DNA of 62,191 bases, taken from the NCBI GenBank assembly GCA_031257875.1, contig JAIRNV010000137.1, positions 1 through 62,191 on the forward strand, written 5' to 3'. The DNA is from Dysgonamonadaceae bacterium (GTDB lineage Bacteria > Bacteroidota > Bacteroidia > Bacteroidales > Azobacteroidaceae). How positions within the stretch are numbered: the stretch's first letter is position 1; the number at the start of each line of letters is the position of its first letter. A program made the position numbers and the translations under genes. Shown one piece after another: positions 1 to 62,191 of the stretch. The notes below the pieces were generated by a model, which was not told where the DNA came from, searched no databases, and worked only from the letters and a program-made list of their open reading frames with translations.

Positions 1-4
1 AATC

Positions 5-580
5 TTGAATCAATTTGTTAAATATTCCGGACGTCCTGTTTTCAGTATGGAAAGCGCAACGGTTCATCCGTTGCAGGCTTTCGCCGATCTGATTACCATT
101 GAGGAATTTAAAACCCGGCCAAGGCCGAAAGTCGTGCTTACCTGGGCGCCTCATCCGAAGGCTTTGCCGCAGGCGGTACCCAATTCTTTTGCCGATTTCA
201 TGAACGAGGCCGACGTGGATTTTGTGATCACGCATCCGGAAGGTTACGAACTTGATCCGCAGTTTGTCCGCGGGGCTAAAGTGGAGTACAATCAAAAGAA
301 AGCCTTTGAAGGAGCGAATTTTATTTACGCCAAGAACTGGTCGGCTTTCCGGGACGATGTTTACGGGCAGGTTCTCAGCAGGGATATGAGCTGGACGGTC
401 GATACCGAAAAGATGTCGCTGACCGATTCCGCATTTTTTATGCACTGCCTGCCGGTCCGCCGCAACATGATCGTAACCGACGAAGTAATTGAAAGTCCGC
501 AATCCATCGTGATTCCCGAAGCTGCTAACCGTGAAATATCCTGTCAGGTTGTTTTGAAAAGGATGCTGGAGAGTCTTTAA
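5..580 (+). CDS. argF: N-acetyl/N-succinyl-ornithine carbamoyltransferase, C-terminal part (5'-truncated by window)
   Basis: FMHCLPVRRN motif and C-terminal REISCQVVLKRML; no real start inside window. Confidence 0.8.
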   Translation: MNQFVKYSGRPVFSMESATVHPLQAFADLITIEEFKTRPRPKVVLTWAPHPKALPQAVPNSFADFMNEADVDFVITHPEGYELDPQFVRGAKVEYNQKKAFEGANFIYAKNWSAFRDDVYGQVLSRDMSWTVDTEKMSLTDSAFFMHCLPVRRNMIVTDEVIESPQSIVIPEAANREISCQVVLKRMLESL

Positions 581-621
581 TCCCCTACCCTGAAAAATTG
601 ACAATTGATAATTGAAAACTT

Positions 622-1758
622 TTATGAATTGTCAATTGTCAATTGATTAATAATCGTTTTCCCTGCAACATCCCAGTTCAACCGTTCTTTGTAATCACGG
701 AAAGCAGATAAGGATAAATTTTCATACTCATCCGGATTTCCCAATAAATGCATAATATAATTGGCATAATCCATAGATGAAGCCGGCAAATCAAAAGTCA
801 TACCGGTAACATTGTCTTTGATAATAGTCGGTATGCCTCCGGTTTTCGTAGCGATACCCGGCAAACCAAACGAAGCGGCTTCGCAAAAAACCAGACCGTA
901 ACATTCCGCACGTGTCGGTAACAGGAAAAAATGAGCATTTGTAAACAATTCATTCAACTTCTCACAGCCCTCCGTTGTTTCCTTACTGATAAAGCCGTGA
1001 TTTTCGGCAAAATCCGGCAGTTCTAAATGTTCTCTTGGGCCGACAATATCCAGATGAACAGGAATATTTTTATTTCGTATTTCCCGGGCAATTTGCACTG
1101 CAATCTCTCCACCTTTGCGATTCCAGTCTACACCGCAAAAAAGCAAATTACATTGTCCGTTCAATTTATTTTTGATAATCTGTTTGATGTCTGCTTCGGT
1201 ACGTGAACATTCCATATTTGCACCAAACGGCACAACTTTTACTTTTTTCGGATCTGTACTGTAATCATTTATAGCGCTTTTAGCCGCCCAGTCGGAAGCA
1301 TAAAAAATCAAATCACAATTTTGCAAAGCGCACTTTTCCAACTTGTTGCCTGTCCGGATTGCGTATGTTGCCAAATTGTCGAAACCCGCATAATAATTGA
1401 GCATTGCCGCAAAAGTAGCGTCGGTGTAAAACACTTTCTTTTTCGCTGTTTTCAACAGGGCGACAGGCAAACTGCCTGGCGAAAAAACAATGTCCGTATC
1501 AGCCGGAAGCCGTTTTTCAATCTCCCTTGCATATTGTTTGGCCACAGAAAAAGTCCTGTCGGTGGGAGCATATTTATGAAAAACGATGCGGGTAAACAAC
1601 CTGCGGATGAAGTCGAAAAAACTTTCTTTCGCCGATAGATTGTCAATATATTCGATTTCCGCACCCTGTTTTTCCAGTGCTTTTGCAATATGGTAATTTA
1701 ATCCCGACCAGTCGTGAATGTTACGGGTGCTTCCTGTTGTTATGTATGCAATCTTCAT
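622..1758 (-). CDS. Glycosyltransferase family 4 (GT-B)
   Basis: LFCGVDWNRKGGE and LPTRAECYGLVFCEAASFGLPGIATKTGG, GT4 signature. Confidence 0.85.
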   Translation of the reverse strand: MKIAYITTGSTRNIHDWSGLNYHIAKALEKQGAEIEYIDNLSAKESFFDFIRRLFTRIVFHKYAPTDRTFSVAKQYAREIEKRLPADTDIVFSPGSLPVALLKTAKKKVFYTDATFAAMLNYYAGFDNLATYAIRTGNKLEKCALQNCDLIFYASDWAAKSAINDYSTDPKKVKVVPFGANMECSRTEADIKQIIKNKLNGQCNLLFCGVDWNRKGGEIAVQIAREIRNKNIPVHLDIVGPREHLELPDFAENHGFISKETTEGCEKLNELFTNAHFFLLPTRAECYGLVFCEAASFGLPGIATKTGGIPTIIKDNVTGMTFDLPASSMDYANYIMHLLGNPDEYENLSLSAFRDYKERLNWDVAGKTIINQLTIDNS

Positions 1759-1801
1759 TTGTTAAACTGTTTATTTTTCTTAAAGCACAAGGCCAAAATT
1801 C

Positions 1802-2860
1802 TCAGTGGTGAAAATAATTTTCTATATATGTTTGAGCGGTTGTCCGTACGTCAAAAATCTTCAACCGGTCTTTGTTCGGGATTAAATAGTTAGTGTTTGA
1901 CAAACTGTTATGTATATACGCTTTATAAACTTCAAGGATTTTTCCGGCAAGGTCCTGTGCATTGTTTGGTTCGGCCAATAATCCGGCTTTCAGGTATTCG
2001 ACAATTTCTTTGGGGCCATCCAGATTGCTGGCGATTACGGGCAGTCCGCAGGCGAAACCTTCTATGACAGTAAGTCCGAAACCTTCAAAAAGCGAGGGTT
2101 GTATTAATAAATGATAATCCTGTAAATGATTTTTTATCCAGCTGCGATCCGCCTGTCCCTTAAAAACAATTTCATTTTGCAAATGATAATGTTCTGCAAT
2201 GGTCTGTAATTCGGAAAGTGCATCGCCCTCTCCGATAAAATACAGGCGGACTTTAAGTTCCGGATATTGCTGTTTGAGTAAATGAATAGCTTCAATGGCA
2301 ATATGCTGTCCTTTTTGTTGAGGATACAAACGACTGATTTGAACTATTTTAAACGCTTCCCCTGCATCTAATGAAAAAGTAGTACGCTGCTTGTATTCGG
2401 CGATTTCAATGCCATTGTAAACTATATGGGAGTTAATTTTCGCTCGTCGCCTGACATCTGCCTGCACCGCTTTCGAAATGGCAAAAACCTTTCTATATTG
2501 TTTCAGGAACAATATAGGTAAGGATACGTTGTGAACTGTAATACAGGTTTTTCGTCTCCAGCGAATAAAGAAAGGGAAAAGCGTATTGTCGTGGCAATGA
2601 ATCACATCAGGATTGATAGCCGCGACTGTCGCATTGATTTTAGCGAATATTGAAAAAAAATGCAGTTTTGGATCTCCTTTTTGGTCTAAGAGGAAAATAT
2701 TGACCCGGCTGTCAATAGATTTTAATAATTCTTTGTTTATTAAATCTTTGACAATGATTAGCGATATTGAATTTTCTTCGCATTGCCGGTTGACCATATC
2801 CGCCAGCATGGTTTCCGAACCGCCAGTCATAAATGTAAATATGGCATGGACAATTTTCAT
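1802..2860 (-). CDS. Glycosyltransferase family 4
   Basis: N-term MKIVHAIFTFMTGGSETML; QPSLFEGFGLTVIEGFACGLPVIASN. Confidence 0.9.
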   Translation of the reverse strand: MKIVHAIFTFMTGGSETMLADMVNRQCEENSISLIIVKDLINKELLKSIDSRVNIFLLDQKGDPKLHFFSIFAKINATVAAINPDVIHCHDNTLFPFFIRWRRKTCITVHNVSLPILFLKQYRKVFAISKAVQADVRRRAKINSHIVYNGIEIAEYKQRTTFSLDAGEAFKIVQISRLYPQQKGQHIAIEAIHLLKQQYPELKVRLYFIGEGDALSELQTIAEHYHLQNEIVFKGQADRSWIKNHLQDYHLLIQPSLFEGFGLTVIEGFACGLPVIASNLDGPKEIVEYLKAGLLAEPNNAQDLAGKILEVYKAYIHNSLSNTNYLIPNKDRLKIFDVRTTAQTYIENYFHH

Positions 2861-2878
2861 TTTTTTTCTTTATTGAGT

Positions 2879-2919
2879 TAACGGGTAAACGGGAGTATTA
2901 TCACCCCGTTTACCCGTTA
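2879..2919. repeat. Perfect 15-bp inverted repeat (TAACGGGTAAACGGG / CCCGTTTACCCGTTA), 11-nt loop
   Basis: Arms 2879-2893 and 2905-2919 are exact reverse complements. Confidence 0.85.
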
Positions 2920-2940
2920 ATGGCCGGTGTGTGTTAGCCG

Positions 2941-3009
2941 GCTTAACACGTACGTGTTAGACTGCTTAACACGCACATGTTAGACCGCTTAACACGTACG
3001 TGTTAGACT
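2941..3009. repeat. Three tandem 23-bp units, each with a TAACACGTACGTGTTA-type palindrome
   Basis: gcttaacacgtacgtgttagact / gcttaacacgcacatgttagacc / gcttaacacgtacgtgttagact. Confidence 0.9.
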
Positions 3010-3030
3010 GCCTTGCCTAACCGGTACAAG

Positions 3031-3777
3031 TCATTTTACCTCCAGTATTTTATCGAAAACGGCCGTTCTCGGCTCGTTGAGTTCACGCTTCCCCATGGAG
3101 AATTGCGTTGTTATTTCCAGCCTGTAGGTGTCCTTAATCAACGCAGGGATGACGATCATCACTTCCGACGGGTTGTTGACGACTATATCTTCTGCCGCTA
3201 CCGGATAAGTTGCGTCCGGGTCGTCCATGCTGCGGAAAAGGATGCCCACGCCGGGCTTGTCGCCGGCTATCCTGATCTTCTGTCCCGTAATTTTCAGGTT
3301 GCGTCCCGGCGTCAGCACGTCGTTGACCGACCCTGTTTTCATGTCTTTTACCTGCGAGATGACAGTGCCCGATTCGGCAACGCCCAGAATATCAACCGTA
3401 ACGGTCGCCCGTTCTTTAAGCAGTTTCGATCCCTGGTGGAACTCGAAGACGACGGTGTGCCTGGCGGGGTCGAACCGGTCGTGCGGGCTGTCGAATACGC
3501 CCTTGATGTGTACGGATACGGTAAACCACTCGGTGTTGATCGAAAATCCGTCGCAAATTTGGTATCCCATTTCCTGCAGCCAGAGTTCAACGTTGTGAAC
3601 CATGGCCGCCACCGTCGTGTCGGCGCCGCCGCGGGAAACGGCCGCTTCCGCTACCTGCCTCACACTGAGGGACTGTTCCGAACTTGCCCGTGCAACAAAG
3701 TCGTTGGGGTTTTCCGTCAAGGGGTTATCATACAGATACGCCTTGATTCTGTGTAGAATGTTTGCAATAAAAGCCAT
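3031..3777 (-). CDS. HU-like DNA-binding / DUF4469-type protein
   Basis: HU-like N-terminal segment plus C-terminal Ig-like DUF4469-like segment (GVGILFRSMDDPDATYPVAAEDIVVNNPSEVMIVIPALIKDTYRLEITTQFS). Confidence 0.7.
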   Translation of the reverse strand: MAFIANILHRIKAYLYDNPLTENPNDFVARASSEQSLSVRQVAEAAVSRGGADTTVAAMVHNVELWLQEMGYQICDGFSINTEWFTVSVHIKGVFDSPHDRFDPARHTVVFEFHQGSKLLKERATVTVDILGVAESGTVISQVKDMKTGSVNDVLTPGRNLKITGQKIRIAGDKPGVGILFRSMDDPDATYPVAAEDIVVNNPSEVMIVIPALIKDTYRLEITTQFSMGKRELNEPRTAVFDKILEVK

Positions 3778-3829
3778 AATAAAAAATTTTTAGTGATTAA
3801 TTTTTAATGATTAATGATTAACTCGTAAC

Positions 3830-3921
3830 TTATTTTTCAAGTAAGAATGTGCAAAGGTAGCATTTCTAAACCAAAATCCAAAATGTAAGCTGTTTAAAAG
3901 TCGAATAACGGCCGGAAAATG
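3830..3921 (-). pseudogene. Detached 3'-end fragment of a GT2 gene (copy of 5998-6089)
   Basis: About 92 bp near-identical to the 3' end of the GT2 at 5979-6932. Confidence 0.8.
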
Positions 3922-4005
3922 ATTAGTAGCATACTGTTTGATTAGACTGCAAAAACTCACCGGCAGTGAAGCATTCTACAGATATGCTACGTGAAGCGTA
4001 CGCAG

Positions 4006-4860
4006 CTAACATAACTTCTTATGGTTTTTTACCATATTTGACTTTTCGTTATTTTCCCCCTTATGTATAAATACAAGATTATGATAAAAATGTATTGAAA
4101 CTATATTTTTATCAAAATAAGTTTCTTCATAATTTTCATCAAGAATTTCCTGGTGGTTTAAACAATCCGTGAGACTTTTCATAAAATTCATAGCCGTTTT
4201 AGGGTTATTTAAGTCGGAGCTGTCACCGCCCATATCTTCCCAATAGGATGTTTGTATATCTTCTATCGCGTAAACGCCACCATCTTTTAATTTAGGAAAA
4301 AGTATTTTGAATGTTTCAATAATATGTTCATTCAAATGACTCCCGTCGTCTATGATTATATCCAACGGACCAATCTCATTGATTGTTTTTTCAAGAAAAA
4401 TTTTATCAACTTGGCTTCCTTGATATATTTTTATACGGGCTTCCTCTAATGCTGATTTATCATAAATATCAATACTGAATATTTTACCCAAAAGAAAATA
4501 TTTTTTCCACATCCGTAAAGAGCCACCTCCTAATTTAGGATTATCATAACCGCCAACGCCTATTTCAAGTATTCGTGTTCGTTTGTTTTTAAATTTCTTA
4601 AAATGGTTCATATAATGCGGCGTATACCAATGGGAACCCGTTTTATCCGTTCCATACAATTTTGCCAATAATGTTAAATTGTTTGATACAAATGGCGACA
4701 ATGCGTTTGCCACAGTTTTTCTTAGATTAGCTGTTTGTTCAATGGTAAGCCGTTTTTTAAGAAAATCCTTAATACTATTATAAAGTCCTATTTCCATAAT
4801 TTCCAAAATATTTTTGCGAAAATGCCTCAAAGGTTTTCTCAATGCAACATTGTTGTGCAA
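4006..4860 (-). CDS. Class I SAM-dependent methyltransferase (macrocin-O-methyltransferase-like)
   Basis: YGTDKTGSHWYTPHY...RILEIGVGGYDNP...IIIDDGSHLNEH...YAIEDIQTSYW. Confidence 0.8.
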   Translation of the reverse strand: MHNNVALRKPLRHFRKNILEIMEIGLYNSIKDFLKKRLTIEQTANLRKTVANALSPFVSNNLTLLAKLYGTDKTGSHWYTPHYMNHFKKFKNKRTRILEIGVGGYDNPKLGGGSLRMWKKYFLLGKIFSIDIYDKSALEEARIKIYQGSQVDKIFLEKTINEIGPLDIIIDDGSHLNEHIIETFKILFPKLKDGGVYAIEDIQTSYWEDMGGDSSDLNNPKTAMNFMKSLTDCLNHQEILDENYEETYFDKNIVSIHFYHNLVFIHKGENNEKSNMVKNHKKLC

Positions 4861-4873
4861 CAGACACGAGATC

Positions 4874-5923
4874 TTACGCCAAATGAGAAATTTTATTTAT
4901 AATTTGCTCAATAACTTTCGCCGGTGCAACAAACTTATTATAATAATCTTTTGCATTTTTTTCCAAGCGGAATAAAAGTTCATCGTCATTCAATAAAATA
5001 TTGATAGCAGTATCCATATCTTCTATATCATCGATCAGGTATATATGCCGGCCGTGAATCAATGGTTCCGATAATTCATTAGCCAAAGGTGTCGAAATTA
5101 TAGCTTTGCCCATACACAAAAATTCCCCCAATTTCCATCCGTGACAATTAAGTACTGCCGGCGTATTGAAAACAAAGCGAGATTTTTTGATTTTTTCTGT
5201 ATACACCGAATTTGGAATAAATTTGTAAAATAGTAGTTTTGGTGGAATATCGTCGGGACACGGAACTCCTTTATTGATAAAAAAGCCGCCTTCGTAATCA
5301 ATTTTCGGATTATTATAACATGAAAGAATATAATGCTTTCTAAAAATATTGGTTTTCATTTTCATACCCTCGTGCCAAAAAGTAGATGCAAAGAAAACAT
5401 AATTATCCGTATGATTATTTACCTGTTCATAGTATTCCAACTTTTGACGTTTCAATAATGACAGATAATTGCGAATCCATCTCACAGGTTGAAGATGAAT
5501 ATTCCTGTCCTTGCTGCGTTTAATTATACCGGCTTTTACAAAATTGCCGAACAAATTACATATTAATTCGTAAGGGTTCCATAATTTTATTGCAAACGAT
5601 GGCGGAATACATACTAATTTATCGGGAACATTGTCCGGTAACGTATTTTTGTTTACATTGATTTTTGCATAAATATCCGCCCAAAGCCAGGCATTGCTTA
5701 TCACATCACTTTGGTCGCGGTAGTCAATGATGATTTTTTTTGTTATATCGCGTTCTACCACAACAAAAGCCATAAGCATATCAATTTCCGTCAGGGTCTT
5801 AAAATATTTTTCAGAAAAACGGACATTCTTTTTTCCGAAAACATCATATAAGCCCTTGATATAAAAAGACGAATAATTAATCGTACTGCGCGGATCTATA
5901 AAAACTTTCGCATTTTTTCGCAT
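4874..5923 (-). CDS. Glycosyltransferase-like protein
   Basis: C-term CHGWKLGEFLCMGKAIISTPLANELSEPLIHGRHIYLIDD, GT-B-like; located in EPS cluster. Confidence 0.6.
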   Translation of the reverse strand: MRKNAKVFIDPRSTINYSSFYIKGLYDVFGKKNVRFSEKYFKTLTEIDMLMAFVVVERDITKKIIIDYRDQSDVISNAWLWADIYAKINVNKNTLPDNVPDKLVCIPPSFAIKLWNPYELICNLFGNFVKAGIIKRSKDRNIHLQPVRWIRNYLSLLKRQKLEYYEQVNNHTDNYVFFASTFWHEGMKMKTNIFRKHYILSCYNNPKIDYEGGFFINKGVPCPDDIPPKLLFYKFIPNSVYTEKIKKSRFVFNTPAVLNCHGWKLGEFLCMGKAIISTPLANELSEPLIHGRHIYLIDDIEDMDTAINILLNDDELLFRLEKNAKDYYNKFVAPAKVIEQIINKISHLA

Positions 5924-5978
5924 ATTCTTTAATATTTAGTAATATTTATAAACAATGTAAATATTGCATGGACAATTT

Positions 5979-6932
5979 TCATGGAGTGGCAACAAATTTA
6001 TTTTTCAAGTAAGAATATGCAAAAGTAGCATTTCTAAACCAGAATCCCAAATGTAAGCTGTTTAAGAGTCGAATAAGGGATGGAAAATGGATATGCCATT
6101 CGCGGGCTTTTTCTTTCAAGCGCTTATTGTCGTCATATTTTTCCAATGCCAAACCAAAAAGGAAAATCCGTTTTACCAATTTGGACAAAGCATATCCGGC
6201 ATGTAAACGAATATAATCTTCGTGAAACAGGGATAAAGTTTCATTCAGAGAAATATATTGCCGTTCCAGTGCGGCCTTGTTGTTCAAATGATATTCGCGG
6301 GTAACGGAATCGGCGCGTCCTCGTTCGCGATTTACAATAGCTTCTTTGACAAAAAACTGCTTCCCCCCCGCTTTATATATCTGTAAAAAAGTCAAACCTT
6401 CGTAGGTTCGCAAATATTCGTCGAAAGGAAACTGTTTGAGTAAAAGGCCATCCATTACATGTGCAAAATCGCCGCTTACCTTGCCGGTTAAAAAATCTCC
6501 GAAAGTCAGAATGGCAGTCGGTGTATGCAGAAGCGGATTTTGACTGTAATAAGTCATGCGGTCGTTTTGGGCAAACAGATAATGAAAATATCCGGGATTT
6601 GCGAGGATATTTTGATTGATTGTTTGAAGCGCGTCCTTAACAAAGTAGTCGTCACTGTCCAGAAAAATGATAAAGTTCTTTGTACTGTTCTTTATCGCGT
6701 AATTACGTGCAGCATTGACTCCGCGGTTTTTGTCAAACCGGTGGAAACGGATAAACGGATACCGGAGCGCCTGTTGTTCTATAATCATAGCGGTATTGTC
6801 GGTCGAACCATCATCAATAATCCGGTGTTCTATGTTTTCATAACCTTGTCCGGCTACACTTTCGATGCAGCGTTGAATACAATCCTGCCGGTTATAAACA
6901 GGAGTTATTATGGAAAAACTGTTATTTGTCAT
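5979..6932 (-). CDS. Glycosyltransferase family 2
   Basis: ORF 5979..7115; real start likely MTNNSFSIITPVYNRQDCIQRCIESV at 6932; DDGSTDNT and DSDD motifs. Confidence 0.9.
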   Translation of the reverse strand: MTNNSFSIITPVYNRQDCIQRCIESVAGQGYENIEHRIIDDGSTDNTAMIIEQQALRYPFIRFHRFDKNRGVNAARNYAIKNSTKNFIIFLDSDDYFVKDALQTINQNILANPGYFHYLFAQNDRMTYYSQNPLLHTPTAILTFGDFLTGKVSGDFAHVMDGLLLKQFPFDEYLRTYEGLTFLQIYKAGGKQFFVKEAIVNRERGRADSVTREYHLNNKAALERQYISLNETLSLFHEDYIRLHAGYALSKLVKRIFLFGLALEKYDDNKRLKEKAREWHIHFPSLIRLLNSLHLGFWFRNATFAYSYLKNKFVATP

Positions 6933-7845
6933 AATATACGATTTTTTTTGCTGTTTGCCTGCATAACCAATAAAAAGATCTAAAACAGGCACAAATGAAA
7001 CCTGTCGCTTTATATAATTTGCCGAAAGGAGCCTGTTCCGTAAAATCGCACCATTTATTGAAAAACAACATTTTATTTTGTCTGTATCGTCTTTTTGCCT
7101 GTCGCAATAATGCAAGATTCAAATGCTGGTAGACGCCATATCGCAAATAAACGATATTTCTTTCCATATCCGATAAACCATTAGCGCTTAATTTGTGCGG
7201 CTGATCTTCCAAATAAATGCCCAAGGGTTCATCCGTTTTCACAAAAAGATAATGAAGCGCGGCGCGTATTTGAAAATCAAAATCGGCCACGCATTTGAAC
7301 TGTTCATCGTAGTACCCGATTGTTTCATGTATGGATTTCCGCCACATTTGGAAACAGGAAATATGATACTGTTTGAAAAAATCTTTATTACAGTTGTTCT
7401 CAGGGCTGTTTGTGCAAAAACCGTTACACTCTCCATAATTGGATGATACCCAAATGTCACCGTATGCAATAGCGGCTTCAGGATTTTTGTCCATCGCCTC
7501 GGTTTGCTGCAAAATACTGTTGGGAAAACGCACATCATCCACATTCCAGACCGTTATGTATTCGCCTTGCGCTAAACGGATGCCGCGATTCCAGGTACTG
7601 TATAAACCTTCGCGTTCGGGGATGATGATATGACGGACAAACGGCGCTTTCGGCAACCGGCGAATAATGATTTCCGTTTCGTTTTCCTGCGGATCGTTAT
7701 GCAATAACAATACCTCTATCTTATCCGTTCCGTTAATTTCCGAAAGATATTTGAAATAACTTTCCAAAAATTGCTCACAACGATAAAGCGACGTCAATAC
7801 CGATATTTTCACATGATTATTCATTCCAAAATCCGTTAATCCCAT
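6922..7845 (-). CDS. Glycosyltransferase family 2
   Basis: VKISVLTSLYRCEQFLESYF; WNRGIRLAQGEYITVWNVDD. Confidence 0.9.
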   Translation of the reverse strand: MGLTDFGMNNHVKISVLTSLYRCEQFLESYFKYLSEINGTDKIEVLLLHNDPQENETEIIIRRLPKAPFVRHIIIPEREGLYSTWNRGIRLAQGEYITVWNVDDVRFPNSILQQTEAMDKNPEAAIAYGDIWVSSNYGECNGFCTNSPENNCNKDFFKQYHISCFQMWRKSIHETIGYYDEQFKCVADFDFQIRAALHYLFVKTDEPLGIYLEDQPHKLSANGLSDMERNIVYLRYGVYQHLNLALLRQAKRRYRQNKMLFFNKWCDFTEQAPFGKLYKATGFICACFRSFYWLCRQTAKKIVYYDK

Positions 7846-7851
7846 ACCGAG

Positions 7852-8157
7852 TTATTTTATTTCTATTCCATCTTTTTCGACATTCTTATAAAATGGGGTA
7901 AAACTGCGTTTTTCCCACTCCGCTTCATTGTAAGTTTTTATACTTAAATAAGTTTCATAATTCCACCCCATCAAGACAAATTGAAAAATCCGGTCTTCCA
8001 AATCTTTTTCATCCTTTTTATCGGTAAGCAGCAGCAAATCCCAGTCCGAATCGGGACGGGCGTCGCCCCGCGCCTGCGAACCAAACAGGATTAAACGCTC
8101 TTCGGGAATCAATTCGCGCTTAAGCTGACGGATATTTTCGAAAATTTGCCTGTTCAT
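7852..8157 (-). CDS. MNT-type nucleotidyltransferase
   Basis: LFGSQARGDARPDSDWDLLLL (GSx10DxD). Confidence 0.9.
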   Translation of the reverse strand: MNRQIFENIRQLKRELIPEERLILFGSQARGDARPDSDWDLLLLTDKKDEKDLEDRIFQFVLMGWNYETYLSIKTYNEAEWEKRSFTPFYKNVEKDGIEIK

Positions 8158-8204
8158 AAATATTTATTGTTTTCGTGTATTGCTGTCCCTTCTTTTACAA
8201 AAAA

Positions 8205-8510
8205 TTAAATGCGAAAACCGTATTTTTTAATTTGACGTATAACAGGAGTATCGGTTAAAAAATCATTTTCACAATAGGTGTGGGTTTCAATCATGGTTTC
8301 CTCCCCCTTTCGAATAACCATCAATCGAACGTCAGTATCAAATGACATTTGATTATCCGGTAAAATTAATGCTATATCTATGTCGCTGTTTTCGTTATAA
8401 TTATCTTTGGCATAAGAGCCGAAAAGCCATGCATCCAAAACATTAATACCGTTTTGTTTCACTTTTTCCAAATAATTTTTACTCAGTATTACAGCATCTT
8501 TTTTATCCAT
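8205..8510 (-). CDS. MNT-type nucleotidyltransferase
   Basis: LFGSYAKDNYNENSDIDIALIL; probable start MDKKDAVILSKN at 8510, the rest of the ORF upstream is GT2-derived sequence. Confidence 0.85.
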   Translation of the reverse strand: MDKKDAVILSKNYLEKVKQNGINVLDAWLFGSYAKDNYNENSDIDIALILPDNQMSFDTDVRLMVIRKGEETMIETHTYCENDFLTDTPVIRQIKKYGFRI

Positions 8511-8594
8511 AATCGAATTTTTAATCCATTCGCGGCGCAAATATACATGAATTTTATCAATTACACACAGACGAATAAAGATGTCTTGCAAAGC

Positions 8595-8630
8595 TATGAC
8601 TAATACTGATATTTTCACATGACTATTCAT
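8595..8630 (-). pseudogene. 5'-end remnant of a GT2 gene (MNSHVKISVLVIA)
   Basis: About 33 bp near-identical to the start region of the GT2 at 7845 (MNNHVKISVL); start codon overlaps the Wzy stop. Confidence 0.75.
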
Positions 8631-9949
8631 TCCAAAACAGGTTCTTCCGTTTTTTTAATTACACAATAAGTAATTAACGGCAACACAAATGTTATCGGCG
8701 TGATAAGGTTGGGTGAAAAAAATGATGTTCCAAACGACATAACAAGAAAAAGAAATGATGAAAGGGCGTATCTGTTTTTCCTTTTTTTATAAAAAAATAC
8801 CGTCAGGTAGATAAACAACAACAAATTCAAAAAAGTTCCCAAATAACCGTATCGCAGCAACAAAACGGAATGAGAAATATCTCCGGTATCCAATTGTTGG
8901 GTCTGTCCCGACAATTCTTCTGCCAAACCGATATCGAAATCAAACAGGGAATAAGTCAGTTTGGAATCTTCCGTCATCAATCCCGCTCCGGTTAGCATAG
9001 TTACCGGATTATCCAAAAGATACTGATTGCGCTCCAAAAGATGCATTATCCGGAATGTAAATGTGGAAGCATGCAATTCGTCCATATCAATTTCCGCATC
9101 AACAACATTTCCGGAAACAACACGCTGGATATCAATATAGGTACGGGAGTGAACAAACTTATATCCGGCAAAGACGATAAAAAACACTGAAAATACGGAA
9201 ATAACAGTTAAAATTTTTATCCTTCGTAAACGGGGAAGTTGAAGAATATATCCCAATATTACGGCGACAATGAACGAACCTATCAAACTGCGGTGGAATG
9301 CTGCAAGCAAGGCAATAACAAGTATAGCAGTCGTTGCATATTTCGCCATTCCTTTCAATGGATTGTAATAAATTGCCATAAACGCAAAGAAATGAAGCAT
9401 ATCCGGCTGGTTGTAATATCGCGGTATTTTTATACCAAACAAGTTCACAGAACTTTTTGCACCTGTATTAAGAATTGATTCGTTCAAAAATATCTGAAGA
9501 AGGTACAATACCGAACAAATAACCGTTACAAGGAACAAATATTTCAATAAACGTTCCATTTGCTCTTTCGGCAGATTACGGAAAACGGGGTAGACAACCC
9601 ATAAAAAGTGATAGCGGCAAGTTCGAATAATTTCAGTCCAACCAACGCCGATTGCAAATTTATTATAAAAAATACATGCAACCAGAAATGCACAAAACAG
9701 AAGGTATAAACAAATCAAACGGTCGAATTTCAAATAACCTTTTATGCAAAAAGCGTCAATCACCACAACCGTAAAAAGTATGATTATCGCATAATCCATA
9801 CCTTTGGAAAAGAACACTGATTCGGTTATTTTTTCGGGAATAAGGTTAAAACCGGATGTTAAAAACAAGAAAAAGAAAATGAGCGCCGGAACTTTATAAT
9901 CCCACACATACAACCCGATAACTATTATGACAATAAACAAAAAAATCAT
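8627..9949 (-). CDS. O-antigen polymerase/ligase-like membrane protein (Wzy-like)
   Basis: Multi-TM 440 aa, AAFHRSLIGSFIVAVILGY, position in EPS cluster. Confidence 0.75.
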   Translation of the reverse strand: MIFLFIVIIVIGLYVWDYKVPALIFFFLFLTSGFNLIPEKITESVFFSKGMDYAIIILFTVVVIDAFCIKGYLKFDRLICLYLLFCAFLVACIFYNKFAIGVGWTEIIRTCRYHFLWVVYPVFRNLPKEQMERLLKYLFLVTVICSVLYLLQIFLNESILNTGAKSSVNLFGIKIPRYYNQPDMLHFFAFMAIYYNPLKGMAKYATTAILVIALLAAFHRSLIGSFIVAVILGYILQLPRLRRIKILTVISVFSVFFIVFAGYKFVHSRTYIDIQRVVSGNVVDAEIDMDELHASTFTFRIMHLLERNQYLLDNPVTMLTGAGLMTEDSKLTYSLFDFDIGLAEELSGQTQQLDTGDISHSVLLLRYGYLGTFLNLLLFIYLTVFFYKKRKNRYALSSFLFLVMSFGTSFFSPNLITPITFVLPLITYCVIKKTEEPVLE

Positions 9950-9976
9950 GCTTTCACCAAAATTTCATCATTGTTT

Positions 9977-11362
9977 TCATTTTCCCCAAATACCGGTAGC
10001 CTTGTTCCATATTAATTTATGCAACTGTACCGGCGCCCATATCATACGCGGGAAATACACAATCACCGGCGACAAAACAACTCCGACTATGCCCCACATT
10101 TTTCCAAAATACCAAACTGCCGGAATAAACAATATTATCTCCATAACGGAGCTATACACCTGCAACCGGACTTTGCCAATCCCGTTTAACGGATAAATAC
10201 AGGTATTTAACCAGCACAATGTGCACACAAACAGACAAACGGAAGCAGACATCCAAAAAGAAATATCCAAACCGCCGAAAGTATCTTTAATCCAGTAATT
10301 AATCCAAAGCCAGTAAATAACCGGCGATAAGGCCAAAACAACAGCCTGAACTATCAGTAACCCGATAAAAAACCGGTGCAACTGACGCACGGTTTTTTTC
10401 ATCCATCCGTAATCATTTTGCGTGTATGCATCCGTAAAAGAACTCCAGTATGGTAAAATCATAATACCGACAATATTCAGCGCTACGGAAAAAATTTTGA
10501 ACGATACATTAAAATTTGTTACTTCTACCGAATTGGCTATTCGCTGTATAAAAAACGGCAATGATTGCATCACCAACAGGGAGGAACAGGACGCAATAAA
10601 AAACTTGACGCCCAAATTCATCATACTGCCCGCCACCTTAAAATCAACGAATCGAAACGAAGGACGCCATACTTTATATCTGGTATTAAACAGAATCATA
10701 TTGGCAATCAGTAAAACGGCCACCGGAGCAAAACCGGTTACCCACCCTAAAGAAACCAGCGAAGGCGGAACCGTTTTCGACAGGATGAAAATACCGATAA
10801 GCGTCAGCAGTTGTCCCAGCATGTCAAGGAATGAAGCAATGGCAGGGCGTTGATCGGCTGATATGACCTGTTTTAACAAATTTAGAATAAAAGTAAAGCA
10901 AAAAGCAATGAAAATGATCCATATCAGCCCTGAAACCTCTTCGGCATAAACTGCCGGTACGGTTTTGAGTATTTTAATCCAGTCCAGAAAAGGATTAACC
11001 AGACAAAACAACAAAGCTACGCCAAAACATATCAAGCCGAAAATGGCATAAGCAGAACTGATATACTTTCGTGCCAACAGGTTGTCGCCCCGTGCTTTGG
11101 CTTCCGTCAACCTGTTTTTCATCCCGCTTCCCAAACCGATATCAAACAGATTGAGCCAAAAGATCATCGAATATAAAGTCAGCCAAATACCGTTCCGTTC
11201 AGGATTGACATAATTGATTGTCAGGGGAATGAGTATAAAAGAAATGAGTATCGTTATGCCTTTGATTGCAAAAGACGCGGCAATATTTTTCTTTGTCAAA
11301 ACCGTTCTTTCACATCCTTCGTTAAAATAACTTACTATTTTCTCTTTGACGCCGGCAATCAT
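9977..11362 (-). CDS. Polysaccharide flippase (Wzx/MATE-like)
   Basis: Multi-TM; NYVNPERNGIWLTLYSMIFWLNLFDIGLGSGMKNRLTEA. Confidence 0.9.
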   Translation of the reverse strand: MIAGVKEKIVSYFNEGCERTVLTKKNIAASFAIKGITILISFILIPLTINYVNPERNGIWLTLYSMIFWLNLFDIGLGSGMKNRLTEAKARGDNLLARKYISSAYAIFGLICFGVALLFCLVNPFLDWIKILKTVPAVYAEEVSGLIWIIFIAFCFTFILNLLKQVISADQRPAIASFLDMLGQLLTLIGIFILSKTVPPSLVSLGWVTGFAPVAVLLIANMILFNTRYKVWRPSFRFVDFKVAGSMMNLGVKFFIASCSSLLVMQSLPFFIQRIANSVEVTNFNVSFKIFSVALNIVGIMILPYWSSFTDAYTQNDYGWMKKTVRQLHRFFIGLLIVQAVVLALSPVIYWLWINYWIKDTFGGLDISFWMSASVCLFVCTLCWLNTCIYPLNGIGKVRLQVYSSVMEIILFIPAVWYFGKMWGIVGVVLSPVIVYFPRMIWAPVQLHKLIWNKATGIWGK

Positions 11363-12966
11363 CTTTTTCTGTTCCTCAAATAATTTCTAATCGCAGGAAT
11401 AAAATAAATCGCCCCCAAAGGCAGCAACCCGCCGAAAAACAGGACAAACAGCGCCGTTTTTTTGAGACTCGGCGATACGGGTGTGTTGACCGTATAAGGC
11501 TCGTCAATCACTTTCAACTTGGGCAGCAGCGATATGGCTTTTAGCATGGTTTCTTCTCTTTTTTCAACTAAAAAAAGGTAAATGGTCTGCTGTATCTCCT
11601 GTTCTCTTTTTAAATCCATATATTGTCGTTCGACGGAAGGAATGCCGGTAATTTTTGAATTAATTTCCTTTTCCCTGCTTTTCAATTCCGCCAGCGAAAT
11701 TTGCAATCCTTTTTTGATATTGGCTAAAGACTGTAACAGATTTTTCCGCTGAGCCTCAATTTGTATGTCCATACTCTGGATAACATGGGTCGTTACCGGC
11801 GAATTGAGATGCAAATCGTTCCGGGTCAGTAAGGCTTCATTGTATTTATTGACCACTTCGGCGAGCGAGGGGTCTAAAGTCGCTGTGCTGAATGGAATTA
11901 GCGCGGATTTATTATTTCCGTCTTTTACAAAGTCAAAAATAATATCCATCAGTTTCAACTGCGTTTCCGCATCGGTCAGCCGGGCTTGAAGTTCGGCATT
12001 GATTTCAAAATAATACGTTACATCGGCTGTTATATCCGTCAGCCGGTGCCGGTCTTTAAACGATCGGATATTATCGTCGACAGCGCCCAAATCGGATACC
12101 ACGGTTCTGAGCCGCCCGTCAATAAAAGCGTTTGTTTTTTCGGAAAGTATACCCTTGTCTTCTATCCATTTCGAGTTATAAACATGGATGATTTCATTCA
12201 AAATCCGTTTGGCAAAAGCCGGATTCCGGTGATTGGCAGTCAAATTGATAAGGTCGGAACTTTTCTTTTCAAAATCAATTTCGATTTCTTTCATATAAAG
12301 CTGAGCCATGTAATCATAGTTCGTAAGCAAAGCCTTGATTTTAAACGGTTTTTTGTATTCGCCGTAATAAGCCGATTGGGACAGGGTAAATTTTCCGGCA
12401 GGGGTTTCAAGTTCGGCAGGGAAAGCGTTGATTCTGTAGTTTCCAACCGTTTCCTTGAGCATTTTCAGTTTAACATCGGCCGCATCATCGTTTTTTACGC
12501 TGATAATAAATTCGAGCATGGCGTTAAGCGTATCCGGCAAGGCCGGATCGGAAGAAACAACTACCGGCGACCGGTCGTATAACTGCGTTTTGACAATACC
12601 CGCATATTCCGACTGTACGTAAACTTTATTCAGGTCTAAATTCTTTATTATTTTTTTGATATAACCGTGAGACGCCATCTTTTTCGCCTCGTCTTCCACA
12701 TTTTGCGATCCGCCGCCTACCCCGAAAGCGCTCATCAAAGATGCAGACCGGCCAAGCCCGCCGGATTTCATAAAAGAATCATCGTCGGTAAGGCTTACCC
12801 TGGCGGCAATTTCCCACACCGGCGCTTTGACTTTGAGATAAACAAACGCCACAGCCACACAGATTATCATACTGATTACAAAGTAATACCAGTGTTTTAG
12901 GCACAGCAGCAAAAATGCCGCTACCTGTTCTTTTTCGGAATTATTTTCTTTATTCATTGGAATCAT
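11359..12966 (-). CDS. Wzz/GumC-type chain-length determinant
   Basis: Two terminal TM segments around coiled coil; SVERQYMDLKREQEIQQTIYLFLVEKREE. Confidence 0.9.
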   Translation of the reverse strand: MIPMNKENNSEKEQVAAFLLLCLKHWYYFVISMIICVAVAFVYLKVKAPVWEIAARVSLTDDDSFMKSGGLGRSASLMSAFGVGGGSQNVEDEAKKMASHGYIKKIIKNLDLNKVYVQSEYAGIVKTQLYDRSPVVVSSDPALPDTLNAMLEFIISVKNDDAADVKLKMLKETVGNYRINAFPAELETPAGKFTLSQSAYYGEYKKPFKIKALLTNYDYMAQLYMKEIEIDFEKKSSDLINLTANHRNPAFAKRILNEIIHVYNSKWIEDKGILSEKTNAFIDGRLRTVVSDLGAVDDNIRSFKDRHRLTDITADVTYYFEINAELQARLTDAETQLKLMDIIFDFVKDGNNKSALIPFSTATLDPSLAEVVNKYNEALLTRNDLHLNSPVTTHVIQSMDIQIEAQRKNLLQSLANIKKGLQISLAELKSREKEINSKITGIPSVERQYMDLKREQEIQQTIYLFLVEKREETMLKAISLLPKLKVIDEPYTVNTPVSPSLKKTALFVLFFGGLLPLGAIYFIPAIRNYLRNRKR

Positions 12967-13003
12967 ATTTTATTAACCGGAATTTCTTATTTAGGGATTT
13001 TAA

Positions 13004-13130
13004 AAAAAATAAACAACAGGCAACAATCAACTCCGTGTTCAATTATTTTAACTACGGAGTTTCACGGAGTTGTTTTCACGGAGTAACTCGGAGGGAAAAC
13101 TTACATCTGTTATATCCTGTTTATTTTGCA
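13004..13130 (-). repeat. Dispersed palindromic repeat, copy 1 (minus orientation)
   Basis: Reverse complement matches 39605-39770 (aaataaacaggatataacag...ccgtgtt...ttattttaaaatccctaaa). Confidence 0.75.
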
Positions 13131-13133
13131 TTA

Positions 13134-13970
13134 TTATCTCTTCTCTATCAAAAATAAAATGATCGTAAGCGTGGAAGAAACCGCTCCGATAATGGTGGAA
13201 ATCACGGAAAGCCTGTAATTGTCGGACGCCCCGTATTGTGCATCTTTCCTCCGCGTAGAGTTCATATCCACAACGATAATGTCGTTTTGTTTCAAATAAT
13301 AATAAGGAGAAGTAAAAACGTCGGAAGAAGTCAAATCCAGTACGACAGATTCCAGACGCCCGTTTTCTTCCCTGATCAACTTAACCCGTTTTCTGTCGCC
13401 GACCTGCGTCATACCGCCGGCCTCCGCAATAGCATCCAGTATGGAATAGTTGTGCCGGTTTTCGATCTCAATCAGTCCCGGTTCTTCCACTTCCCCCAGT
13501 ACTTTTACGTAATTCAGCGTTATCGAAACGCGAACGGTCGGCTCGGACATGTGCGGTTTCAATTTTTCCCGCAAAAGCGCTTCCAGTTCAAAGTGAGTCA
13601 ACCCCTGCGCGCTTATTTTCCCGAATTTCGGAAAATCAATTTCGCCTTTTTCATCAACCGTGTATGTTTGAAATTCCATTTCACTGGAAATGCTCGCTGC
13701 GGAGGAGGCGGCGGGAGTTGAAGGCGTTATGGGAAGAAGGTTAAACTGGTCGTAGGTCTTTGTATCCATTACGTTTCCCGAAGAAACAACAATCCGCAGC
13801 ACATTGCCGGGACGAATAACGGTCTTGCCGTTTTCCGGATTAACAAACGCTCCGGTAAGACTTCTTCCCTGAGTCAGGTCGTTGAACATAATCAAATCAT
13901 CAGGCACCGATTTACAGGCAAACAACAAAACTGTCAAAAAAACAAAACATAAATACTTCAATTTGATCAT
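13134..13970 (-). CDS. Polysaccharide export lipoprotein (Wza-like, SLBB)
   Basis: Lipobox LLFACKS; RPGNVLRIVVSSGN; KVLGEVEEPGLIEIENRHNYSILDAIAEAGG. Confidence 0.9.
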   Translation of the reverse strand: MIKLKYLCFVFLTVLLFACKSVPDDLIMFNDLTQGRSLTGAFVNPENGKTVIRPGNVLRIVVSSGNVMDTKTYDQFNLLPITPSTPAASSAASISSEMEFQTYTVDEKGEIDFPKFGKISAQGLTHFELEALLREKLKPHMSEPTVRVSITLNYVKVLGEVEEPGLIEIENRHNYSILDAIAEAGGMTQVGDRKRVKLIREENGRLESVVLDLTSSDVFTSPYYYLKQNDIIVVDMNSTRRKDAQYGASDNYRLSVISTIIGAVSSTLTIILFLIEKR

Positions 13971-14075
13971 AAACGTTAATTTTTTTATACTTAAAAATAA
14001 TTTTTGTTTTTAAAACGTTTGGAAAATCAGATTAGTATATATTGAAAATAGAAAATTATCGTTAATTTTGCAGTC

Positions 14076-14993
14076 ATGGATTTCATTAATTTTCACATCG
14101 CTTATTTGCTCACGAAGCATAAGCAGGTTATCATACCCGATTTTGGCGCTTTTGTTGCATTCAAAGTACAGGACAATCAGGAAAACAGAAAAGGTATTCT
14201 GTCGCCTCCTGGCAAATATTCCCTGATATTCAACCCCGAAATTATAAAAGACGACGGATTGCTGGTTCATTCCATTGCCAAAGAAAAAAATATCAGCGAC
14301 GGGGAAGCGCTACGTTTAGTTTATGAATACGTCGACAGTCTGGTCGACAACTTGCGGGCGGGACAAACCGTACGATTCCCGTGGATCGGGAAAATTCATT
14401 TGTCCGGCAACCGGAAAATCGTGTTTACGCCGGCGCTTAACCTGAGTTGCAATGCTTCCAGCTGCGGGCTTGTCAATTTCAGTTTTCCTTATTTAAATGA
14501 AAATCCTGCTGCCGGTAAACGCAAAAAAAATCGCAGGCGGACGGCTGTTTATATCATGATTGCCGTAACTGTTTTGCTATCCGTTTTGGGCGCTTTGATA
14601 ACTTTAAAACCTTTTCATTTTCCAATGAATCTCATTTCACTTCCCCATATACCGGCGCCGGTAAGCGAAACGCTTCCGGTGAATCCGTCCGGTCCGGCCG
14701 GTGTTGATTCTACTGCATCGGTCGCTGTCGATTCCGTTCCGGCACAACCGCAATATTTCCTTATTATTGCCAGTTTGACCGAAGAAAAAGAAGCGGAAGA
14801 TATGCTGGAACATTTTATCTCAAAAGGCATGGACAGCGCTACAATCGTTCATTCGGACGGGAGATACCGGATTTCTATCGAAACGTTTACGAATAAAGAA
14901 GACGCTGTGTCTTTTCTGGATTCAATCCGGAAAGAGCAGGGGAATCCGCTGTTCTCAGATGCTTGGATTTTGGAAAAAATGATTAATGATTAA
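14076..14993 (+). CDS. HU-CCDC81-like/SPOR-domain membrane protein
   Basis: VIIPDFGAFVAFKV (HU-CCDC81-like); TM; C-terminal SPOR-like YFLIIASLTEEKEAEDMLEHF. Confidence 0.8.
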   Translation: MDFINFHIAYLLTKHKQVIIPDFGAFVAFKVQDNQENRKGILSPPGKYSLIFNPEIIKDDGLLVHSIAKEKNISDGEALRLVYEYVDSLVDNLRAGQTVRFPWIGKIHLSGNRKIVFTPALNLSCNASSCGLVNFSFPYLNENPAAGKRKKNRRRTAVYIMIAVTVLLSVLGALITLKPFHFPMNLISLPHIPAPVSETLPVNPSGPAGVDSTASVAVDSVPAQPQYFLIIASLTEEKEAEDMLEHFISKGMDSATIVHSDGRYRISIETFTNKEDAVSFLDSIRKEQGNPLFSDAWILEKMIND

Positions 14994-15017
14994 TGATTAA
15001 TGATTGGTTTTCAGGTA

Positions 15018-15455
15018 ATTGCCGGAAAATTAAAAGCAGTTGCAGGAAAATTAAAAGCAGTTGCAGGAAGATTAAAAGCAGTTGCAGGAAAATTAAAAGC
15101 AGTTGCAGGAAAATTAAAAGCAGTTGCAGGAAAATTAAAAGCAGTTGCAGGAAAATTAAAAGCAGTTGCAGGAAGATTAAAAGCAGTTGCAGGAAGATTA
15201 AAAGCAGTTGCAGGAAAATTAAAAGCAGTTGCAGGAAGATTAAAAGCAGTTGCAGGAAGATTAAAAGCAGTTGCAGGAAATTTAAAAGCAGTTGCCGGAA
15301 GATTAAAAGCAGTTGCAGGAAATTTAAAAGCAGTTGCCGGAAGATTAAAAGCAGTTGCCGGAAGATTAAAAGCAGTTGCCGGAAATTTTAAAGTAATAGC
15401 GGGAAATTTAGTTTCAACAGCGGGAAGTTTGGTTTCAATTGCGGGAAAATGTACC
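15018..15455 (+). repeat. 21-bp minisatellite (GTTGCAGGAAAATTAAAAGCA), about 17-18 regular units plus 3 decayed units
   Basis: Read directly; open in two frames as (VAGKLKA)n and (SCRKIKS)n. Confidence 0.97.
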
Positions 15456-15578
15456 CCTCTTCATTTTTTGCTAATTTTGCATTTATATACTTCACGCGGT
15501 TTTATTTTGTGCATTGATTTATTCCGGAAAAAATCAATGCATGGTAAGTTCTATTAGTAAATGCAAAGTATAGAACAC

Positions 15579-15646
15579 AAATTACGCGAATTACGCAAGT
15601 TTACACCCGAATTTGACAGGGTGTCTTTGCGTAATCCGCGTAAATT
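15579..15646. terminator. Long imperfect hairpin (AAATTACGCGAATTACGCAA...ACACCC/GGGTGT...TTGCGTAATCCGCGTAAATT)
   Basis: Nested complementary arms downstream of repeat ORF and of convergent gene. Confidence 0.6.
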
Positions 15647-15662
15647 TTACTTCAAAATAATT

Positions 15663-15866
15663 TTATCTCGTCACAGAAAACGTAGCGCCTTCCTCATTGC
15701 GACCAAAGATCAATTTTTCTTCGCGAGCCAGCCATCCGACAGCGGTATAAATTTCTTTCTCCGTCAGTTTGGTCAGTTTCTTCAATTCCTTAATACTTTT
15801 GGCGCCCTGTTCGTTGAGAACTTTCCATACAGATCCTGCATCAGTGCCGATTTTTTCTTTCATCAT
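15663..15866 (-). CDS. Small winged-helix (DUF2582-like) protein
   Basis: GSVWKVLNEQGAKSIKELKKLTKLTEKEIYTAVGWLAREEKL. Confidence 0.85.
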   Translation of the reverse strand: MMKEKIGTDAGSVWKVLNEQGAKSIKELKKLTKLTEKEIYTAVGWLAREEKLIFGRNEEGATFSVTR

Positions 15867-15915
15867 TTTTATTCAATTTTTAATGGTTTAACGAGTAGAT
15901 AAGTTTACTCATTCA

Positions 15916-17139
15916 CTATTCCAGCGAATTATACAATGCATCCATCTTTTCGTATTTCTCACCCATTCCCAAAGTGTAATAAATCTGACTTAACGCCAGC
16001 ACCAACCCTTTGTTTGTAGAATCTATTGCTACCGCTTTTTCAAAATAGGGCATCGCTTCCTTGAAATAATCCAGCGCTTTCTGACTCTCAACCCTGTATT
16101 GTGCAGGGTCTTTAATTTGATCCGCTTCGTTCCGTTTTTCAAAACCCAAATTAAAATATACGCGCCCCAGGTGGGAAAGAAAATCAATGCTGTCCGGTCT
16201 CAGTTCCAGCGCTTTTTTCATGTATTTGATAGCTTCGTCGTTTTTCTTCTCTCCTTCGTAAACCTGACCCAAAACATCATACAGTTGCGCATTTTCAGGG
16301 TCTTTAGCGATAGCCGCATCCAAATAGGCAATGGCGTCGCCCGATTTTCCTTTGCTAATGCTTTGATTAATCAGATTCAACAAAAAATAATCTTCTGCCG
16401 GAAATTTCTTAAAGCCTTCGGCAATCGTTTTTTCAAAACCGGCCGTATCCTGTATTTGCATATATTCGCCGGCAAGCGCACGGTAAATATCCACCTCGTT
16501 GACACCATTATCTTTAATCTCTTCAAAAATTTCGATTGCAGCCTGATGGTTCGGAATAAATACAGCGGAGAGACCGGCGTAATACCTTATTTGATTATCA
16601 ACACTATCCGGCGTAGTCCATTTTTCATCCCTGAAAAGCGCCATTTTCCGATAATCGCCATACAGTTTGAAATTTTTATACGCTTTTTCGTAGTCTTTAT
16701 TGTTGTAATAATAAATTCCCGCATTGGAATAAAAAGGACGGTTGGCCAGCAGAATCGACCTGATGTCTTTCGTGTATTTGGGTTTTACTTTCCCCTTTTC
16801 ATTGGGACGGGCATCATATTCCAGGGATTTTTCAAAATAAGGCAAAATTGCGTCCAAAGCGGCATACATTACTGCTTCATTCGGTTGTTTGCCAAGCATT
16901 TCATTCGTTCGTTCCATATCAAACTGTTTGTTTTCGATAGAACCTGCCACATACCAGGTTTCTGCCATTTCGGCCGATTCCGGATTCGTCAAAGCGTCTT
17001 TAATGATCGTCCGCGCCTCCGCAATGTTAGGCGTAGCCCCTTTAATCTCGTTAGCAGCAGCCTTTACCGCTTTTTTCTGTCCAAAAGTAATGCTTGCCGC
17101 AAAAAGAAAAAATACTGTTGTTAGTACTGTTTTTTTCAT
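15916..17139 (-). CDS. Periplasmic TPR-repeat protein
   Basis: Signal peptide plus TPRs (NAQLYDVLGQVYEGEKKNDEAIKYMKKALELRPDS). Confidence 0.85.
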   Translation of the reverse strand: MKKTVLTTVFFLFAASITFGQKKAVKAAANEIKGATPNIAEARTIIKDALTNPESAEMAETWYVAGSIENKQFDMERTNEMLGKQPNEAVMYAALDAILPYFEKSLEYDARPNEKGKVKPKYTKDIRSILLANRPFYSNAGIYYYNNKDYEKAYKNFKLYGDYRKMALFRDEKWTTPDSVDNQIRYYAGLSAVFIPNHQAAIEIFEEIKDNGVNEVDIYRALAGEYMQIQDTAGFEKTIAEGFKKFPAEDYFLLNLINQSISKGKSGDAIAYLDAAIAKDPENAQLYDVLGQVYEGEKKNDEAIKYMKKALELRPDSIDFLSHLGRVYFNLGFEKRNEADQIKDPAQYRVESQKALDYFKEAMPYFEKAVAIDSTNKGLVLALSQIYYTLGMGEKYEKMDALYNSLE

Positions 17140-17164
17140 ATATAAATAAATTAGGAATTATAAA

Positions 17165-19711
17165 TTATTTGTTAATATTATCGCTTTCCAAACCATTTTC
17201 AATATTATTTTCATGTATTTCCGTATTTTCGTCTTCTTTTACATCCACGATATCCAAATCCGATTCCGAAATAACTTTACAAACCGAAGCAATTTCATCG
17301 TTGCGTTTTTCGAGGTTAATCAAACGAACACCCTGCGTCGCCCTGCCGATAACGTTCAAATCGGAGACTTTCATGCGGATAGCGATACCCGATTTATTGA
17401 TAATCATTAAATCATTGTCGTCGGTAACGTTCTTGATACCTACCAGCGCACCTGTTTTTTCGGTTATATTCAATGTTTTAACTCCTTTTCCACCCCGGTT
17501 GGTAATGCGGTAATCATCTATTTTGGAACGTTTGCCGTATCCCTGTTCGGAAACAACCAGAATCGTCTCTTTTTCAATGTCTTTCATACAAATCATACCG
17601 ATTACCTCGTCGTCTTTTCCGCCCAGCGTCATCCCTTTCACACCGGCAGCCATCCGTCCCATACAGCGCACCGTTTTTTCATGGAAACGAAGCGCACGGC
17701 CTTTGCGGCTGGCGATAATGATTTCGTTGTCGCCGTTGGTCATTCTCACAGCTATCACCCCGTCGCCGTCGTGCAGGGTAATAGCGTTCACACCGTTTTG
17801 GCGCGGACGGGAATAGGCTTCTAGCAGGGTTTTCTTAATAACACCTTTTTTCGTACAGAAAAGCAGGTAATGAGAATTGACAAAATCGCCGTCATTCAGC
17901 AGTTTCACGCGGATAAAAGCATTCACTCTGTCATCTGCTTCAATGTTTAGCAAATTCTGTATGGCGCGGCCTTTCGAGGTTTTTGAGCCTTCGGGTATGT
18001 CGTAAACTTTCAGCCAGTAACAGCGACCTTTTTGGGTAAACAGCAATATTGTCGCGTGCATGCTTGCCGGATAAATGTATTCCACAAAATCCTCGTCGCG
18101 GGTTTCGGAACCTTTAGCCCCTACCCCACCCCGGTTTTGGGAATGAAATTCTGCAAGCGGCGTACGCTTGATATAGCCCAAATGCGAAATGGTGATAATC
18201 ATTTCATCGTCGGCATAAAAATCTTCGGGATTAAAATCTTCCGTCGCATAAATAATATCGGTTTTCCGTTTATCGCCGTATTTATCGCGGATTTCTACCA
18301 GTTCGTCCTTAATGATGCGCATCAAATGGTCTTCATTGGCTAAAATATCTTTTAAGTTGGCAATCAGTTTCTGAACCTCCTCATATTCGGCGTGTAATTT
18401 ATTCTGTTCCAATCCGGTTAATTGACGCAGGCGCATTTCCACAATAGCTCGCGACTGTATTTCCGTCAGGCCGAAACGTTTCATCAAACGTTCGATAGCT
18501 TCGCCCGGACTTTGGGACGACCGGATAATTGTAATTACCTCGTCGATATTGTCGGAAGCAATAATCAAACCTTCCAGAATATGCGCGCGTTCTTCCGCTT
18601 TCCGCAAATCATACTGGGTGCGGCGGGTAACCACATCTACGCGATGCTCGACAAAATACCGCACCAACTCTTTCAAGTTCAGGATTCTCGGCCGGCCACG
18701 CACCAAAGCCACATTGTTCACGCTGAAAGAAGACTGCAAGGCCGTCAGCTTGTACAGTTTATTCAGCACCACGCTCGAATTGCCGTCTTTTTTCACATCC
18801 ACCACGATACGCATTCCTTCGCGGTCGGATTCGTCATTCACGTTCGACACGCCTTCGATTCTTTTGTCGCCGACTAAGTCTGCAATATGCTTGATTAATT
18901 CCGCCTTGTTAACAAGATAAGGAATTTCCGTAATAATAATTTTTTCCCTGCCGTCTTTGATTTCGATTTCCGCCTTTCCGCGCAAAACAACACGTCCGCG
19001 CCCGGTTTCAAAAGCGTCGCGAACGCCGGAATAGCCGTAAATGGAAGCCCCCGTCGGGAAATCCGGCGCTTTGATATGTTCCATCAAACCCGACACTTCA
19101 ATCTGTCCGCGGGCGTCAATATAAGCCAAAGTAGCATTGATACATTCCGTCAGGTTATGGGGCGGCATGTTGGTTGCCATACCGACGGCAATACCCGACG
19201 AACCGTTGATTAACAAATTCGGTATCCGTGTCGGGAGAACGGTCGGCTCTTTACTCTTGTCATCATAAGTCAGCTGAAAATCGACGGTTTCCTTGTCAAT
19301 ATCCTGAAGCATTTCTTCGGCTAATTTACTCATTCGGGCTTCGGTATAACGCATGGCGGCCGGCGAATCACCGTCCACAGAACCGTAATTTCCCTGTCCG
19401 TCGACCAGCAAATAACGCATCGACCAGGGCTGCGCCATACGAACCATCGTATTGTAAACCGACGAATCGCCGTGCGGATGATATTTCCCCAACACATCCC
19501 CTACAATACGCGCAGATTTTTTATACGGTTTATCGGAATTGCTCCCAATTTCGTTCATACCATATAAAACCCTTCTATGCACAGGTTTAAGTCCGTCTCT
19601 AACATCGGGTAAAGCTCTTGATACGATGACAGACATCGAATAGTCGATGTAAGCCGATTTCATTTGGTCTTCAATGTCAATTCTAATAATTCTGTCTTGA
19701 TTATCAGTCAT
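17165..19711 (-). CDS. gyrA: DNA gyrase subunit A
   Basis: [41 protein letters not shown]; 848 aa. Confidence 0.98.
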
Positions 19712-19980
19712 ATTATTTATTTTTGTTTCTAAAAAAGCACGCTAAGGTACGGCTTTTTCTTCTAAAATAAAAATTTTTCTTGACTTCGCAGCAATCGCAG
19801 ACTCAAGTTATAAATGCAACTTTCGTATTGATTTTATTACTTTGCCGACATATTTTGAAAGGCATGCTATAATGCTAAATAATAATAAATTGAAAATTTG
19901 TAGTACACAATCCGGAATTTCAAAAATTGTATTTTAATGATTATCAGAATATTATAGATTCATTAACTGCAAAGTGGGTT

Positions 19981-20365
19981 AAGATATAATAAGCTCAACT
20001 TTCGCAAGCGTCTTTCAGGGGGTGGTTACATTCCGTAGGAATGTTAGCTTCTACCGAGCTACTCATTCCTACGGAATGAGTAAACACAAAAACGTTGATT
20101 TTTATTGGCTTATAAAAACAAAAATTATTATAAAACAGTCGTTTTCAATGAATTAATTAACTTGCGAAAGTTGAATAATAAGGTAATAAGGTCATGGAAG
20201 AGCATCATTCATTGCTACTCAAGGTTGTTTTGTTGGAAAAATAAGGTTTATATCCTGATTCACGATGCGGAAAAACCTTATTCCCAATCTTATTTAACAA
20301 CAAAACAACCTGAGTAGCAGAGTATTGTTCCATCCGTAACCAACCTTATTACCTTATTATATCTT
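19981..20365. repeat. Nested inverted-repeat region of about 0.4 kb
   Basis: IRs: aagatataataag 19981-19993/20353-20365; tcaactttcgcaag 19995-20008/20161-20174; cattccgtaggaatg pair near 20029 and 20065; tgctactca-ggttgttttgttg pair near 20212 and 20300. Confidence 0.85.
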
Positions 20366-20402
20366 ATTAATTGATAGATGCTTACTTCTTAAGTTGACGA
20401 CA

Positions 20403-20789
20403 TTAAGCCTCGCCCCCTCGTAAGTAGGGTCGGGACTGTCTGAACAGGCGAAAATTCTGAAGCGTCATATTGCCGCTAAAATTCAACCACCGGCAGGCCG
20501 AATACCGGGCATCCAGTTCCAGCCCGACGCCTTTCACTTTGTCCACATTTTTGTATTGGGCAAGCAGTCCGGTGTTGATGAGCAGTATCATATCGTAAGT
20601 CCTGCGATAAAACAGGTTACATTCGGCAACGAACAGAGCCGGCTTTTCGGCGTGAATACCGAGATTGAAGTTGTAACTTCTCTCTGGCGACAGGGCAAAG
20701 TTGGACAGGATAAAATCGCCGTTCCCAAAAAATTCTTCCTGTTCGGGCAGGGAAATTTTCCCGGAACTTGCCTCGAGCGGGGCAAACAC
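20403..20789 (-). pseudogene. TonB-dependent receptor fragment
   Basis: FALSPERSYNFNLGIHAEK...FYRRTYDMILLINTG...KVKGVGLELDARY...LNFSGNMTLQN, beta-barrel region only. Confidence 0.65.
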
Positions 20790-21128
20790 CAGAAATTGCT
20801 ACTGTTTACGGATAAAATCATGTTCATTTGTTTTTTTTTAATTTTATGCCGGCAAGGGTAATAATTATTATTAATAAATAAAAAGTAATTTTGCCGGTTA
20901 TTTTAATTGATAATTGACAATTGACAATTGACAATTATTTTCTTCATTAGCAATTATCAACTGATGTTACGCAAGTTTATAATTTCTGCCTGAAGCAATC
21001 CGGAATAAAACAATGCACAAAATAAAACCGGGCAAAGTATAACTACGGGATATTCACATGCGACAATTTGAAATTCACCCAATACCCCCTTTTTGCTTGT
21101 ATTGTTTGGTGAAATACTAAACATTGGT

Positions 21129-21136
21129 TACCTTTG
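21129..21136 (+). promoter_or_regulatory. Bacteroidetes -7 element TAccTTTG
   Basis: Consensus TAnnTTTG about 30 bp before permease start. Confidence 0.6.
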
Positions 21137-21166
21137 CCGGCAATAAAATAATAAATTGACAGTAAA

Positions 21167-22804
21167 ATGAGTATTTTTCAAAGAAAGCCGTTACAAGTTC
21201 TTTTAGACCAGTCTAAAGAAAGCGGCGAACATACCTTAAAAAAAACATTGGGGTCTTATAAGTTGATAGCCCTGGGATTAGGCGCTATTATCGGAGCAGG
21301 TCTGTTTTCGATAACGGGGATGGCAGCCGGGTTGTATGCCGGTCCGGCCATCACCGTTTCGTTCATCATTGCAGCGGCCGGATGCTGTTTTGCGGGTCTG
21401 TGCTACGCCGAATTTGCTTCCATGCTGCCGATTGCGGGAAGCGCCTACACATATTCTTACGCGACTTTGGGTGAATTTATTGCCTGGGTAATCGGTTGGG
21501 ATTTGGTATTGGAATATGCCGTGGGAGCGCTCACCGTCAGCATCAGTTTCAGCGCTTATTTTGTAAAATTTCTGGAAGGATTCGGGATACATCTTCCGCA
21601 TGCGATCACGGCCTGCCCGATGGATGGAGGAATCGCAAATCTGCCGTCGGCTTTGGTTGTAATTCTTCTAAGTTTTTTGCTGATAAGCGGAACCGAAAGC
21701 AGTTCGAAAGTTAATTCGGTTATTGTGGCGCTGAAAGTTGCCGTAGTGCTGATATTCATCGGAATCGGCTGGCAATTTATCAATACGGACAATTATGTTC
21801 CTTATATTCCTGAAAATACGGGAACGTGGGGTTCATTCGGTTTTAGCGGAATCATTCGCGGGGCTGCCATTGTCTTTTTCGCTTTTATCGGCTTTGATGC
21901 AGTCAGTACGGCTGCACAGGAAACCAAAAATCCGAAGCGGGATATGCCTGTCGGTATTTTGGGGGCATTGATTATCTGTACGGTTTTGTATGTGCTTTTC
22001 TCCCACGTTTTAACCGGCGTCGCCAATTATACGCAATTTCAGGGCAGTACGGGTATTGCACCCATAGCCGTTGCCATTGAAAATATGGGGACCGCTTTAC
22101 CCGACGGAACGATACAACCCGCTTTTCCCTGGTTGAATAAAGCCATTATTCTGGCTATTCTGGCCGGTTATTCTTCTGTAGTTTTGGTGATGCTTTTGGG
22201 ACAAAGCCGTATTTTTTATACCATGAGCCGAGACGGCTTACTGCCGAAAATGTTTTCGCAGGTTCATAAAAAATTCCGCACGCCTTATAAATCCAATCTG
22301 CTTTTCCTTGTGGCAATCAGTATTCTGGCCATGTTTGTGCCGGCGCGGGTGGCCGGCGAACTGACAAGTATCGGCACATTGTTTGCCTTTATTATCGTTT
22401 GCATGGGTATCCTGGTGATGCGGAAGAAAATGCCTGACGCGCCGCGCGCTTTCAGAACGCCCTGGGTGCCTGCCATACCGGTTTTGGGTATCGGAATCTG
22501 CCTTTTCATGATGGTGTTTTTGCCTTTCGACACATGGATTCGCCTTATTCTCTGGATGTTATTGGGACATAATATTTACACGTTTTACGGTTCGAAACAC
22601 AGTAAATTGGGAGGGAGCCATTCTGTCCTGATTTTGCCGGCAATCGGAATAAGCATTGCCGTGTTGTTAGCCGGATTTACTGTAGTTCATCAAATGCAAA
22701 CCGGGTGGCATGAAAATAGCGGTTTTGCTTTCACGCTTTTGGTTATTGCGGTCGCGCATATTGTGCTGTACGGGATAAAAATTATGAACAAACAGCGTAA
22801 ATAA
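21167..22804 (+). CDS. APC-family (cationic) amino-acid permease
   Basis: LGLGAIIGAGLFSITGMAAG; 12+ TM; FIGFDAVSTAAQETKNPKRDMPVGI. Confidence 0.93.
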   Translation: MSIFQRKPLQVLLDQSKESGEHTLKKTLGSYKLIALGLGAIIGAGLFSITGMAAGLYAGPAITVSFIIAAAGCCFAGLCYAEFASMLPIAGSAYTYSYATLGEFIAWVIGWDLVLEYAVGALTVSISFSAYFVKFLEGFGIHLPHAITACPMDGGIANLPSALVVILLSFLLISGTESSSKVNSVIVALKVAVVLIFIGIGWQFINTDNYVPYIPENTGTWGSFGFSGIIRGAAIVFFAFIGFDAVSTAAQETKNPKRDMPVGILGALIICTVLYVLFSHVLTGVANYTQFQGSTGIAPIAVAIENMGTALPDGTIQPAFPWLNKAIILAILAGYSSVVLVMLLGQSRIFYTMSRDGLLPKMFSQVHKKFRTPYKSNLLFLVAISILAMFVPARVAGELTSIGTLFAFIIVCMGILVMRKKMPDAPRAFRTPWVPAIPVLGIGICLFMMVFLPFDTWIRLILWMLLGHNIYTFYGSKHSKLGGSHSVLILPAIGISIAVLLAGFTVVHQMQTGWHENSGFAFTLLVIAVAHIVLYGIKIMNKQRK

Positions 22805-22907
22805 CTGGATAGCATGGTGCAGCCGTATGCGGCAGCACTGTCGCCTGCGCTTCAAAAAAGATTTAGCCCCGAATCAGCGGCTTGCGCTCAAATTCAATTT
22901 TTTTTTT

Positions 22908-22915
22908 TACCTTTG
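22908..22915 (+). promoter_or_regulatory. Bacteroidetes -7 element TAccTTTG
   Basis: Consensus upstream of asnB. Confidence 0.6.
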
Positions 22916-22974
22916 CACCAATTTTGCAAAAAAACAGAGCAGAAAGTTTTTATTTCGTAATAAATCATTAAGTT

Positions 22975-24645
22975 ATGTGTGGAATAGTAGGGATATTCGA
23001 TTTAAAAGATAGCGTTGAGAAATTACGGCCGCGAGCATTAGCCATGGCAAAGAAAATCCGTCACAGAGGGCCGGACTGGTCGGGGATATATTGTTCGGAT
23101 AAAGCCATTCTGGTGCATGAACGTTTGGCTATTGTCGACCCGCAGTCGGGACAGCAACCTTTGTATTCGCCTGATAATGACGTTGTGCTGACCGTTAACG
23201 GTGAAATATATAACCATGCGGATATCCGGGACAGGCAGGAAGGAACGTACCGGTTTAAGACCAAATCCGATTGTGAAGTTATTCTTTCCTTATATATGGA
23301 GAAAGGGGTGGATTTTCTGGAAGACCTGAACGGCATTTTTGCATTTGCCCTGTACGATTCGCGGGATAATACGTATTTCATTGCAAAAGACCATATTGGG
23401 ATTGTTCCGCTCTATATGGGCTGGGATAGCGCCGGCGCTTTTTATGTGGCTTCCGAACTGAAATCTTTAGAGCCTTATTGCGAAAAGATTGAGATTTTCC
23501 CTCCGGGACATTATTTGTACAGCAAAGATGGCGGTAAATTAACCCGTTGGTACAGGAGAGACTGGATGGATTATGAAAATGTAAAAGACAAGGAATCCAG
23601 CGTTCAGGATTTAAGGGAAGCCCTGGAATCGGCCGTCAAACGGCAATTGATGACCGATGTGCCTTACGGCGTGCTTCTTTCCGGCGGACTGGATTCGTCT
23701 ATTGTTTCGGCAGTAGCGAAAAAATATGCGGCAAACCGTGTGGAATCCGATGGACGGCAACGCGCTTGGTGGCCTCAGTTACACTCATTTGCGGTAGGTT
23801 TGGAAGGCTCGCCCGATTTGGCGGCTGCGCAAAAAGTGGCTGATTATATCGGAACCGTTCACCACGAAGTGCATTTTACAATTCAGGAAGGTTTGGACGC
23901 TATCCATGACGTAATTTATCATATCGAAACTTACGACGTGACAACCATACGGGCTTCGACGCCTATGTACCTGCTGGCAAGGGTTATCCGTTCGATGGGT
24001 ATCAAAATGGTGCTTTCGGGCGAAGGCGCCGATGAAATATTCGGAGGTTATCTTTATTTCCACAAAGCTCCGAATGCAAAGGCTTTACATGAGGAAACCG
24101 TTCGCAAACTGGACAAATTACATTTGTATGACTGTCTGCGCGCCAATAAGTCTTTGGCTGCCTGGGGTGTAGAAGGCCGGGTGCCTTTTCTGGACAAGGA
24201 ATTTATGGATGTAGCCATGCGTTTGAATCCCGCCGACAAGATCAGCGGGTTGAAAGGCCGGATGGAAAAATGGATTCTCCGTAAAGCATTTGAAGATTTC
24301 TTGCCGGAAAGTGTTGCCTGGCGGCAAAAAGAGCAATTTTCCGACGGGGTAGGATATAACTGGATTGATACTTTGCGGGAAGTGGCGTCTTCATTTGTTT
24401 CCGATGAAGCGTTTGCAAAAGCGGCGGAACGTTTTCCCGTTAACCCGCCGATGTCGAAAGAAGAATACCATTACCGAACGATTTTTGAAGAATTATTTCC
24501 TTCCGATTCAGCTGCAAAAACAGTGCCTTCCGTACCGTCGGTGGCTTGCAGTACGCCAGTTGCCCTGGAATGGGACGAGGCTTTTAAGCAGATGGTTGAC
24601 CCTTCGGGGCGTGCCGTGAAGACGGTACATAATGATGCTTATTAA
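22975..24645 (+). CDS. asnB: Asparagine synthase B (glutamine-hydrolysing)
   Basis: MCGIVGIFD; GVLLSGGLDSSIVSA; VLSGEGADEIFGGYLYF. Confidence 0.97.
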   Translation: MCGIVGIFDLKDSVEKLRPRALAMAKKIRHRGPDWSGIYCSDKAILVHERLAIVDPQSGQQPLYSPDNDVVLTVNGEIYNHADIRDRQEGTYRFKTKSDCEVILSLYMEKGVDFLEDLNGIFAFALYDSRDNTYFIAKDHIGIVPLYMGWDSAGAFYVASELKSLEPYCEKIEIFPPGHYLYSKDGGKLTRWYRRDWMDYENVKDKESSVQDLREALESAVKRQLMTDVPYGVLLSGGLDSSIVSAVAKKYAANRVESDGRQRAWWPQLHSFAVGLEGSPDLAAAQKVADYIGTVHHEVHFTIQEGLDAIHDVIYHIETYDVTTIRASTPMYLLARVIRSMGIKMVLSGEGADEIFGGYLYFHKAPNAKALHEETVRKLDKLHLYDCLRANKSLAAWGVEGRVPFLDKEFMDVAMRLNPADKISGLKGRMEKWILRKAFEDFLPESVAWRQKEQFSDGVGYNWIDTLREVASSFVSDEAFAKAAERFPVNPPMSKEEYHYRTIFEELFPSDSAAKTVPSVPSVACSTPVALEWDEAFKQMVDPSGRAVKTVHNDAY

Positions 24646-24659
24646 TAATGATGCATTTA

Positions 24660-24689
24660 CAAATTGTCGCGCCCGGGCGCGACAATTTG
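24660..24689. terminator. Perfect 30-bp palindrome after asnB
   Basis: CAAATTGTCGCGCCCGGGCGCGACAATTTG, identical to its reverse complement. Confidence 0.75.
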
Positions 24690-25143
24690 AATTACACCCG
24701 TTTAGAAGAGATATTCCATATAAACCACCCCGCCTGAAAGTAGCTGACAATCTTCTTTTATCTATTGTAACATAAGTGTTTGGCTCAGGATATACAGGGA
24801 GCCACCGACAAACAGACAAACACTTTCGACAGTTTCTTTTTGTTGTCGTTTTCGCTTGTAAATCTATCCTGATTATCAGCGACAATTTTCCTGATACGCC
24901 GGTCTATAATATGTTTGCTTATATCCTATCACTGTTTTTTTAGACTGCGAAAACACGGAATTTTTCTTTAATTCTGACTGTTTCCAATGCTTGACACATC
25001 GAAAACGGCTCTTTGAATATCAAACGCCGAAATTTAATCTTTGCTTTCCGGTTCGGTATCGCTGTTGCTTCTGTGCCTGTGGCCGGGAGCGGTAAAAATT
25101 TTAGACACACAACTTTTTTATTCGGCGGCTGATTTTTTTTATG

Positions 25144-25151
25144 TACTTTTG
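25144..25151 (+). promoter_or_regulatory. Bacteroidetes -7 element TActTTTG
   Basis: Upstream of the methyltransferase operon. Confidence 0.5.
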
Positions 25152-25187
25152 CACAGGATAAAATAATCGGATTCGACATGAATTGAT

Positions 25188-26444
25188 ATGCGATACATAG
25201 ATTTTGAAAATATAGAAGTTTGTCCCGAATGGTGTTTCAATAACGTCCGTTCTGTGGAACAATGGACTCATGGCTATCACAGATATCCGGCTAAATTTTT
25301 ACCTAACTTGGTAAAAAAACTCATCGAGGAACAGACAACCAAAGATGACACCATTGTTGATTTATTTGCGGGTTGTGGCACAACGCTCGTTGAGTCCAAA
25401 ATACATGGGCGAGCATCTATCGGGGTAGATATTAATCCTGTGGCGGAACTGATTACAAAGGTAAAAACCAATCCCGTTGAACCTGCAATGCTTAGCTTGT
25501 ACTTTGAACGCATAGCCGATGCATTAGATAAATACAATCCTTTGGAAAACGAAAACAGGATGGTCCATGAACGCATAGATTATTGGTTTTCTCCTGAAAA
25601 CAAAGCAAGGATAGCATTTTTATACGATACGGTACTGTCCATAAAAAAACGTCCTGTACAAGATTTTTTCCTTGTTTCATTATCGCATATTTTAAAAAAC
25701 TGTTCTCGTTGGCTACAATCAAGTACCAAGCCTCAAATAGACCCCAATAAAAAAATAACAGACCCGTTTTCGACATTTCAGCTACATACAAAACAAATGC
25801 TGAAAAAAAATGAGGAATTTTATTTATATCTGCAAGAAAACAAATATTTGGATACAAAATGCGAAATTAAACTGGAAGATGCGAGAAAAACTTCGATAGG
25901 CACAAATTCGGTTGGAGCTGTAATAACGTCCCCGCCTTATGTTACATCATACGAATATGCAGACATACATCAACTTACCGCATATTGGTATAATTATGTA
26001 GCCAATCTTGCAGAATTTAGAAAAAATTTCATCGGTACGTTTTATTCTCAAAATCAACAGATGGAATGCAACTCAAAAAATGCGCAAAAGATCGTGAGCG
26101 AATTACAAACGAAGGATGAGAGGACTGCAAAAGAAGTTGCAAACTATTTTAATGATATGGAAGCAGTTGGCAAAGAGATGTACCGTATTGTTAAAAAAGA
26201 AGGATGCGTTTGTATTGTGATAGGGAATACAACTATTAAGGATGTAAAAATCAAATCTGCCGAGGTGTTTTTTGAAATTCTTAAATCTGTTGGATTTAAG
26301 AGAAATACAGTAATAAAACGAAGCATTCCTCATAAGTTAATGCCGACAATCAGGGATAAAGATTCGGGTAAATTCACCAAATTGGACAATACAAACCACA
26401 AACTTGTGTATCCTGAGGAATATATTTTAATTCTAAAGAAATAA
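25188..26444 (+). CDS. Site-specific DNA methyltransferase (N6-A/N4-C type)
   Basis: HRYPAKFLPNLV (motif X-like), DLFAGCGTTLVE (motif I), VITSPPYVTSYEY (motif IV SPPY). Confidence 0.9.
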   Translation: MRYIDFENIEVCPEWCFNNVRSVEQWTHGYHRYPAKFLPNLVKKLIEEQTTKDDTIVDLFAGCGTTLVESKIHGRASIGVDINPVAELITKVKTNPVEPAMLSLYFERIADALDKYNPLENENRMVHERIDYWFSPENKARIAFLYDTVLSIKKRPVQDFFLVSLSHILKNCSRWLQSSTKPQIDPNKKITDPFSTFQLHTKQMLKKNEEFYLYLQENKYLDTKCEIKLEDARKTSIGTNSVGAVITSPPYVTSYEYADIHQLTAYWYNYVANLAEFRKNFIGTFYSQNQQMECNSKNAQKIVSELQTKDERTAKEVANYFNDMEAVGKEMYRIVKKEGCVCIVIGNTTIKDVKIKSAEVFFEILKSVGFKRNTVIKRSIPHKLMPTIRDKDSGKFTKLDNTNHKLVYPEEYILILKK

Positions 26445-26447
26445 GGT

Positions 26448-28694
26448 ATGACAAACAAGGCATTTAAAATACGCCCTTACGCGCGGTTACTTACCATGCT
26501 TGGCGAACAACTGATTAAAAACGAGCAAATAGCATTGGCCGAATTGATTAAGAACGCTTACGATGCCGATGCCGATTGGGTAAAAATCAGTTTTGTCGGC
26601 TTTAGCGAAAAGTTTGAAAAATCACCTGAATCAAAAATCATTATCGAAGATAATGGTTGCGGTATGACACTGGATGTGATTGAAAAAAATTGGATGAATC
26701 CGGCAACACCAAACAAAAAAGCACGGACGGGAGAAGAAAAACGTTCTGACGAGAAAAAAAGAGTGATACAAGGTGAAAAAGGGATAGGACGTTTTGCTAT
26801 ACTGAAATTAGGGAAAAAGATAACAATAACTACCCATCCGAAAAGTAGCAGTGAAGAACATGTAATCAATTATGATTTATCTGCTTACGATGATGACTTT
26901 TTATCAATAAACGGCGTCGAAAAAGAACTCTACATTGACGATATTTCCATAGATGTAACTTCACAATCACCTGTTCAAATCATAGACAGAGAGGTCATTG
27001 TAAACAATCATAAATTTGCAAACGAAAACGAAAAAGGGACAAGAATTGAAATATCCAATCTCAAAGGCGAATGGAGTCAAAAAAAAATAGAGGAAGTAGA
27101 TAAAGAATCTCAAAAATTGCAATCCATTTTTGATAAGATATTTCATAAACAAACAAACGATGTTTTTGAAATAGGATTTGAAATTAATGATAAACGAATA
27201 AATGTTTCGGATAAAACAATCGAACAACTATCCAATTTACTGAACGATACGGCTGTTTTAAAAATAACGGATGGAAAATATAAAGAAAAGGAAAAGTTGT
27301 TTGAGTTAAAAATTAATGGAGCTCCCATTAAATTAGAGTTGAAAGATGCGCTAATATCAGGCTTATCTGATTTCAAAGAACATTTTATAAGTTATGATCT
27401 ATTTGTAAATCCTGACATTAGAAAAAGTGATTGTGGAGACTTTGGCTTTAATTTTTTTATTTTTGATTTTACCGCAAAAAGAGAGTCACGCTATTATCTT
27501 AATAAGGAAGATGCAAAAGCAATAAAAGAGCACCGTATTTATTTGTATCGCGATAAAATACGGGTTGCACCCTATGGCGACCCTGATAATGATTGGATTG
27601 GCACCGACAAGAAAAGAGCAGTTGGACGTTCCGGCAATTATTTAAGTAACGACCAAATAATCGGTTTTGTGGATATTACTAAAAAATACAATCCAAAATT
27701 AAAGGATAAAACCAATCGGGAAGGATTAATTGAAGAAGGGAACGCGACAAAAGATTTTATAGTGCTGCTACAAACTATCTTACTTTATGTTCGCCAACAT
27801 CCGTATGCTCAATATAAGCAAAGGATTGAACAGGAGGAAGAACAAAAAATCAATAAATTGCGCATTGTGGATAGTAAATTTGCGGCTCTTGAAAAAAGCA
27901 TACAGGGAAATACCATTGCAATGAACGCATACAACGATGTCGTTAAATCATATAAAGTGGAGCAGGACTTTTATAAAAAGCAACTTGAAACTACTACAGA
28001 CTTGGCAGGTGTCGGTTTATCTGTTGAAACAGCATCACACGATATTATGATGATGCTTAATAAAGGAGTAGAAGCCATTGACAGTTTAATAAAAGATATA
28101 AACGGCAATGTACTTTCGGAAACAGAAATAACAGAAGAACTGCTTAAAATCAGAGGCATTTTTTCTTTTGTCGATACCCAAATGAAAGATATACAGTTGT
28201 TATTTAAATCTTCAAAGCAAAGACGCAGAGCAATAAGAGTTAGTGATATTCTGGAAAAAGTAGTGACCATATACAAACGGACATTAAATCGCGAAAATGT
28301 AACTTTAAAAATAGAAAAAAAAGGCTCGCCTGTCATTGCAAAATGTACGGATGCTGTGTTGTTGCAATTACTGATAAATCTGTTTGACAATGCTGTCTAT
28401 TGGTTATCGGTGATAAACATTCAAGACAAGAAAATTATCATAACAATGGATGGAGAAAATCAGCAACTCATATTTTCTGATAATGGTCCCGGAATTAGAG
28501 ATGACGATAAACCCTATATTTTTGAGGCTTTTTATTCGGGCAAAGAAGAAGGCAGAGGGCTGGGTTTGTATATCGCACGACAGTTATTAAACCGAATGGG
28601 TTATTCTATTGATTTGGCGGAAATGAAATCAGAAAAAATATTGTCAGGAGCGAACTTTGTTGTAAACTTTATTAAATCGGATGAAAATGAGTAA
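26448..28694 (+). CDS. Double-GHKL protein: N-terminal Hsp90/MORC-like ATPase plus C-terminal histidine-kinase-like ATPase
   Basis: ALAELIKNAYDADADWVKI...IIEDNGCGM...GEKGIGRFA; C-term ETASHDIMMML, NLFDNAVYWL, FSDNGPGIRDDDKPYIFEAF, GRGLGLYIARQLL. Confidence 0.9.
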   Translation: MTNKAFKIRPYARLLTMLGEQLIKNEQIALAELIKNAYDADADWVKISFVGFSEKFEKSPESKIIIEDNGCGMTLDVIEKNWMNPATPNKKARTGEEKRSDEKKRVIQGEKGIGRFAILKLGKKITITTHPKSSSEEHVINYDLSAYDDDFLSINGVEKELYIDDISIDVTSQSPVQIIDREVIVNNHKFANENEKGTRIEISNLKGEWSQKKIEEVDKESQKLQSIFDKIFHKQTNDVFEIGFEINDKRINVSDKTIEQLSNLLNDTAVLKITDGKYKEKEKLFELKINGAPIKLELKDALISGLSDFKEHFISYDLFVNPDIRKSDCGDFGFNFFIFDFTAKRESRYYLNKEDAKAIKEHRIYLYRDKIRVAPYGDPDNDWIGTDKKRAVGRSGNYLSNDQIIGFVDITKKYNPKLKDKTNREGLIEEGNATKDFIVLLQTILLYVRQHPYAQYKQRIEQEEEQKINKLRIVDSKFAALEKSIQGNTIAMNAYNDVVKSYKVEQDFYKKQLETTTDLAGVGLSVETASHDIMMMLNKGVEAIDSLIKDINGNVLSETEITEELLKIRGIFSFVDTQMKDIQLLFKSSKQRRRAIRVSDILEKVVTIYKRTLNRENVTLKIEKKGSPVIAKCTDAVLLQLLINLFDNAVYWLSVINIQDKKIIITMDGENQQLIFSDNGPGIRDDDKPYIFEAFYSGKEEGRGLGLYIARQLLNRMGYSIDLAEMKSEKILSGANFVVNFIKSDENE

Positions 28695-29844
28695 TGTATT
28701 AGATTTGTTTAAAGGTGTTGGAGTCATCATTGATGATGACTTAAAACCCGAAAAAGAAGATGCTGACCAAAAAATATTTGATATTAAAAAATCATTTGAC
28801 GATGAGAACGTTCCTTTGTTAACATATTGGGAATTGCCAAACAAGGAAGTTATTCATTTTAAGTCCGTTAGTTTTATTCTATTGGATTGGGATTTGTATG
28901 GATTAGGAAGTACTTTGCCACAATCCGCAATTAATGATAATATCGAATTTATCAAACAAATTAATAATGTCTGCTTTGTGCCGATTTTTATTTTTAGCAA
29001 TGAAAGTAAACAAGATATTGAGTTGAAATTAACGGAAGTTGGTTTATATGATGCTTTAAAAAGTAATCACATTTTTGTGGAATCAAAAAGTGAATTGAAA
29101 AACACTAAGGCCTTATTTGGAAAAATCGAAGAATGGGTAAAACAAACTCCTTCAATTTATGTGCTGAAAGAATGGGATTTGGCTTTGCGAAAAGCGAAAA
29201 ACAGTCTGTTTTGGGATTTATATCATATCAACCCTGAGTGGGCAAAAGTTTTTTACGGAACAATAAAAAAAGATGGTGGAGATGTATCTTATGAAACGAG
29301 TGAGATTTTATTTGAAAATCTAAAAACACGTACACTGCCTGTTGAGTTTGACGCTTCAATTTTATCTGTGTCTACTACTGTAACTATTACTCCCGATGAA
29401 ATAAAACAGGTTTTAGAAGGACAACGATTCAGAAAACATAACTTGGATATGATTTTTACAGGCGATATTTTTTTTAAAGATGGCAAGTATTATATAAATG
29501 TTCGTCCGCAATGCGATTGTATTCCAAGAAAAAAAGGGCAAACTATTGACGATATAGCGGTATATTTAATAGAGGCAAAAACGCTGAAACATTTAGACAA
29601 ACATTATGATAAAGATTATGGGCTTTTTAAAGACAAAGATTCTCAATTCACAGTATTTCCTGTTAATGATAAAAAAGCGATACAATTTGAATTTAAGTTG
29701 TTTACTGTCGAGCAATTTAAAGATTGGAAGACATACAGAATAGGTACTTTATTGCCTCCTTTCATTACAAGACTAATTCAAAAATATGTAGCATATATGC
29801 AGCGACAAGGATTGCCAAGAATACCTGAAGAAGCAATAAAATAA
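28681..29844 (+). CDS. Response-receiver-like protein with uncharacterised C-terminal domain
   Basis: GVIIDDDL acidic pair, FILLDWDL phosphoacceptor-like Asp, FIFSN; 14-nt overlap with preceding ATPase gene. Confidence 0.7.
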   Translation: MKMSNVLDLFKGVGVIIDDDLKPEKEDADQKIFDIKKSFDDENVPLLTYWELPNKEVIHFKSVSFILLDWDLYGLGSTLPQSAINDNIEFIKQINNVCFVPIFIFSNESKQDIELKLTEVGLYDALKSNHIFVESKSELKNTKALFGKIEEWVKQTPSIYVLKEWDLALRKAKNSLFWDLYHINPEWAKVFYGTIKKDGGDVSYETSEILFENLKTRTLPVEFDASILSVSTTVTITPDEIKQVLEGQRFRKHNLDMIFTGDIFFKDGKYYINVRPQCDCIPRKKGQTIDDIAVYLIEAKTLKHLDKHYDKDYGLFKDKDSQFTVFPVNDKKAIQFEFKLFTVEQFKDWKTYRIGTLLPPFITRLIQKYVAYMQRQGLPRIPEEAIK

Positions 29845-29872
29845 TATTACATCAATCCCCCTCTGCCCCGCC

Positions 29873-31064
29873 GGCAGGGCAAACGCATCTTAATTTTAAT
29901 ATATTTTAAATACTAAAGATTTTCCATTTCCGTTTGTGTAATAAAAAAAGAAAGATGCAAACACGTATCAGTTATTTTACAGAGTTAACCGATCCACGCG
30001 TGGACAGGACAAAAGAGCATTTGATGGAGGACATAATCTTCATAACGGTTGCAGCGGTTATTTGTGGCGCAGAGACATGGAATGATATTGAAAATTACGG
30101 TAAATCAAAAGAGATCCGGTTAAGGCAATATCTACAGTTACCCAACGGTATTCCATCACATGACACTTTCAACCGGTTTTTCAGTGCGTTAGACCCTGAG
30201 GAATTTGAGCAGGCTTTCCTGTGTTGGATAAAAGACACCCGGAACTGACGCATGGCGACGTTGTCAGCATAGATGGAAAAACCTCATGTGGTTCACAGGG
30301 AGGAAATTCCAAACGGGCAATTCATATTGTCAGTGCATGGTCAAAAGCCAACCAGTTGAGTTTGGGACAAGTCAAGGTCGATGCAAAGTCAAATGAAATT
30401 ACGGCCATACCCAAATTATTGGAAGTATTAGTACTTCATGGCTGCCTGGCTACCATAGATGCGATGGGCTGTCAATGGGACATCGCCGCTAAAATAATAG
30501 AAAAAGGGGCGATTATCTCTTAGCCGTTAAGGGCAATCAGGGTTGCCTGGAAGAGAACGCCGAACGAACCGTCCGCTTTACCGGGCCTGTATCGGAATGG
30601 ATAGAGGATGATTTTGGTCATGGCCGTATTGAACAGAGGAAATGTACGCTCTATAATGATCTTTCATTTATAGACAATGCTTCGGCATGGAGAAATCTAA
30701 CGGCCACAGTAAAAATAGAAGCAACCCGCTACATCAAATCAAGCGGAAAAGAGGAAAAAGAGACACGGCTTTATATTACTTCTTCTAAGGAAAATGCAGA
30801 AGTGATTGGCAAAGGCGTCCGTTCACACTGGGGTATCGAAAATAATCTGCATTGGCAATTGGATGTTTCTTTCAGGGAAGATGAGAGCCGGAAAAGAGAG
30901 GGATATGCTGCCCAAAATTTTTCAATACTCAATCGAATTACCCTCAATCTCATCAAACACGAACAGTCAAAAAAGAGAAGTGTGAAGGGTAAAAGACTCG
31001 ATGCCGGTTGGAATAATGATTATTTATTGAAAATCCTAACGAATTAAGATGCGTTTGCCCTGCC
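29873..31064 (+). mobile_element. ISAs1-family-like insertion sequence with perfect 23-bp terminal inverted repeats
   Basis: GGCAGGGCAAACGCATCTTAATT 29873-29895 / AATTAAGATGCGTTTGCCCTGCC 31042-31064. Confidence 0.9.
29955..31047 (+). pseudogene. ISAs1-type transposase, two frameshifts
   Basis: YFTELTDPRVDRTKEHLMEDIIFITVAAVICGAETWNDI // GDVVSIDGKTSCGS // LLAVKGNQG...HWGIENNLHWQLDVSFREDESRKR in three frames. Confidence 0.9.
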
Positions 31065-31103
31065 CTTCCTCCAAAAGAAATTTTTTTTTATAACAATTTT
31101 AAC

Positions 31104-31111
31104 TACCTTTG
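31104..31111 (+). promoter_or_regulatory. Bacteroidetes -7 element TAccTTTG
   Basis: Upstream of ftsY. Confidence 0.6.
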
Positions 31112-31142
31112 CGTTGCATTGTTTGATAATTTATAATCATTT

Positions 31143-32093
31143 ATGGGCATATTTAATTTTTTCTCTACAAATAAAAAAGAAAATCTGGATAAGGGATTGT
31201 CGAAGACAAAAGAAAATGTATTTTCAAAATTAACGCGCGTAATTGCCGGAAAATCAAAGGTTGATGAGAATATTCTGGACGAACTGGAAGAGGTTTTGAT
31301 TACTTCCGACGTTGGCGTGGAAACGACTTTGAAAATCATTGCCCGGATTGAAAAAAGAATTGCCAGGGAAAAATATATTGATTCCACAGAACTTACTCAT
31401 ATTCTCAGGGATGAAATTGCATCCTTGCTGATCGATAATCATACGGAAGAATCGGCGGATTTCGAATTGCCGGAAGGACAAATACCGTATGTAATTATGG
31501 TCGTAGGTGTGAATGGCGTAGGCAAAACGACTACCATCGGGAAGCTGGCTCACCATTTCAAAAAAGCCGGAAAGAAAGTTTATCTGGGCGCTGCCGATAC
31601 TTTCCGCGCTGCCGCCGTGGAACAGTTAACGGTTTGGAGCGAGCGCGTCGAAGTCCCCATCGTAAAGCAGAAAATGGGCGCCGACCCTGCTTCCGTGGCT
31701 TACGACACTTTGAGTTCGGCGGTTGCCAACAACGCCGACGTAATCATTGTCGACACCGCCGGTCGCCTCCACAACAAAACTGGCCTGATGAACGAATTGA
31801 CAAAAATCAAAAACGTCATGAAAAAGGTTGTTCCCTCGGCGCCGCAGGAAGTTTTGCTGGTGCTAGACGGCTCAACCGGGCAAAACGCTTTTGAGCAGGC
31901 CAAACAATTTACTGCCGCAACCGAAGTTACTGCTTTGGCTATCACCAAACTGGACGGTACGGCCAAAGGCGGCGTCGTAATCGGCATTTCCGACCAGTTC
32001 AATGTCCCTGTAAAATACATCGGTTTGGGCGAAGGGTTAGACGATTTGCAGGTATTCAGGAAACGCGAGTTTGTAGACTCTTTATTCGGATAA
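31143..32093 (+). CDS. ftsY: Signal recognition particle receptor FtsY
   Basis: GVNGVGKTTTIGKLAHHF; DTFRAAAVEQL; DTAGRLHNKTGLMNEL; TKLDGTAKGG. Confidence 0.97.
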   Translation: MGIFNFFSTNKKENLDKGLSKTKENVFSKLTRVIAGKSKVDENILDELEEVLITSDVGVETTLKIIARIEKRIAREKYIDSTELTHILRDEIASLLIDNHTEESADFELPEGQIPYVIMVVGVNGVGKTTTIGKLAHHFKKAGKKVYLGAADTFRAAAVEQLTVWSERVEVPIVKQKMGADPASVAYDTLSSAVANNADVIIVDTAGRLHNKTGLMNELTKIKNVMKKVVPSAPQEVLLVLDGSTGQNAFEQAKQFTAATEVTALAITKLDGTAKGGVVIGISDQFNVPVKYIGLGEGLDDLQVFRKREFVDSLFG

Positions 32094-32160
32094 TCCGTTT
32101 TTCCCTTTGCCGGGATTAGTGATTTGAACACAAATTCAATTGACAAAAAAAAATAATTAT

Positions 32161-32860
32161 ATGGCGCTTGAATATACAGGGACGGATAATTTGGAAGTGA
32201 TGCAAAAGGCCGAAAACTACAACGGCTTTCTTCTTTCGCTCATTATGCGGCAACAGCCTTCCATTGCGGGTAAAATGCTGGACATAGGAGCCGGCATCGG
32301 TCTTTTTGCAGAGGCAATCTTAAAAAAAGGTTACAACATACATTGCGTGGAACCGGATGCGAACCAGGCTTCACGGCTTGAAAACAAAGGCCTCACGGTA
32401 AGCGCATCCATCAACGGGATTGCGGATGAAAGTTTTGACTTTATTTATGCTTTCAATGTTCTGGAACATATAGAAGATGATCGGAAAGAGTTGGAACTTT
32501 GGGCAAAGAAACTGAAACCGGGCGGCAAATTGCTGATCTACGTGCCTGCGTTTAATCTGCTTTACTCAAGTATGGACAAGAAAGTAGGACACTTCAGGAG
32601 AGATACCGCCGGCGGCAACTGAGCCAAATGGTAGTAGATGCCGGATTAACGCCTGTCGGTGAAGCAAAATATGCAGACAGTCTCGGCTTTTTCATAACCC
32701 TGTTATACAGACTCATTTATAAGAAAAATAGGGGGGGGGAATTCTAAACGAAAGAACCCTGGTCTTCTACGATAGATACCTCTTCCCCTTAAGCAAACTG
32801 GGAGATTGTTTCCTGTATAAACTCTTGGGGAAAAATATATTTATAGTTTCCGAAAAAAAA
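32161..32860 (+). pseudogene. Class I SAM methyltransferase, frameshifted (indel near 32600 and G9 tract 32731-32739)
   Basis: MLDIGAGIGLFAEAILKKGY...; frame continues as QLSQMVVDAGLTPVGEAKYADSLGFF then, after the G tract, as ILNERTLVFYDRYLFPLSKLGD. Confidence 0.85.
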
Positions 32861-32873
32861 CGGTAAGGTCATT

Positions 32874-34202
32874 ATGAGAAAAAACAAAGTTGATATAATC
32901 ACTTTGGGCTGTTCAAAAAATCTGGTCGACTCGGAATTGCTGATGCGGCAGTTTACTGCAAACGGTTTTTCCGTTGCGCACGACGCGGAAAAAACCGGCG
33001 GGGAAATCGTTGTCGTCAATACTTGCGGATTTATAGAAAGCGCCAGGGAAGAGTCGATTAACATGATTCTCCGGCTCGGCGAAGCAAAGAAAAGCAAACA
33101 GGTACGAAAACTTTTTGTCATGGGTTGCCTTTCCGAAAGATATAAAAAAGAACTGGAAAAACTGATACCCGAAGTCGACAAGTTTTACGGGAAATTCAAC
33201 TGGAAAGAATTGCTGTCCGATTTGGGAAAACCTTATCACACGGAATTATCGTCCGAAAGAACGCTCACAACGCCGGCGCATTACGCTTACGTCAAAATAG
33301 CGGAAGGCTGCGACCGCAAATGTTCCTACTGCTCCATCCCGTTGATTACCGGTAAATACCGTTCCCGAAGCATGGAAGAAATAGAAACGGAAGTTCGCAG
33401 TCTGGCAAGTCGGGGCGTCAAGGAATTTCAACTGATTGCCCAGGATTTAACTTATTACGGACTGGATATTTACAAAAAATCCGGTATCGCGGAATTAACC
33501 GACCGCCTTTCGGATATTCCGGGTGTGGAATGGATTCGTTTACATTATGCCTATCCGGCGCAATTTCCTTTGGATTTACTGAAAGTAATGCGCGAAAAAG
33601 ATAATGTCTGCAAATACCTGGATATTGCGTTGCAACACAGCAGCGATGCGATGTTGAAAAAGATGCGGCGGCATATCACCCGCGCCGAAACCGTTGAGTT
33701 ATTGCAAACCGTTCGACGGGAAGTTCCGGGTATTCATCTTCGGACTACAATGATGGTAGGCCATCCGGGCGAAACGGATGCGGATTTTGCCGATATGTCG
33801 GATTTCATTCGCAAAATGCGGTTTGAACGTTTGGGCGCTTTTACTTATTCCGCCGAAGAAGGGACTTATTCCCACAGGAATTACAAAGACAACATTCCGC
33901 CGGAAATCAAAAACAAACGGATAGACGAATTGATGTCGTTGCAGGAACAGATTGCTCACGAAATCAATGAAAACAAAACGGGACAAACGTTGAAAGTCAT
34001 CATTGACCGCGAAGAATCCGGCTTTTATATCGGCCGGACAGAATACGATTCCCCGGAAGTTGACCCTGAAGTGCTGATGGAAAAAACACAAAAAGCAGTT
34101 GCCGGCGAGTTTTACCATGTAAAAATTACCGGAACGCAGTCATTTGATTTATTAGGAAAATTTAATACGGGTGGAGGGTCAAGGGTTAAAGGTAAAAGGT
34201 AA
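32874..34202 (+). CDS. rimO: Ribosomal protein S12 methylthiotransferase RimO
   Basis: ITLGCSKNLVDSELL; EGCDRKCSYCSIPLITGKYRSR; TRAM-like C-term. Confidence 0.95.
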   Translation: MRKNKVDIITLGCSKNLVDSELLMRQFTANGFSVAHDAEKTGGEIVVVNTCGFIESAREESINMILRLGEAKKSKQVRKLFVMGCLSERYKKELEKLIPEVDKFYGKFNWKELLSDLGKPYHTELSSERTLTTPAHYAYVKIAEGCDRKCSYCSIPLITGKYRSRSMEEIETEVRSLASRGVKEFQLIAQDLTYYGLDIYKKSGIAELTDRLSDIPGVEWIRLHYAYPAQFPLDLLKVMREKDNVCKYLDIALQHSSDAMLKKMRRHITRAETVELLQTVRREVPGIHLRTTMMVGHPGETDADFADMSDFIRKMRFERLGAFTYSAEEGTYSHRNYKDNIPPEIKNKRIDELMSLQEQIAHEINENKTGQTLKVIIDREESGFYIGRTEYDSPEVDPEVLMEKTQKAVAGEFYHVKITGTQSFDLLGKFNTGGGSRVKGKR

Positions 34203-34266
34203 AGGGTAAAAGGTGAAGGGCGACCCTTTACCCTTGACCTTTCACCCTTTACCCTTTACCCTTGAC
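34171..34266. repeat. Hairpin built from AAGGGT/AAAGGT words and their complement
   Basis: ggtcaagggttaaaggtaaaaggtaaagggt... followed by ...accctttaccctttacccttgacc. Confidence 0.85.
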
Positions 34267-34300
34267 CCGTTGCCTTTCATCATTAATCATTTATAACAAC

Positions 34301-34588
34301 ATGAACTCTACAGAATTTACTACAGCATTAGCTAAAAAATTGGAACTGTCCAGGTTAGAAGCCGGAATAAGACTGGATAATTTATTGTCCGTAATTACTG
34401 AGGAACTCGTAAACGGTCATGTAATTTCTATTGCCAACTTCGGCAATTTAGAAGTAAGGAAAAGAAAAGAAAGAGTAAGCATTCATCCCGTAACGGGAAA
34501 AAAAATGTTGCTCCCGCCCAAAATGGTAGTGAAATTTAAGCCTTCCGCATCTTTCAACAAAAAAATAAAAGACTTGAATTATGAATGA
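34301..34588 (+). CDS. HU-family DNA-binding protein
   Basis: ISIANFGNLEVRKRKERVSIHPVTGKKMLLPPKMVVKFKPS. Confidence 0.9.
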   Translation: MNSTEFTTALAKKLELSRLEAGIRLDNLLSVITEELVNGHVISIANFGNLEVRKRKERVSIHPVTGKKMLLPPKMVVKFKPSASFNKKIKDLNYE

Positions 34589-35789
34589 AATAATCAGCCT
34601 GCAGGATTTAGTCGTTCGTTTAACTGAAAAATTCAACAGCAACCCGGACGACGCCGAAACATTGGTAAAAAAATGTTTTGATATCATGGAAGAAGGTCTC
34701 GTAAATGATAAATTTCTAAAAATAAGAAATTTGGGTACATTTAAACTTGCCTGGGTAGAAGACAGTGAAAGCGTTGTCGTTTCAACCGGTGAAAAAGTTT
34801 TAATTCCGGCGCACTACACAGTAACATTTTCTCCGGATATCGAACTCTCGGAAATAGTTAACGCACCTTATGCTTCTATGGAAACTGCCGAAATAGAAGA
34901 AACCGGCTATCGGGAAAGAATCGAAGACGCATTGGACGACAGCGACGACGAAGATGAAGTGAATGAAAATTCAGCACAGTCCGGTTATTTCTGGAGTAGA
35001 CCCGAAACGCCCCAAAAACCGGAAAGCATGGTCCCGGAAGATAAACCGACAGAGCCGGGAAAAAAGCCGGAAGTAGTAGCGGAACCGGAAAAGCCGCAGG
35101 AAGAACCCGAAATCATAGAAGTCAAACCGGAAATAACGGAAAAAGTCTCCGAAACAACAGAGGTCAAACCGGAAGATAAAAAAGAAGAAAAGTTTGAAAA
35201 TGAAGAAGAGGAAGAACCGGAGTACTACGAACCGTACGATGAAGACCATAGCTGGATTCAGGCAAATAAAGGCCTCTTCCGGTTCCTTGTCCTTATTATT
35301 TCCGGATTAATTCTGTTTTTTGCCGGCCGCTATTTTTACCCCAAAATACAAACTGCATCCATAGCCGATTCGGTTTCGGTCTATTCATCTTCGACCGGTC
35401 GGACGGAACACACCGGCGCCGAAAGTCAGGAACCGGCGAAAGAAAACGATTCTGCAACAACACCGGCCGTTGATACGCAACCGAAAAATCAACCGCAGGA
35501 GACGCAAAAAGTCGAAAGGCAGCCTGCAAAAAAGCATATTGATACGCACTACACGATACTCGAGGGAGAACGGTTGAACATAATCGCTTTGCGGGAATAC
35601 GGTCATAAGGCTTTCTGGGTTTATATTTACGATGAAAACCGTGAAGTTATCTACGATCCCGACAGGATAGAGCCGGGAACGGTAATCTACATTCCTCCGA
35701 TGGAAAAATACGGAATAGATAAAGACAACCCCGAATCGGTCAATAAAGCGCTGATATTACAGCAACAATACAAAAAAGGTGAAGGGTAA
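34581..35789 (+). CDS. HU-like N-terminus, acidic/proline linker, TM, C-terminal LysM-like domain
   Basis: LKIRNLGTFKLAWVE...; acidic PEKP-rich linker; HYTILEGERLNIIALREYGHKAFWVYIYDENR. Confidence 0.8.
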   Translation: MNEIISLQDLVVRLTEKFNSNPDDAETLVKKCFDIMEEGLVNDKFLKIRNLGTFKLAWVEDSESVVVSTGEKVLIPAHYTVTFSPDIELSEIVNAPYASMETAEIEETGYRERIEDALDDSDDEDEVNENSAQSGYFWSRPETPQKPESMVPEDKPTEPGKKPEVVAEPEKPQEEPEIIEVKPEITEKVSETTEVKPEDKKEEKFENEEEEEPEYYEPYDEDHSWIQANKGLFRFLVLIISGLILFFAGRYFYPKIQTASIADSVSVYSSSTGRTEHTGAESQEPAKENDSATTPAVDTQPKNQPQETQKVERQPAKKHIDTHYTILEGERLNIIALREYGHKAFWVYIYDENREVIYDPDRIEPGTVIYIPPMEKYGIDKDNPESVNKALILQQQYKKGEG

Positions 35790-35882
35790 AAGGTAAAGGG
35801 TGAAGGGTAAAAGGTAAAGGGTACATGGCTCACCCTGCACCTTTTACCCTTTACCCTTCACCCTTTCACCCTTTACCCTTTA
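35777..35882. repeat. Second AAAGGGT-type hairpin
   Basis: aaaggtgaagggtaaaaggtaaagggtgaagggtaaaaggtaaagggt...ccttttaccctttacccttcaccctttcaccctttaccctt. Confidence 0.85.
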
Positions 35883-35993
35883 AGTATAATTAATCATTTT
35901 TAACTCGTTATGTATTTCAAACCCGATTTAGCATTTATATTTTTGCAGCGGAAAAAATGAAACATGATTTTAAAAATAAAATAAATAATTTTT

Positions 35994-36989
35994 ATGAGTC
36001 AAACAGTTGATATTCGTGAATTAAACGAAAGAATCGAAAGCAAAAGCGGCTTCGTTAATATGATTTTTATGGGCATGGATCAGGCGATTGTGGGACAAAA
36101 ACACCTGGTTGAATCTTTGCTTATCGGTCTTTTGTCGGACGGGCATATCCTGCTGGAAGGAGTTCCCGGCCTGGCAAAAACACTGGCAATCAAAACACTG
36201 GCTTCTTTGATTGACGCCAAATACAGCCGCATCCAGTTTACGCCGGACTTGCTGCCGGCAGACGTTCTCGGAACCATGATTTACAGCCAGAAAAAAGAAG
36301 AGTTTTTGGTAAAACACGGCCCGATTTTCGCCAATTTCATTTTGGCGGATGAAATCAACCGCGCTCCGGCAAAAGTGCAGAGCGCCTTGCTCGAAGCCAT
36401 GCAGGAACGCCAGGTTACCATCGGCGAAAGCACTTACAAACTTCCCAAGCCTTTTTTGGTAATGGCTACGCAAAACCCTATCGAACAGGAAGGTACCTAT
36501 CCGTTGCCCGAAGCGCAGGTAGACCGTTTCATGCTGAAAGTTGTTATCAATTATCCGAAAAAAGAAGAAGAAAAACTGATTATCCGCCAGAATATCAGCG
36601 ACAAGGCAATCGACATCAAACCGGTTTTGAAGAAACAGGAAATACTGGAAGCCCGTAAAATTGTCGGCGAAGTTTACTTAGACGAAAAAATAGAGAAATA
36701 CATTGTGGATATTGTTTTTGCAACGCGTTTTCCGCACGAACACGGACTTCCCGCGCTGAAAGACATGATTTCGTTCGGCGCTTCCCCGCGCGCCTCCATC
36801 AATCTGGCATTGGCCGCGCGCGCCTACGCTTTCATCAAACGGAGAGGTTATGTGATTCCGGAAGACATTCGCGCCGTCTGTTTCGATGTTTTGCGCCACC
36901 GCATCGGTTTGACCTACGAAGCGGAAGCCCGCAATTTGACAACCGAAGAAATTATTGCCGAAATTTTAAACAAGGTCGAAGTTCCCTGA
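35994..36989 (+). CDS. MoxR-family AAA ATPase
   Basis: LLEGVPGLAKTLAIKTLA; FILADEINRAPAKVQSALLEAMQERQVTIGE. Confidence 0.95.
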   Translation: MSQTVDIRELNERIESKSGFVNMIFMGMDQAIVGQKHLVESLLIGLLSDGHILLEGVPGLAKTLAIKTLASLIDAKYSRIQFTPDLLPADVLGTMIYSQKKEEFLVKHGPIFANFILADEINRAPAKVQSALLEAMQERQVTIGESTYKLPKPFLVMATQNPIEQEGTYPLPEAQVDRFMLKVVINYPKKEEEKLIIRQNISDKAIDIKPVLKKQEILEARKIVGEVYLDEKIEKYIVDIVFATRFPHEHGLPALKDMISFGASPRASINLALAARAYAFIKRRGYVIPEDIRAVCFDVLRHRIGLTYEAEARNLTTEEIIAEILNKVEVP

Positions 36990-37069
36990 TTTTATTTTCA
37001 TAAAAATTTAAAAACTAATGAACGGGATTTTATCCGTTACCCTCACTTTAAACCGCCGGCAGGTAAATA

Positions 37070-37150
37070 GCGTTTGCCCCACTCGGGGCAAGTCTCAAAA
37101 AACTTTTTTGGCGTTTGCTCCACTCGGGGCAAGTCTCAAAAAACTTTTTT
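37070..37150. repeat. Two tandem 41-bp copies, each with GCCCC-ACTC-GGGGC hairpin
   Basis: gcgtttgc(c/t)ccactcggggcaagtctcaaaaaactttttt twice. Confidence 0.9.
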
Positions 37151-37168
37151 TATCATAAACAAACAGAC

Positions 37169-37576
37169 ATGGCACAGTTAAAACATCCGATACAGGAAGC
37201 AGAACGTTATCTGCAAAATGCAAGAAAATTGCTGTCTGAAAAAGCGGAAAAAGACGGCGATTTTTACAATGACGGGAAATATGTAAAAATGGCGGGAAAT
37301 ACGGCATGGAACGGCGTGCTTGTTGCGCTGGATGCGGTATTGGGTGTCCGCGAAAATTTAAAGAAAGGGCAGCGCCTGGATTTTAAGGATTATCAGGCAG
37401 CCATTGTAAAAAAAGACAGTAAAATGAATAAATATTTATTAAATGCGTATGATCTTTTGCATAAATCTTTAGGTTATGATGGAGTTACCGATTATCATGT
37501 CGTACAGAAAAGTTTGAATCATGCTAAAATTATTATTGACTGGGCTAAGCAAAATTATACGGCAAAACCGCTATGA
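37169..37576 (+). CDS. DUF5618-like helical protein
   Basis: Paralogue of 46545-46991; start MAQLKHPIQEAERYLQNARKLLSEKAEKDGDFY. Confidence 0.7.
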   Translation: MAQLKHPIQEAERYLQNARKLLSEKAEKDGDFYNDGKYVKMAGNTAWNGVLVALDAVLGVRENLKKGQRLDFKDYQAAIVKKDSKMNKYLLNAYDLLHKSLGYDGVTDYHVVQKSLNHAKIIIDWAKQNYTAKPL

Positions 37577-37719
37577 ATGCATCCGTTATTCCGGGATTTA
37601 AGGCGGTAGATTTTGCTGTTGGGTTATCCGAAAAGTTTTATCGTGAAACGAAAGGCATGACTTATGCCGAGTTACAGAAATACTTAAAAGAAAGAAAAAC
37701 TGTTCAAATCGCGAAGTAA
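37573..37719 (+). CDS. 48-aa small ORF coupled (ATGA overlap) to the DUF5618-like gene
   Basis: MNASVIPGFKAVDFAVGLSEKFYRETKGMTYAELQKYLKERKTVQIAK; absent from ORF track because short. Confidence 0.6.
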   Translation: MNASVIPGFKAVDFAVGLSEKFYRETKGMTYAELQKYLKERKTVQIAK

Positions 37720-37733
37720 AGTGAATTTACCGA

Positions 37734-38603
37734 ATGGAGACAAGTGAATTATTAAAAAAAGTAAGACAAATCGAAATTAAAACGCGCGGATTATCCAGCA
37801 ATATTTTTGCCGGACAGTATCATTCCGCGTTCAAAGGCCGGGGGATGGCTTTTTCGGAAGTTCGGGAATACGAGTTCGGCGACGATATCCGCGACATCGA
37901 CTGGAATGTTACCGCACGATATTCAAAACCCTACATAAAAATTTTTGAAGAAGAACGAGAACTCACCGTCATGCTTTTGATAGACGTTTCGGGAAGCCGG
38001 AATTTCGGCACGGTCGAAACGCTGAAAAAAGACATGATTGCCGAAATCGCGGCCACCCTTGCTTTTTCGGCGCTTCAAAACAACGACAAGATTGGCGTTG
38101 TCTTTTTTTCAGACGGCATAGAAAAATTTATCCCTCCTAAAAAAGGACGGAAACACATTCTCTACATCATCCGCGAACTCATTGATTTTGAGCCCCGGCA
38201 TACCAATACCGATGTCGGACAGGCGCTGAAATACCTGACCAATGCCATCAAAAAACGCTGTACGGCATTCGTTTTTTCCGATTATATCAACAAAAAGGAT
38301 TATCAGGATGCGCTCACAATTGCCAACAAAAAGCATGATATTGTAGCCATTCAGGTTTACGACAACCGCGAAACGGAAATGCCGAAAGTCGGGATAGTAA
38401 AAATAAAAGACGCCGAAAGCGGAATCGAAAAATATGTCGATACGTCTTCTTTCAAAGTGAGAACGGCTTACCGACACTGGTGGGAAAACCGCCAGGCGGA
38501 AATGCACAACGCTTTCAAACGGAGCCGTGTGGACGCCGTTTCGATTCGCACGGACGAAGATTACGTAAAGGCGCTGATAGGATTGTTTAACATACGCAGT
38601 TGA
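37734..38603 (+). CDS. DUF58 domain protein of the Bat operon
   Basis: FKGRGMAFSEVREYEFGDDIRDIDWNVTARYSKPYIKIFEEERELTVMLLIDVSGS. Confidence 0.93.
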   Translation: METSELLKKVRQIEIKTRGLSSNIFAGQYHSAFKGRGMAFSEVREYEFGDDIRDIDWNVTARYSKPYIKIFEEERELTVMLLIDVSGSRNFGTVETLKKDMIAEIAATLAFSALQNNDKIGVVFFSDGIEKFIPPKKGRKHILYIIRELIDFEPRHTNTDVGQALKYLTNAIKKRCTAFVFSDYINKKDYQDALTIANKKHDIVAIQVYDNRETEMPKVGIVKIKDAESGIEKYVDTSSFKVRTAYRHWWENRQAEMHNAFKRSRVDAVSIRTDEDYVKALIGLFNIRS

Positions 38604-38613
38604 TTGAAAAACA

Positions 38614-39594
38614 ATGAAGAAAAATAACCGGATAAAAATGGTTGCCTGCATGGCCGGCTGGTGGATAGGCATTTTCTCTGTGCCCGCCCAGCCTCCTGTT
38701 ATCAAAGCGGTGATGGATTCCACCCATATTTTTATCGGGCATCAGACACAGATTCACGTGGAAGTTGCAGCCGGTAAAAATCAAACACTGCAAATTCCCC
38801 TGATTGCCGATACGCTGATGAATGGCGTAGAAGTGCTGTCCGTCTCGAAAATCGACACTACCGATTTGGGAAACAACAGAATCCAGTTGAAATATCATTA
38901 TTTAATTACCTCTTTCGATCCTGCCCTGTATCTGTTGCCGCCATTCAAAGCGGCCGCCGGAGCGGATACGGCTTATTCCGAATCGTTGGCGTTGAACGTT
39001 TCGACGTTGCCGGTAGATACGGTATCCAAACAGTTTTACGACATCAAAGGCGTTGTCTGGCCGAAACTTGTCTGGACAGATTACCTTCCGCTAATTATCG
39101 GAATTATCCTGGGTTTGGGACTCCTTGCGTTGATTGCTTTTATTGTTTACCGCCGGATAAATAATAAAACTGTTATCCCTTTCCTGAAAAAAGAAGAACC
39201 TTATATCCCTCCTTATGAACGGGCTATCAGGGGTTTGGACGGCGTAAAAGCCCAAAAATTATGGCAGACGGGAAAAGTGAAGGAGTATCATTCCGATATT
39301 ACGGATATTTTGCGGAAATACATAGATGAACGCTTTGATGTTCCGGCTCCGGAAATGACTTCCGGCGAAATACTGGATCAATTAAAGGGACACAGCGATG
39401 CGGATGCTTCCCGCGACAACCTGAAACAGATTCTTATTCTGGCCGATTTCGTGAAATTTGCCAAATACAATCCGCTTCCCGACGAAAACGAATTAAGTCT
39501 GATGAATGCGTATTTATTTGTCAATCATACGAAAAAAGAAGAATTGCCGGCGGAAGAAAATGAGAAAAAAGAAGTAAATGAAACAGTCAATTAG
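38614..39594 (+). CDS. Bat-operon membrane protein
   Basis: Signal peptide, one TM, KEYHSDITDILRKYIDERFDVPAPEMTSGEIL (also similar to end of BatD). Confidence 0.75.
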   Translation: MKKNNRIKMVACMAGWWIGIFSVPAQPPVIKAVMDSTHIFIGHQTQIHVEVAAGKNQTLQIPLIADTLMNGVEVLSVSKIDTTDLGNNRIQLKYHYLITSFDPALYLLPPFKAAAGADTAYSESLALNVSTLPVDTVSKQFYDIKGVVWPKLVWTDYLPLIIGIILGLGLLALIAFIVYRRINNKTVIPFLKKEEPYIPPYERAIRGLDGVKAQKLWQTGKVKEYHSDITDILRKYIDERFDVPAPEMTSGEILDQLKGHSDADASRDNLKQILILADFVKFAKYNPLPDENELSLMNAYLFVNHTKKEELPAEENEKKEVNETVN

Positions 39595-39604
39595 TTTATA
39601 AGTA

Positions 39605-39770
39605 ATGCAAAATAAACAAGATATAACAGTTGTAAGTTTTTCCTCCGTGTTACTCCGTGAAATTCCCTCTGTGAAACTCCGTGTTTAATTATTTTAACAC
39701 AGAGTTTCACAGAGGGAATTTCACGGAGTAACACGGAGTTGATTGCTGCACGTTATTTATTTTTTATCCC
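39605..39770 (+). repeat. Dispersed palindromic repeat, copy 2
   Basis: Same element as 13004-13130, opposite orientation; internal ctccgtgttactccgtgaaattccctctgtgaaactccgtgt hairpin. Confidence 0.85.
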
Positions 39771-39784
39771 TAAACTGAAAAAAT

Positions 39785-40768
39785 ATGGTTTTTGCAAATC
39801 CTGCCTGTTTATGGCTCCTGCTTTTACTTCTCCCGATGATTGGATGGTACATTTGGAAATTGCGCAAATCGCAAGCCTCTATCCAACTGTCATCTTTGGA
39901 AGGATTTGAAAAAGCGCCGAACACTTTCCGGATTTATTTGCGCCGTCTTCCGTTCATATTCCGGATGCATGCGCTTGCTTTTCTGATTGTTGCCATGGCG
40001 CGTCCGCAAACAACCGACCGGTGGAATACGGAAACAACCGAAGGCATCGACATCATGATGAGCCTCGATATTTCGTCCTCCATGCTGGCGCAGGACTTGA
40101 AGCCCGACCGCTTGAAAGCCGCCAAAGACGTAGCCGCATCATTCGTCAACGGTCGTAGAAACGACAATATCGGTCTGGTGGTTTTCTCCGCCGAAAGTTT
40201 TACCCAGTGCCCACTGACTACCGACCACGCGGTTTTGTTGAATCTCCTGAAAGACGTAAACTGCGGAATGATCGAAGACGGAACGGCTATCGGACACGGC
40301 CTGGCGACCGCAGTCAGCCGTCTGAAAGACAGCAAAGCGAAATCAAAAGTGATTATCCTGCTGACCGACGGCACCAACAATCGCGGGGAAATTGCTCCCG
40401 TCACAGCCGCTCAAATTGCTCAAGCCTACGGAATCAGGGTTTACACGATTGCCGTGGGAACGGTTGGCGAAGCGCCCTATCCTGTGCAGACAGCGCTCGG
40501 CGTGCGGACACAAATGGTGAAAGTGGAAATTGACGAAAAAACGTTGACGCAAATTGCTCAAATTACCGGCGGCCGCTATTTCAGGGCAACGAACAATAAA
40601 GCCCTGGTCGAAATTTACAAGGAAATTGACCGGATGGAAAAAACAAAAATGAGTGTGCAGGAATACAGCAAAAAGCAGGAAGAATACGGCCGTTATGCAA
40701 TGTGGGCGATGATTTTCTTCCTGCTGGAAATCCTGTTGAGGTATACGATATTAAAAAATATTCCATAA
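39785..40768 (+). CDS. batA: VWA-domain aerotolerance protein BatA
   Basis: MMSLDISSSMLAQDLKPDRLKAAKDVA; VIILLTDGTNNRGEIAP. Confidence 0.92.
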   Translation: MVFANPACLWLLLLLLPMIGWYIWKLRKSQASIQLSSLEGFEKAPNTFRIYLRRLPFIFRMHALAFLIVAMARPQTTDRWNTETTEGIDIMMSLDISSSMLAQDLKPDRLKAAKDVAASFVNGRRNDNIGLVVFSAESFTQCPLTTDHAVLLNLLKDVNCGMIEDGTAIGHGLATAVSRLKDSKAKSKVIILLTDGTNNRGEIAPVTAAQIAQAYGIRVYTIAVGTVGEAPYPVQTALGVRTQMVKVEIDEKTLTQIAQITGGRYFRATNNKALVEIYKEIDRMEKTKMSVQEYSKKQEEYGRYAMWAMIFFLLEILLRYTILKNIP

Positions 40769-40837
40769 ATTCAGATGTATTTCAAATTGTCACAGTCGTT
40801 ACTGGATCGCAGTCGTCATTGCGAACTGCGTAGCAGT

Positions 40838-40879
40838 GAAGCAATCCAGAATAGGCATAATCCATGTCTGGATTGCTTC
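40838..40879. repeat. Palindromic interspersed repeat (gaagcaatccaga...tctggattgcttc), preceded by GTCATTGCGAACTGCG
   Basis: 13-bp arms 40838-40850 / 40867-40879. Confidence 0.85.
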
Positions 40880-40977
40880 CCCTTGTTGCGACAAGGTTCT
40901 TACCTTGTTGCAACTATCCCGACAGGTTCAACCTGTCAGAATAGACGGCGCGAGGCACAGCCTCGCACCAACCTGGG
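40880..40977 (+). repeat. 98-bp repeat R, copy 1
   Basis: Nearly identical to 42462-42559; contains gacaggttcaacctgtc and gcgaggcacagcctcgc palindromes. Confidence 0.95.
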
Positions 40978-41009
40978 GGAAGATTCATATGAAGGAACTG
41001 ACAACCTTT

Positions 41010-41182
41010 TTTTAAGTCCATACGTAGCGATGTTCCGCGAATTAAGAACATTAGGATGTACTTTCACGAATATGGAAAAATCGTTATGTACGTATTCGAT
41101 TCCTAGCTTTAGGGATAATCTTATTGCCAAGCACCCTGGTTTGATCACACAAATAACTAACGTAATATCCAGCAGGTTATGA
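41010..41182 (+). pseudogene. Detached C-terminal tail of the metalloprotease-like lipoprotein (cassette 1)
   Basis: RTLGCTFTNMEKSLCTYSIPSFRDNLIAKHPGLITQITNVISS vs VTLGCSFVNIEKSLCAYSIGAFRNNLTGKYPNRQQRITEIIQ. Confidence 0.8.
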
Positions 41183-41706
41183 AACGGAATTTAATCATAC
41201 CTTGCGCTTTTTTATTGTTATCACTTGCTTGTACTCGCACTGAAAAGTGGTCAATGGAGTTGCATAAAGTTGTCATTAACTCAACCGATAAAGCCTTGTA
41301 CTGCGAAGTCATAACAGATGAAGGTAGCAAGAACGCATTTGTCAATGCATACGATAGCATTGACATGAAATTTTACAGAGAGCATGATGTAGAGTTGGGG
41401 TTACTGGAATCGGCATTGACCTCCACTGTCAGACAAGATAGAATTATTGTGAAAGAGGAAACCATATTTAATATTGTCGATACAAGCAAATATAAATATG
41501 CTCTTGAGTATGAAGCTATTCCACAACAAGGAAATACAGAAAAAGAAAAAATTTTTGCACGGCATCTTGTAAAAGAACTTGGAGAGGGTTCAACAGACAA
41601 AAATGCAATAATTATCATCAAGTTAAATGTGACAGATTCTATTTTGCAAATTATGCAGAAAGACTACGGCATGTTGGATAAATTCAAAGAGTATTACAGC
41701 AATTAG
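41179..41706 (+). CDS. Small lipoprotein, cassette 1
   Basis: Lipobox LLSLACT; C-term MQKDYGMLDKFKEYY shared with siblings; ATGA overlap with tail. Confidence 0.8.
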   Translation: MKRNLIIPCAFLLLSLACTRTEKWSMELHKVVINSTDKALYCEVITDEGSKNAFVNAYDSIDMKFYREHDVELGLLESALTSTVRQDRIIVKEETIFNIVDTSKYKYALEYEAIPQQGNTEKEKIFARHLVKELGEGSTDKNAIIIIKLNVTDSILQIMQKDYGMLDKFKEYYSN

Positions 41707-41761
41707 TAGCAATAAAAAATACAGCGGTGGCACTTGCCCTCTGCTGTATTTTATCACCCTG

Positions 41762-41890
41762 GTGCAGTTGTCAAAACATGGGAAAAAATCGCTTTGTACG
41801 TATAGTGTTACAGGTTTTAGAGACAATCTGGTTGGCAAATACCCAGGCAGAAGAGACAGAATAATTGAAATAATTAGTAGATATGAATAG
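41762..41890 (+). pseudogene. Detached metalloprotease tail (cassette 2)
   Basis: KKSLCTYSVTGFRDNLVGKYPGRRDRIIEIISRYE*, read from sequence. Confidence 0.8.
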
Positions 41891-42386
41891 GTACTTATAT
41901 TTTTTATGTATCATTCTTTGTTTCATAAGATGCAATCCTGAGGTGGATACTTCTTTTGAATACACAAAGTCGCTGGTAAACAAAACCGACAAAGTACTTT
42001 TTTATGCAGTCAGGACTACTGCCGGCAGTGACAGTGCTTTTTCGTATGGTCATGACAGTATTGAATTTTATTTTGTACATCGCAGCAAGGTTTCTTTACC
42101 TCCTGTAGGTCCATATCACATAGACATTGAAGGTGTAAGTATGCGTGAAGAAAGGTTATATAATCTGACCGATACTTCTTTTTTCCGATTCAATTTAAAC
42201 AGGAACACATGGAACGGGAAAGATTCCATATATTGGGATAATATTACATATAGTGTACTTGACGGTACAAATGCAGGCATGCATGAAAGACATTTTGAAA
42301 CATTGACATTTCAGGATATTTTATTCACTGTCATGCAAAAGGATTACGGTATGTTGGATAAATTTCGTGAGTACTATGATAGATAA
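41883..42386 (+). CDS. Small lipoprotein, cassette 2
   Basis: CFIRCNPEVD lipobox-like; MQKDYGMLDKFREYY C-term; overlaps tail by 8 nt. Confidence 0.8.
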   Translation: MNRYLYFLCIILCFIRCNPEVDTSFEYTKSLVNKTDKVLFYAVRTTAGSDSAFSYGHDSIEFYFVHRSKVSLPPVGPYHIDIEGVSMREERLYNLTDTSFFRFNLNRNTWNGKDSIYWDNITYSVLDGTNAGMHERHFETLTFQDILFTVMQKDYGMLDKFREYYDR

Positions 42387-42464
42387 TAATAGCAATATAA
42401 CTATAAAAGAATAATATAAACTGTTTCTTAAATTTCAATATGTATGTTTAGATTTGAACATCCC
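42229..42464 (+). repeat. Direct repeat, copy 1 (lipoprotein 3' end through batB 5' end)
   Basis: Near-identical to 45299-45530, with a 4-nt deletion in copy 2. Confidence 0.95.
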
Positions 42465-42869
42465 TTGTTGCGACAAGGTTCTTACCTTGTTGCAACTATC
42501 CCGACAGGTTCAACCGGTCAGAATAGACGGCGCGAGGCACAGCCTCGCACCAACCTGGGAACGGTTGGCGAAGCGCCCTATCCTGTGCAGACAGCGCTCG
42601 GCGTGCGGACGCAAATGGTGAAAGTGGAAATTGACGAAAAAACGTTGACGCAAATTGCTCAAATTACCGGCGGCCGCTATTTCAGGGCAACGAACAATAA
42701 AGCCCTGGTCGAAATTTACAAGGAAATCGACCAAATGGAAAAAACAAAAATGAGTGTGCAGGAATACAGCAAAAAGCAGGAAGAATACGGCCGTTATGCA
42801 ATGTGGGCGATGATTTTCTTCCTGCTGGAAATTCTGTTGAGGTATACGATATTAAAAAATATTCCATAG
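42444..42869 (+). pseudogene. Chimeric ORF: batB start + repeat R + in-frame batA C-terminus
   Basis: MFRFEHP (BatB) then R then TVGEAPYPVQTALGVRTQMVKVE...LKNIP (BatA). Confidence 0.9.
42462..42559 (+). repeat. 98-bp repeat R, copy 2
   Basis: See 40880-40977. Confidence 0.95.
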
Positions 42870-42878
42870 TATTTTAGA

Positions 42879-44777
42879 GTGATGAAAAAAATTTTATTCT
42901 TTTTCGTGAGTATGATCTTTATAGCTTGCGAACGGGAAAGCGTTCCACAAACAGATGTAATTGATGAAACTGCCGGTGGTAGTGATCTTTCCTTTAGTAT
43001 AGAGAACAGGGAAGTACGTCCGGTTATACTGGGTAAACAGAAAAACAACCCGTATTCGGTAGAAAACATGCTATTAGCGCTGGATACACTGCGTGCATAC
43101 GCAAATGCAGTCGGTGACGAAGAACTGCAATCAAATGCAGGCATACGGGCAGGGACTTTAGAAACACTGTCTATCAATACCACTGATTTGTATGTACGTT
43201 TTCTACCGCAGGACAGCATCGGATATGCGGCATTGAAAAGTGATTCCACTTTGGAGTTGTTTAATTATCCACTTGATTATGAGATTGTACAGGCAGGAGA
43301 TTATTATTATGATCCGACTGTTGGCGACAATGTCTACACGTGGCTGTATGCCGTAGTAAAACCCTGTTATCAGCCTCCGCAGGGAGTGGTTTATGAAGTG
43401 CCGGAAGAACTTTTTATCATTGAAAACAGCGAAGGTTATACTGAAGAAACAATTTCGGAAGAAGAGGTACAAATAAAATCAAATAAAAACAGTCCAAAAG
43501 CTGTTATTGATGATAATTTACGGAAAGCGCTTGTTGCCACTTCTTTTGTTCTTACCGGTAATGGCGGAGAATTACGGACAGACTGTCCCGTTTCAACGGA
43601 TACTCTACAGTTCAGAAGAACGGTAACGAGTTGTAGCAGGAAATGTATTTTGTGGGGACGGGTATGTTGGACAACCTGCGATTACAAATATTATCCCGAA
43701 GGTTATATAAGAGTAAACACCCCGTCCGGCGACGTTGGGCTGAAAGGAGTGAAAGTACGTACCACCCGATGGTTTCATACTATCACGATGCGAACCAATT
43801 CCAGCGGTTATTATCAGTCTCCGAACGATTATTATGATGATATTTTGATACTGAACACTCCCCATTATGAAATTATTTTTGACGGTGCTAACGGCGGTAA
43901 TTCATGGACATTGAGCAAGGCTTTATTCGGGGCGATTTGTCTGTGGACAAATTCATACGGTGCGGGATACCACAGTCCTAACGGTCACTCCATGACTTTC
44001 TACACCAATAGCGACTACTGGGGAAAAGCCGTGCTGAATAATGCCGTTTATGACTATATAGACTACGCAACAACAGACGGGATTAGTTTGCCTCCGTCAA
44101 GTTTGGATATTGCCAATAAACAGTCGAGTGATTTAACTTCATCGGCTCCACTTTTGAAGAATCATATTGACTGGGCTTTAATTTATGCCTCCCCTTTTTG
44201 GGGTACCGTAGCAACCGTGGTAGGATACTCTCTGTTCGGATGGAGTTTTCCGGATTTGATACTTCGATACAATAAAACCCTGAGCGATTATAACAAAATC
44301 ACAGCAACTTGCTGGCACGAACTGACCCATGCCAGCCAGTTGCGGCGCATGAAGAGCGAAAAAGGTTTCCTTTGGGCATCCGACTATTGGAGTCATGTGG
44401 TGTTGCAGGAAGCGTCAAATTATGAAAAAACAGGCGGTTCTTATGGCAATAAAGGCGATACTAACTGGCAGATTATTGCCTTAGCCGAAGGGTGGGCAAA
44501 TTATAGAGAGTGGGATTTGGCAAGAAGATATTTGAACTATAATATATATGGGGAAAATTCAGAAACCCATGTCCCATATTATTTCGATGACTATTCAACT
44601 TCTATTGCTATCTTTTATGGTGGGATGTTTGATAGATTAGTAACGTTAGGATGTTCTTTTGTCAATATAGAAAAATCACTGTGTGCATACAGTATTGGAG
44701 CTTTTCGGAATAACCTTACAGGCAAATATCCAAACCGGCAACAACGTATAACAGAAATAATTCAGCCTTATGAATAG
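42879..44777 (+). CDS. Zinc-metalloprotease-like lipoprotein (HExxH...E)
   Basis: Lipobox SMIFIACE; CWHELTHASQLRRMKS; downstream ALAEGWANYREW as possible third ligand. Confidence 0.75.
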   Translation: MMKKILFFFVSMIFIACERESVPQTDVIDETAGGSDLSFSIENREVRPVILGKQKNNPYSVENMLLALDTLRAYANAVGDEELQSNAGIRAGTLETLSINTTDLYVRFLPQDSIGYAALKSDSTLELFNYPLDYEIVQAGDYYYDPTVGDNVYTWLYAVVKPCYQPPQGVVYEVPEELFIIENSEGYTEETISEEEVQIKSNKNSPKAVIDDNLRKALVATSFVLTGNGGELRTDCPVSTDTLQFRRTVTSCSRKCILWGRVCWTTCDYKYYPEGYIRVNTPSGDVGLKGVKVRTTRWFHTITMRTNSSGYYQSPNDYYDDILILNTPHYEIIFDGANGGNSWTLSKALFGAICLWTNSYGAGYHSPNGHSMTFYTNSDYWGKAVLNNAVYDYIDYATTDGISLPPSSLDIANKQSSDLTSSAPLLKNHIDWALIYASPFWGTVATVVGYSLFGWSFPDLILRYNKTLSDYNKITATCWHELTHASQLRRMKSEKGFLWASDYWSHVVLQEASNYEKTGGSYGNKGDTNWQIIALAEGWANYREWDLARRYLNYNIYGENSETHVPYYFDDYSTSIAIFYGGMFDRLVTLGCSFVNIEKSLCAYSIGAFRNNLTGKYPNRQQRITEIIQPYE

Positions 44778-45276
44778 AATATTTTGCACATTGTTAATCT
44801 TGTTGTTTTCAGCATGTGTACACGAACAGGAGAAAATTGTCAGTTCGGAAACAGTTTTTGAAGTAGAAAACTATTCTGCAAAAGATATTATTTATGCTGT
44901 CAAGACGGAGATTGGGAACGATACTCTTTACCTCAAACCTCAAGACATCAAAAAAATGTCTTTTCGAAAAGAAAAAAAACAAGTCGTTGAAACATATCCT
45001 GCAGGTGAGACTCTCTTTGATTTGGTGGAATTTGTCAAATCTTATGAGCAAATGATATGTAGTTTGACCGATACTGCAAGATATATTCGTATCAGTGGAT
45101 TAGGAGCATCAGAACAAGATACCATATTTGATGCGAGTCGGCATGAATCTCTTGAAGGTGATGTTTTTAACAGGGTTGTCAGAGTTGTAATTGAAGTTAC
45201 AGACTCTTTGCTGACTATAGCAGAAAAGGATTACATCATGCTGAAAGAGTTCAAAGAGTACTATGCAAACGAATAA
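44770..45276 (+). CDS. Small lipoprotein, cassette 3
   Basis: Lipobox LLFSACV; EKDYIMLKEFKEYY C-term; overlaps protease stop by 8 nt. Confidence 0.8.
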   Translation: MNRIFCTLLILLFSACVHEQEKIVSSETVFEVENYSAKDIIYAVKTEIGNDTLYLKPQDIKKMSFRKEKKQVVETYPAGETLFDLVEFVKSYEQMICSLTDTARYIRISGLGASEQDTIFDASRHESLEGDVFNRVVRVVIEVTDSLLTIAEKDYIMLKEFKEYYANE

Positions 45277-45298
45277 CAATAAAACTGTACATCACCCC

Positions 45299-45530
45299 TA
45301 TATTGGGATAATATTACATATAGTGTACTTGACGGTACAAATGCATGCATGAAAGACATTTTGAAACATTGACATTTCAGGATATTTTATTCACTGTCAT
45401 GCAAAAGGATTACGGTATGCTGGATAAATTTCGTGAGTACTATGATAGATAATAATAGCAATATAACTATAAAAGAATAATATAAACTGTTTCTTAAATT
45501 TCAATATGTATGTTTAGATTTGAACATCCC
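45299..45530 (+). repeat. Direct repeat, copy 2 (frameshifted lipoprotein remnant through batB start)
   Basis: See 42229-42464. Confidence 0.95.
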
Positions 45531-46529
45531 GAATATCTGTATTTGCTGGTATTATTGCCCGCTTTTTTGTTTCTCTTCCTGTACTCCATGTACATCAAAA
45601 AAAGGAATCTGAAAAGACTTGGCAACATGAAGATTCTTCGCGGATTAATGCCCGATGTAGCCTTGAAAAAGCAACATCTGAAATTTTGGCTGTCGTTTGT
45701 CTGCCTGGGCTTATTCATAGTGATCATTGCAGGTCCGCAATTCGGCTCAAAACTGGAAACCGTCAAACGGCAAGGCATCGAAGCAATGATTTGTTTGGAC
45801 GTATCCAATTCCATGCTATCCAACGATATCAATCCAAGCCGTCTGGAAAAGTCCAAACAGATTTTATCCAGATTGATCGACGATTTACGCGATGATAAAA
45901 TCGGCCTGATTGTCTTTGCCGGCGATGCTTTTATCCAGTTGCCCGTTACTTCGGATTATGTTTCGGCAAAAATGTTTTTGTCTTCCATCAATCCGTCTAT
46001 GGTTCCGACGCAGGGAACGGCTATCGGAGCCGCCATCAATTTGGCAATCAGTTCTTTTTCTCCTTCGGAAAAATCGGAAAAAACGATTATCCTGATTACC
46101 GACGGGGAAAACCACGAAGACGACGCCCTGGGCGCCGCTAAAGCCGCAAACGAAAAAGGAATCAAAATCAACGTCCTGGGCGTAGGATCGCTTCAGGGAG
46201 GCCCCATCCCTACGCCAGGCAACAATTATCAAAAGGATAAAGACGGGACGATGGTTATTACCCGGCTGAATGAACAAATGTGTCAAGAGATTGCAACAAC
46301 CGGCAATGGTATGTATGCAAGAACCGACAACACAAACAGCGCGCTGAAAGCCCTGCAAAAGGAACTGGCCAAATTGACCAAATCGGAAGTGGAAAGTAAA
46401 ATTTATTCTTCTTATGATGAAAAATACCTGATTCCCGCCTGGTTTTTGCTGTTTCTTTTAATCGGGGAATTTTTTATTTTAGATAGAAAAAACAGGGTTT
46501 TAAGTAAAATCAAACTTTTTAAAATCTGA
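45510..46529 (+). CDS. batB: VWA-domain aerotolerance protein BatB
   Basis: MFRFEHPEYLYLLVLLPAFLFL; MICLDVSNSMLSNDINPSRLEKSKQ. Confidence 0.92.
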   Translation: MFRFEHPEYLYLLVLLPAFLFLFLYSMYIKKRNLKRLGNMKILRGLMPDVALKKQHLKFWLSFVCLGLFIVIIAGPQFGSKLETVKRQGIEAMICLDVSNSMLSNDINPSRLEKSKQILSRLIDDLRDDKIGLIVFAGDAFIQLPVTSDYVSAKMFLSSINPSMVPTQGTAIGAAINLAISSFSPSEKSEKTIILITDGENHEDDALGAAKAANEKGIKINVLGVGSLQGGPIPTPGNNYQKDKDGTMVITRLNEQMCQEIATTGNGMYARTDNTNSALKALQKELAKLTKSEVESKIYSSYDEKYLIPAWFLLFLLIGEFFILDRKNRVLSKIKLFKI

Positions 46530-46544
46530 TAATGCGAAATTTTC

Positions 46545-46991
46545 ATGGATAAAAATCCCATACAGGAAGCAAACCGTTATCTTGCGAATGCAAGACAAAT
46601 CTTATCGGAAAAAGCCAAAAAGGATGGCGACTTTTACGGCGATCGGAAGTATGTTAAAATAGCCGGTCACACGGCATGGTGCGGCGTATTAATAGCTCTT
46701 GACGCGGTATTGAACGTCCGCAGAAACTTAAAAAAGAATCAGCGTCCTGATTTTAATGATTATTTGTCGGCGGTTTCCAGGATAGATTCAAAAACGTCCC
46801 GCCTTTTACTGGCGGCTTATGAAACGCTTCATAAATCTCTTGGGTATGACGGTAATCCTGATTACAAAATAGTTCAACGCAGTCTTGATCAGGCTCGACT
46901 GTTAATTGACTGGGCTTCTCAACATGAGCAGCCAGCCGCTCCGGCGTCTTCGCGCAAAAGTCCGTTTTTAAGTATCTTAAAGTTTTGGTAA
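46545..46991 (+). CDS. DUF5618-like helical protein (paralogue)
   Basis: MDKNPIQEANRYLANARQILSEKAKKDGDFYGDRKYVKIAGHTAWCGVLIALDAVL. Confidence 0.7.
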   Translation: MDKNPIQEANRYLANARQILSEKAKKDGDFYGDRKYVKIAGHTAWCGVLIALDAVLNVRRNLKKNQRPDFNDYLSAVSRIDSKTSRLLLAAYETLHKSLGYDGNPDYKIVQRSLDQARLLIDWASQHEQPAAPASSRKSPFLSILKFW

Positions 46992-47022
46992 GATTATGTG
47001 AAACGATGATAAATTTATAATT

Positions 47023-47721
47023 ATGAGGAAAATTTTCTATGTGTTTTTGTCCGTCGTTATCGCTTTTTCGACGCCCGCTTTTTCCCAAAAAGAGGTCAGA
47101 AAAGAATTGAGAAAAGGAAATAAGGAGTATAAAGGGGAAAAATATACCGAAGCTGAAATCAATTACAGGAAAGCTTTGGAATCGAATGCCCGTTCGAAAG
47201 AGGCCGCTTATAATCTGGGAAACAGCCTGTACAAACAGTCTAAATTCCCGGAAGCCGCAGAACAGTACCAGGCCGCGCTTTCCGGGGAAAAAGACAACAA
47301 TCTTGCCGCCGCCGACTGGCACAATATTGGAAACGTCTTTATGAACAATAAAGAGTATCAAAAAAGCGTTGATGCATATAAACAGTCGCTCCGGTTGAAT
47401 CCGGGCGACGACGAGACTCGCTATAATCTGGCTCTGGCTCAAAAATTGCTGGCAGATCAACAGCAGCAGCAACAAAACAATCAGAATAAGGACAAGCAGG
47501 AGCAGAACAAAGACGAACAGCAAAAACAGGATCAACAAAAGCAAGACCAACAGCAAGACAGGCAGGAGCAGCAACAACAGCAAAATCCCGATGAAATGCA
47601 GAAGGAAAATGCGGAACAGATTCTAAACGCAATGATGCAAAACGAACGCAACACGCAGGAAAAAGTGAAAGCGGAACAGGTAAGACAACAAAAACAACGG
47701 AAAACGGATAAGAACTGGTAA
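47023..47721 (+). CDS. batC: TPR protein BatC
   Basis: TPRs then Q/K/D low-complexity C-term; operon position. Confidence 0.88.
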   Translation: MRKIFYVFLSVVIAFSTPAFSQKEVRKELRKGNKEYKGEKYTEAEINYRKALESNARSKEAAYNLGNSLYKQSKFPEAAEQYQAALSGEKDNNLAAADWHNIGNVFMNNKEYQKSVDAYKQSLRLNPGDDETRYNLALAQKLLADQQQQQQNNQNKDKQEQNKDEQQKQDQQKQDQQQDRQEQQQQQNPDEMQKENAEQILNAMMQNERNTQEKVKAEQVRQQKQRKTDKNW

Positions 47722-47726
47722 AAAGT

Positions 47727-49574
47727 ATGAGGAAATTAATTCTTTTATTTACGGTATTTTGCCTGGGAATCGGACGGATTGCCGCCCAGGAAGTAACATT
47801 CAGAGCCTCTTCCGAAAGAACGGTTGTTGTCAATCAGCAATTCAGGATAGCTTACACGCTATCGACTTCCGGTCAGGAGAAAGCAAAAAATTTGCAACTG
47901 GGCGATATTAAAAATTTTGAGATTCTATACGAACCGGTGCTTTCCCAGCAAGGTTCCTCCACAAGTATTATTAACGGGAAAATGACATCCTCGTTCACGG
48001 CTGTTTACACTTGTGTAGTCATGGCCAAAACGGAAGGAACATTTACCATACCGCCGGCCACAATTACCGTGGGAAACAGTACATATAAATCCAACGAATT
48101 GACTGTCACGGCGCTTCCTGCCGAGCAGGCAGCGAACGCGGCGGCTCACAATAATAACGCTTCGCAGGCCGAACAGCAGCAAGTGGCGAGCGCTTCATCC
48201 AATAAAGATGTGTTCGTTGTTATGCACGTATCCAAAAATTCCGTTTATGAAAATGAAGGATTCTTAGTTACTTTCAAATTGTATTCTTTGGTTGATGTTA
48301 GTGGTTTTGAAGGCGCTAAATTTCCTGAATTTGAAGGATTTATTTCCCAGGAAATAGATTTGGGATCGAATACGCAAATGAAGCTGGAGGCTTACAACGG
48401 ACGCAATTACCGCACCGCAATAATTAAACAAACCGTCCTGTATCCGCAACGTTCGGGAAAAATCACGATTGGCGCCGGAAAATTCGACGTCGTTGCCCGT
48501 ATCCGTTCCCAACAAAGGGTCAGAAGTTTTTTCGACGACTTTTTTGATACTTATTCGGATGTCAAAAAATCATTGACTTCCGCGCCGGTAACGATTAATG
48601 TCAAGCCTTTGCCCGCCGGTAAACCGGCTTCTTTTTCGGGCGCCGTCGGCGAATATGCAATGACTTCGTCTATCAGTTCCAATGAAGTGAAATCAGACGA
48701 CGCCGTTACCGTCAAAGTGAACATTTCCGGAAACGGGAATATCAAATTGCTTAAAAACCCGGAAGTTGTTTTTCCCAACGACTTTGAAGTATTTGATCCC
48801 GTTGTCGATACGAAAACCAATGTTACCCAGTCGGGCGTCAGGGGAACTAAATCCATTGAGTACAACGCGATTCCGCGTTATGCCGGCGATTTTACCATTC
48901 CTAAAGCCGAATTTTCTTATTTCGACCTGAAATCGCAGACTTACCGGACGTTGAGCACTCCGGAATATAAATTGCACGTTGAACAGGGGGAAGCCGGAAG
49001 CGGAAGCGTTACCGCGCCCGTTCTCAATGCAACGGACAAGGAAAGTATTCGCTTTTTGGGAAAAGACATCCGGTACATCAAGACGGAAAATTACAGGTTC
49101 CACAAAGGTTCGTTTTTCTTTGGGTCGTTTAATTATTACCTGTTTTATATCGTTCCTGCTTTGCTGTTTATCGTCCTGTTTATCATTTACCGGAAACAGG
49201 CGGCCGAGAATGCCAATATCGCCCTGGTACGCACTAAAAAAGCCAATAAAGTCGCCTCCAAACGCCTGAAAACGGCCGCTAAATACTTGAACGAAAATAA
49301 ACACGAGGCTTTTTACGATGAAACATTGAAAGCTGTTTGGGGTTATCTGAGTGATAAATTGAATATTCCGGTTTCGGCTTTGACCAAAGACAATGTAGAA
49401 GCCAATTTAACTCAATACGGAGTGGATGAAAATTTAATCCACGATTTCAGGAATATCCTCGACACGGCGGAATTTGCGCGTTTTGCGCCTGCACAGGAAA
49501 GCGGGGCGATGGACGAACTGTATCATTCGACCGTTAAAGCGATAGATAAAATGGAAAGTATCATCAAAAAATAA
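47727..49574 (+). CDS. batD: BatD family protein
   Basis: VTFRASSERTVVVNQQFRIAYTLS; Ig-like repeats, C-terminal TM; operon position. Confidence 0.93.
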   Translation: MRKLILLFTVFCLGIGRIAAQEVTFRASSERTVVVNQQFRIAYTLSTSGQEKAKNLQLGDIKNFEILYEPVLSQQGSSTSIINGKMTSSFTAVYTCVVMAKTEGTFTIPPATITVGNSTYKSNELTVTALPAEQAANAAAHNNNASQAEQQQVASASSNKDVFVVMHVSKNSVYENEGFLVTFKLYSLVDVSGFEGAKFPEFEGFISQEIDLGSNTQMKLEAYNGRNYRTAIIKQTVLYPQRSGKITIGAGKFDVVARIRSQQRVRSFFDDFFDTYSDVKKSLTSAPVTINVKPLPAGKPASFSGAVGEYAMTSSISSNEVKSDDAVTVKVNISGNGNIKLLKNPEVVFPNDFEVFDPVVDTKTNVTQSGVRGTKSIEYNAIPRYAGDFTIPKAEFSYFDLKSQTYRTLSTPEYKLHVEQGEAGSGSVTAPVLNATDKESIRFLGKDIRYIKTENYRFHKGSFFFGSFNYYLFYIVPALLFIVLFIIYRKQAAENANIALVRTKKANKVASKRLKTAAKYLNENKHEAFYDETLKAVWGYLSDKLNIPVSALTKDNVEANLTQYGVDENLIHDFRNILDTAEFARFAPAQESGAMDELYHSTVKAIDKMESIIKK

Positions 49575-49584
49575 GGCAGAGAAA

Positions 49585-50334
49585 ATGAAGAAACTATTTT
49601 ATATCTTAACTGTAATTTTACTCGCAACAACTCATTTGTCGGCGCAAGATATACTGCAAGCTGCAAATGAAGCCTACGCCAAAGGTGATTTTACGAAAGC
49701 CGCAGAATGGTACGAAGCCGCCCTGAAAGAAAAGGGAGAGTCGGCAACGGTTTATTATAATTTGGGCAACAGCTATTACAAAGCCAACAAAATCGCTCCG
49801 AGTATTTTAAATTACGAACGGGCGCTCCTGCTGGAACCGGGAAACGGCGATATTCGCTTCAATTTGGAAATTGCAAAACTGAAAACCGTTGATAAAATCG
49901 AACCTGTCGGGGAATTTTTTCTTACCTCATGGTTTCATTCGATAGAAGACAGCCTGAGCGCCGATGCCTGGAGCAGATTCGGTATTATATGCTTTCTCCT
50001 GTTGATTGGCAGCCTGTTTCTCTTTTTCTTTTCCCGTAAGATATTAATCAAAAAATCAGGCTTTTATGCCGGTATTTGTTTGCTTGTATTAGTAATTTTC
50101 GGGAATATTTTCGCCTGCAATCAAAAGAAAAGCCTGACGCAACGCGACAGCGCCATCATTTTCGTACCTACGACCACCATCAAAAGTTCGCCGTCCGACA
50201 GCGGCACCGACCTGTTCATCCTCCACGAAGGCGCCAAAGTGAAACTGAAAAACGCAATCGGCAACTGGAATGAAATCGAAACGGCCGACGGCAATATCGG
50301 TTGGATTAAACGCAGTGAGATTGCGGTGATTTGA
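49585..50334 (+). CDS. batE: BatE: TPR + SH3-like protein
   Basis: YYNLGNSYYKANKIAPSILNYERALLLEPGNGDIRFNLEIAKLKTVDKI; C-term SH3-like GNWNEIETADGNIGWIKRSEI. Confidence 0.9.
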   Translation: MKKLFYILTVILLATTHLSAQDILQAANEAYAKGDFTKAAEWYEAALKEKGESATVYYNLGNSYYKANKIAPSILNYERALLLEPGNGDIRFNLEIAKLKTVDKIEPVGEFFLTSWFHSIEDSLSADAWSRFGIICFLLLIGSLFLFFFSRKILIKKSGFYAGICLLVLVIFGNIFACNQKKSLTQRDSAIIFVPTTTIKSSPSDSGTDLFILHEGAKVKLKNAIGNWNEIETADGNIGWIKRSEIAVI

Positions 50335-50366
50335 AAAACCGTATACCGTTGCAAAGAAATTTTGTG

Positions 50367-50374
50367 TACTTTTG
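50367..50374 (+). promoter_or_regulatory. Bacteroidetes -7 element TActTTTG, 4 nt before uvrA ATG
   Basis: tgtacttttgcacaATG. Confidence 0.55.
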
Positions 50375-50378
50375 CACA

Positions 50379-53201
50379 ATGGAAAATTACAACGAAGTCA
50401 TCGACATCCAGGGCGCCCGCGTTCACAACTTAAAAAATATTGACGTCCGGATTCCCCGCAACAAATTTACCGTTATTACAGGCTTGAGCGGAAGCGGGAA
50501 GTCTTCTCTGGCTTTCGACACTGTTTTTGCAGAAGGACAGCGGCGTTATATTGAAACGTTTTCGGCTTATGCCCGCTCTTTTCTCGGTAATCTCGAACGT
50601 CCCGACGTGGACAATATCTCCGGCTTAAGCCCTGTTATTTCCATCGAACAGAAAACGACTAACCGCAGCCCCCGTTCGACGGTGGGAACGACAACGGAAA
50701 TTTATGATTTTCTCCGTCTCCTTTATGCCCGCGCCGCTGACGCTTATTCTTACCTGTCGGGTGAAAAAATGGTTAAATATACGGAAGAACAAATCGTTAG
50801 TCTGATTATCAATCAGTACGAACAAAAAAAAGTTTATATCCTGGCTCCGGTTGTCAGGAACAGGAAAGGGCATTACAAAGAATTATTCGAACATTTGCAA
50901 AAGAAGGGCTTTCTGAATGTCCGCACAGACGGTCAATTGCGTGAAATCGTTCCCGGTTTGAAATTAGACCGTTACAAAAATCACTCGGTGGAAGTGGTAA
51001 TTGACAAACTGCTCATCAATCAAAAAGATGAAAACAGGGTGAAAGAAAGTGTGAAAACCGCGCTGCGCATCGGCGAAGGTTTGTTGCAGATTCTTGAACC
51101 GGAAACCGGTGAAATCCGCTATTTCAGCCGGCAGTTGATGTGCCCCGTCACGGGACTGTCTTACAGCGAGCCGGCGCCGCATAATTTCTCGTTCAATTCT
51201 CCACAGGGCGCTTGCCCTAAATGTAAAGGACTGGGTTATGTGAATCAGATTGATTTGAAAAAAATTATTCCAAATCCCGATTTGAATATTTATCAAGGCG
51301 GTATCGTTCCTCTGGGAAAATATCGTAATGTGTTGATTTTTTGGCAAATCGAAGCCATTCTGGAAAAATACGGAGTTTCCCTGAAAACGCCTTTGAAAGA
51401 CGTTCCCGAAGAAGCCATCGACGAAATTATGAACGGCACGGAAGACCGCCTGCATATCAAAAACGAATCTTTGGGCAATTCCAACTATTTCCTTTCTTTT
51501 GAAGGTGTTAACAAGTACATAACCATCCAGCAGGAACAGGACACTTCGGCGACTGCTCAAAAATGGGCAGACCAGTTTATCCGAACCCTGGTTTGTCCCG
51601 AATGTCACGGGCAAAGACTGAACAGGGAGGCCTTACATTATTTATTGAACGGAAAAAATATTGCCGATTTGTCGGGAATGGATATTTCGGAACTTTATGA
51701 ATGGCTAAATGATCTGAACAGGCATTTGTCGGCCAGACAAAAAGCCATTGCAAAGGAAATTCTCAAAGAAATCTGTTCAAGGCTTCGGTTTCTGCTGAAC
51801 GTCGGACTGGATTATCTGGCATTGAACCGGGCATCCGTGAGCCTTTCGGGAGGAGAAAGCCAGCGCATCCGGCTGGCTACCCAAATCGGATCGCAACTGG
51901 TTAATGTGCTGTATATTCTTGACGAGCCGAGCATTGGCCTGCACCAGCGCGACAACGGACGCTTAATCGAGTCGTTGAAACAGTTGCGCGACACTGGCAA
52001 TTCGGTTATCGTTGTGGAACACGATAAAGACATGATGTTGAACGCCGATTATGTGATTGACCTTGGTCCCCGCGCCGGCCGCAAAGGTGGTGAACTCGTT
52101 TTCGCTGGCACACCGAATGAATTACTCCGGGCAGATACTTTAACTTCTTCGTACTTAAACGGGAAAGTGACCATTCCCATTCCCATTCCCCCGAAAAGAA
52201 GGGAAGGAAACGGAAAAGAAATTATTTTGAGGAACGCTTCGGGCAATAACCTGAAAAATGTAACGGTTCATTTGCCTTTGGGAAAATTTATCTGTGTTAC
52301 CGGCGTTTCCGGAAGTGGAAAATCTTCCCTTATCAACGACACGCTCGAGCCGGTTATCAGCCAAAAACTGTACCGTTCCCTTCAGGATCCGCTTCCTTAT
52401 GAATCTATTGAAGGACTGGAACATATCGACAAAATTGTCAATGTCGATCAATCTCCCATCGGGAAAACGCCACGTTCCAATCCGGCCACCTATACCGGTA
52501 TTTTTTCCGACATCCGCAACCTGTTTGCCGAAATGCCCGAATCGAAAATACGCGGTTATAAACCCGGACGATTTTCGTTCAACGTGGCGGGCGGGCGTTG
52601 CGACACCTGTAGCGGAAACGGTTATAAATCCATCGAAATGAATTTCCTGCCCGACGTGATGGTACCCTGTGAGGTTTGTCACGGAAAACGTTACAACCGT
52701 GAAACGCTCGAAGTCCGCTACAAGGGAAAATCTATCGCCGACGTTCTGGACATGACCATCAATATGGCTGTCGAATTTTTTGAAAACGTGCCGTGCATTT
52801 ACCACAAAATCAAAGTGATGCAAGACGTCGGCCTGGGTTACATTAAACTTGGGCAATCGTCCACCACCCTGTCGGGCGGTGAAAGCCAGCGCGTGAAACT
52901 GGCAGCAGAACTGGCCAAACGGGATACCGGAAAAACGCTTTATATTTTGGACGAACCGACTACCGGTCTGCATTTTGAGGACATCAAAGTGTTGCTCGAA
53001 GTCATCAACCGCCTGGTTGACAAGGGAAATACCATGATTATTATTGAACACAATCTGGATGTTATTAAATGTGCCGATTACATTATTGACATGGGGCCGG
53101 AAGGCGGCAGGGGCGGCGGCGAAGTGCTTTTTGCCGGGACTCCTGAGGAACTGGTAAAATCGGGCGCGGGTTTTACGGCTGCTTTTTTGGCGAAAGAGTA
53201 G
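50379..53201 (+). CDS. uvrA: Excinuclease ABC subunit A
   Basis: IQGARVHNLKNIDVRIPRNKFTVITGLSGSGKSSLAFDT; SLSGGESQRIRLATQIGS; start MENYNEVIDI. Confidence 0.98.
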   Translation: MENYNEVIDIQGARVHNLKNIDVRIPRNKFTVITGLSGSGKSSLAFDTVFAEGQRRYIETFSAYARSFLGNLERPDVDNISGLSPVISIEQKTTNRSPRSTVGTTTEIYDFLRLLYARAADAYSYLSGEKMVKYTEEQIVSLIINQYEQKKVYILAPVVRNRKGHYKELFEHLQKKGFLNVRTDGQLREIVPGLKLDRYKNHSVEVVIDKLLINQKDENRVKESVKTALRIGEGLLQILEPETGEIRYFSRQLMCPVTGLSYSEPAPHNFSFNSPQGACPKCKGLGYVNQIDLKKIIPNPDLNIYQGGIVPLGKYRNVLIFWQIEAILEKYGVSLKTPLKDVPEEAIDEIMNGTEDRLHIKNESLGNSNYFLSFEGVNKYITIQQEQDTSATAQKWADQFIRTLVCPECHGQRLNREALHYLLNGKNIADLSGMDISELYEWLNDLNRHLSARQKAIAKEILKEICSRLRFLLNVGLDYLALNRASVSLSGGESQRIRLATQIGSQLVNVLYILDEPSIGLHQRDNGRLIESLKQLRDTGNSVIVVEHDKDMMLNADYVIDLGPRAGRKGGELVFAGTPNELLRADTLTSSYLNGKVTIPIPIPPKRREGNGKEIILRNASGNNLKNVTVHLPLGKFICVTGVSGSGKSSLINDTLEPVISQKLYRSLQDPLPYESIEGLEHIDKIVNVDQSPIGKTPRSNPATYTGIFSDIRNLFAEMPESKIRGYKPGRFSFNVAGGRCDTCSGNGYKSIEMNFLPDVMVPCEVCHGKRYNRETLEVRYKGKSIADVLDMTINMAVEFFENVPCIYHKIKVMQDVGLGYIKLGQSSTTLSGGESQRVKLAAELAKRDTGKTLYILDEPTTGLHFEDIKVLLEVINRLVDKGNTMIIIEHNLDVIKCADYIIDMGPEGGRGGGEVLFAGTPEELVKSGAGFTAAFLAKE

Positions 53202-54878
53202 AATTAACAAAACCTACTTCATACAGCCAAACATCCCAGTGAGAATCATCATTTTTAAATGATTTCAAAAATTTCAACCCGCTTCTTTCACAGTTTTTTA
53301 TTTCAGCAGAAGAAAAGATATAATTACAGCCTGCTGTTTGTAAAGCATTTGCATTTAATTCCAAATCGTATAAAATCCGGTTTTTCGCATATTCTCCCCT
53401 TATAATTTCCACGGGATGGACTTCACCCGGAAAGATATAACACCAGTTACCGAAATTATCAAAAATACCTCTTGCCGATTCTGATTTTTCCAGTTCCCCG
53501 GCAATAATTTTCCTGAATAAATGTTTATATTCCAAAGGATAATTATTTTGATAGCTATCCAAAGTGTAATAACCGTTATACTGGGTAACTGCCGGAAGAA
53601 TCCCGATATTCAAAATCCTGTATTCCGATTTTTCTTTCCCTATAAAATCACTTACTTCATTCAAAAGAGATTTTGCATAAAAAGAAGAAAATGAAGGATA
53701 ATGATATGAACTTTGAAATCCCAACCTGTCCCGTATCGTATTGCCGGAACAATAGTTATATGAACGGAACAGCAAAAATACAATCTGAACGGACAGGATA
53801 ACATAACTCAATAACGCTTCTTTTCGTCCTTTTTGTTGCAATATTTGGGATGCGGCAGCAAGAAGTAACATCCAGCAAACCGGAAGCAGGTGATAGAACC
53901 GGGATAAACGGAAGCCTTTAATTGATGGGCAGTAATAATCAAACAGTATGATAACAAGAAAAATAATAATAAAATAAAACAATGTTTTTCCTACTGTTCT
54001 CCTTTTTTCCCCGTTTAAAATAAATGCGGAAATAACCGTCAACCAAACGGGTAAGGTATAGAATTGCGCATAAATACCGTTTTCCCACAAATATTTTAAA
54101 GAAAACAGCAGTAGATTTTCATCCGACTTGTTGAAAACAGTTTCTTCCCTGTGTGAATGAAATCCCTGCAATATCGGAACAATCAGATTATATTCTACTA
54201 TTAAACAGAAAACGGCGTAACCCAGCAATGCAAATAACGGACGGCTAAGGAATTGCCTGTGTTTAATACAGAAAATCAACCAGATGACGCCTAAAGCAAT
54301 TCCGACAAAAAGGCCGCTTAACACAAAAGAAGAGAAAAACGGAAACAGGAAAATCCAGACGTAATTCACGATGCTTTTTTCGCCTTTCAACAGATTTAAA
54401 AAAGCAAACAAAACCAATGGCTGTCCTAATTCGGTCAATCCGTAAATCGTGAAAAACGGAATAAAAACACAGGTGCAACTAATCAATAAAGCAATGACAT
54501 TTAATTTTCCTACCCCCCCCCATGTATAACATGCTTGGATAGAACAGCATACATCCCGACAAATCCGATTAACCGCACGGTAAAATCATTAACCAGATAA
54601 GCAATGAACGGAGGAAACAAAGCGAAAAGCAAGGTTGTATAATTTAAACCGGAAGTAATGCAAAAGCGAGGCAACCCATTCATGATTTCGGGAATAACCG
54701 TTTGATAATTTAACCAATAGGCTTTCCTTGATGCAAGTATTTTGTATAAAACTTCGCCGTCCAGATTATCAAATATGCGAATAGATGCACCTTCTCCCCA
54801 TAAAAAATAAGGAATAAAATAAATGAGCAGGCATACTGTCCCTGTCAAAACAACCCAAAATTTGTTCAAACCGTACAT
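53173..54878 (-). pseudogene. YfhO-like multi-TM membrane protein, frame broken by C9 (G9) tract 54513-54521
   Basis: N-part ...FVGMYAVLSKHVIHGGG* and C-part KLNVIALLISCTCVFIPFFTIYGLTELGQPLV... abut at homopolymer. Confidence 0.85.
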
Positions 54879-54883
54879 AAAAT

Positions 54884-55160
54884 TTATATTTTTCTTTTGA
54901 TCCATTTGGCAAAATAAAATCGAACGGCAAACCATAAATGCTTGATTTGGGTAGGAATTTTTCCGTAATATCTGCACATCGCCTCATAACGCTCTTTCAA
55001 AGACGCTTTTCGATTCGCCGCACTAAAACCCGCTTCAAGAAAATAAGACAATGTCAAATGCGTATTGAGGATATGATCCGCCTTTTTCAGGCAACGGATA
55101 CACCACTCGAAATCAGCCGCATAGCGGTAGTGTAAATCATATATATATCCATTATTTTCT
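54884..55160 (-). pseudogene. C-terminal remnant of a GT2 glycosyltransferase
   Basis: Minus-strand frame ENNGYIYDLHYRYAADFEWCIRCLKKADHILNTHLTLSYFLEAGFSAANRKASLKERYEAMCRYYGKIPTQIKHLW...KRKI*; no N-terminus. Confidence 0.75.
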
Positions 55161-56250
55161 CCGCAATCCTTCGGGAATCAAACCGCTTCACATATTCCAA
55201 CCCCCGTTCCGTCATCTTTTTCGCCAAGTCCGGATTTTCCAGTATTTCGCGGATTTTATCTGCTAATTCCGCATCATCGAGAGGATTGACATAAACAGAA
55301 TCCTGCCCGCCGGCTTCTTCCAGACAGGAACCGGTTGCCGCAATCACCGGAACACCGCACGACAGCGCCTCAATCACCGGAATGCCGAATCCCTCGAAAA
55401 AGGAAGGATAAACAAATACGGCAGCCGATTGATATACAGCCGGCAAATCTTCAAAAGGAAAATCATTTTTTATGTGCAAACGGGATTCCAATCCCGTTTC
55501 ATGCGCATATTTCTCTATTTCCAACTGATAAGGCGTTGATTTCCCAATAGCAACCAGATGAATTTCTTCGGGAATTTGGCGCAGGGCTTTTACGGCCAGC
55601 AACAGATTTTTTCTTTGTTCGATACTGCCCACGTACAGTATAAAACGTTTGGGAAGCCGGTGTTTGTCAGCAGTTTGCTTTCGCTTTTCTTCAGAAACAG
55701 GCCGTTTAAAATCGGGATGGCAATCCTGATAAACGACTTTGATTTTTTCTTCGGCAATCCGGAAAAAAGAAATAATATCGCGTTTGGTACATTCGCTGAC
55801 GGCAATAATCACATCGGCTTTCAGGCAGGCGCGCCGGAATTTCCAAAGGTAAATTTGCCGGTCAATCCACCGGTAATATTGGGGATAACGGATAAATATC
55901 AAATCGTGGACGGTTACAACCGTTTTAACGCCGGTACTGTGGATGTTTACGGGAAGTTCGTTGCTGAGGCCATGAAAAATTTCCACACCGTTTTTGTTGA
56001 TATTTTTTTTACTTCCGAAAATCCGCCACAGCGAAGGCAGTAATTTGGAAATGCCCGAAGGAAAAATGAAAGCAACATTGGGGCGGGAAATCAGGGTGTT
56101 CAGGCGGGCATTCACTTTTCTCTTCGGAGCAAAAAGGAAATAAGTATTATCGGGATAATATTCCGATAAGGCTTCGATGATAAACCGGCTGTAATTTCCC
56201 AAACCGGTGTTGTTTTGAACTGCTCTTTTGGCGTCAAATCCTATTCTCAT
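55087..56250 (-). CDS. Glycosyltransferase family 4
   Basis: ILYVGSIEQRKNLLLAVKAL; VYPSFFEGFGIPVIEALSCGVPVIAATGS. Confidence 0.95.
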   Translation of the reverse strand: MRIGFDAKRAVQNNTGLGNYSRFIIEALSEYYPDNTYFLFAPKRKVNARLNTLISRPNVAFIFPSGISKLLPSLWRIFGSKKNINKNGVEIFHGLSNELPVNIHSTGVKTVVTVHDLIFIRYPQYYRWIDRQIYLWKFRRACLKADVIIAVSECTKRDIISFFRIAEEKIKVVYQDCHPDFKRPVSEEKRKQTADKHRLPKRFILYVGSIEQRKNLLLAVKALRQIPEEIHLVAIGKSTPYQLEIEKYAHETGLESRLHIKNDFPFEDLPAVYQSAAVFVYPSFFEGFGIPVIEALSCGVPVIAATGSCLEEAGGQDSVYVNPLDDAELADKIREILENPDLAKKMTERGLEYVKRFDSRRIAEKIMDIYMIYTTAMRLISSGVSVA

Positions 56251-56999
56251 TATTTTTTTCTATTCAATTTTCTCCAAAAAATAACAAAATACAGCCTGAT
56301 AAGGAACAGATATTTTTTGAATCCTTTATCCGTATCCCTGATTACTGCAATATTGTCGTAGAGTCCGCGTATCCGTTCCGTATTTGAAATGCCGGACTTA
56401 TCGTAAATGACTATGGGAAAATCCAAATGCCGGAATATCCGTCTGTCATGATAGCATTGCTTGAAAAATTTCAGATCGGCCGACATGGGATGCTTTTCAT
56501 CGAAATTCCATTTCTGCAACAACGGCAATTGAACAAAAGCGCTTTGGTGACAAAAATACATCCGGTGAATGTTGCAAGGTTCTTTTGCAACAGCTTCTTT
56601 CAGTGTCCCATCCGGTTTTTGGATTAAAATGTTTCCATAAACAATATCCGGTTTTTCAGGCAACGGATGGATAGAACCGACGACTTTTCCGATAACTTCC
56701 GAATCAACAAATACATCTCCGCTATTGAGGAAACAAACCCATTCGCCGTTTGCTTTCTCTGCGCCTTTATTCATAGCGTTATAGATGCCCGTATCTTTTT
56801 CCGAAAGCCACTCTGTAATTTTCGACCCGTATTTTTTGATTATATCAACGGAATTGTCGGTCGAAGCGCCGTCTATCACAATGTATTCGACCGGAAAATA
56901 AGTTTGGGCAATTACGCTTTGGACGGTTTTTTCGAGCGCATCCGCATGGTTGTAGTTAACTGTAATAACTGTAATTAAAGGAAATGTATTTTGATTCAT
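56250..56999 (-). CDS. Glycosyltransferase family 2
   Basis: ITVITVNYNHADALEKTVQSVIAQTYFPVEYIVIDGASTDNSVDII. Confidence 0.95.
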   Translation of the reverse strand: MNQNTFPLITVITVNYNHADALEKTVQSVIAQTYFPVEYIVIDGASTDNSVDIIKKYGSKITEWLSEKDTGIYNAMNKGAEKANGEWVCFLNSGDVFVDSEVIGKVVGSIHPLPEKPDIVYGNILIQKPDGTLKEAVAKEPCNIHRMYFCHQSAFVQLPLLQKWNFDEKHPMSADLKFFKQCYHDRRIFRHLDFPIVIYDKSGISNTERIRGLYDNIAVIRDTDKGFKKYLFLIRLYFVIFWRKLNRKK

Positions 57000-58096
57000 A
57001 ATAATGATTTATATAATTCGGATGTTTGATTTACTGTTTTTCCCCACGAAAAAAGCGAGAGCCGGTTTGTTCCTTTTTTTACCAGGTCTTTTTGAACAGT
57101 ATGATCGAACAGAACTTTTTCGACAGCGTCACAAATTGATTCCGGCGATTCCGGTTCAAAATAATATCCGGCTTCGGCGGCTATTTCCGTAAAACATTTG
57201 TTATGGCTCAAAACCACCGGCGTATTGCACGACCATGCTTCAAGAATCGGAATCCCAAAGCCTTCGTTTAATGAAGGAAAAACAAAAACACCGGCTTTAT
57301 TGTAGAGATACGCCAGTTCGCTATCGTCTGGGTGAAGGAAGAAAAGGATTTTATTGTTGATTTTTAATTCTTTAATCAGATGCATTTCTGCACTTGAAAA
57401 GGTGCGTTTCCCGGCACATACAAGATACAGGTTTGCATGTTTTATTAATAAACAGGCGATTGCTTGAATGAATGTATTGAAATTCTTATGTCCGCCTCTA
57501 TCTCCGACATATAATACAAAACTGTCCGGAACCGGTTTTGCCGTTTTCCTTGCCAGATGAGGATTTAGCGACGCACCATGATAGATAACTTCTATTTTTC
57601 CACTGTCAATTCCCCACAATTCAACAATATCCTGCTTAGTCGCTTCGGATACCGCTATGATTTTGTTCGCATTTTTGGCATACGTCAATTTGTCGGCATT
57701 GGCAGTTATGTTTTGTTTTTCGACAATCATATCGTGGATTGTGAACACCCTGTTTTTGACGTCGAAGATTCCGGGATACAGATAATTATAAGCATCTGCC
57801 GGATGAAAGATTACATTCCGGTTCATTGCTATCTTCAATCGTTTTTTCAATATCCATTTATTGAAAGCGGCAAAAGAAGCCGTTGGATCGGCGATAAACG
57901 ATTTGCCATATTGACTGTCGGACAGCAAATATTTGTTTTTCACAAATAATCCGGCAATTTGGGCGGCGTGTCCCAACCGGCGCATTCCCTTGAATAATTC
58001 ATAATGATATCGCGAAATTCCTCCCGCTTTCTGCTTTAAAAAAATCTGTGCATCATATATTATTTCCATAATAAAAACATTTTCTTTTCCTAACAT
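56996..58096 (-). CDS. Glycosyltransferase family 4
   Basis: VLYVGDRGGHKNFNTFIQAIACLL; VFPSLNEGFGIPILEAWSCNTPVVLS. Confidence 0.95.
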   Translation of the reverse strand: MLGKENVFIMEIIYDAQIFLKQKAGGISRYHYELFKGMRRLGHAAQIAGLFVKNKYLLSDSQYGKSFIADPTASFAAFNKWILKKRLKIAMNRNVIFHPADAYNYLYPGIFDVKNRVFTIHDMIVEKQNITANADKLTYAKNANKIIAVSEATKQDIVELWGIDSGKIEVIYHGASLNPHLARKTAKPVPDSFVLYVGDRGGHKNFNTFIQAIACLLIKHANLYLVCAGKRTFSSAEMHLIKELKINNKILFFLHPDDSELAYLYNKAGVFVFPSLNEGFGIPILEAWSCNTPVVLSHNKCFTEIAAEAGYYFEPESPESICDAVEKVLFDHTVQKDLVKKGTNRLSLFSWGKTVNQTSELYKSLL

Positions 58097-58348
58097 ATTA
58101 AAATGGGTGCATTTTAAATTGTCGCAAGGTTAAATAATCGCAGCCGTCATTACGAACTGCGAAGATGTAAAGCAATCAGGAATATAATAACTCCGGATTG
58201 CTTCAAACTTCGCTGTCGGTTTAAACCGACGGTAACGGTGATGAAAATCACCGAAGAAATTTTACGGATACAGAGGCAGGTGCAAAAGGACTTGGAAATT
58301 CGGATTGCGGAGGCTTAAGAAGGAAGTGATTAAGATATATGAGTAGGA

Positions 58349-58648
58349 TTAAGTCGGATGCAATTCTACCGAAAGTCCCAAGGCATTAACTATCCTGTAA
58401 AAAGCGGCTACGCTTGGAACAGTAATGCCTTTCTCTATTCTTGAAACGTATGATTTATCTACCCCTATCCGTTCCGCAAGTTCGCACTGCGTTAACCCCG
58501 CATTTTTTCTTGCATCAAGCAATATCTGACTTGTATAGAAAGCATACGCATCTTCGTCAAATTTTGCACGTTCCGGCGTTCCGTGCTTTCCAAATTCTTT
58601 TTCAAGCTGTTCACTTATGTTTGTTATCATGTGACTGTTTGTATTCAT
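58349..58648 (-). CDS. XRE-family HTH antitoxin (HigA-like)
   Basis: ARKNAGLTQCELAERIGVDKSYVSRIEKGITVPSVAAFYRIVNALG. Confidence 0.9.
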   Translation of the reverse strand: MNTNSHMITNISEQLEKEFGKHGTPERAKFDEDAYAFYTSQILLDARKNAGLTQCELAERIGVDKSYVSRIEKGITVPSVAAFYRIVNALGLSVELHPT

Positions 58649-58666
58649 AATAAGCTTCCTTTATTT

Positions 58667-58960
58667 TTAGTGCCTGTTTAATTTCATTTTCAGGCGTTTT
58701 CTGTGTTTTTTTTGAAATCCGTTAAATAATACGACAATATTTTTTTCATCAAAAATAAAAAATACACGGTGTATGTTTCCACTGTATTTCATTCGTAACT
58801 CATAAAGACCGTCTCTGATAAATTGAATAAACTTGACCGGCATGCGGTCGGTTGTTTCGAGTAACGATAATATATATTTGAATTTAGATATTTCCTTTTC
58901 ATTCAGTGTCTTTATGAATTCATTGTAGTAATTTCCAAAAGCTATTATCGTTCTTTTCAT
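58667..58960 (-). CDS. RelE/HigB-like toxin (Gp49-like)
   Basis: PVKFIQFIRDGLYELRMKYSGNIHRVFFIFDEKNIVVLFNGFQKKHRK; directly before HTH gene. Confidence 0.9.
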   Translation of the reverse strand: MKRTIIAFGNYYNEFIKTLNEKEISKFKYILSLLETTDRMPVKFIQFIRDGLYELRMKYSGNIHRVFFIFDEKNIVVLFNGFQKKHRKRLKMKLNRH

Positions 58961-59023
58961 GTTGCAAAGGTAATTGAATTTGTATAATCGGGAAACTCTT
59001 GGCTAAATCCTTTTCATATCGCA

Positions 59024-59066
59024 TATATGTGCCGAGTGCAACGGAAACCAATGGATTTGTATGCAT
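59024..59066 (-). pseudogene. Possible GT2 N-terminal remnant (MHTNPLVSVALGTY)
   Basis: Resembles GT2 first beta strand; open frame then unrelated. Confidence 0.4.
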
Positions 59067-59101
59067 AATAATATCAGTTTGAGTGTTAAATGGATAGTAA
59101 T

Positions 59102-60088
59102 TCAACCTGCGATAGAAGTATCCAGTTGCCCCGTATGTTCAAAATATTTTTGCAATACAAGCAAATTCAGAAGGTCTTCCCTGTCCTTATTCTTAAACTG
59201 CTCCACATACTGATGTGCATTGTCTATAATTTTCCGGGCTTCATCCGGATGCCTTGTGTAATAGTCCATCCTTTCTTCCAGATCGGAATAGTCGTCCCTG
59301 ATCAACACATAATGATGATTTGGAATTAACGTGCCTTCCATAAACCACGTTTCGTACTTGGGTTCAGGCATAACGGCCAGCGAATTGGAAGACATTACCC
59401 ATTTCAGATTACTGGCTACATCGTTGCCCTCAAGGCTTAGAATATATTTATAATCCAGATGCTCTGACAGGGTTAACCTTTTTGCCGGATATTTTGCATC
59501 GGGGGTTATATTCACCTGCCCGACGTTTATTCTCGGACTTTTGCCGTAATACATTTCCATAAAACGTATCCTGTGTTCCTGCCGGACTTTCCCTCTGAAT
59601 ACAATCATATCCTTCTTCTCTTCAAACGTTTTGTCATCTTTAAGGAAGAGAAAATGCCTTAACTTCTCCAGCTTCATAATCACGGAATTGGTATTGTCGC
59701 CTTCTATCGGACGGCTTTTGGTAATGGCCGGATACTCCGGCACGTGTATAATATCTCCGAACAGCGGACATATTTTCAGATTCAGAGGAAAATAACGGGT
59801 ATATTCAAACGCATCAAAAAAATAGACTTTCCTGTGATTTTTTAATTTAAAATCGGCGAGACTTTCGGCAGTATCGGGCAAAGTATACTGTTTATCCATT
59901 TTATTGTAATAATTTAACCTGTACCTGATATACTCCTCATCATGACCGTTCAAAGAGGCCCATTTTGTATCCAGTAATTTTTGATATATTGAATAACAGG
60001 GAAAGGCATACCTTATATGATTTTTCACATAATAGAGGAGTTTGTTGTTTTTGTGTTTAAAAGAAACTCTCTTAATATTTTCGAGCAT
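59102..60088 (-). CDS. GT90 / LPS glucosyltransferase-like
   Basis: VFRGKVRQEHRIRFMEMYYGKS; YKYILSLEGNDVASNLKWVMSSNSLAVMPEPKYETWFMEGTLIPNHHYVLIRDDYSDL. Confidence 0.85.
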   Translation of the reverse strand: MLENIKRVSFKHKNNKLLYYVKNHIRYAFPCYSIYQKLLDTKWASLNGHDEEYIRYRLNYYNKMDKQYTLPDTAESLADFKLKNHRKVYFFDAFEYTRYFPLNLKICPLFGDIIHVPEYPAITKSRPIEGDNTNSVIMKLEKLRHFLFLKDDKTFEEKKDMIVFRGKVRQEHRIRFMEMYYGKSPRINVGQVNITPDAKYPAKRLTLSEHLDYKYILSLEGNDVASNLKWVMSSNSLAVMPEPKYETWFMEGTLIPNHHYVLIRDDYSDLEERMDYYTRHPDEARKIIDNAHQYVEQFKNKDREDLLNLLVLQKYFEHTGQLDTSIAG

Positions 60089-60277
60089 AGATTGTTATTT
60101 TAATAATTGATGTTACGCAAGGGTATAATTTCCGCCCGGATTGCTTCGGGCTTCGCCCGATGTCGTCAACTTAAGGCTGAAAGCCCTGTATCAATAGCGC
60201 AGGGCAACGCCGGGCAGGGACAAAATATAATTGATTAAGGATTGTTTTGAACGCGAATTGCGCAAATTACGCACATT

Positions 60278-60901
60278 TTACATTTCAAATAATTTTGCTG
60301 CTATTTTAAGCAGATTATCTCGCTGGTCAAAAATAAATTCCAATTCATTTAGCGCTTCCTCTTCCACAATAATCAGTTTTTCCTGTTCCTCTATAATCTG
60401 TTGATATTTTGCAAACAGGGTTTTCCAGTGCTGTCGTACCAAAGAGTCTTCCATATCATTTTCAATGATTTGGGCATATTCATTTTCGATTAATTCAAGT
60501 TCATTCTGTCTAAGTTCGCATCGCCTGTTACGCCATATTCTTTTGAATTCGCAAACGGTATTCCAGCGATTTGTCAACAATGTCATTGCATCTGCAATGA
60601 ATTTTTCGGTAATATTTTGCCTGTCACTGTCATTTGCAACCGATTTGATTTTTCCGTTATACTCCCTTTCCAGTTTTTTTAATTCTACGGAAAAATCTTT
60701 TCGCAGAATTGTTTCGCATGCATTCTCTTCGGAAACTAAGTTTAAAACTTTGTACCCTTTCCATATTTTTTCTGCAAAAAGGTTTTGTTTTTCCGTTTTT
60801 TCAAAAATATTTTTTTCTCTTTCTATAAATTCTTGATTTTTAGTACCTAACGAATTAGATTTTTCAAACAATAACGTTGGATTAAAGATGTTTGCTTCCA
60901 T
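60278..60901 (-). CDS. Hypothetical coiled-coil protein
   Basis: 207-aa ORF rich in K/E helices. Confidence 0.5.
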   Translation of the reverse strand: MEANIFNPTLLFEKSNSLGTKNQEFIEREKNIFEKTEKQNLFAEKIWKGYKVLNLVSEENACETILRKDFSVELKKLEREYNGKIKSVANDSDRQNITEKFIADAMTLLTNRWNTVCEFKRIWRNRRCELRQNELELIENEYAQIIENDMEDSLVRQHWKTLFAKYQQIIEEQEKLIIVEEEALNELEFIFDQRDNLLKIAAKLFEM

Positions 60902-61046
60902 GTTTTTAATATTTTTTATAAGTATTAACCGAATTATTATTGATATTCATTAACAGCAGATGTCTCACTGCGTCCGTCATGTCGAACGCAGTGAGACATC
61001 TCCCGACAATCGCACAATTAGAAACCATATCGTTTTCGGCACATTC

Positions 61047-61214
61047 TACTTCTTATTTGCCCTTTGCTACTTCTTATTCGATACATTCTACTTCTTATTT
61101 TGCACTTGCTACTTCTTATTTGGTACATTCTACTTCTTATTTGCCGCTTGCTACTTCTTATTTGGTATATTCTACTTCTTATTTGCCGTTTGCCACTTCT
61201 TTTTCAGCGCATGC
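61047..61214. repeat. Eight 21-bp units with 42-bp alternating higher-order pattern
   Basis: TACTTCTTATTTGCC[N]TTGC alternates with TACTTCTTATTTGGTACATTC. Confidence 0.95.
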
Positions 61215-61228
61215 AAAATAAATCCGCC

Positions 61229-61957
61229 TTAAAGTTTTTGATTTTTGAAACTTATCGGCCTCACTTCCCTGTACTGCTGGCTGGAAGTACCGAAAACCGC
61301 TTTCACATACTCTTTCACCGCCAGTCCCGTAGCCATCATACCCGTCTTGGGCGCGTAAAGCAACCGGTTGCGTTCATGGCGCGCAGCCGTCAAAGGAATT
61401 TCCGCCACCACGGCTGCCTGATGGGTTGTCCGCATGGCATCGCGCAACGCCGTAAGCGAGGTCACCGAAAGTTCGGTCTCAGTCGGCGCATACGCCGGTT
61501 GCGACTCCACAAGCGCTATAAGCCGGCTCAGATGCTCTATCTGCTCGTTAAAACTCGTTTGCGACACCGAAATATGCTTTTTCGGTTCGCCTTCCGGCGT
61601 ACTGTCTACCGGTTTGTGTGCGCGTTCGCCCCTAATTTTCCGCACCGTCTCTTTGATAAGCGTCAGAACGGCATCCGGAAGCCCCAGCACCGTAGCCGCC
61701 GCCTGAACGCGCGTGGCAAGCGGCGACAACAGCGAAAACTTGTCCTTCCGTGCGCCCTCTGCCGTCGCAAATACCGGCAACGCACTGTCTACCGCAGCAA
61801 TAGACTGCTTAACTTTCGTCGACTGCAACCGCAACGCAGATATGCGGAGATTTTCAGGAACAGGACTGTACTGTGAGCCGAAACTCTCGCAAATATCCGT
61901 CAACAGGTCGAAATGACCAACGCAGGTATTAATACCTGATTCAACTTTTGAACTCAT
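61229..61957 (-). CDS. Conserved-looking hypothetical protein (helical)
   Basis: 242-aa ORF with consistent codon usage; overlapping ORFs on other strand lack motifs. Confidence 0.6.
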   Translation of the reverse strand: MSSKVESGINTCVGHFDLLTDICESFGSQYSPVPENLRISALRLQSTKVKQSIAAVDSALPVFATAEGARKDKFSLLSPLATRVQAAATVLGLPDAVLTLIKETVRKIRGERAHKPVDSTPEGEPKKHISVSQTSFNEQIEHLSRLIALVESQPAYAPTETELSVTSLTALRDAMRTTHQAAVVAEIPLTAARHERNRLLYAPKTGMMATGLAVKEYVKAVFGTSSQQYREVRPISFKNQKL

Positions 61958-61991
61958 AATTAATTTATTTTTAATGATTAATGATTAATGA

Positions 61992-62191
61992 TTAATGGTT
62001 AATTATTTTGTATTCTGTAATCTGTTTTGTGCTATCGTCAATGGCCAGGACGACACATATTGCACCGGGATACGGTTTGTTGTAGTTTTTTTCAAAAATT
62101 TGCCGGCAGGCTTCTTCGGCTTTGGCGACCGGGCTTTCGCCTTCGCAGGCAACTTTGATTTCTATAATCCATATTTGACCTTTGTAGTTTA
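61992..62191 (-). CDS. PD-(D/E)XK nuclease-like (DUF1703/AAA-ATPase-like) C-terminus, truncated by window
   Basis: NYKGQIWIIEIKVACEGESPVAKAEEACRQIFEKNYNKPYPGAICVVLAIDDSTKQITEYKII; IEIK core. Confidence 0.75.
   Translation of the reverse strand, partial: NYKGQIWIIEIKVACEGESPVAKAEEACRQIFEKNYNKPYPGAICVVLAIDDSTKQITEYKIINH

What the first reader, a model, noticed from the sequence alone, without database searches (positions are those of the whole stretch)
40870..45530. Array of metalloprotease tails paired with small lipoproteins, inserted between batA and batB
The BatA-BatB junction, normally compact, carries an intact HExxH lipoprotein (42879-44777) whose stop overlaps a small lipoprotein gene (44770-45276). 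Upstream are two cassettes with only the last ~40-55 codons of the protease (tails ending at 41182 and 41890), each again overlapping its own divergent small lipoprotein (41179-41706, 41883-42386), and downstream is a fourth, frameshifted lipoprotein 3' remnant. Detached C-terminal tails each followed by a distinct small partner resemble the orphan-module/immunity architecture of polymorphic toxin systems. Inference: the lipoproteins are cognate inhibitors or partners of a surface protease, diversified by recombination. Not a family I can name.
Basis: partly seen in the sequence, partly recalled or inferred. Interest (0 to 1): 0.85.

Follow-up and report, generated by a model that had tools for sequence, protein, structure and literature searches.

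The report
Surface protease with swappable partner lipoproteins
A gut bacterium of the Bacteroidales carries a surface-type metalloprotease gene with its own small lipoprotein, plus leftover 3' ends of other versions of the protease, each still attached to a different lipoprotein; a fish-derived Chryseobacterium plasmid has the same layout, so this looks like an undescribed, recombining protease-and-protector gene system.

Summary
Between batA and batB lie an intact HExxH lipoprotein protease (42879-44777), three intact small lipoproteins (LPs) and two detached protease 3' tails, each overlapping an LP. The "fourth remnant" is the 3' end of LP2 copied by that duplication.

The pairing is a rule, not local debris. 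In 27 of 29 assessable loci across Bacteroidota the protease is followed by a small lipoprotein, against 0 of 140 control genes. Seven loci carry LP arrays. Detached tails recur on a complete Chryseobacterium plasmid ([protease-LP1][tail-LP2][tail-LP3 fragment]) and as a residue in a third genome. Neither protein matches any Pfam, NCBIfam or PDB family.

Tails diverged under purifying selection, so they are 3' ends of other protease alleles. LP ends are homogenised at nucleotide level while cores are unrelated. Proteases carry the surface-export signal; LPs do not.

Best reading: LPs are periplasm-side inhibitors or immunity proteins, and "protease C-terminus + LP" is the exchanged module. It works like orphan cdiA-CT/cdiI modules and potempins but belongs to neither family. 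Inhibition itself is inferred.

The parts
39785..40768 (+). batA (host gene, left flank of the insertion)
   Evidence: batA-batB gap only 2-125 nt in most genus members
40810..40879 (+). 70-nt stretch containing a GGATTGCTTC inverted pair, directly left of the 98-nt repeat
   Evidence: read directly from the sequence; only one copy in the window
40880..40977 (+). 98-nt interspersed palindromic repeat, copy 1; abuts tail 1
40982..41182 (+). detached protease tail 1 (last ~63 codons plus stop), 51% identical to the intact protease tail
41179..41706 (+). small lipoprotein LP1 (175 aa), overlaps tail 1 by 4 nt
41715..41755 (+). strong hairpin followed by T-run after LP1 (terminator-like)
   Evidence: -21 kcal/mol, z -3
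41783..41890 (+). detached protease tail 2 (last 35 codons plus stop), 63% identical to the intact protease tail
41883..42386 (+). small lipoprotein LP2 (167 aa), overlaps tail 2 by 8 nt; counterpart (48% core identity) is the last LP of the G161 array
42441..42464 (+). duplicated batB 5' end (ATGTTTAGATTTGAACATCCC), truncated
42462..42559 (+). 98-nt repeat, copy 2, at the duplication junction between batB 5' and batA 3' sequence
42556..42869 (+). duplicated batA 3' end (308/314 nt identical)
42879..44777 (+). intact lipoprotein metalloprotease (632 aa): conserved N-terminal domain ~48-185, transthyretin-like domain ~252-333 (weak), catalytic HELTH 480-484 with invariant E537/W539, variable C-terminal region 541-600, conserved final ~30 aa
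44770..45276 (+). small lipoprotein LP3 (168 aa), partner of the intact protease; predicted beta-sandwich plus C-terminal helix
45296..45451 (+). frameshifted 3' remnant of LP2 (duplicate copy)
45510..46529 (+). batB (host gene, right flank)

Best explanation
This is an accessory, recombining protease/partner system. The large gene encodes a lipoprotein zinc metalloprotease sent to the outer surface or outer-membrane vesicles. The overlapping small gene encodes a periplasm-facing lipoprotein that binds and restrains that protease while it passes through the envelope, and protects against sibling enzymes. The specificity contact lies in the protease's C-terminal segment plus the LP, so the genetic unit that is exchanged is 'protease 3' end + LP'. 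Incoming allelic modules displace older ones; the older LPs persist downstream with or without a stub of their former protease, and keep protecting against those allelic forms. Shown: anatomy, pairing, arrays, tails as allelic 3' ends, homogenised LP ends, differential export signals, patchy distribution and plasmid carriage. Inferred: inhibition, cognate specificity, and use against neighbours rather than only self-protection.
For: Pairing: small lipoprotein immediately after the protease in 27 of 29 assessable loci versus 0 of 140 control ORFs (three listed 'control hits' are the proteases themselves). The window-type LP occurs only in genomes that hold the window-type protease, in 3 of 395 genomes of the order; a fourth weak hit (E=2.5e-5, inside a 463-aa frame) was judged false. 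Independent recurrence of tail-LP modules: Chryseobacterium sp. SNU WT7 plasmid NZ_CP044508, complete isolate; residual tail after the LP in G959. Tails versus protease: dN/dS 0.10 and 0.10 (Chryseobacterium); dN 0.33-0.57 with dS 1.6-2.1 (window), so they diverged as parts of working proteases. Tandem LPs: ends nearly identical including synonymous sites, with cores near saturation (G161 LP2/LP3: 60/60 nt identical at the end, 24% aa in the core; pooled 109/116 versus 161/287 identical codons, p=3e-15). The protease's least conserved stretch among close relatives is residues 541-600, next to the LP gene. Surface-export signal C-X-K-(D/E) or SDD type on 16/22 proteases versus 1/30 LPs, p=1e-7 (signal from PMC5080379). 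Precedents: potempins (PMC4404884, PMC7296668); orphan cdiA-CT/cdiI (PMC3150448).
Against: No interaction or inhibition was tested; no multimer prediction was available. The window's own protease (CERESV) lacks the strict export motif, and the export-signal rule comes from other Bacteroidota. Tails occur in only 3 loci. Between close relatives the protease stays 66% identical while LPs fall to about 17-25%, a large mismatch for a simple one-to-one inhibitor. The two G055/G413 loci have no LP. LP pairs in Chryseobacterium and in L075 show overall purifying selection (dN/dS 0.2-0.3), so diversifying selection is not demonstrated.
Confidence: 0.55

Rival explanations
1. Self-protection only (potempin-like): each LP is a periplasmic inhibitor of its own secreted protease; extra LPs and tails are evolutionary leftovers of gene replacement with no role in competition.
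For: Potempins are small lipoproteins coexpressed with secreted Tannerella proteases and inhibit them specifically (PMC7296668; PMC4404884). Export signals differ in the expected direction. Most tails are short and lack start codons.
Against: Extra LPs stay intact in 7 loci, and the LP2 type persists at the distal array position in two different families. Homogenised ends with unrelated cores suggest active exchange.
Confidence: 0.25
2. LPs are not inhibitors but exported co-factors or substrate adaptors (or variable surface antigens) that share a docking C-terminus with the protease and vary in the rest to change what is bound.
For: All LPs in one array share the C-terminal end while cores differ. 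Protease body conservation (66%) far exceeds LP core conservation (~17-25%) between close relatives.
Against: LPs lack the surface-export signal that the proteases have (1/30 versus 16/22). Shared ends are homogenised at synonymous sites, which recombination alone can explain.
Confidence: 0.15
3. Plain gene duplication and decay: unequal crossover between repeats duplicated the batA-batB interval and degenerate pieces remain; the tails have no meaning.
For: A 98-99% tandem duplication with an interspersed repeat at the junction is present, and one LP copy is a frameshifted remnant.
Against: Tails are 37-49% divergent from the resident protease with dN well below dS, so they are not recent decayed copies; the same layout exists on an unrelated plasmid; LP1 and LP2 are intact.
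Confidence: 0.1
4. Assembly chimera: two strain haplotypes of the batA-batB locus were joined through the 98-nt repeat.
For: Fragmented assembly with 234 contigs; the repeat has >20 copies; the duplicated flanks are 98-99% identical, as strain alleles would be.
Against: It could explain the tandem duplication but not the tail-LP overlaps, which lie inside single segments, nor the complete Chryseobacterium plasmid. The junctions batB5'-repeat and repeat-batA3' have only 3-4 nt of shared sequence.
Confidence: 0.15

Closest known systems
Orphan cdiA-CT/cdiI modules of CDI systems (PMC3150448)
   Same: Detached C-terminal fragments without start codons, each followed by its own small partner gene, next to one intact system; a tandem-duplication route for module shuffling was proposed there.
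   Different: CDI fragments carry the toxin domain; here the tails (about 15-88 aa) lie after the HExxH domain and contain no catalytic residues. No CdiB/CdiA filament and no VENN motif; many arrays are LP-only.
Potempin-KLIKK protease pairs of Tannerella forsythia (PMC4404884, PMC7296668)
   Same: Secreted protease encoded beside a small lipoprotein with little sequence similarity between pairs; Bacteroidota.
   Different: Potempin genes precede the protease; here the LP follows and overlaps it. KLIKK proteases share a C-terminal domain ending in KLIKK; these are lipoproteins with no such end. No arrays with tails are described in the passages read.
SitA/SitI lipoprotein toxins of myxobacteria (PMC5562445)
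   Same: The effector is itself a lipoprotein and the partner gene follows it; polymorphic families on repeated units.
   Different: SitA C-terminal toxin domains act in the cytoplasm and the SitI1 partner is of the SUKH family; here the effector is a protease and the partner a lipoprotein. No relationship by sequence was found or tested directly.
Metallopeptidase toxins of polymorphic toxin systems (Tox-MPTase, PMC3482391)
   Same: HExxH zinc peptidase with a downstream partner.
   Different: No RHS, filamentous haemagglutinin, PVC or other trafficking domain; only a lipoprotein signal.

Membership tests
Polymorphic toxin system (classical) | Conserved N-terminal trafficking or repeat region with variable C-terminal toxin domain | tested here: not met
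   Conserved N-terminal and catalytic regions, but the variable/exchanged part (541-632) lies after the catalytic domain; no known trafficking domain in Pfam or NCBIfam
Polymorphic toxin system (classical) | Partner gene immediately downstream | tested here: met
   27 of 29 assessable loci
Polymorphic toxin system (classical) | Orphan C-terminal fragment + partner modules | tested here: met
   Window, Chryseobacterium plasmid, residual in G959
Polymorphic toxin system (classical) | Toxicity neutralised by cognate partner | not testable with these tools
   Needs experiment
Potempin / KLIKK pair | Small lipoprotein gene directly preceding the protease | tested here: not met
   LP genes follow the protease, usually overlapping
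Potempin / KLIKK pair | Protease C-terminal domain ending in KLIKK | tested here: not met
   Proteases end IIQPYE, NNGF, QHYGY etc.
Potempin / KLIKK pair | Lipoprotein inhibits the coexpressed protease | not testable with these tools
   Needs enzyme assay
Potempin / KLIKK pair | Shared inhibitor fold | tested here: inconclusive
   LP3 model pLDDT 69, beta-sandwich plus helix; no PDB match at E<=0.001; no sequence match in PDB
Zincin metallopeptidase (gluzincin-like) | HExxH plus distal Glu ligand | tested here: met
   H480, E481, H484, E537 invariant in the 18-sequence alignment; E537 as third ligand is inferred
Surface-exposed Bacteroidota lipoprotein (protease) | Lipobox plus export signal K-(D/E)2-like after Cys | tested here: met
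   16/22 proteases, though not the window's own (PMC5080379)

The most novel reading that the evidence does not exclude
A previously undescribed, horizontally moving polymorphic antagonism system of Bacteroidota in which the weapon is a surface or vesicle lipoprotein metalloprotease. Its allelic identity is set by a swappable C-terminal lock plus a cognate lipoprotein key, while the catalytic engine stays constant, and arrays of orphan keys give immunity to protease alleles of neighbours.
Probability: 0.3. Interest if true: 0.85.

Novelty: new variant of a known kind. Interest (0 to 1): 0.66.

Why it matters
It exposes an unnamed protease/lipoprotein family pair in Bacteroidota with a conserved gene order. 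It also shows, on a complete plasmid of an isolate, an exchange module that excludes the catalytic domain. If the LPs are inhibitors, the arrays would be natural libraries of protease inhibitors with matched targets, and would make module swapping and cross-immunity testable in a simple two-protein system. If they are immunity factors, they would point to lipoprotein proteases as weapons between Bacteroidota.

Tried and rejected
Pfam, NCBIfam, PADLOC and PDB sequence searches: nothing significant. An NCBIfam Riean_0653 match (E=5e-5) is below its curated cut-off and covers only the N-terminus.

Foldseek against PDB for both models: no match at E<=0.001; VHL and transthyretin-like hits have low TM-scores and the models are of modest confidence, so no fold claim is made beyond "mostly beta plus a C-terminal helix" and a weak transthyretin-like middle domain.

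Viral contigs and phage records: no relatives. Scattered orphan LPs in genomes that lack the protease: not found. Positive selection on LPs: not supported overall; one core segment in G124 reaches dN/dS about 1. Idea that tails are recent decayed copies of the resident protease: rejected by divergence and dN/dS.

Technical: alignment A1 was too divergent for the genome-contig scan; A2 gave 11 loci. One 32-residue string was a placeholder with no meaning. My first export-signal script picked wrong cysteines in a few proteins and was superseded.
Full report
WHAT IS THERE. The protease gene 42879-44777 encodes a lipoprotein with HELTH at residues 480-484; H480, E481, H484, E537 and W539 are invariant in an 18-member alignment. 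Its stop overlaps LP3 (44770-45276) by 8 nt. Upstream, tail 1 (40982-41182) overlaps LP1 (41179-41706) by 4 nt, and tail 2 (41783-41890) overlaps LP2 (41883-42386) by 8 nt. The tails match the intact protease C-terminus at 48-63% identity with E of 6e-15 and 5e-12. Tail 2 has no in-frame ATG, and tail 1 is open only as part of a longer frame that runs through the repeats.

WHAT WAS MISSED. The interval is a tandem duplication. Positions 42556-42869 repeat the 3' end of batA (308/314 nt) and 42277-42464 repeat 45343-45530 (187/188 nt: LP2 3' end, spacer and the first 21 nt of batB). A 98-nt palindromic interspersed repeat, present more than 20 times in the genome, sits at the junction and also directly before tail 1. 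The "fourth lipoprotein remnant" is this second copy of the LP2 3' end with a small deletion. The simplest common ancestor is batA - protease - LP3 - tail1 - LP1 - tail2 - LP2 - batB, one protease with three LPs. The left copy later lost protease and LP3, and the right copy lost tail1, LP1, tail2 and the LP2 5' part (inference). In the genus, the batA-batB gap is otherwise 2-125 nt where it could be measured, except one genome with an unrelated 598-nt insert; the nearest relative has 12 nt. The assembly is fragmented, so a chimera of two strain haplotypes is not excluded for the duplication itself.

IS THE PAIRING REAL? Searches of about 1,000 or more genomes from genus to phylum and of named contigs found the protease patchily: 2 of 48 genomes in the family, 29 of 395 in the order (a figure that includes weak N-terminal matches), 3 of 396 in the class at a stricter cut-off, and 3 of 399 in the phylum with the Chryseobacterium protein as query. 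Its genomic location differs each time: after a trpF-like gene in G023, between aspS-like and TerC-like genes in G161, and between batA and batB here. In 27 of 29 loci where the downstream DNA is available, a small lipoprotein follows on the same strand (usually 130-190 aa, start between about -60 and +150 nt; one is about 220 aa). The exceptions are G055 and G413, which belong to one genus. With a uniform rule, 0 of 140 other long ORFs in the same loci have such a neighbour (the three listed hits are proteases that the filter did not exclude). The LP profile of the window type finds hits only in the three genomes of 395 that carry the window-type protease, apart from one weak hit judged false.

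ARRAYS. Two or three tandem or clustered LPs occur in the window, G161, L071, G124, L075, L076 and the Chryseobacterium plasmid. The window LP2 corresponds to the third LP of G161 (48% core identity, versus about 17-31% for all other pairs among the window-type LPs), and in both loci it is the last LP of the array. This fits addition of new modules on the protease side (inference from two loci).

INDEPENDENT TAILS. The mobilizable plasmid NZ_CP044508.1 of Chryseobacterium sp. SNU WT7 (complete isolate sequence, next to tra genes) carries protease 5001-6965, LP1 6955-7485, a detached 72-aa tail (92% identical) overlapping LP2 7751-8278, a second tail of 88 aa (85%) and the start of a third LP, with units about 800 nt apart (locus L120). 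Genome G959 keeps a ~15-residue tail residue right after its LP. In 22 other loci tested in the same way no tail was found.

HOW THE MODULES AROSE. The Chryseobacterium tails differ from the resident protease with dN/dS of 0.10 each, and from each other with 0.17. The window tails show pN 0.27-0.40 against pS 0.66-0.70. Neutral decay in place would give values near 1, so the tails diverged as parts of working proteases and were then cut down: they are 3' ends of other alleles. Tandem LPs in G161, L071 and G124 have ends that are nearly identical even at synonymous positions, with cores that are unrelated or strongly diverged. Pooled, 109 of 116 shared amino acids at the ends use the same codon versus 161 of 287 in the cores (Fisher p=3e-15). 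In G161 the last 60 nt of LP2 and LP3 are identical while their cores share 24% of residues. Recombination through the ends is the straightforward explanation. The pooled pairs come from three loci and are not independent, so the p-value is indicative only. The window's own LPs do not show such homogenised ends.

WHERE THE PROTEINS GO. In Bacteroidota a K-(D/E)2-like (or S-D-D type) stretch after the lipid-bearing cysteine sends lipoproteins to the surface (PMC5080379). A relaxed form of it is present in 16 of 22 proteases and 1 of 30 LPs (p=1e-7). The window protease itself (CERESV) lacks the strict form. This fits a surface protease with a periplasm-side partner, the topology expected of a self-protection factor.

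WHICH PART IS SWAPPED. Between the window protease and L068, identity is mostly 66-88% through residues 91-540, falls to 40-46% in residues 541-600 (36-40% for G161) and recovers in the last 30 residues. The LP cores are almost unrelated (17-26%). The exchange unit thus starts behind the catalytic domain. This differs from CDI and Rhs modules, where the fragment is the toxin domain (PMC3150448). I infer that the protease C-terminus is the docking site for the LP. LP3 is predicted as a beta-sandwich with a C-terminal helix made by the family's most conserved stretch, KDYxMLxxFxEYY (pLDDT 69); the protease model is weaker (pLDDT 62). No PDB fold or sequence relative is significant.

CLOSEST KNOWN. 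Potempins are small lipoproteins coexpressed with secreted Tannerella proteases and inhibit them (PMC4404884, PMC7296668), but they precede the protease, and those proteases share a KLIKK end that is absent here. Orphan cdiA-CT/cdiI modules share the architecture and even the suggestion that shuffling may pass through tandem duplication. SitA of myxobacteria is a lipoprotein toxin with a downstream immunity gene (PMC5562445). The present system works like these but fails at least one defining feature of potempins and of classical polymorphic toxins.

VERDICT. A real, recurrent, unnamed gene module, best explained as a protease with an inhibitor or immunity lipoprotein that is exchanged together with the protease's C-terminal segment. 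Pairing and modular exchange are well supported; inhibition is likely but untested; use against neighbours is open.

Noticed in passing
window 40880-40977 and 42462-42559; >20 copies elsewhere in the genome: 98-nt palindromic interspersed element (CCCTTGTTGCGACAAGG...GCGAGGCACAGCCTCGC...CACCAAC). One copy (L007) appears flanked by a short direct repeat GACCTC, suggesting transposition.
   Followed up: partly
window 42444-42869: Chimeric in-frame ORF (141 aa) made of the batB start, the 98-nt repeat and the batA C-terminus, produced by the duplication.
   Followed up: no
L083 (genome G030), batA-batB interval: Another genus member has a different insert of 598 nt between batA and batB, with an ORF resembling the small gene that follows batB in the window (46545-46991).
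   Followed up: no
L076 7484-9625: Two extra LPs are separated from the protease-LP pair by a fumarate-reductase-like iron-sulfur gene, so array members can be split by housekeeping genes.
   Followed up: no
L060 and L059 (genomes G055, G413): The only two proteases without a small lipoprotein; the next gene is an outer-membrane beta-barrel-like protein (about 185 aa).
   Followed up: no
L048 (G161) after each LP: Each LP in this array is followed by a similar hairpin sequence (CTCTC...GAGAG), so the repeated unit includes LP plus a terminator-like element.
   Followed up: no
L120 (NZ_CP044508.1) 8570-8700: After the second detached tail, the start of a third LP (MATKFLKMFFAVLV) is broken off and a fourth tail fragment (8636-8698, 71%) follows.
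   Followed up: partly
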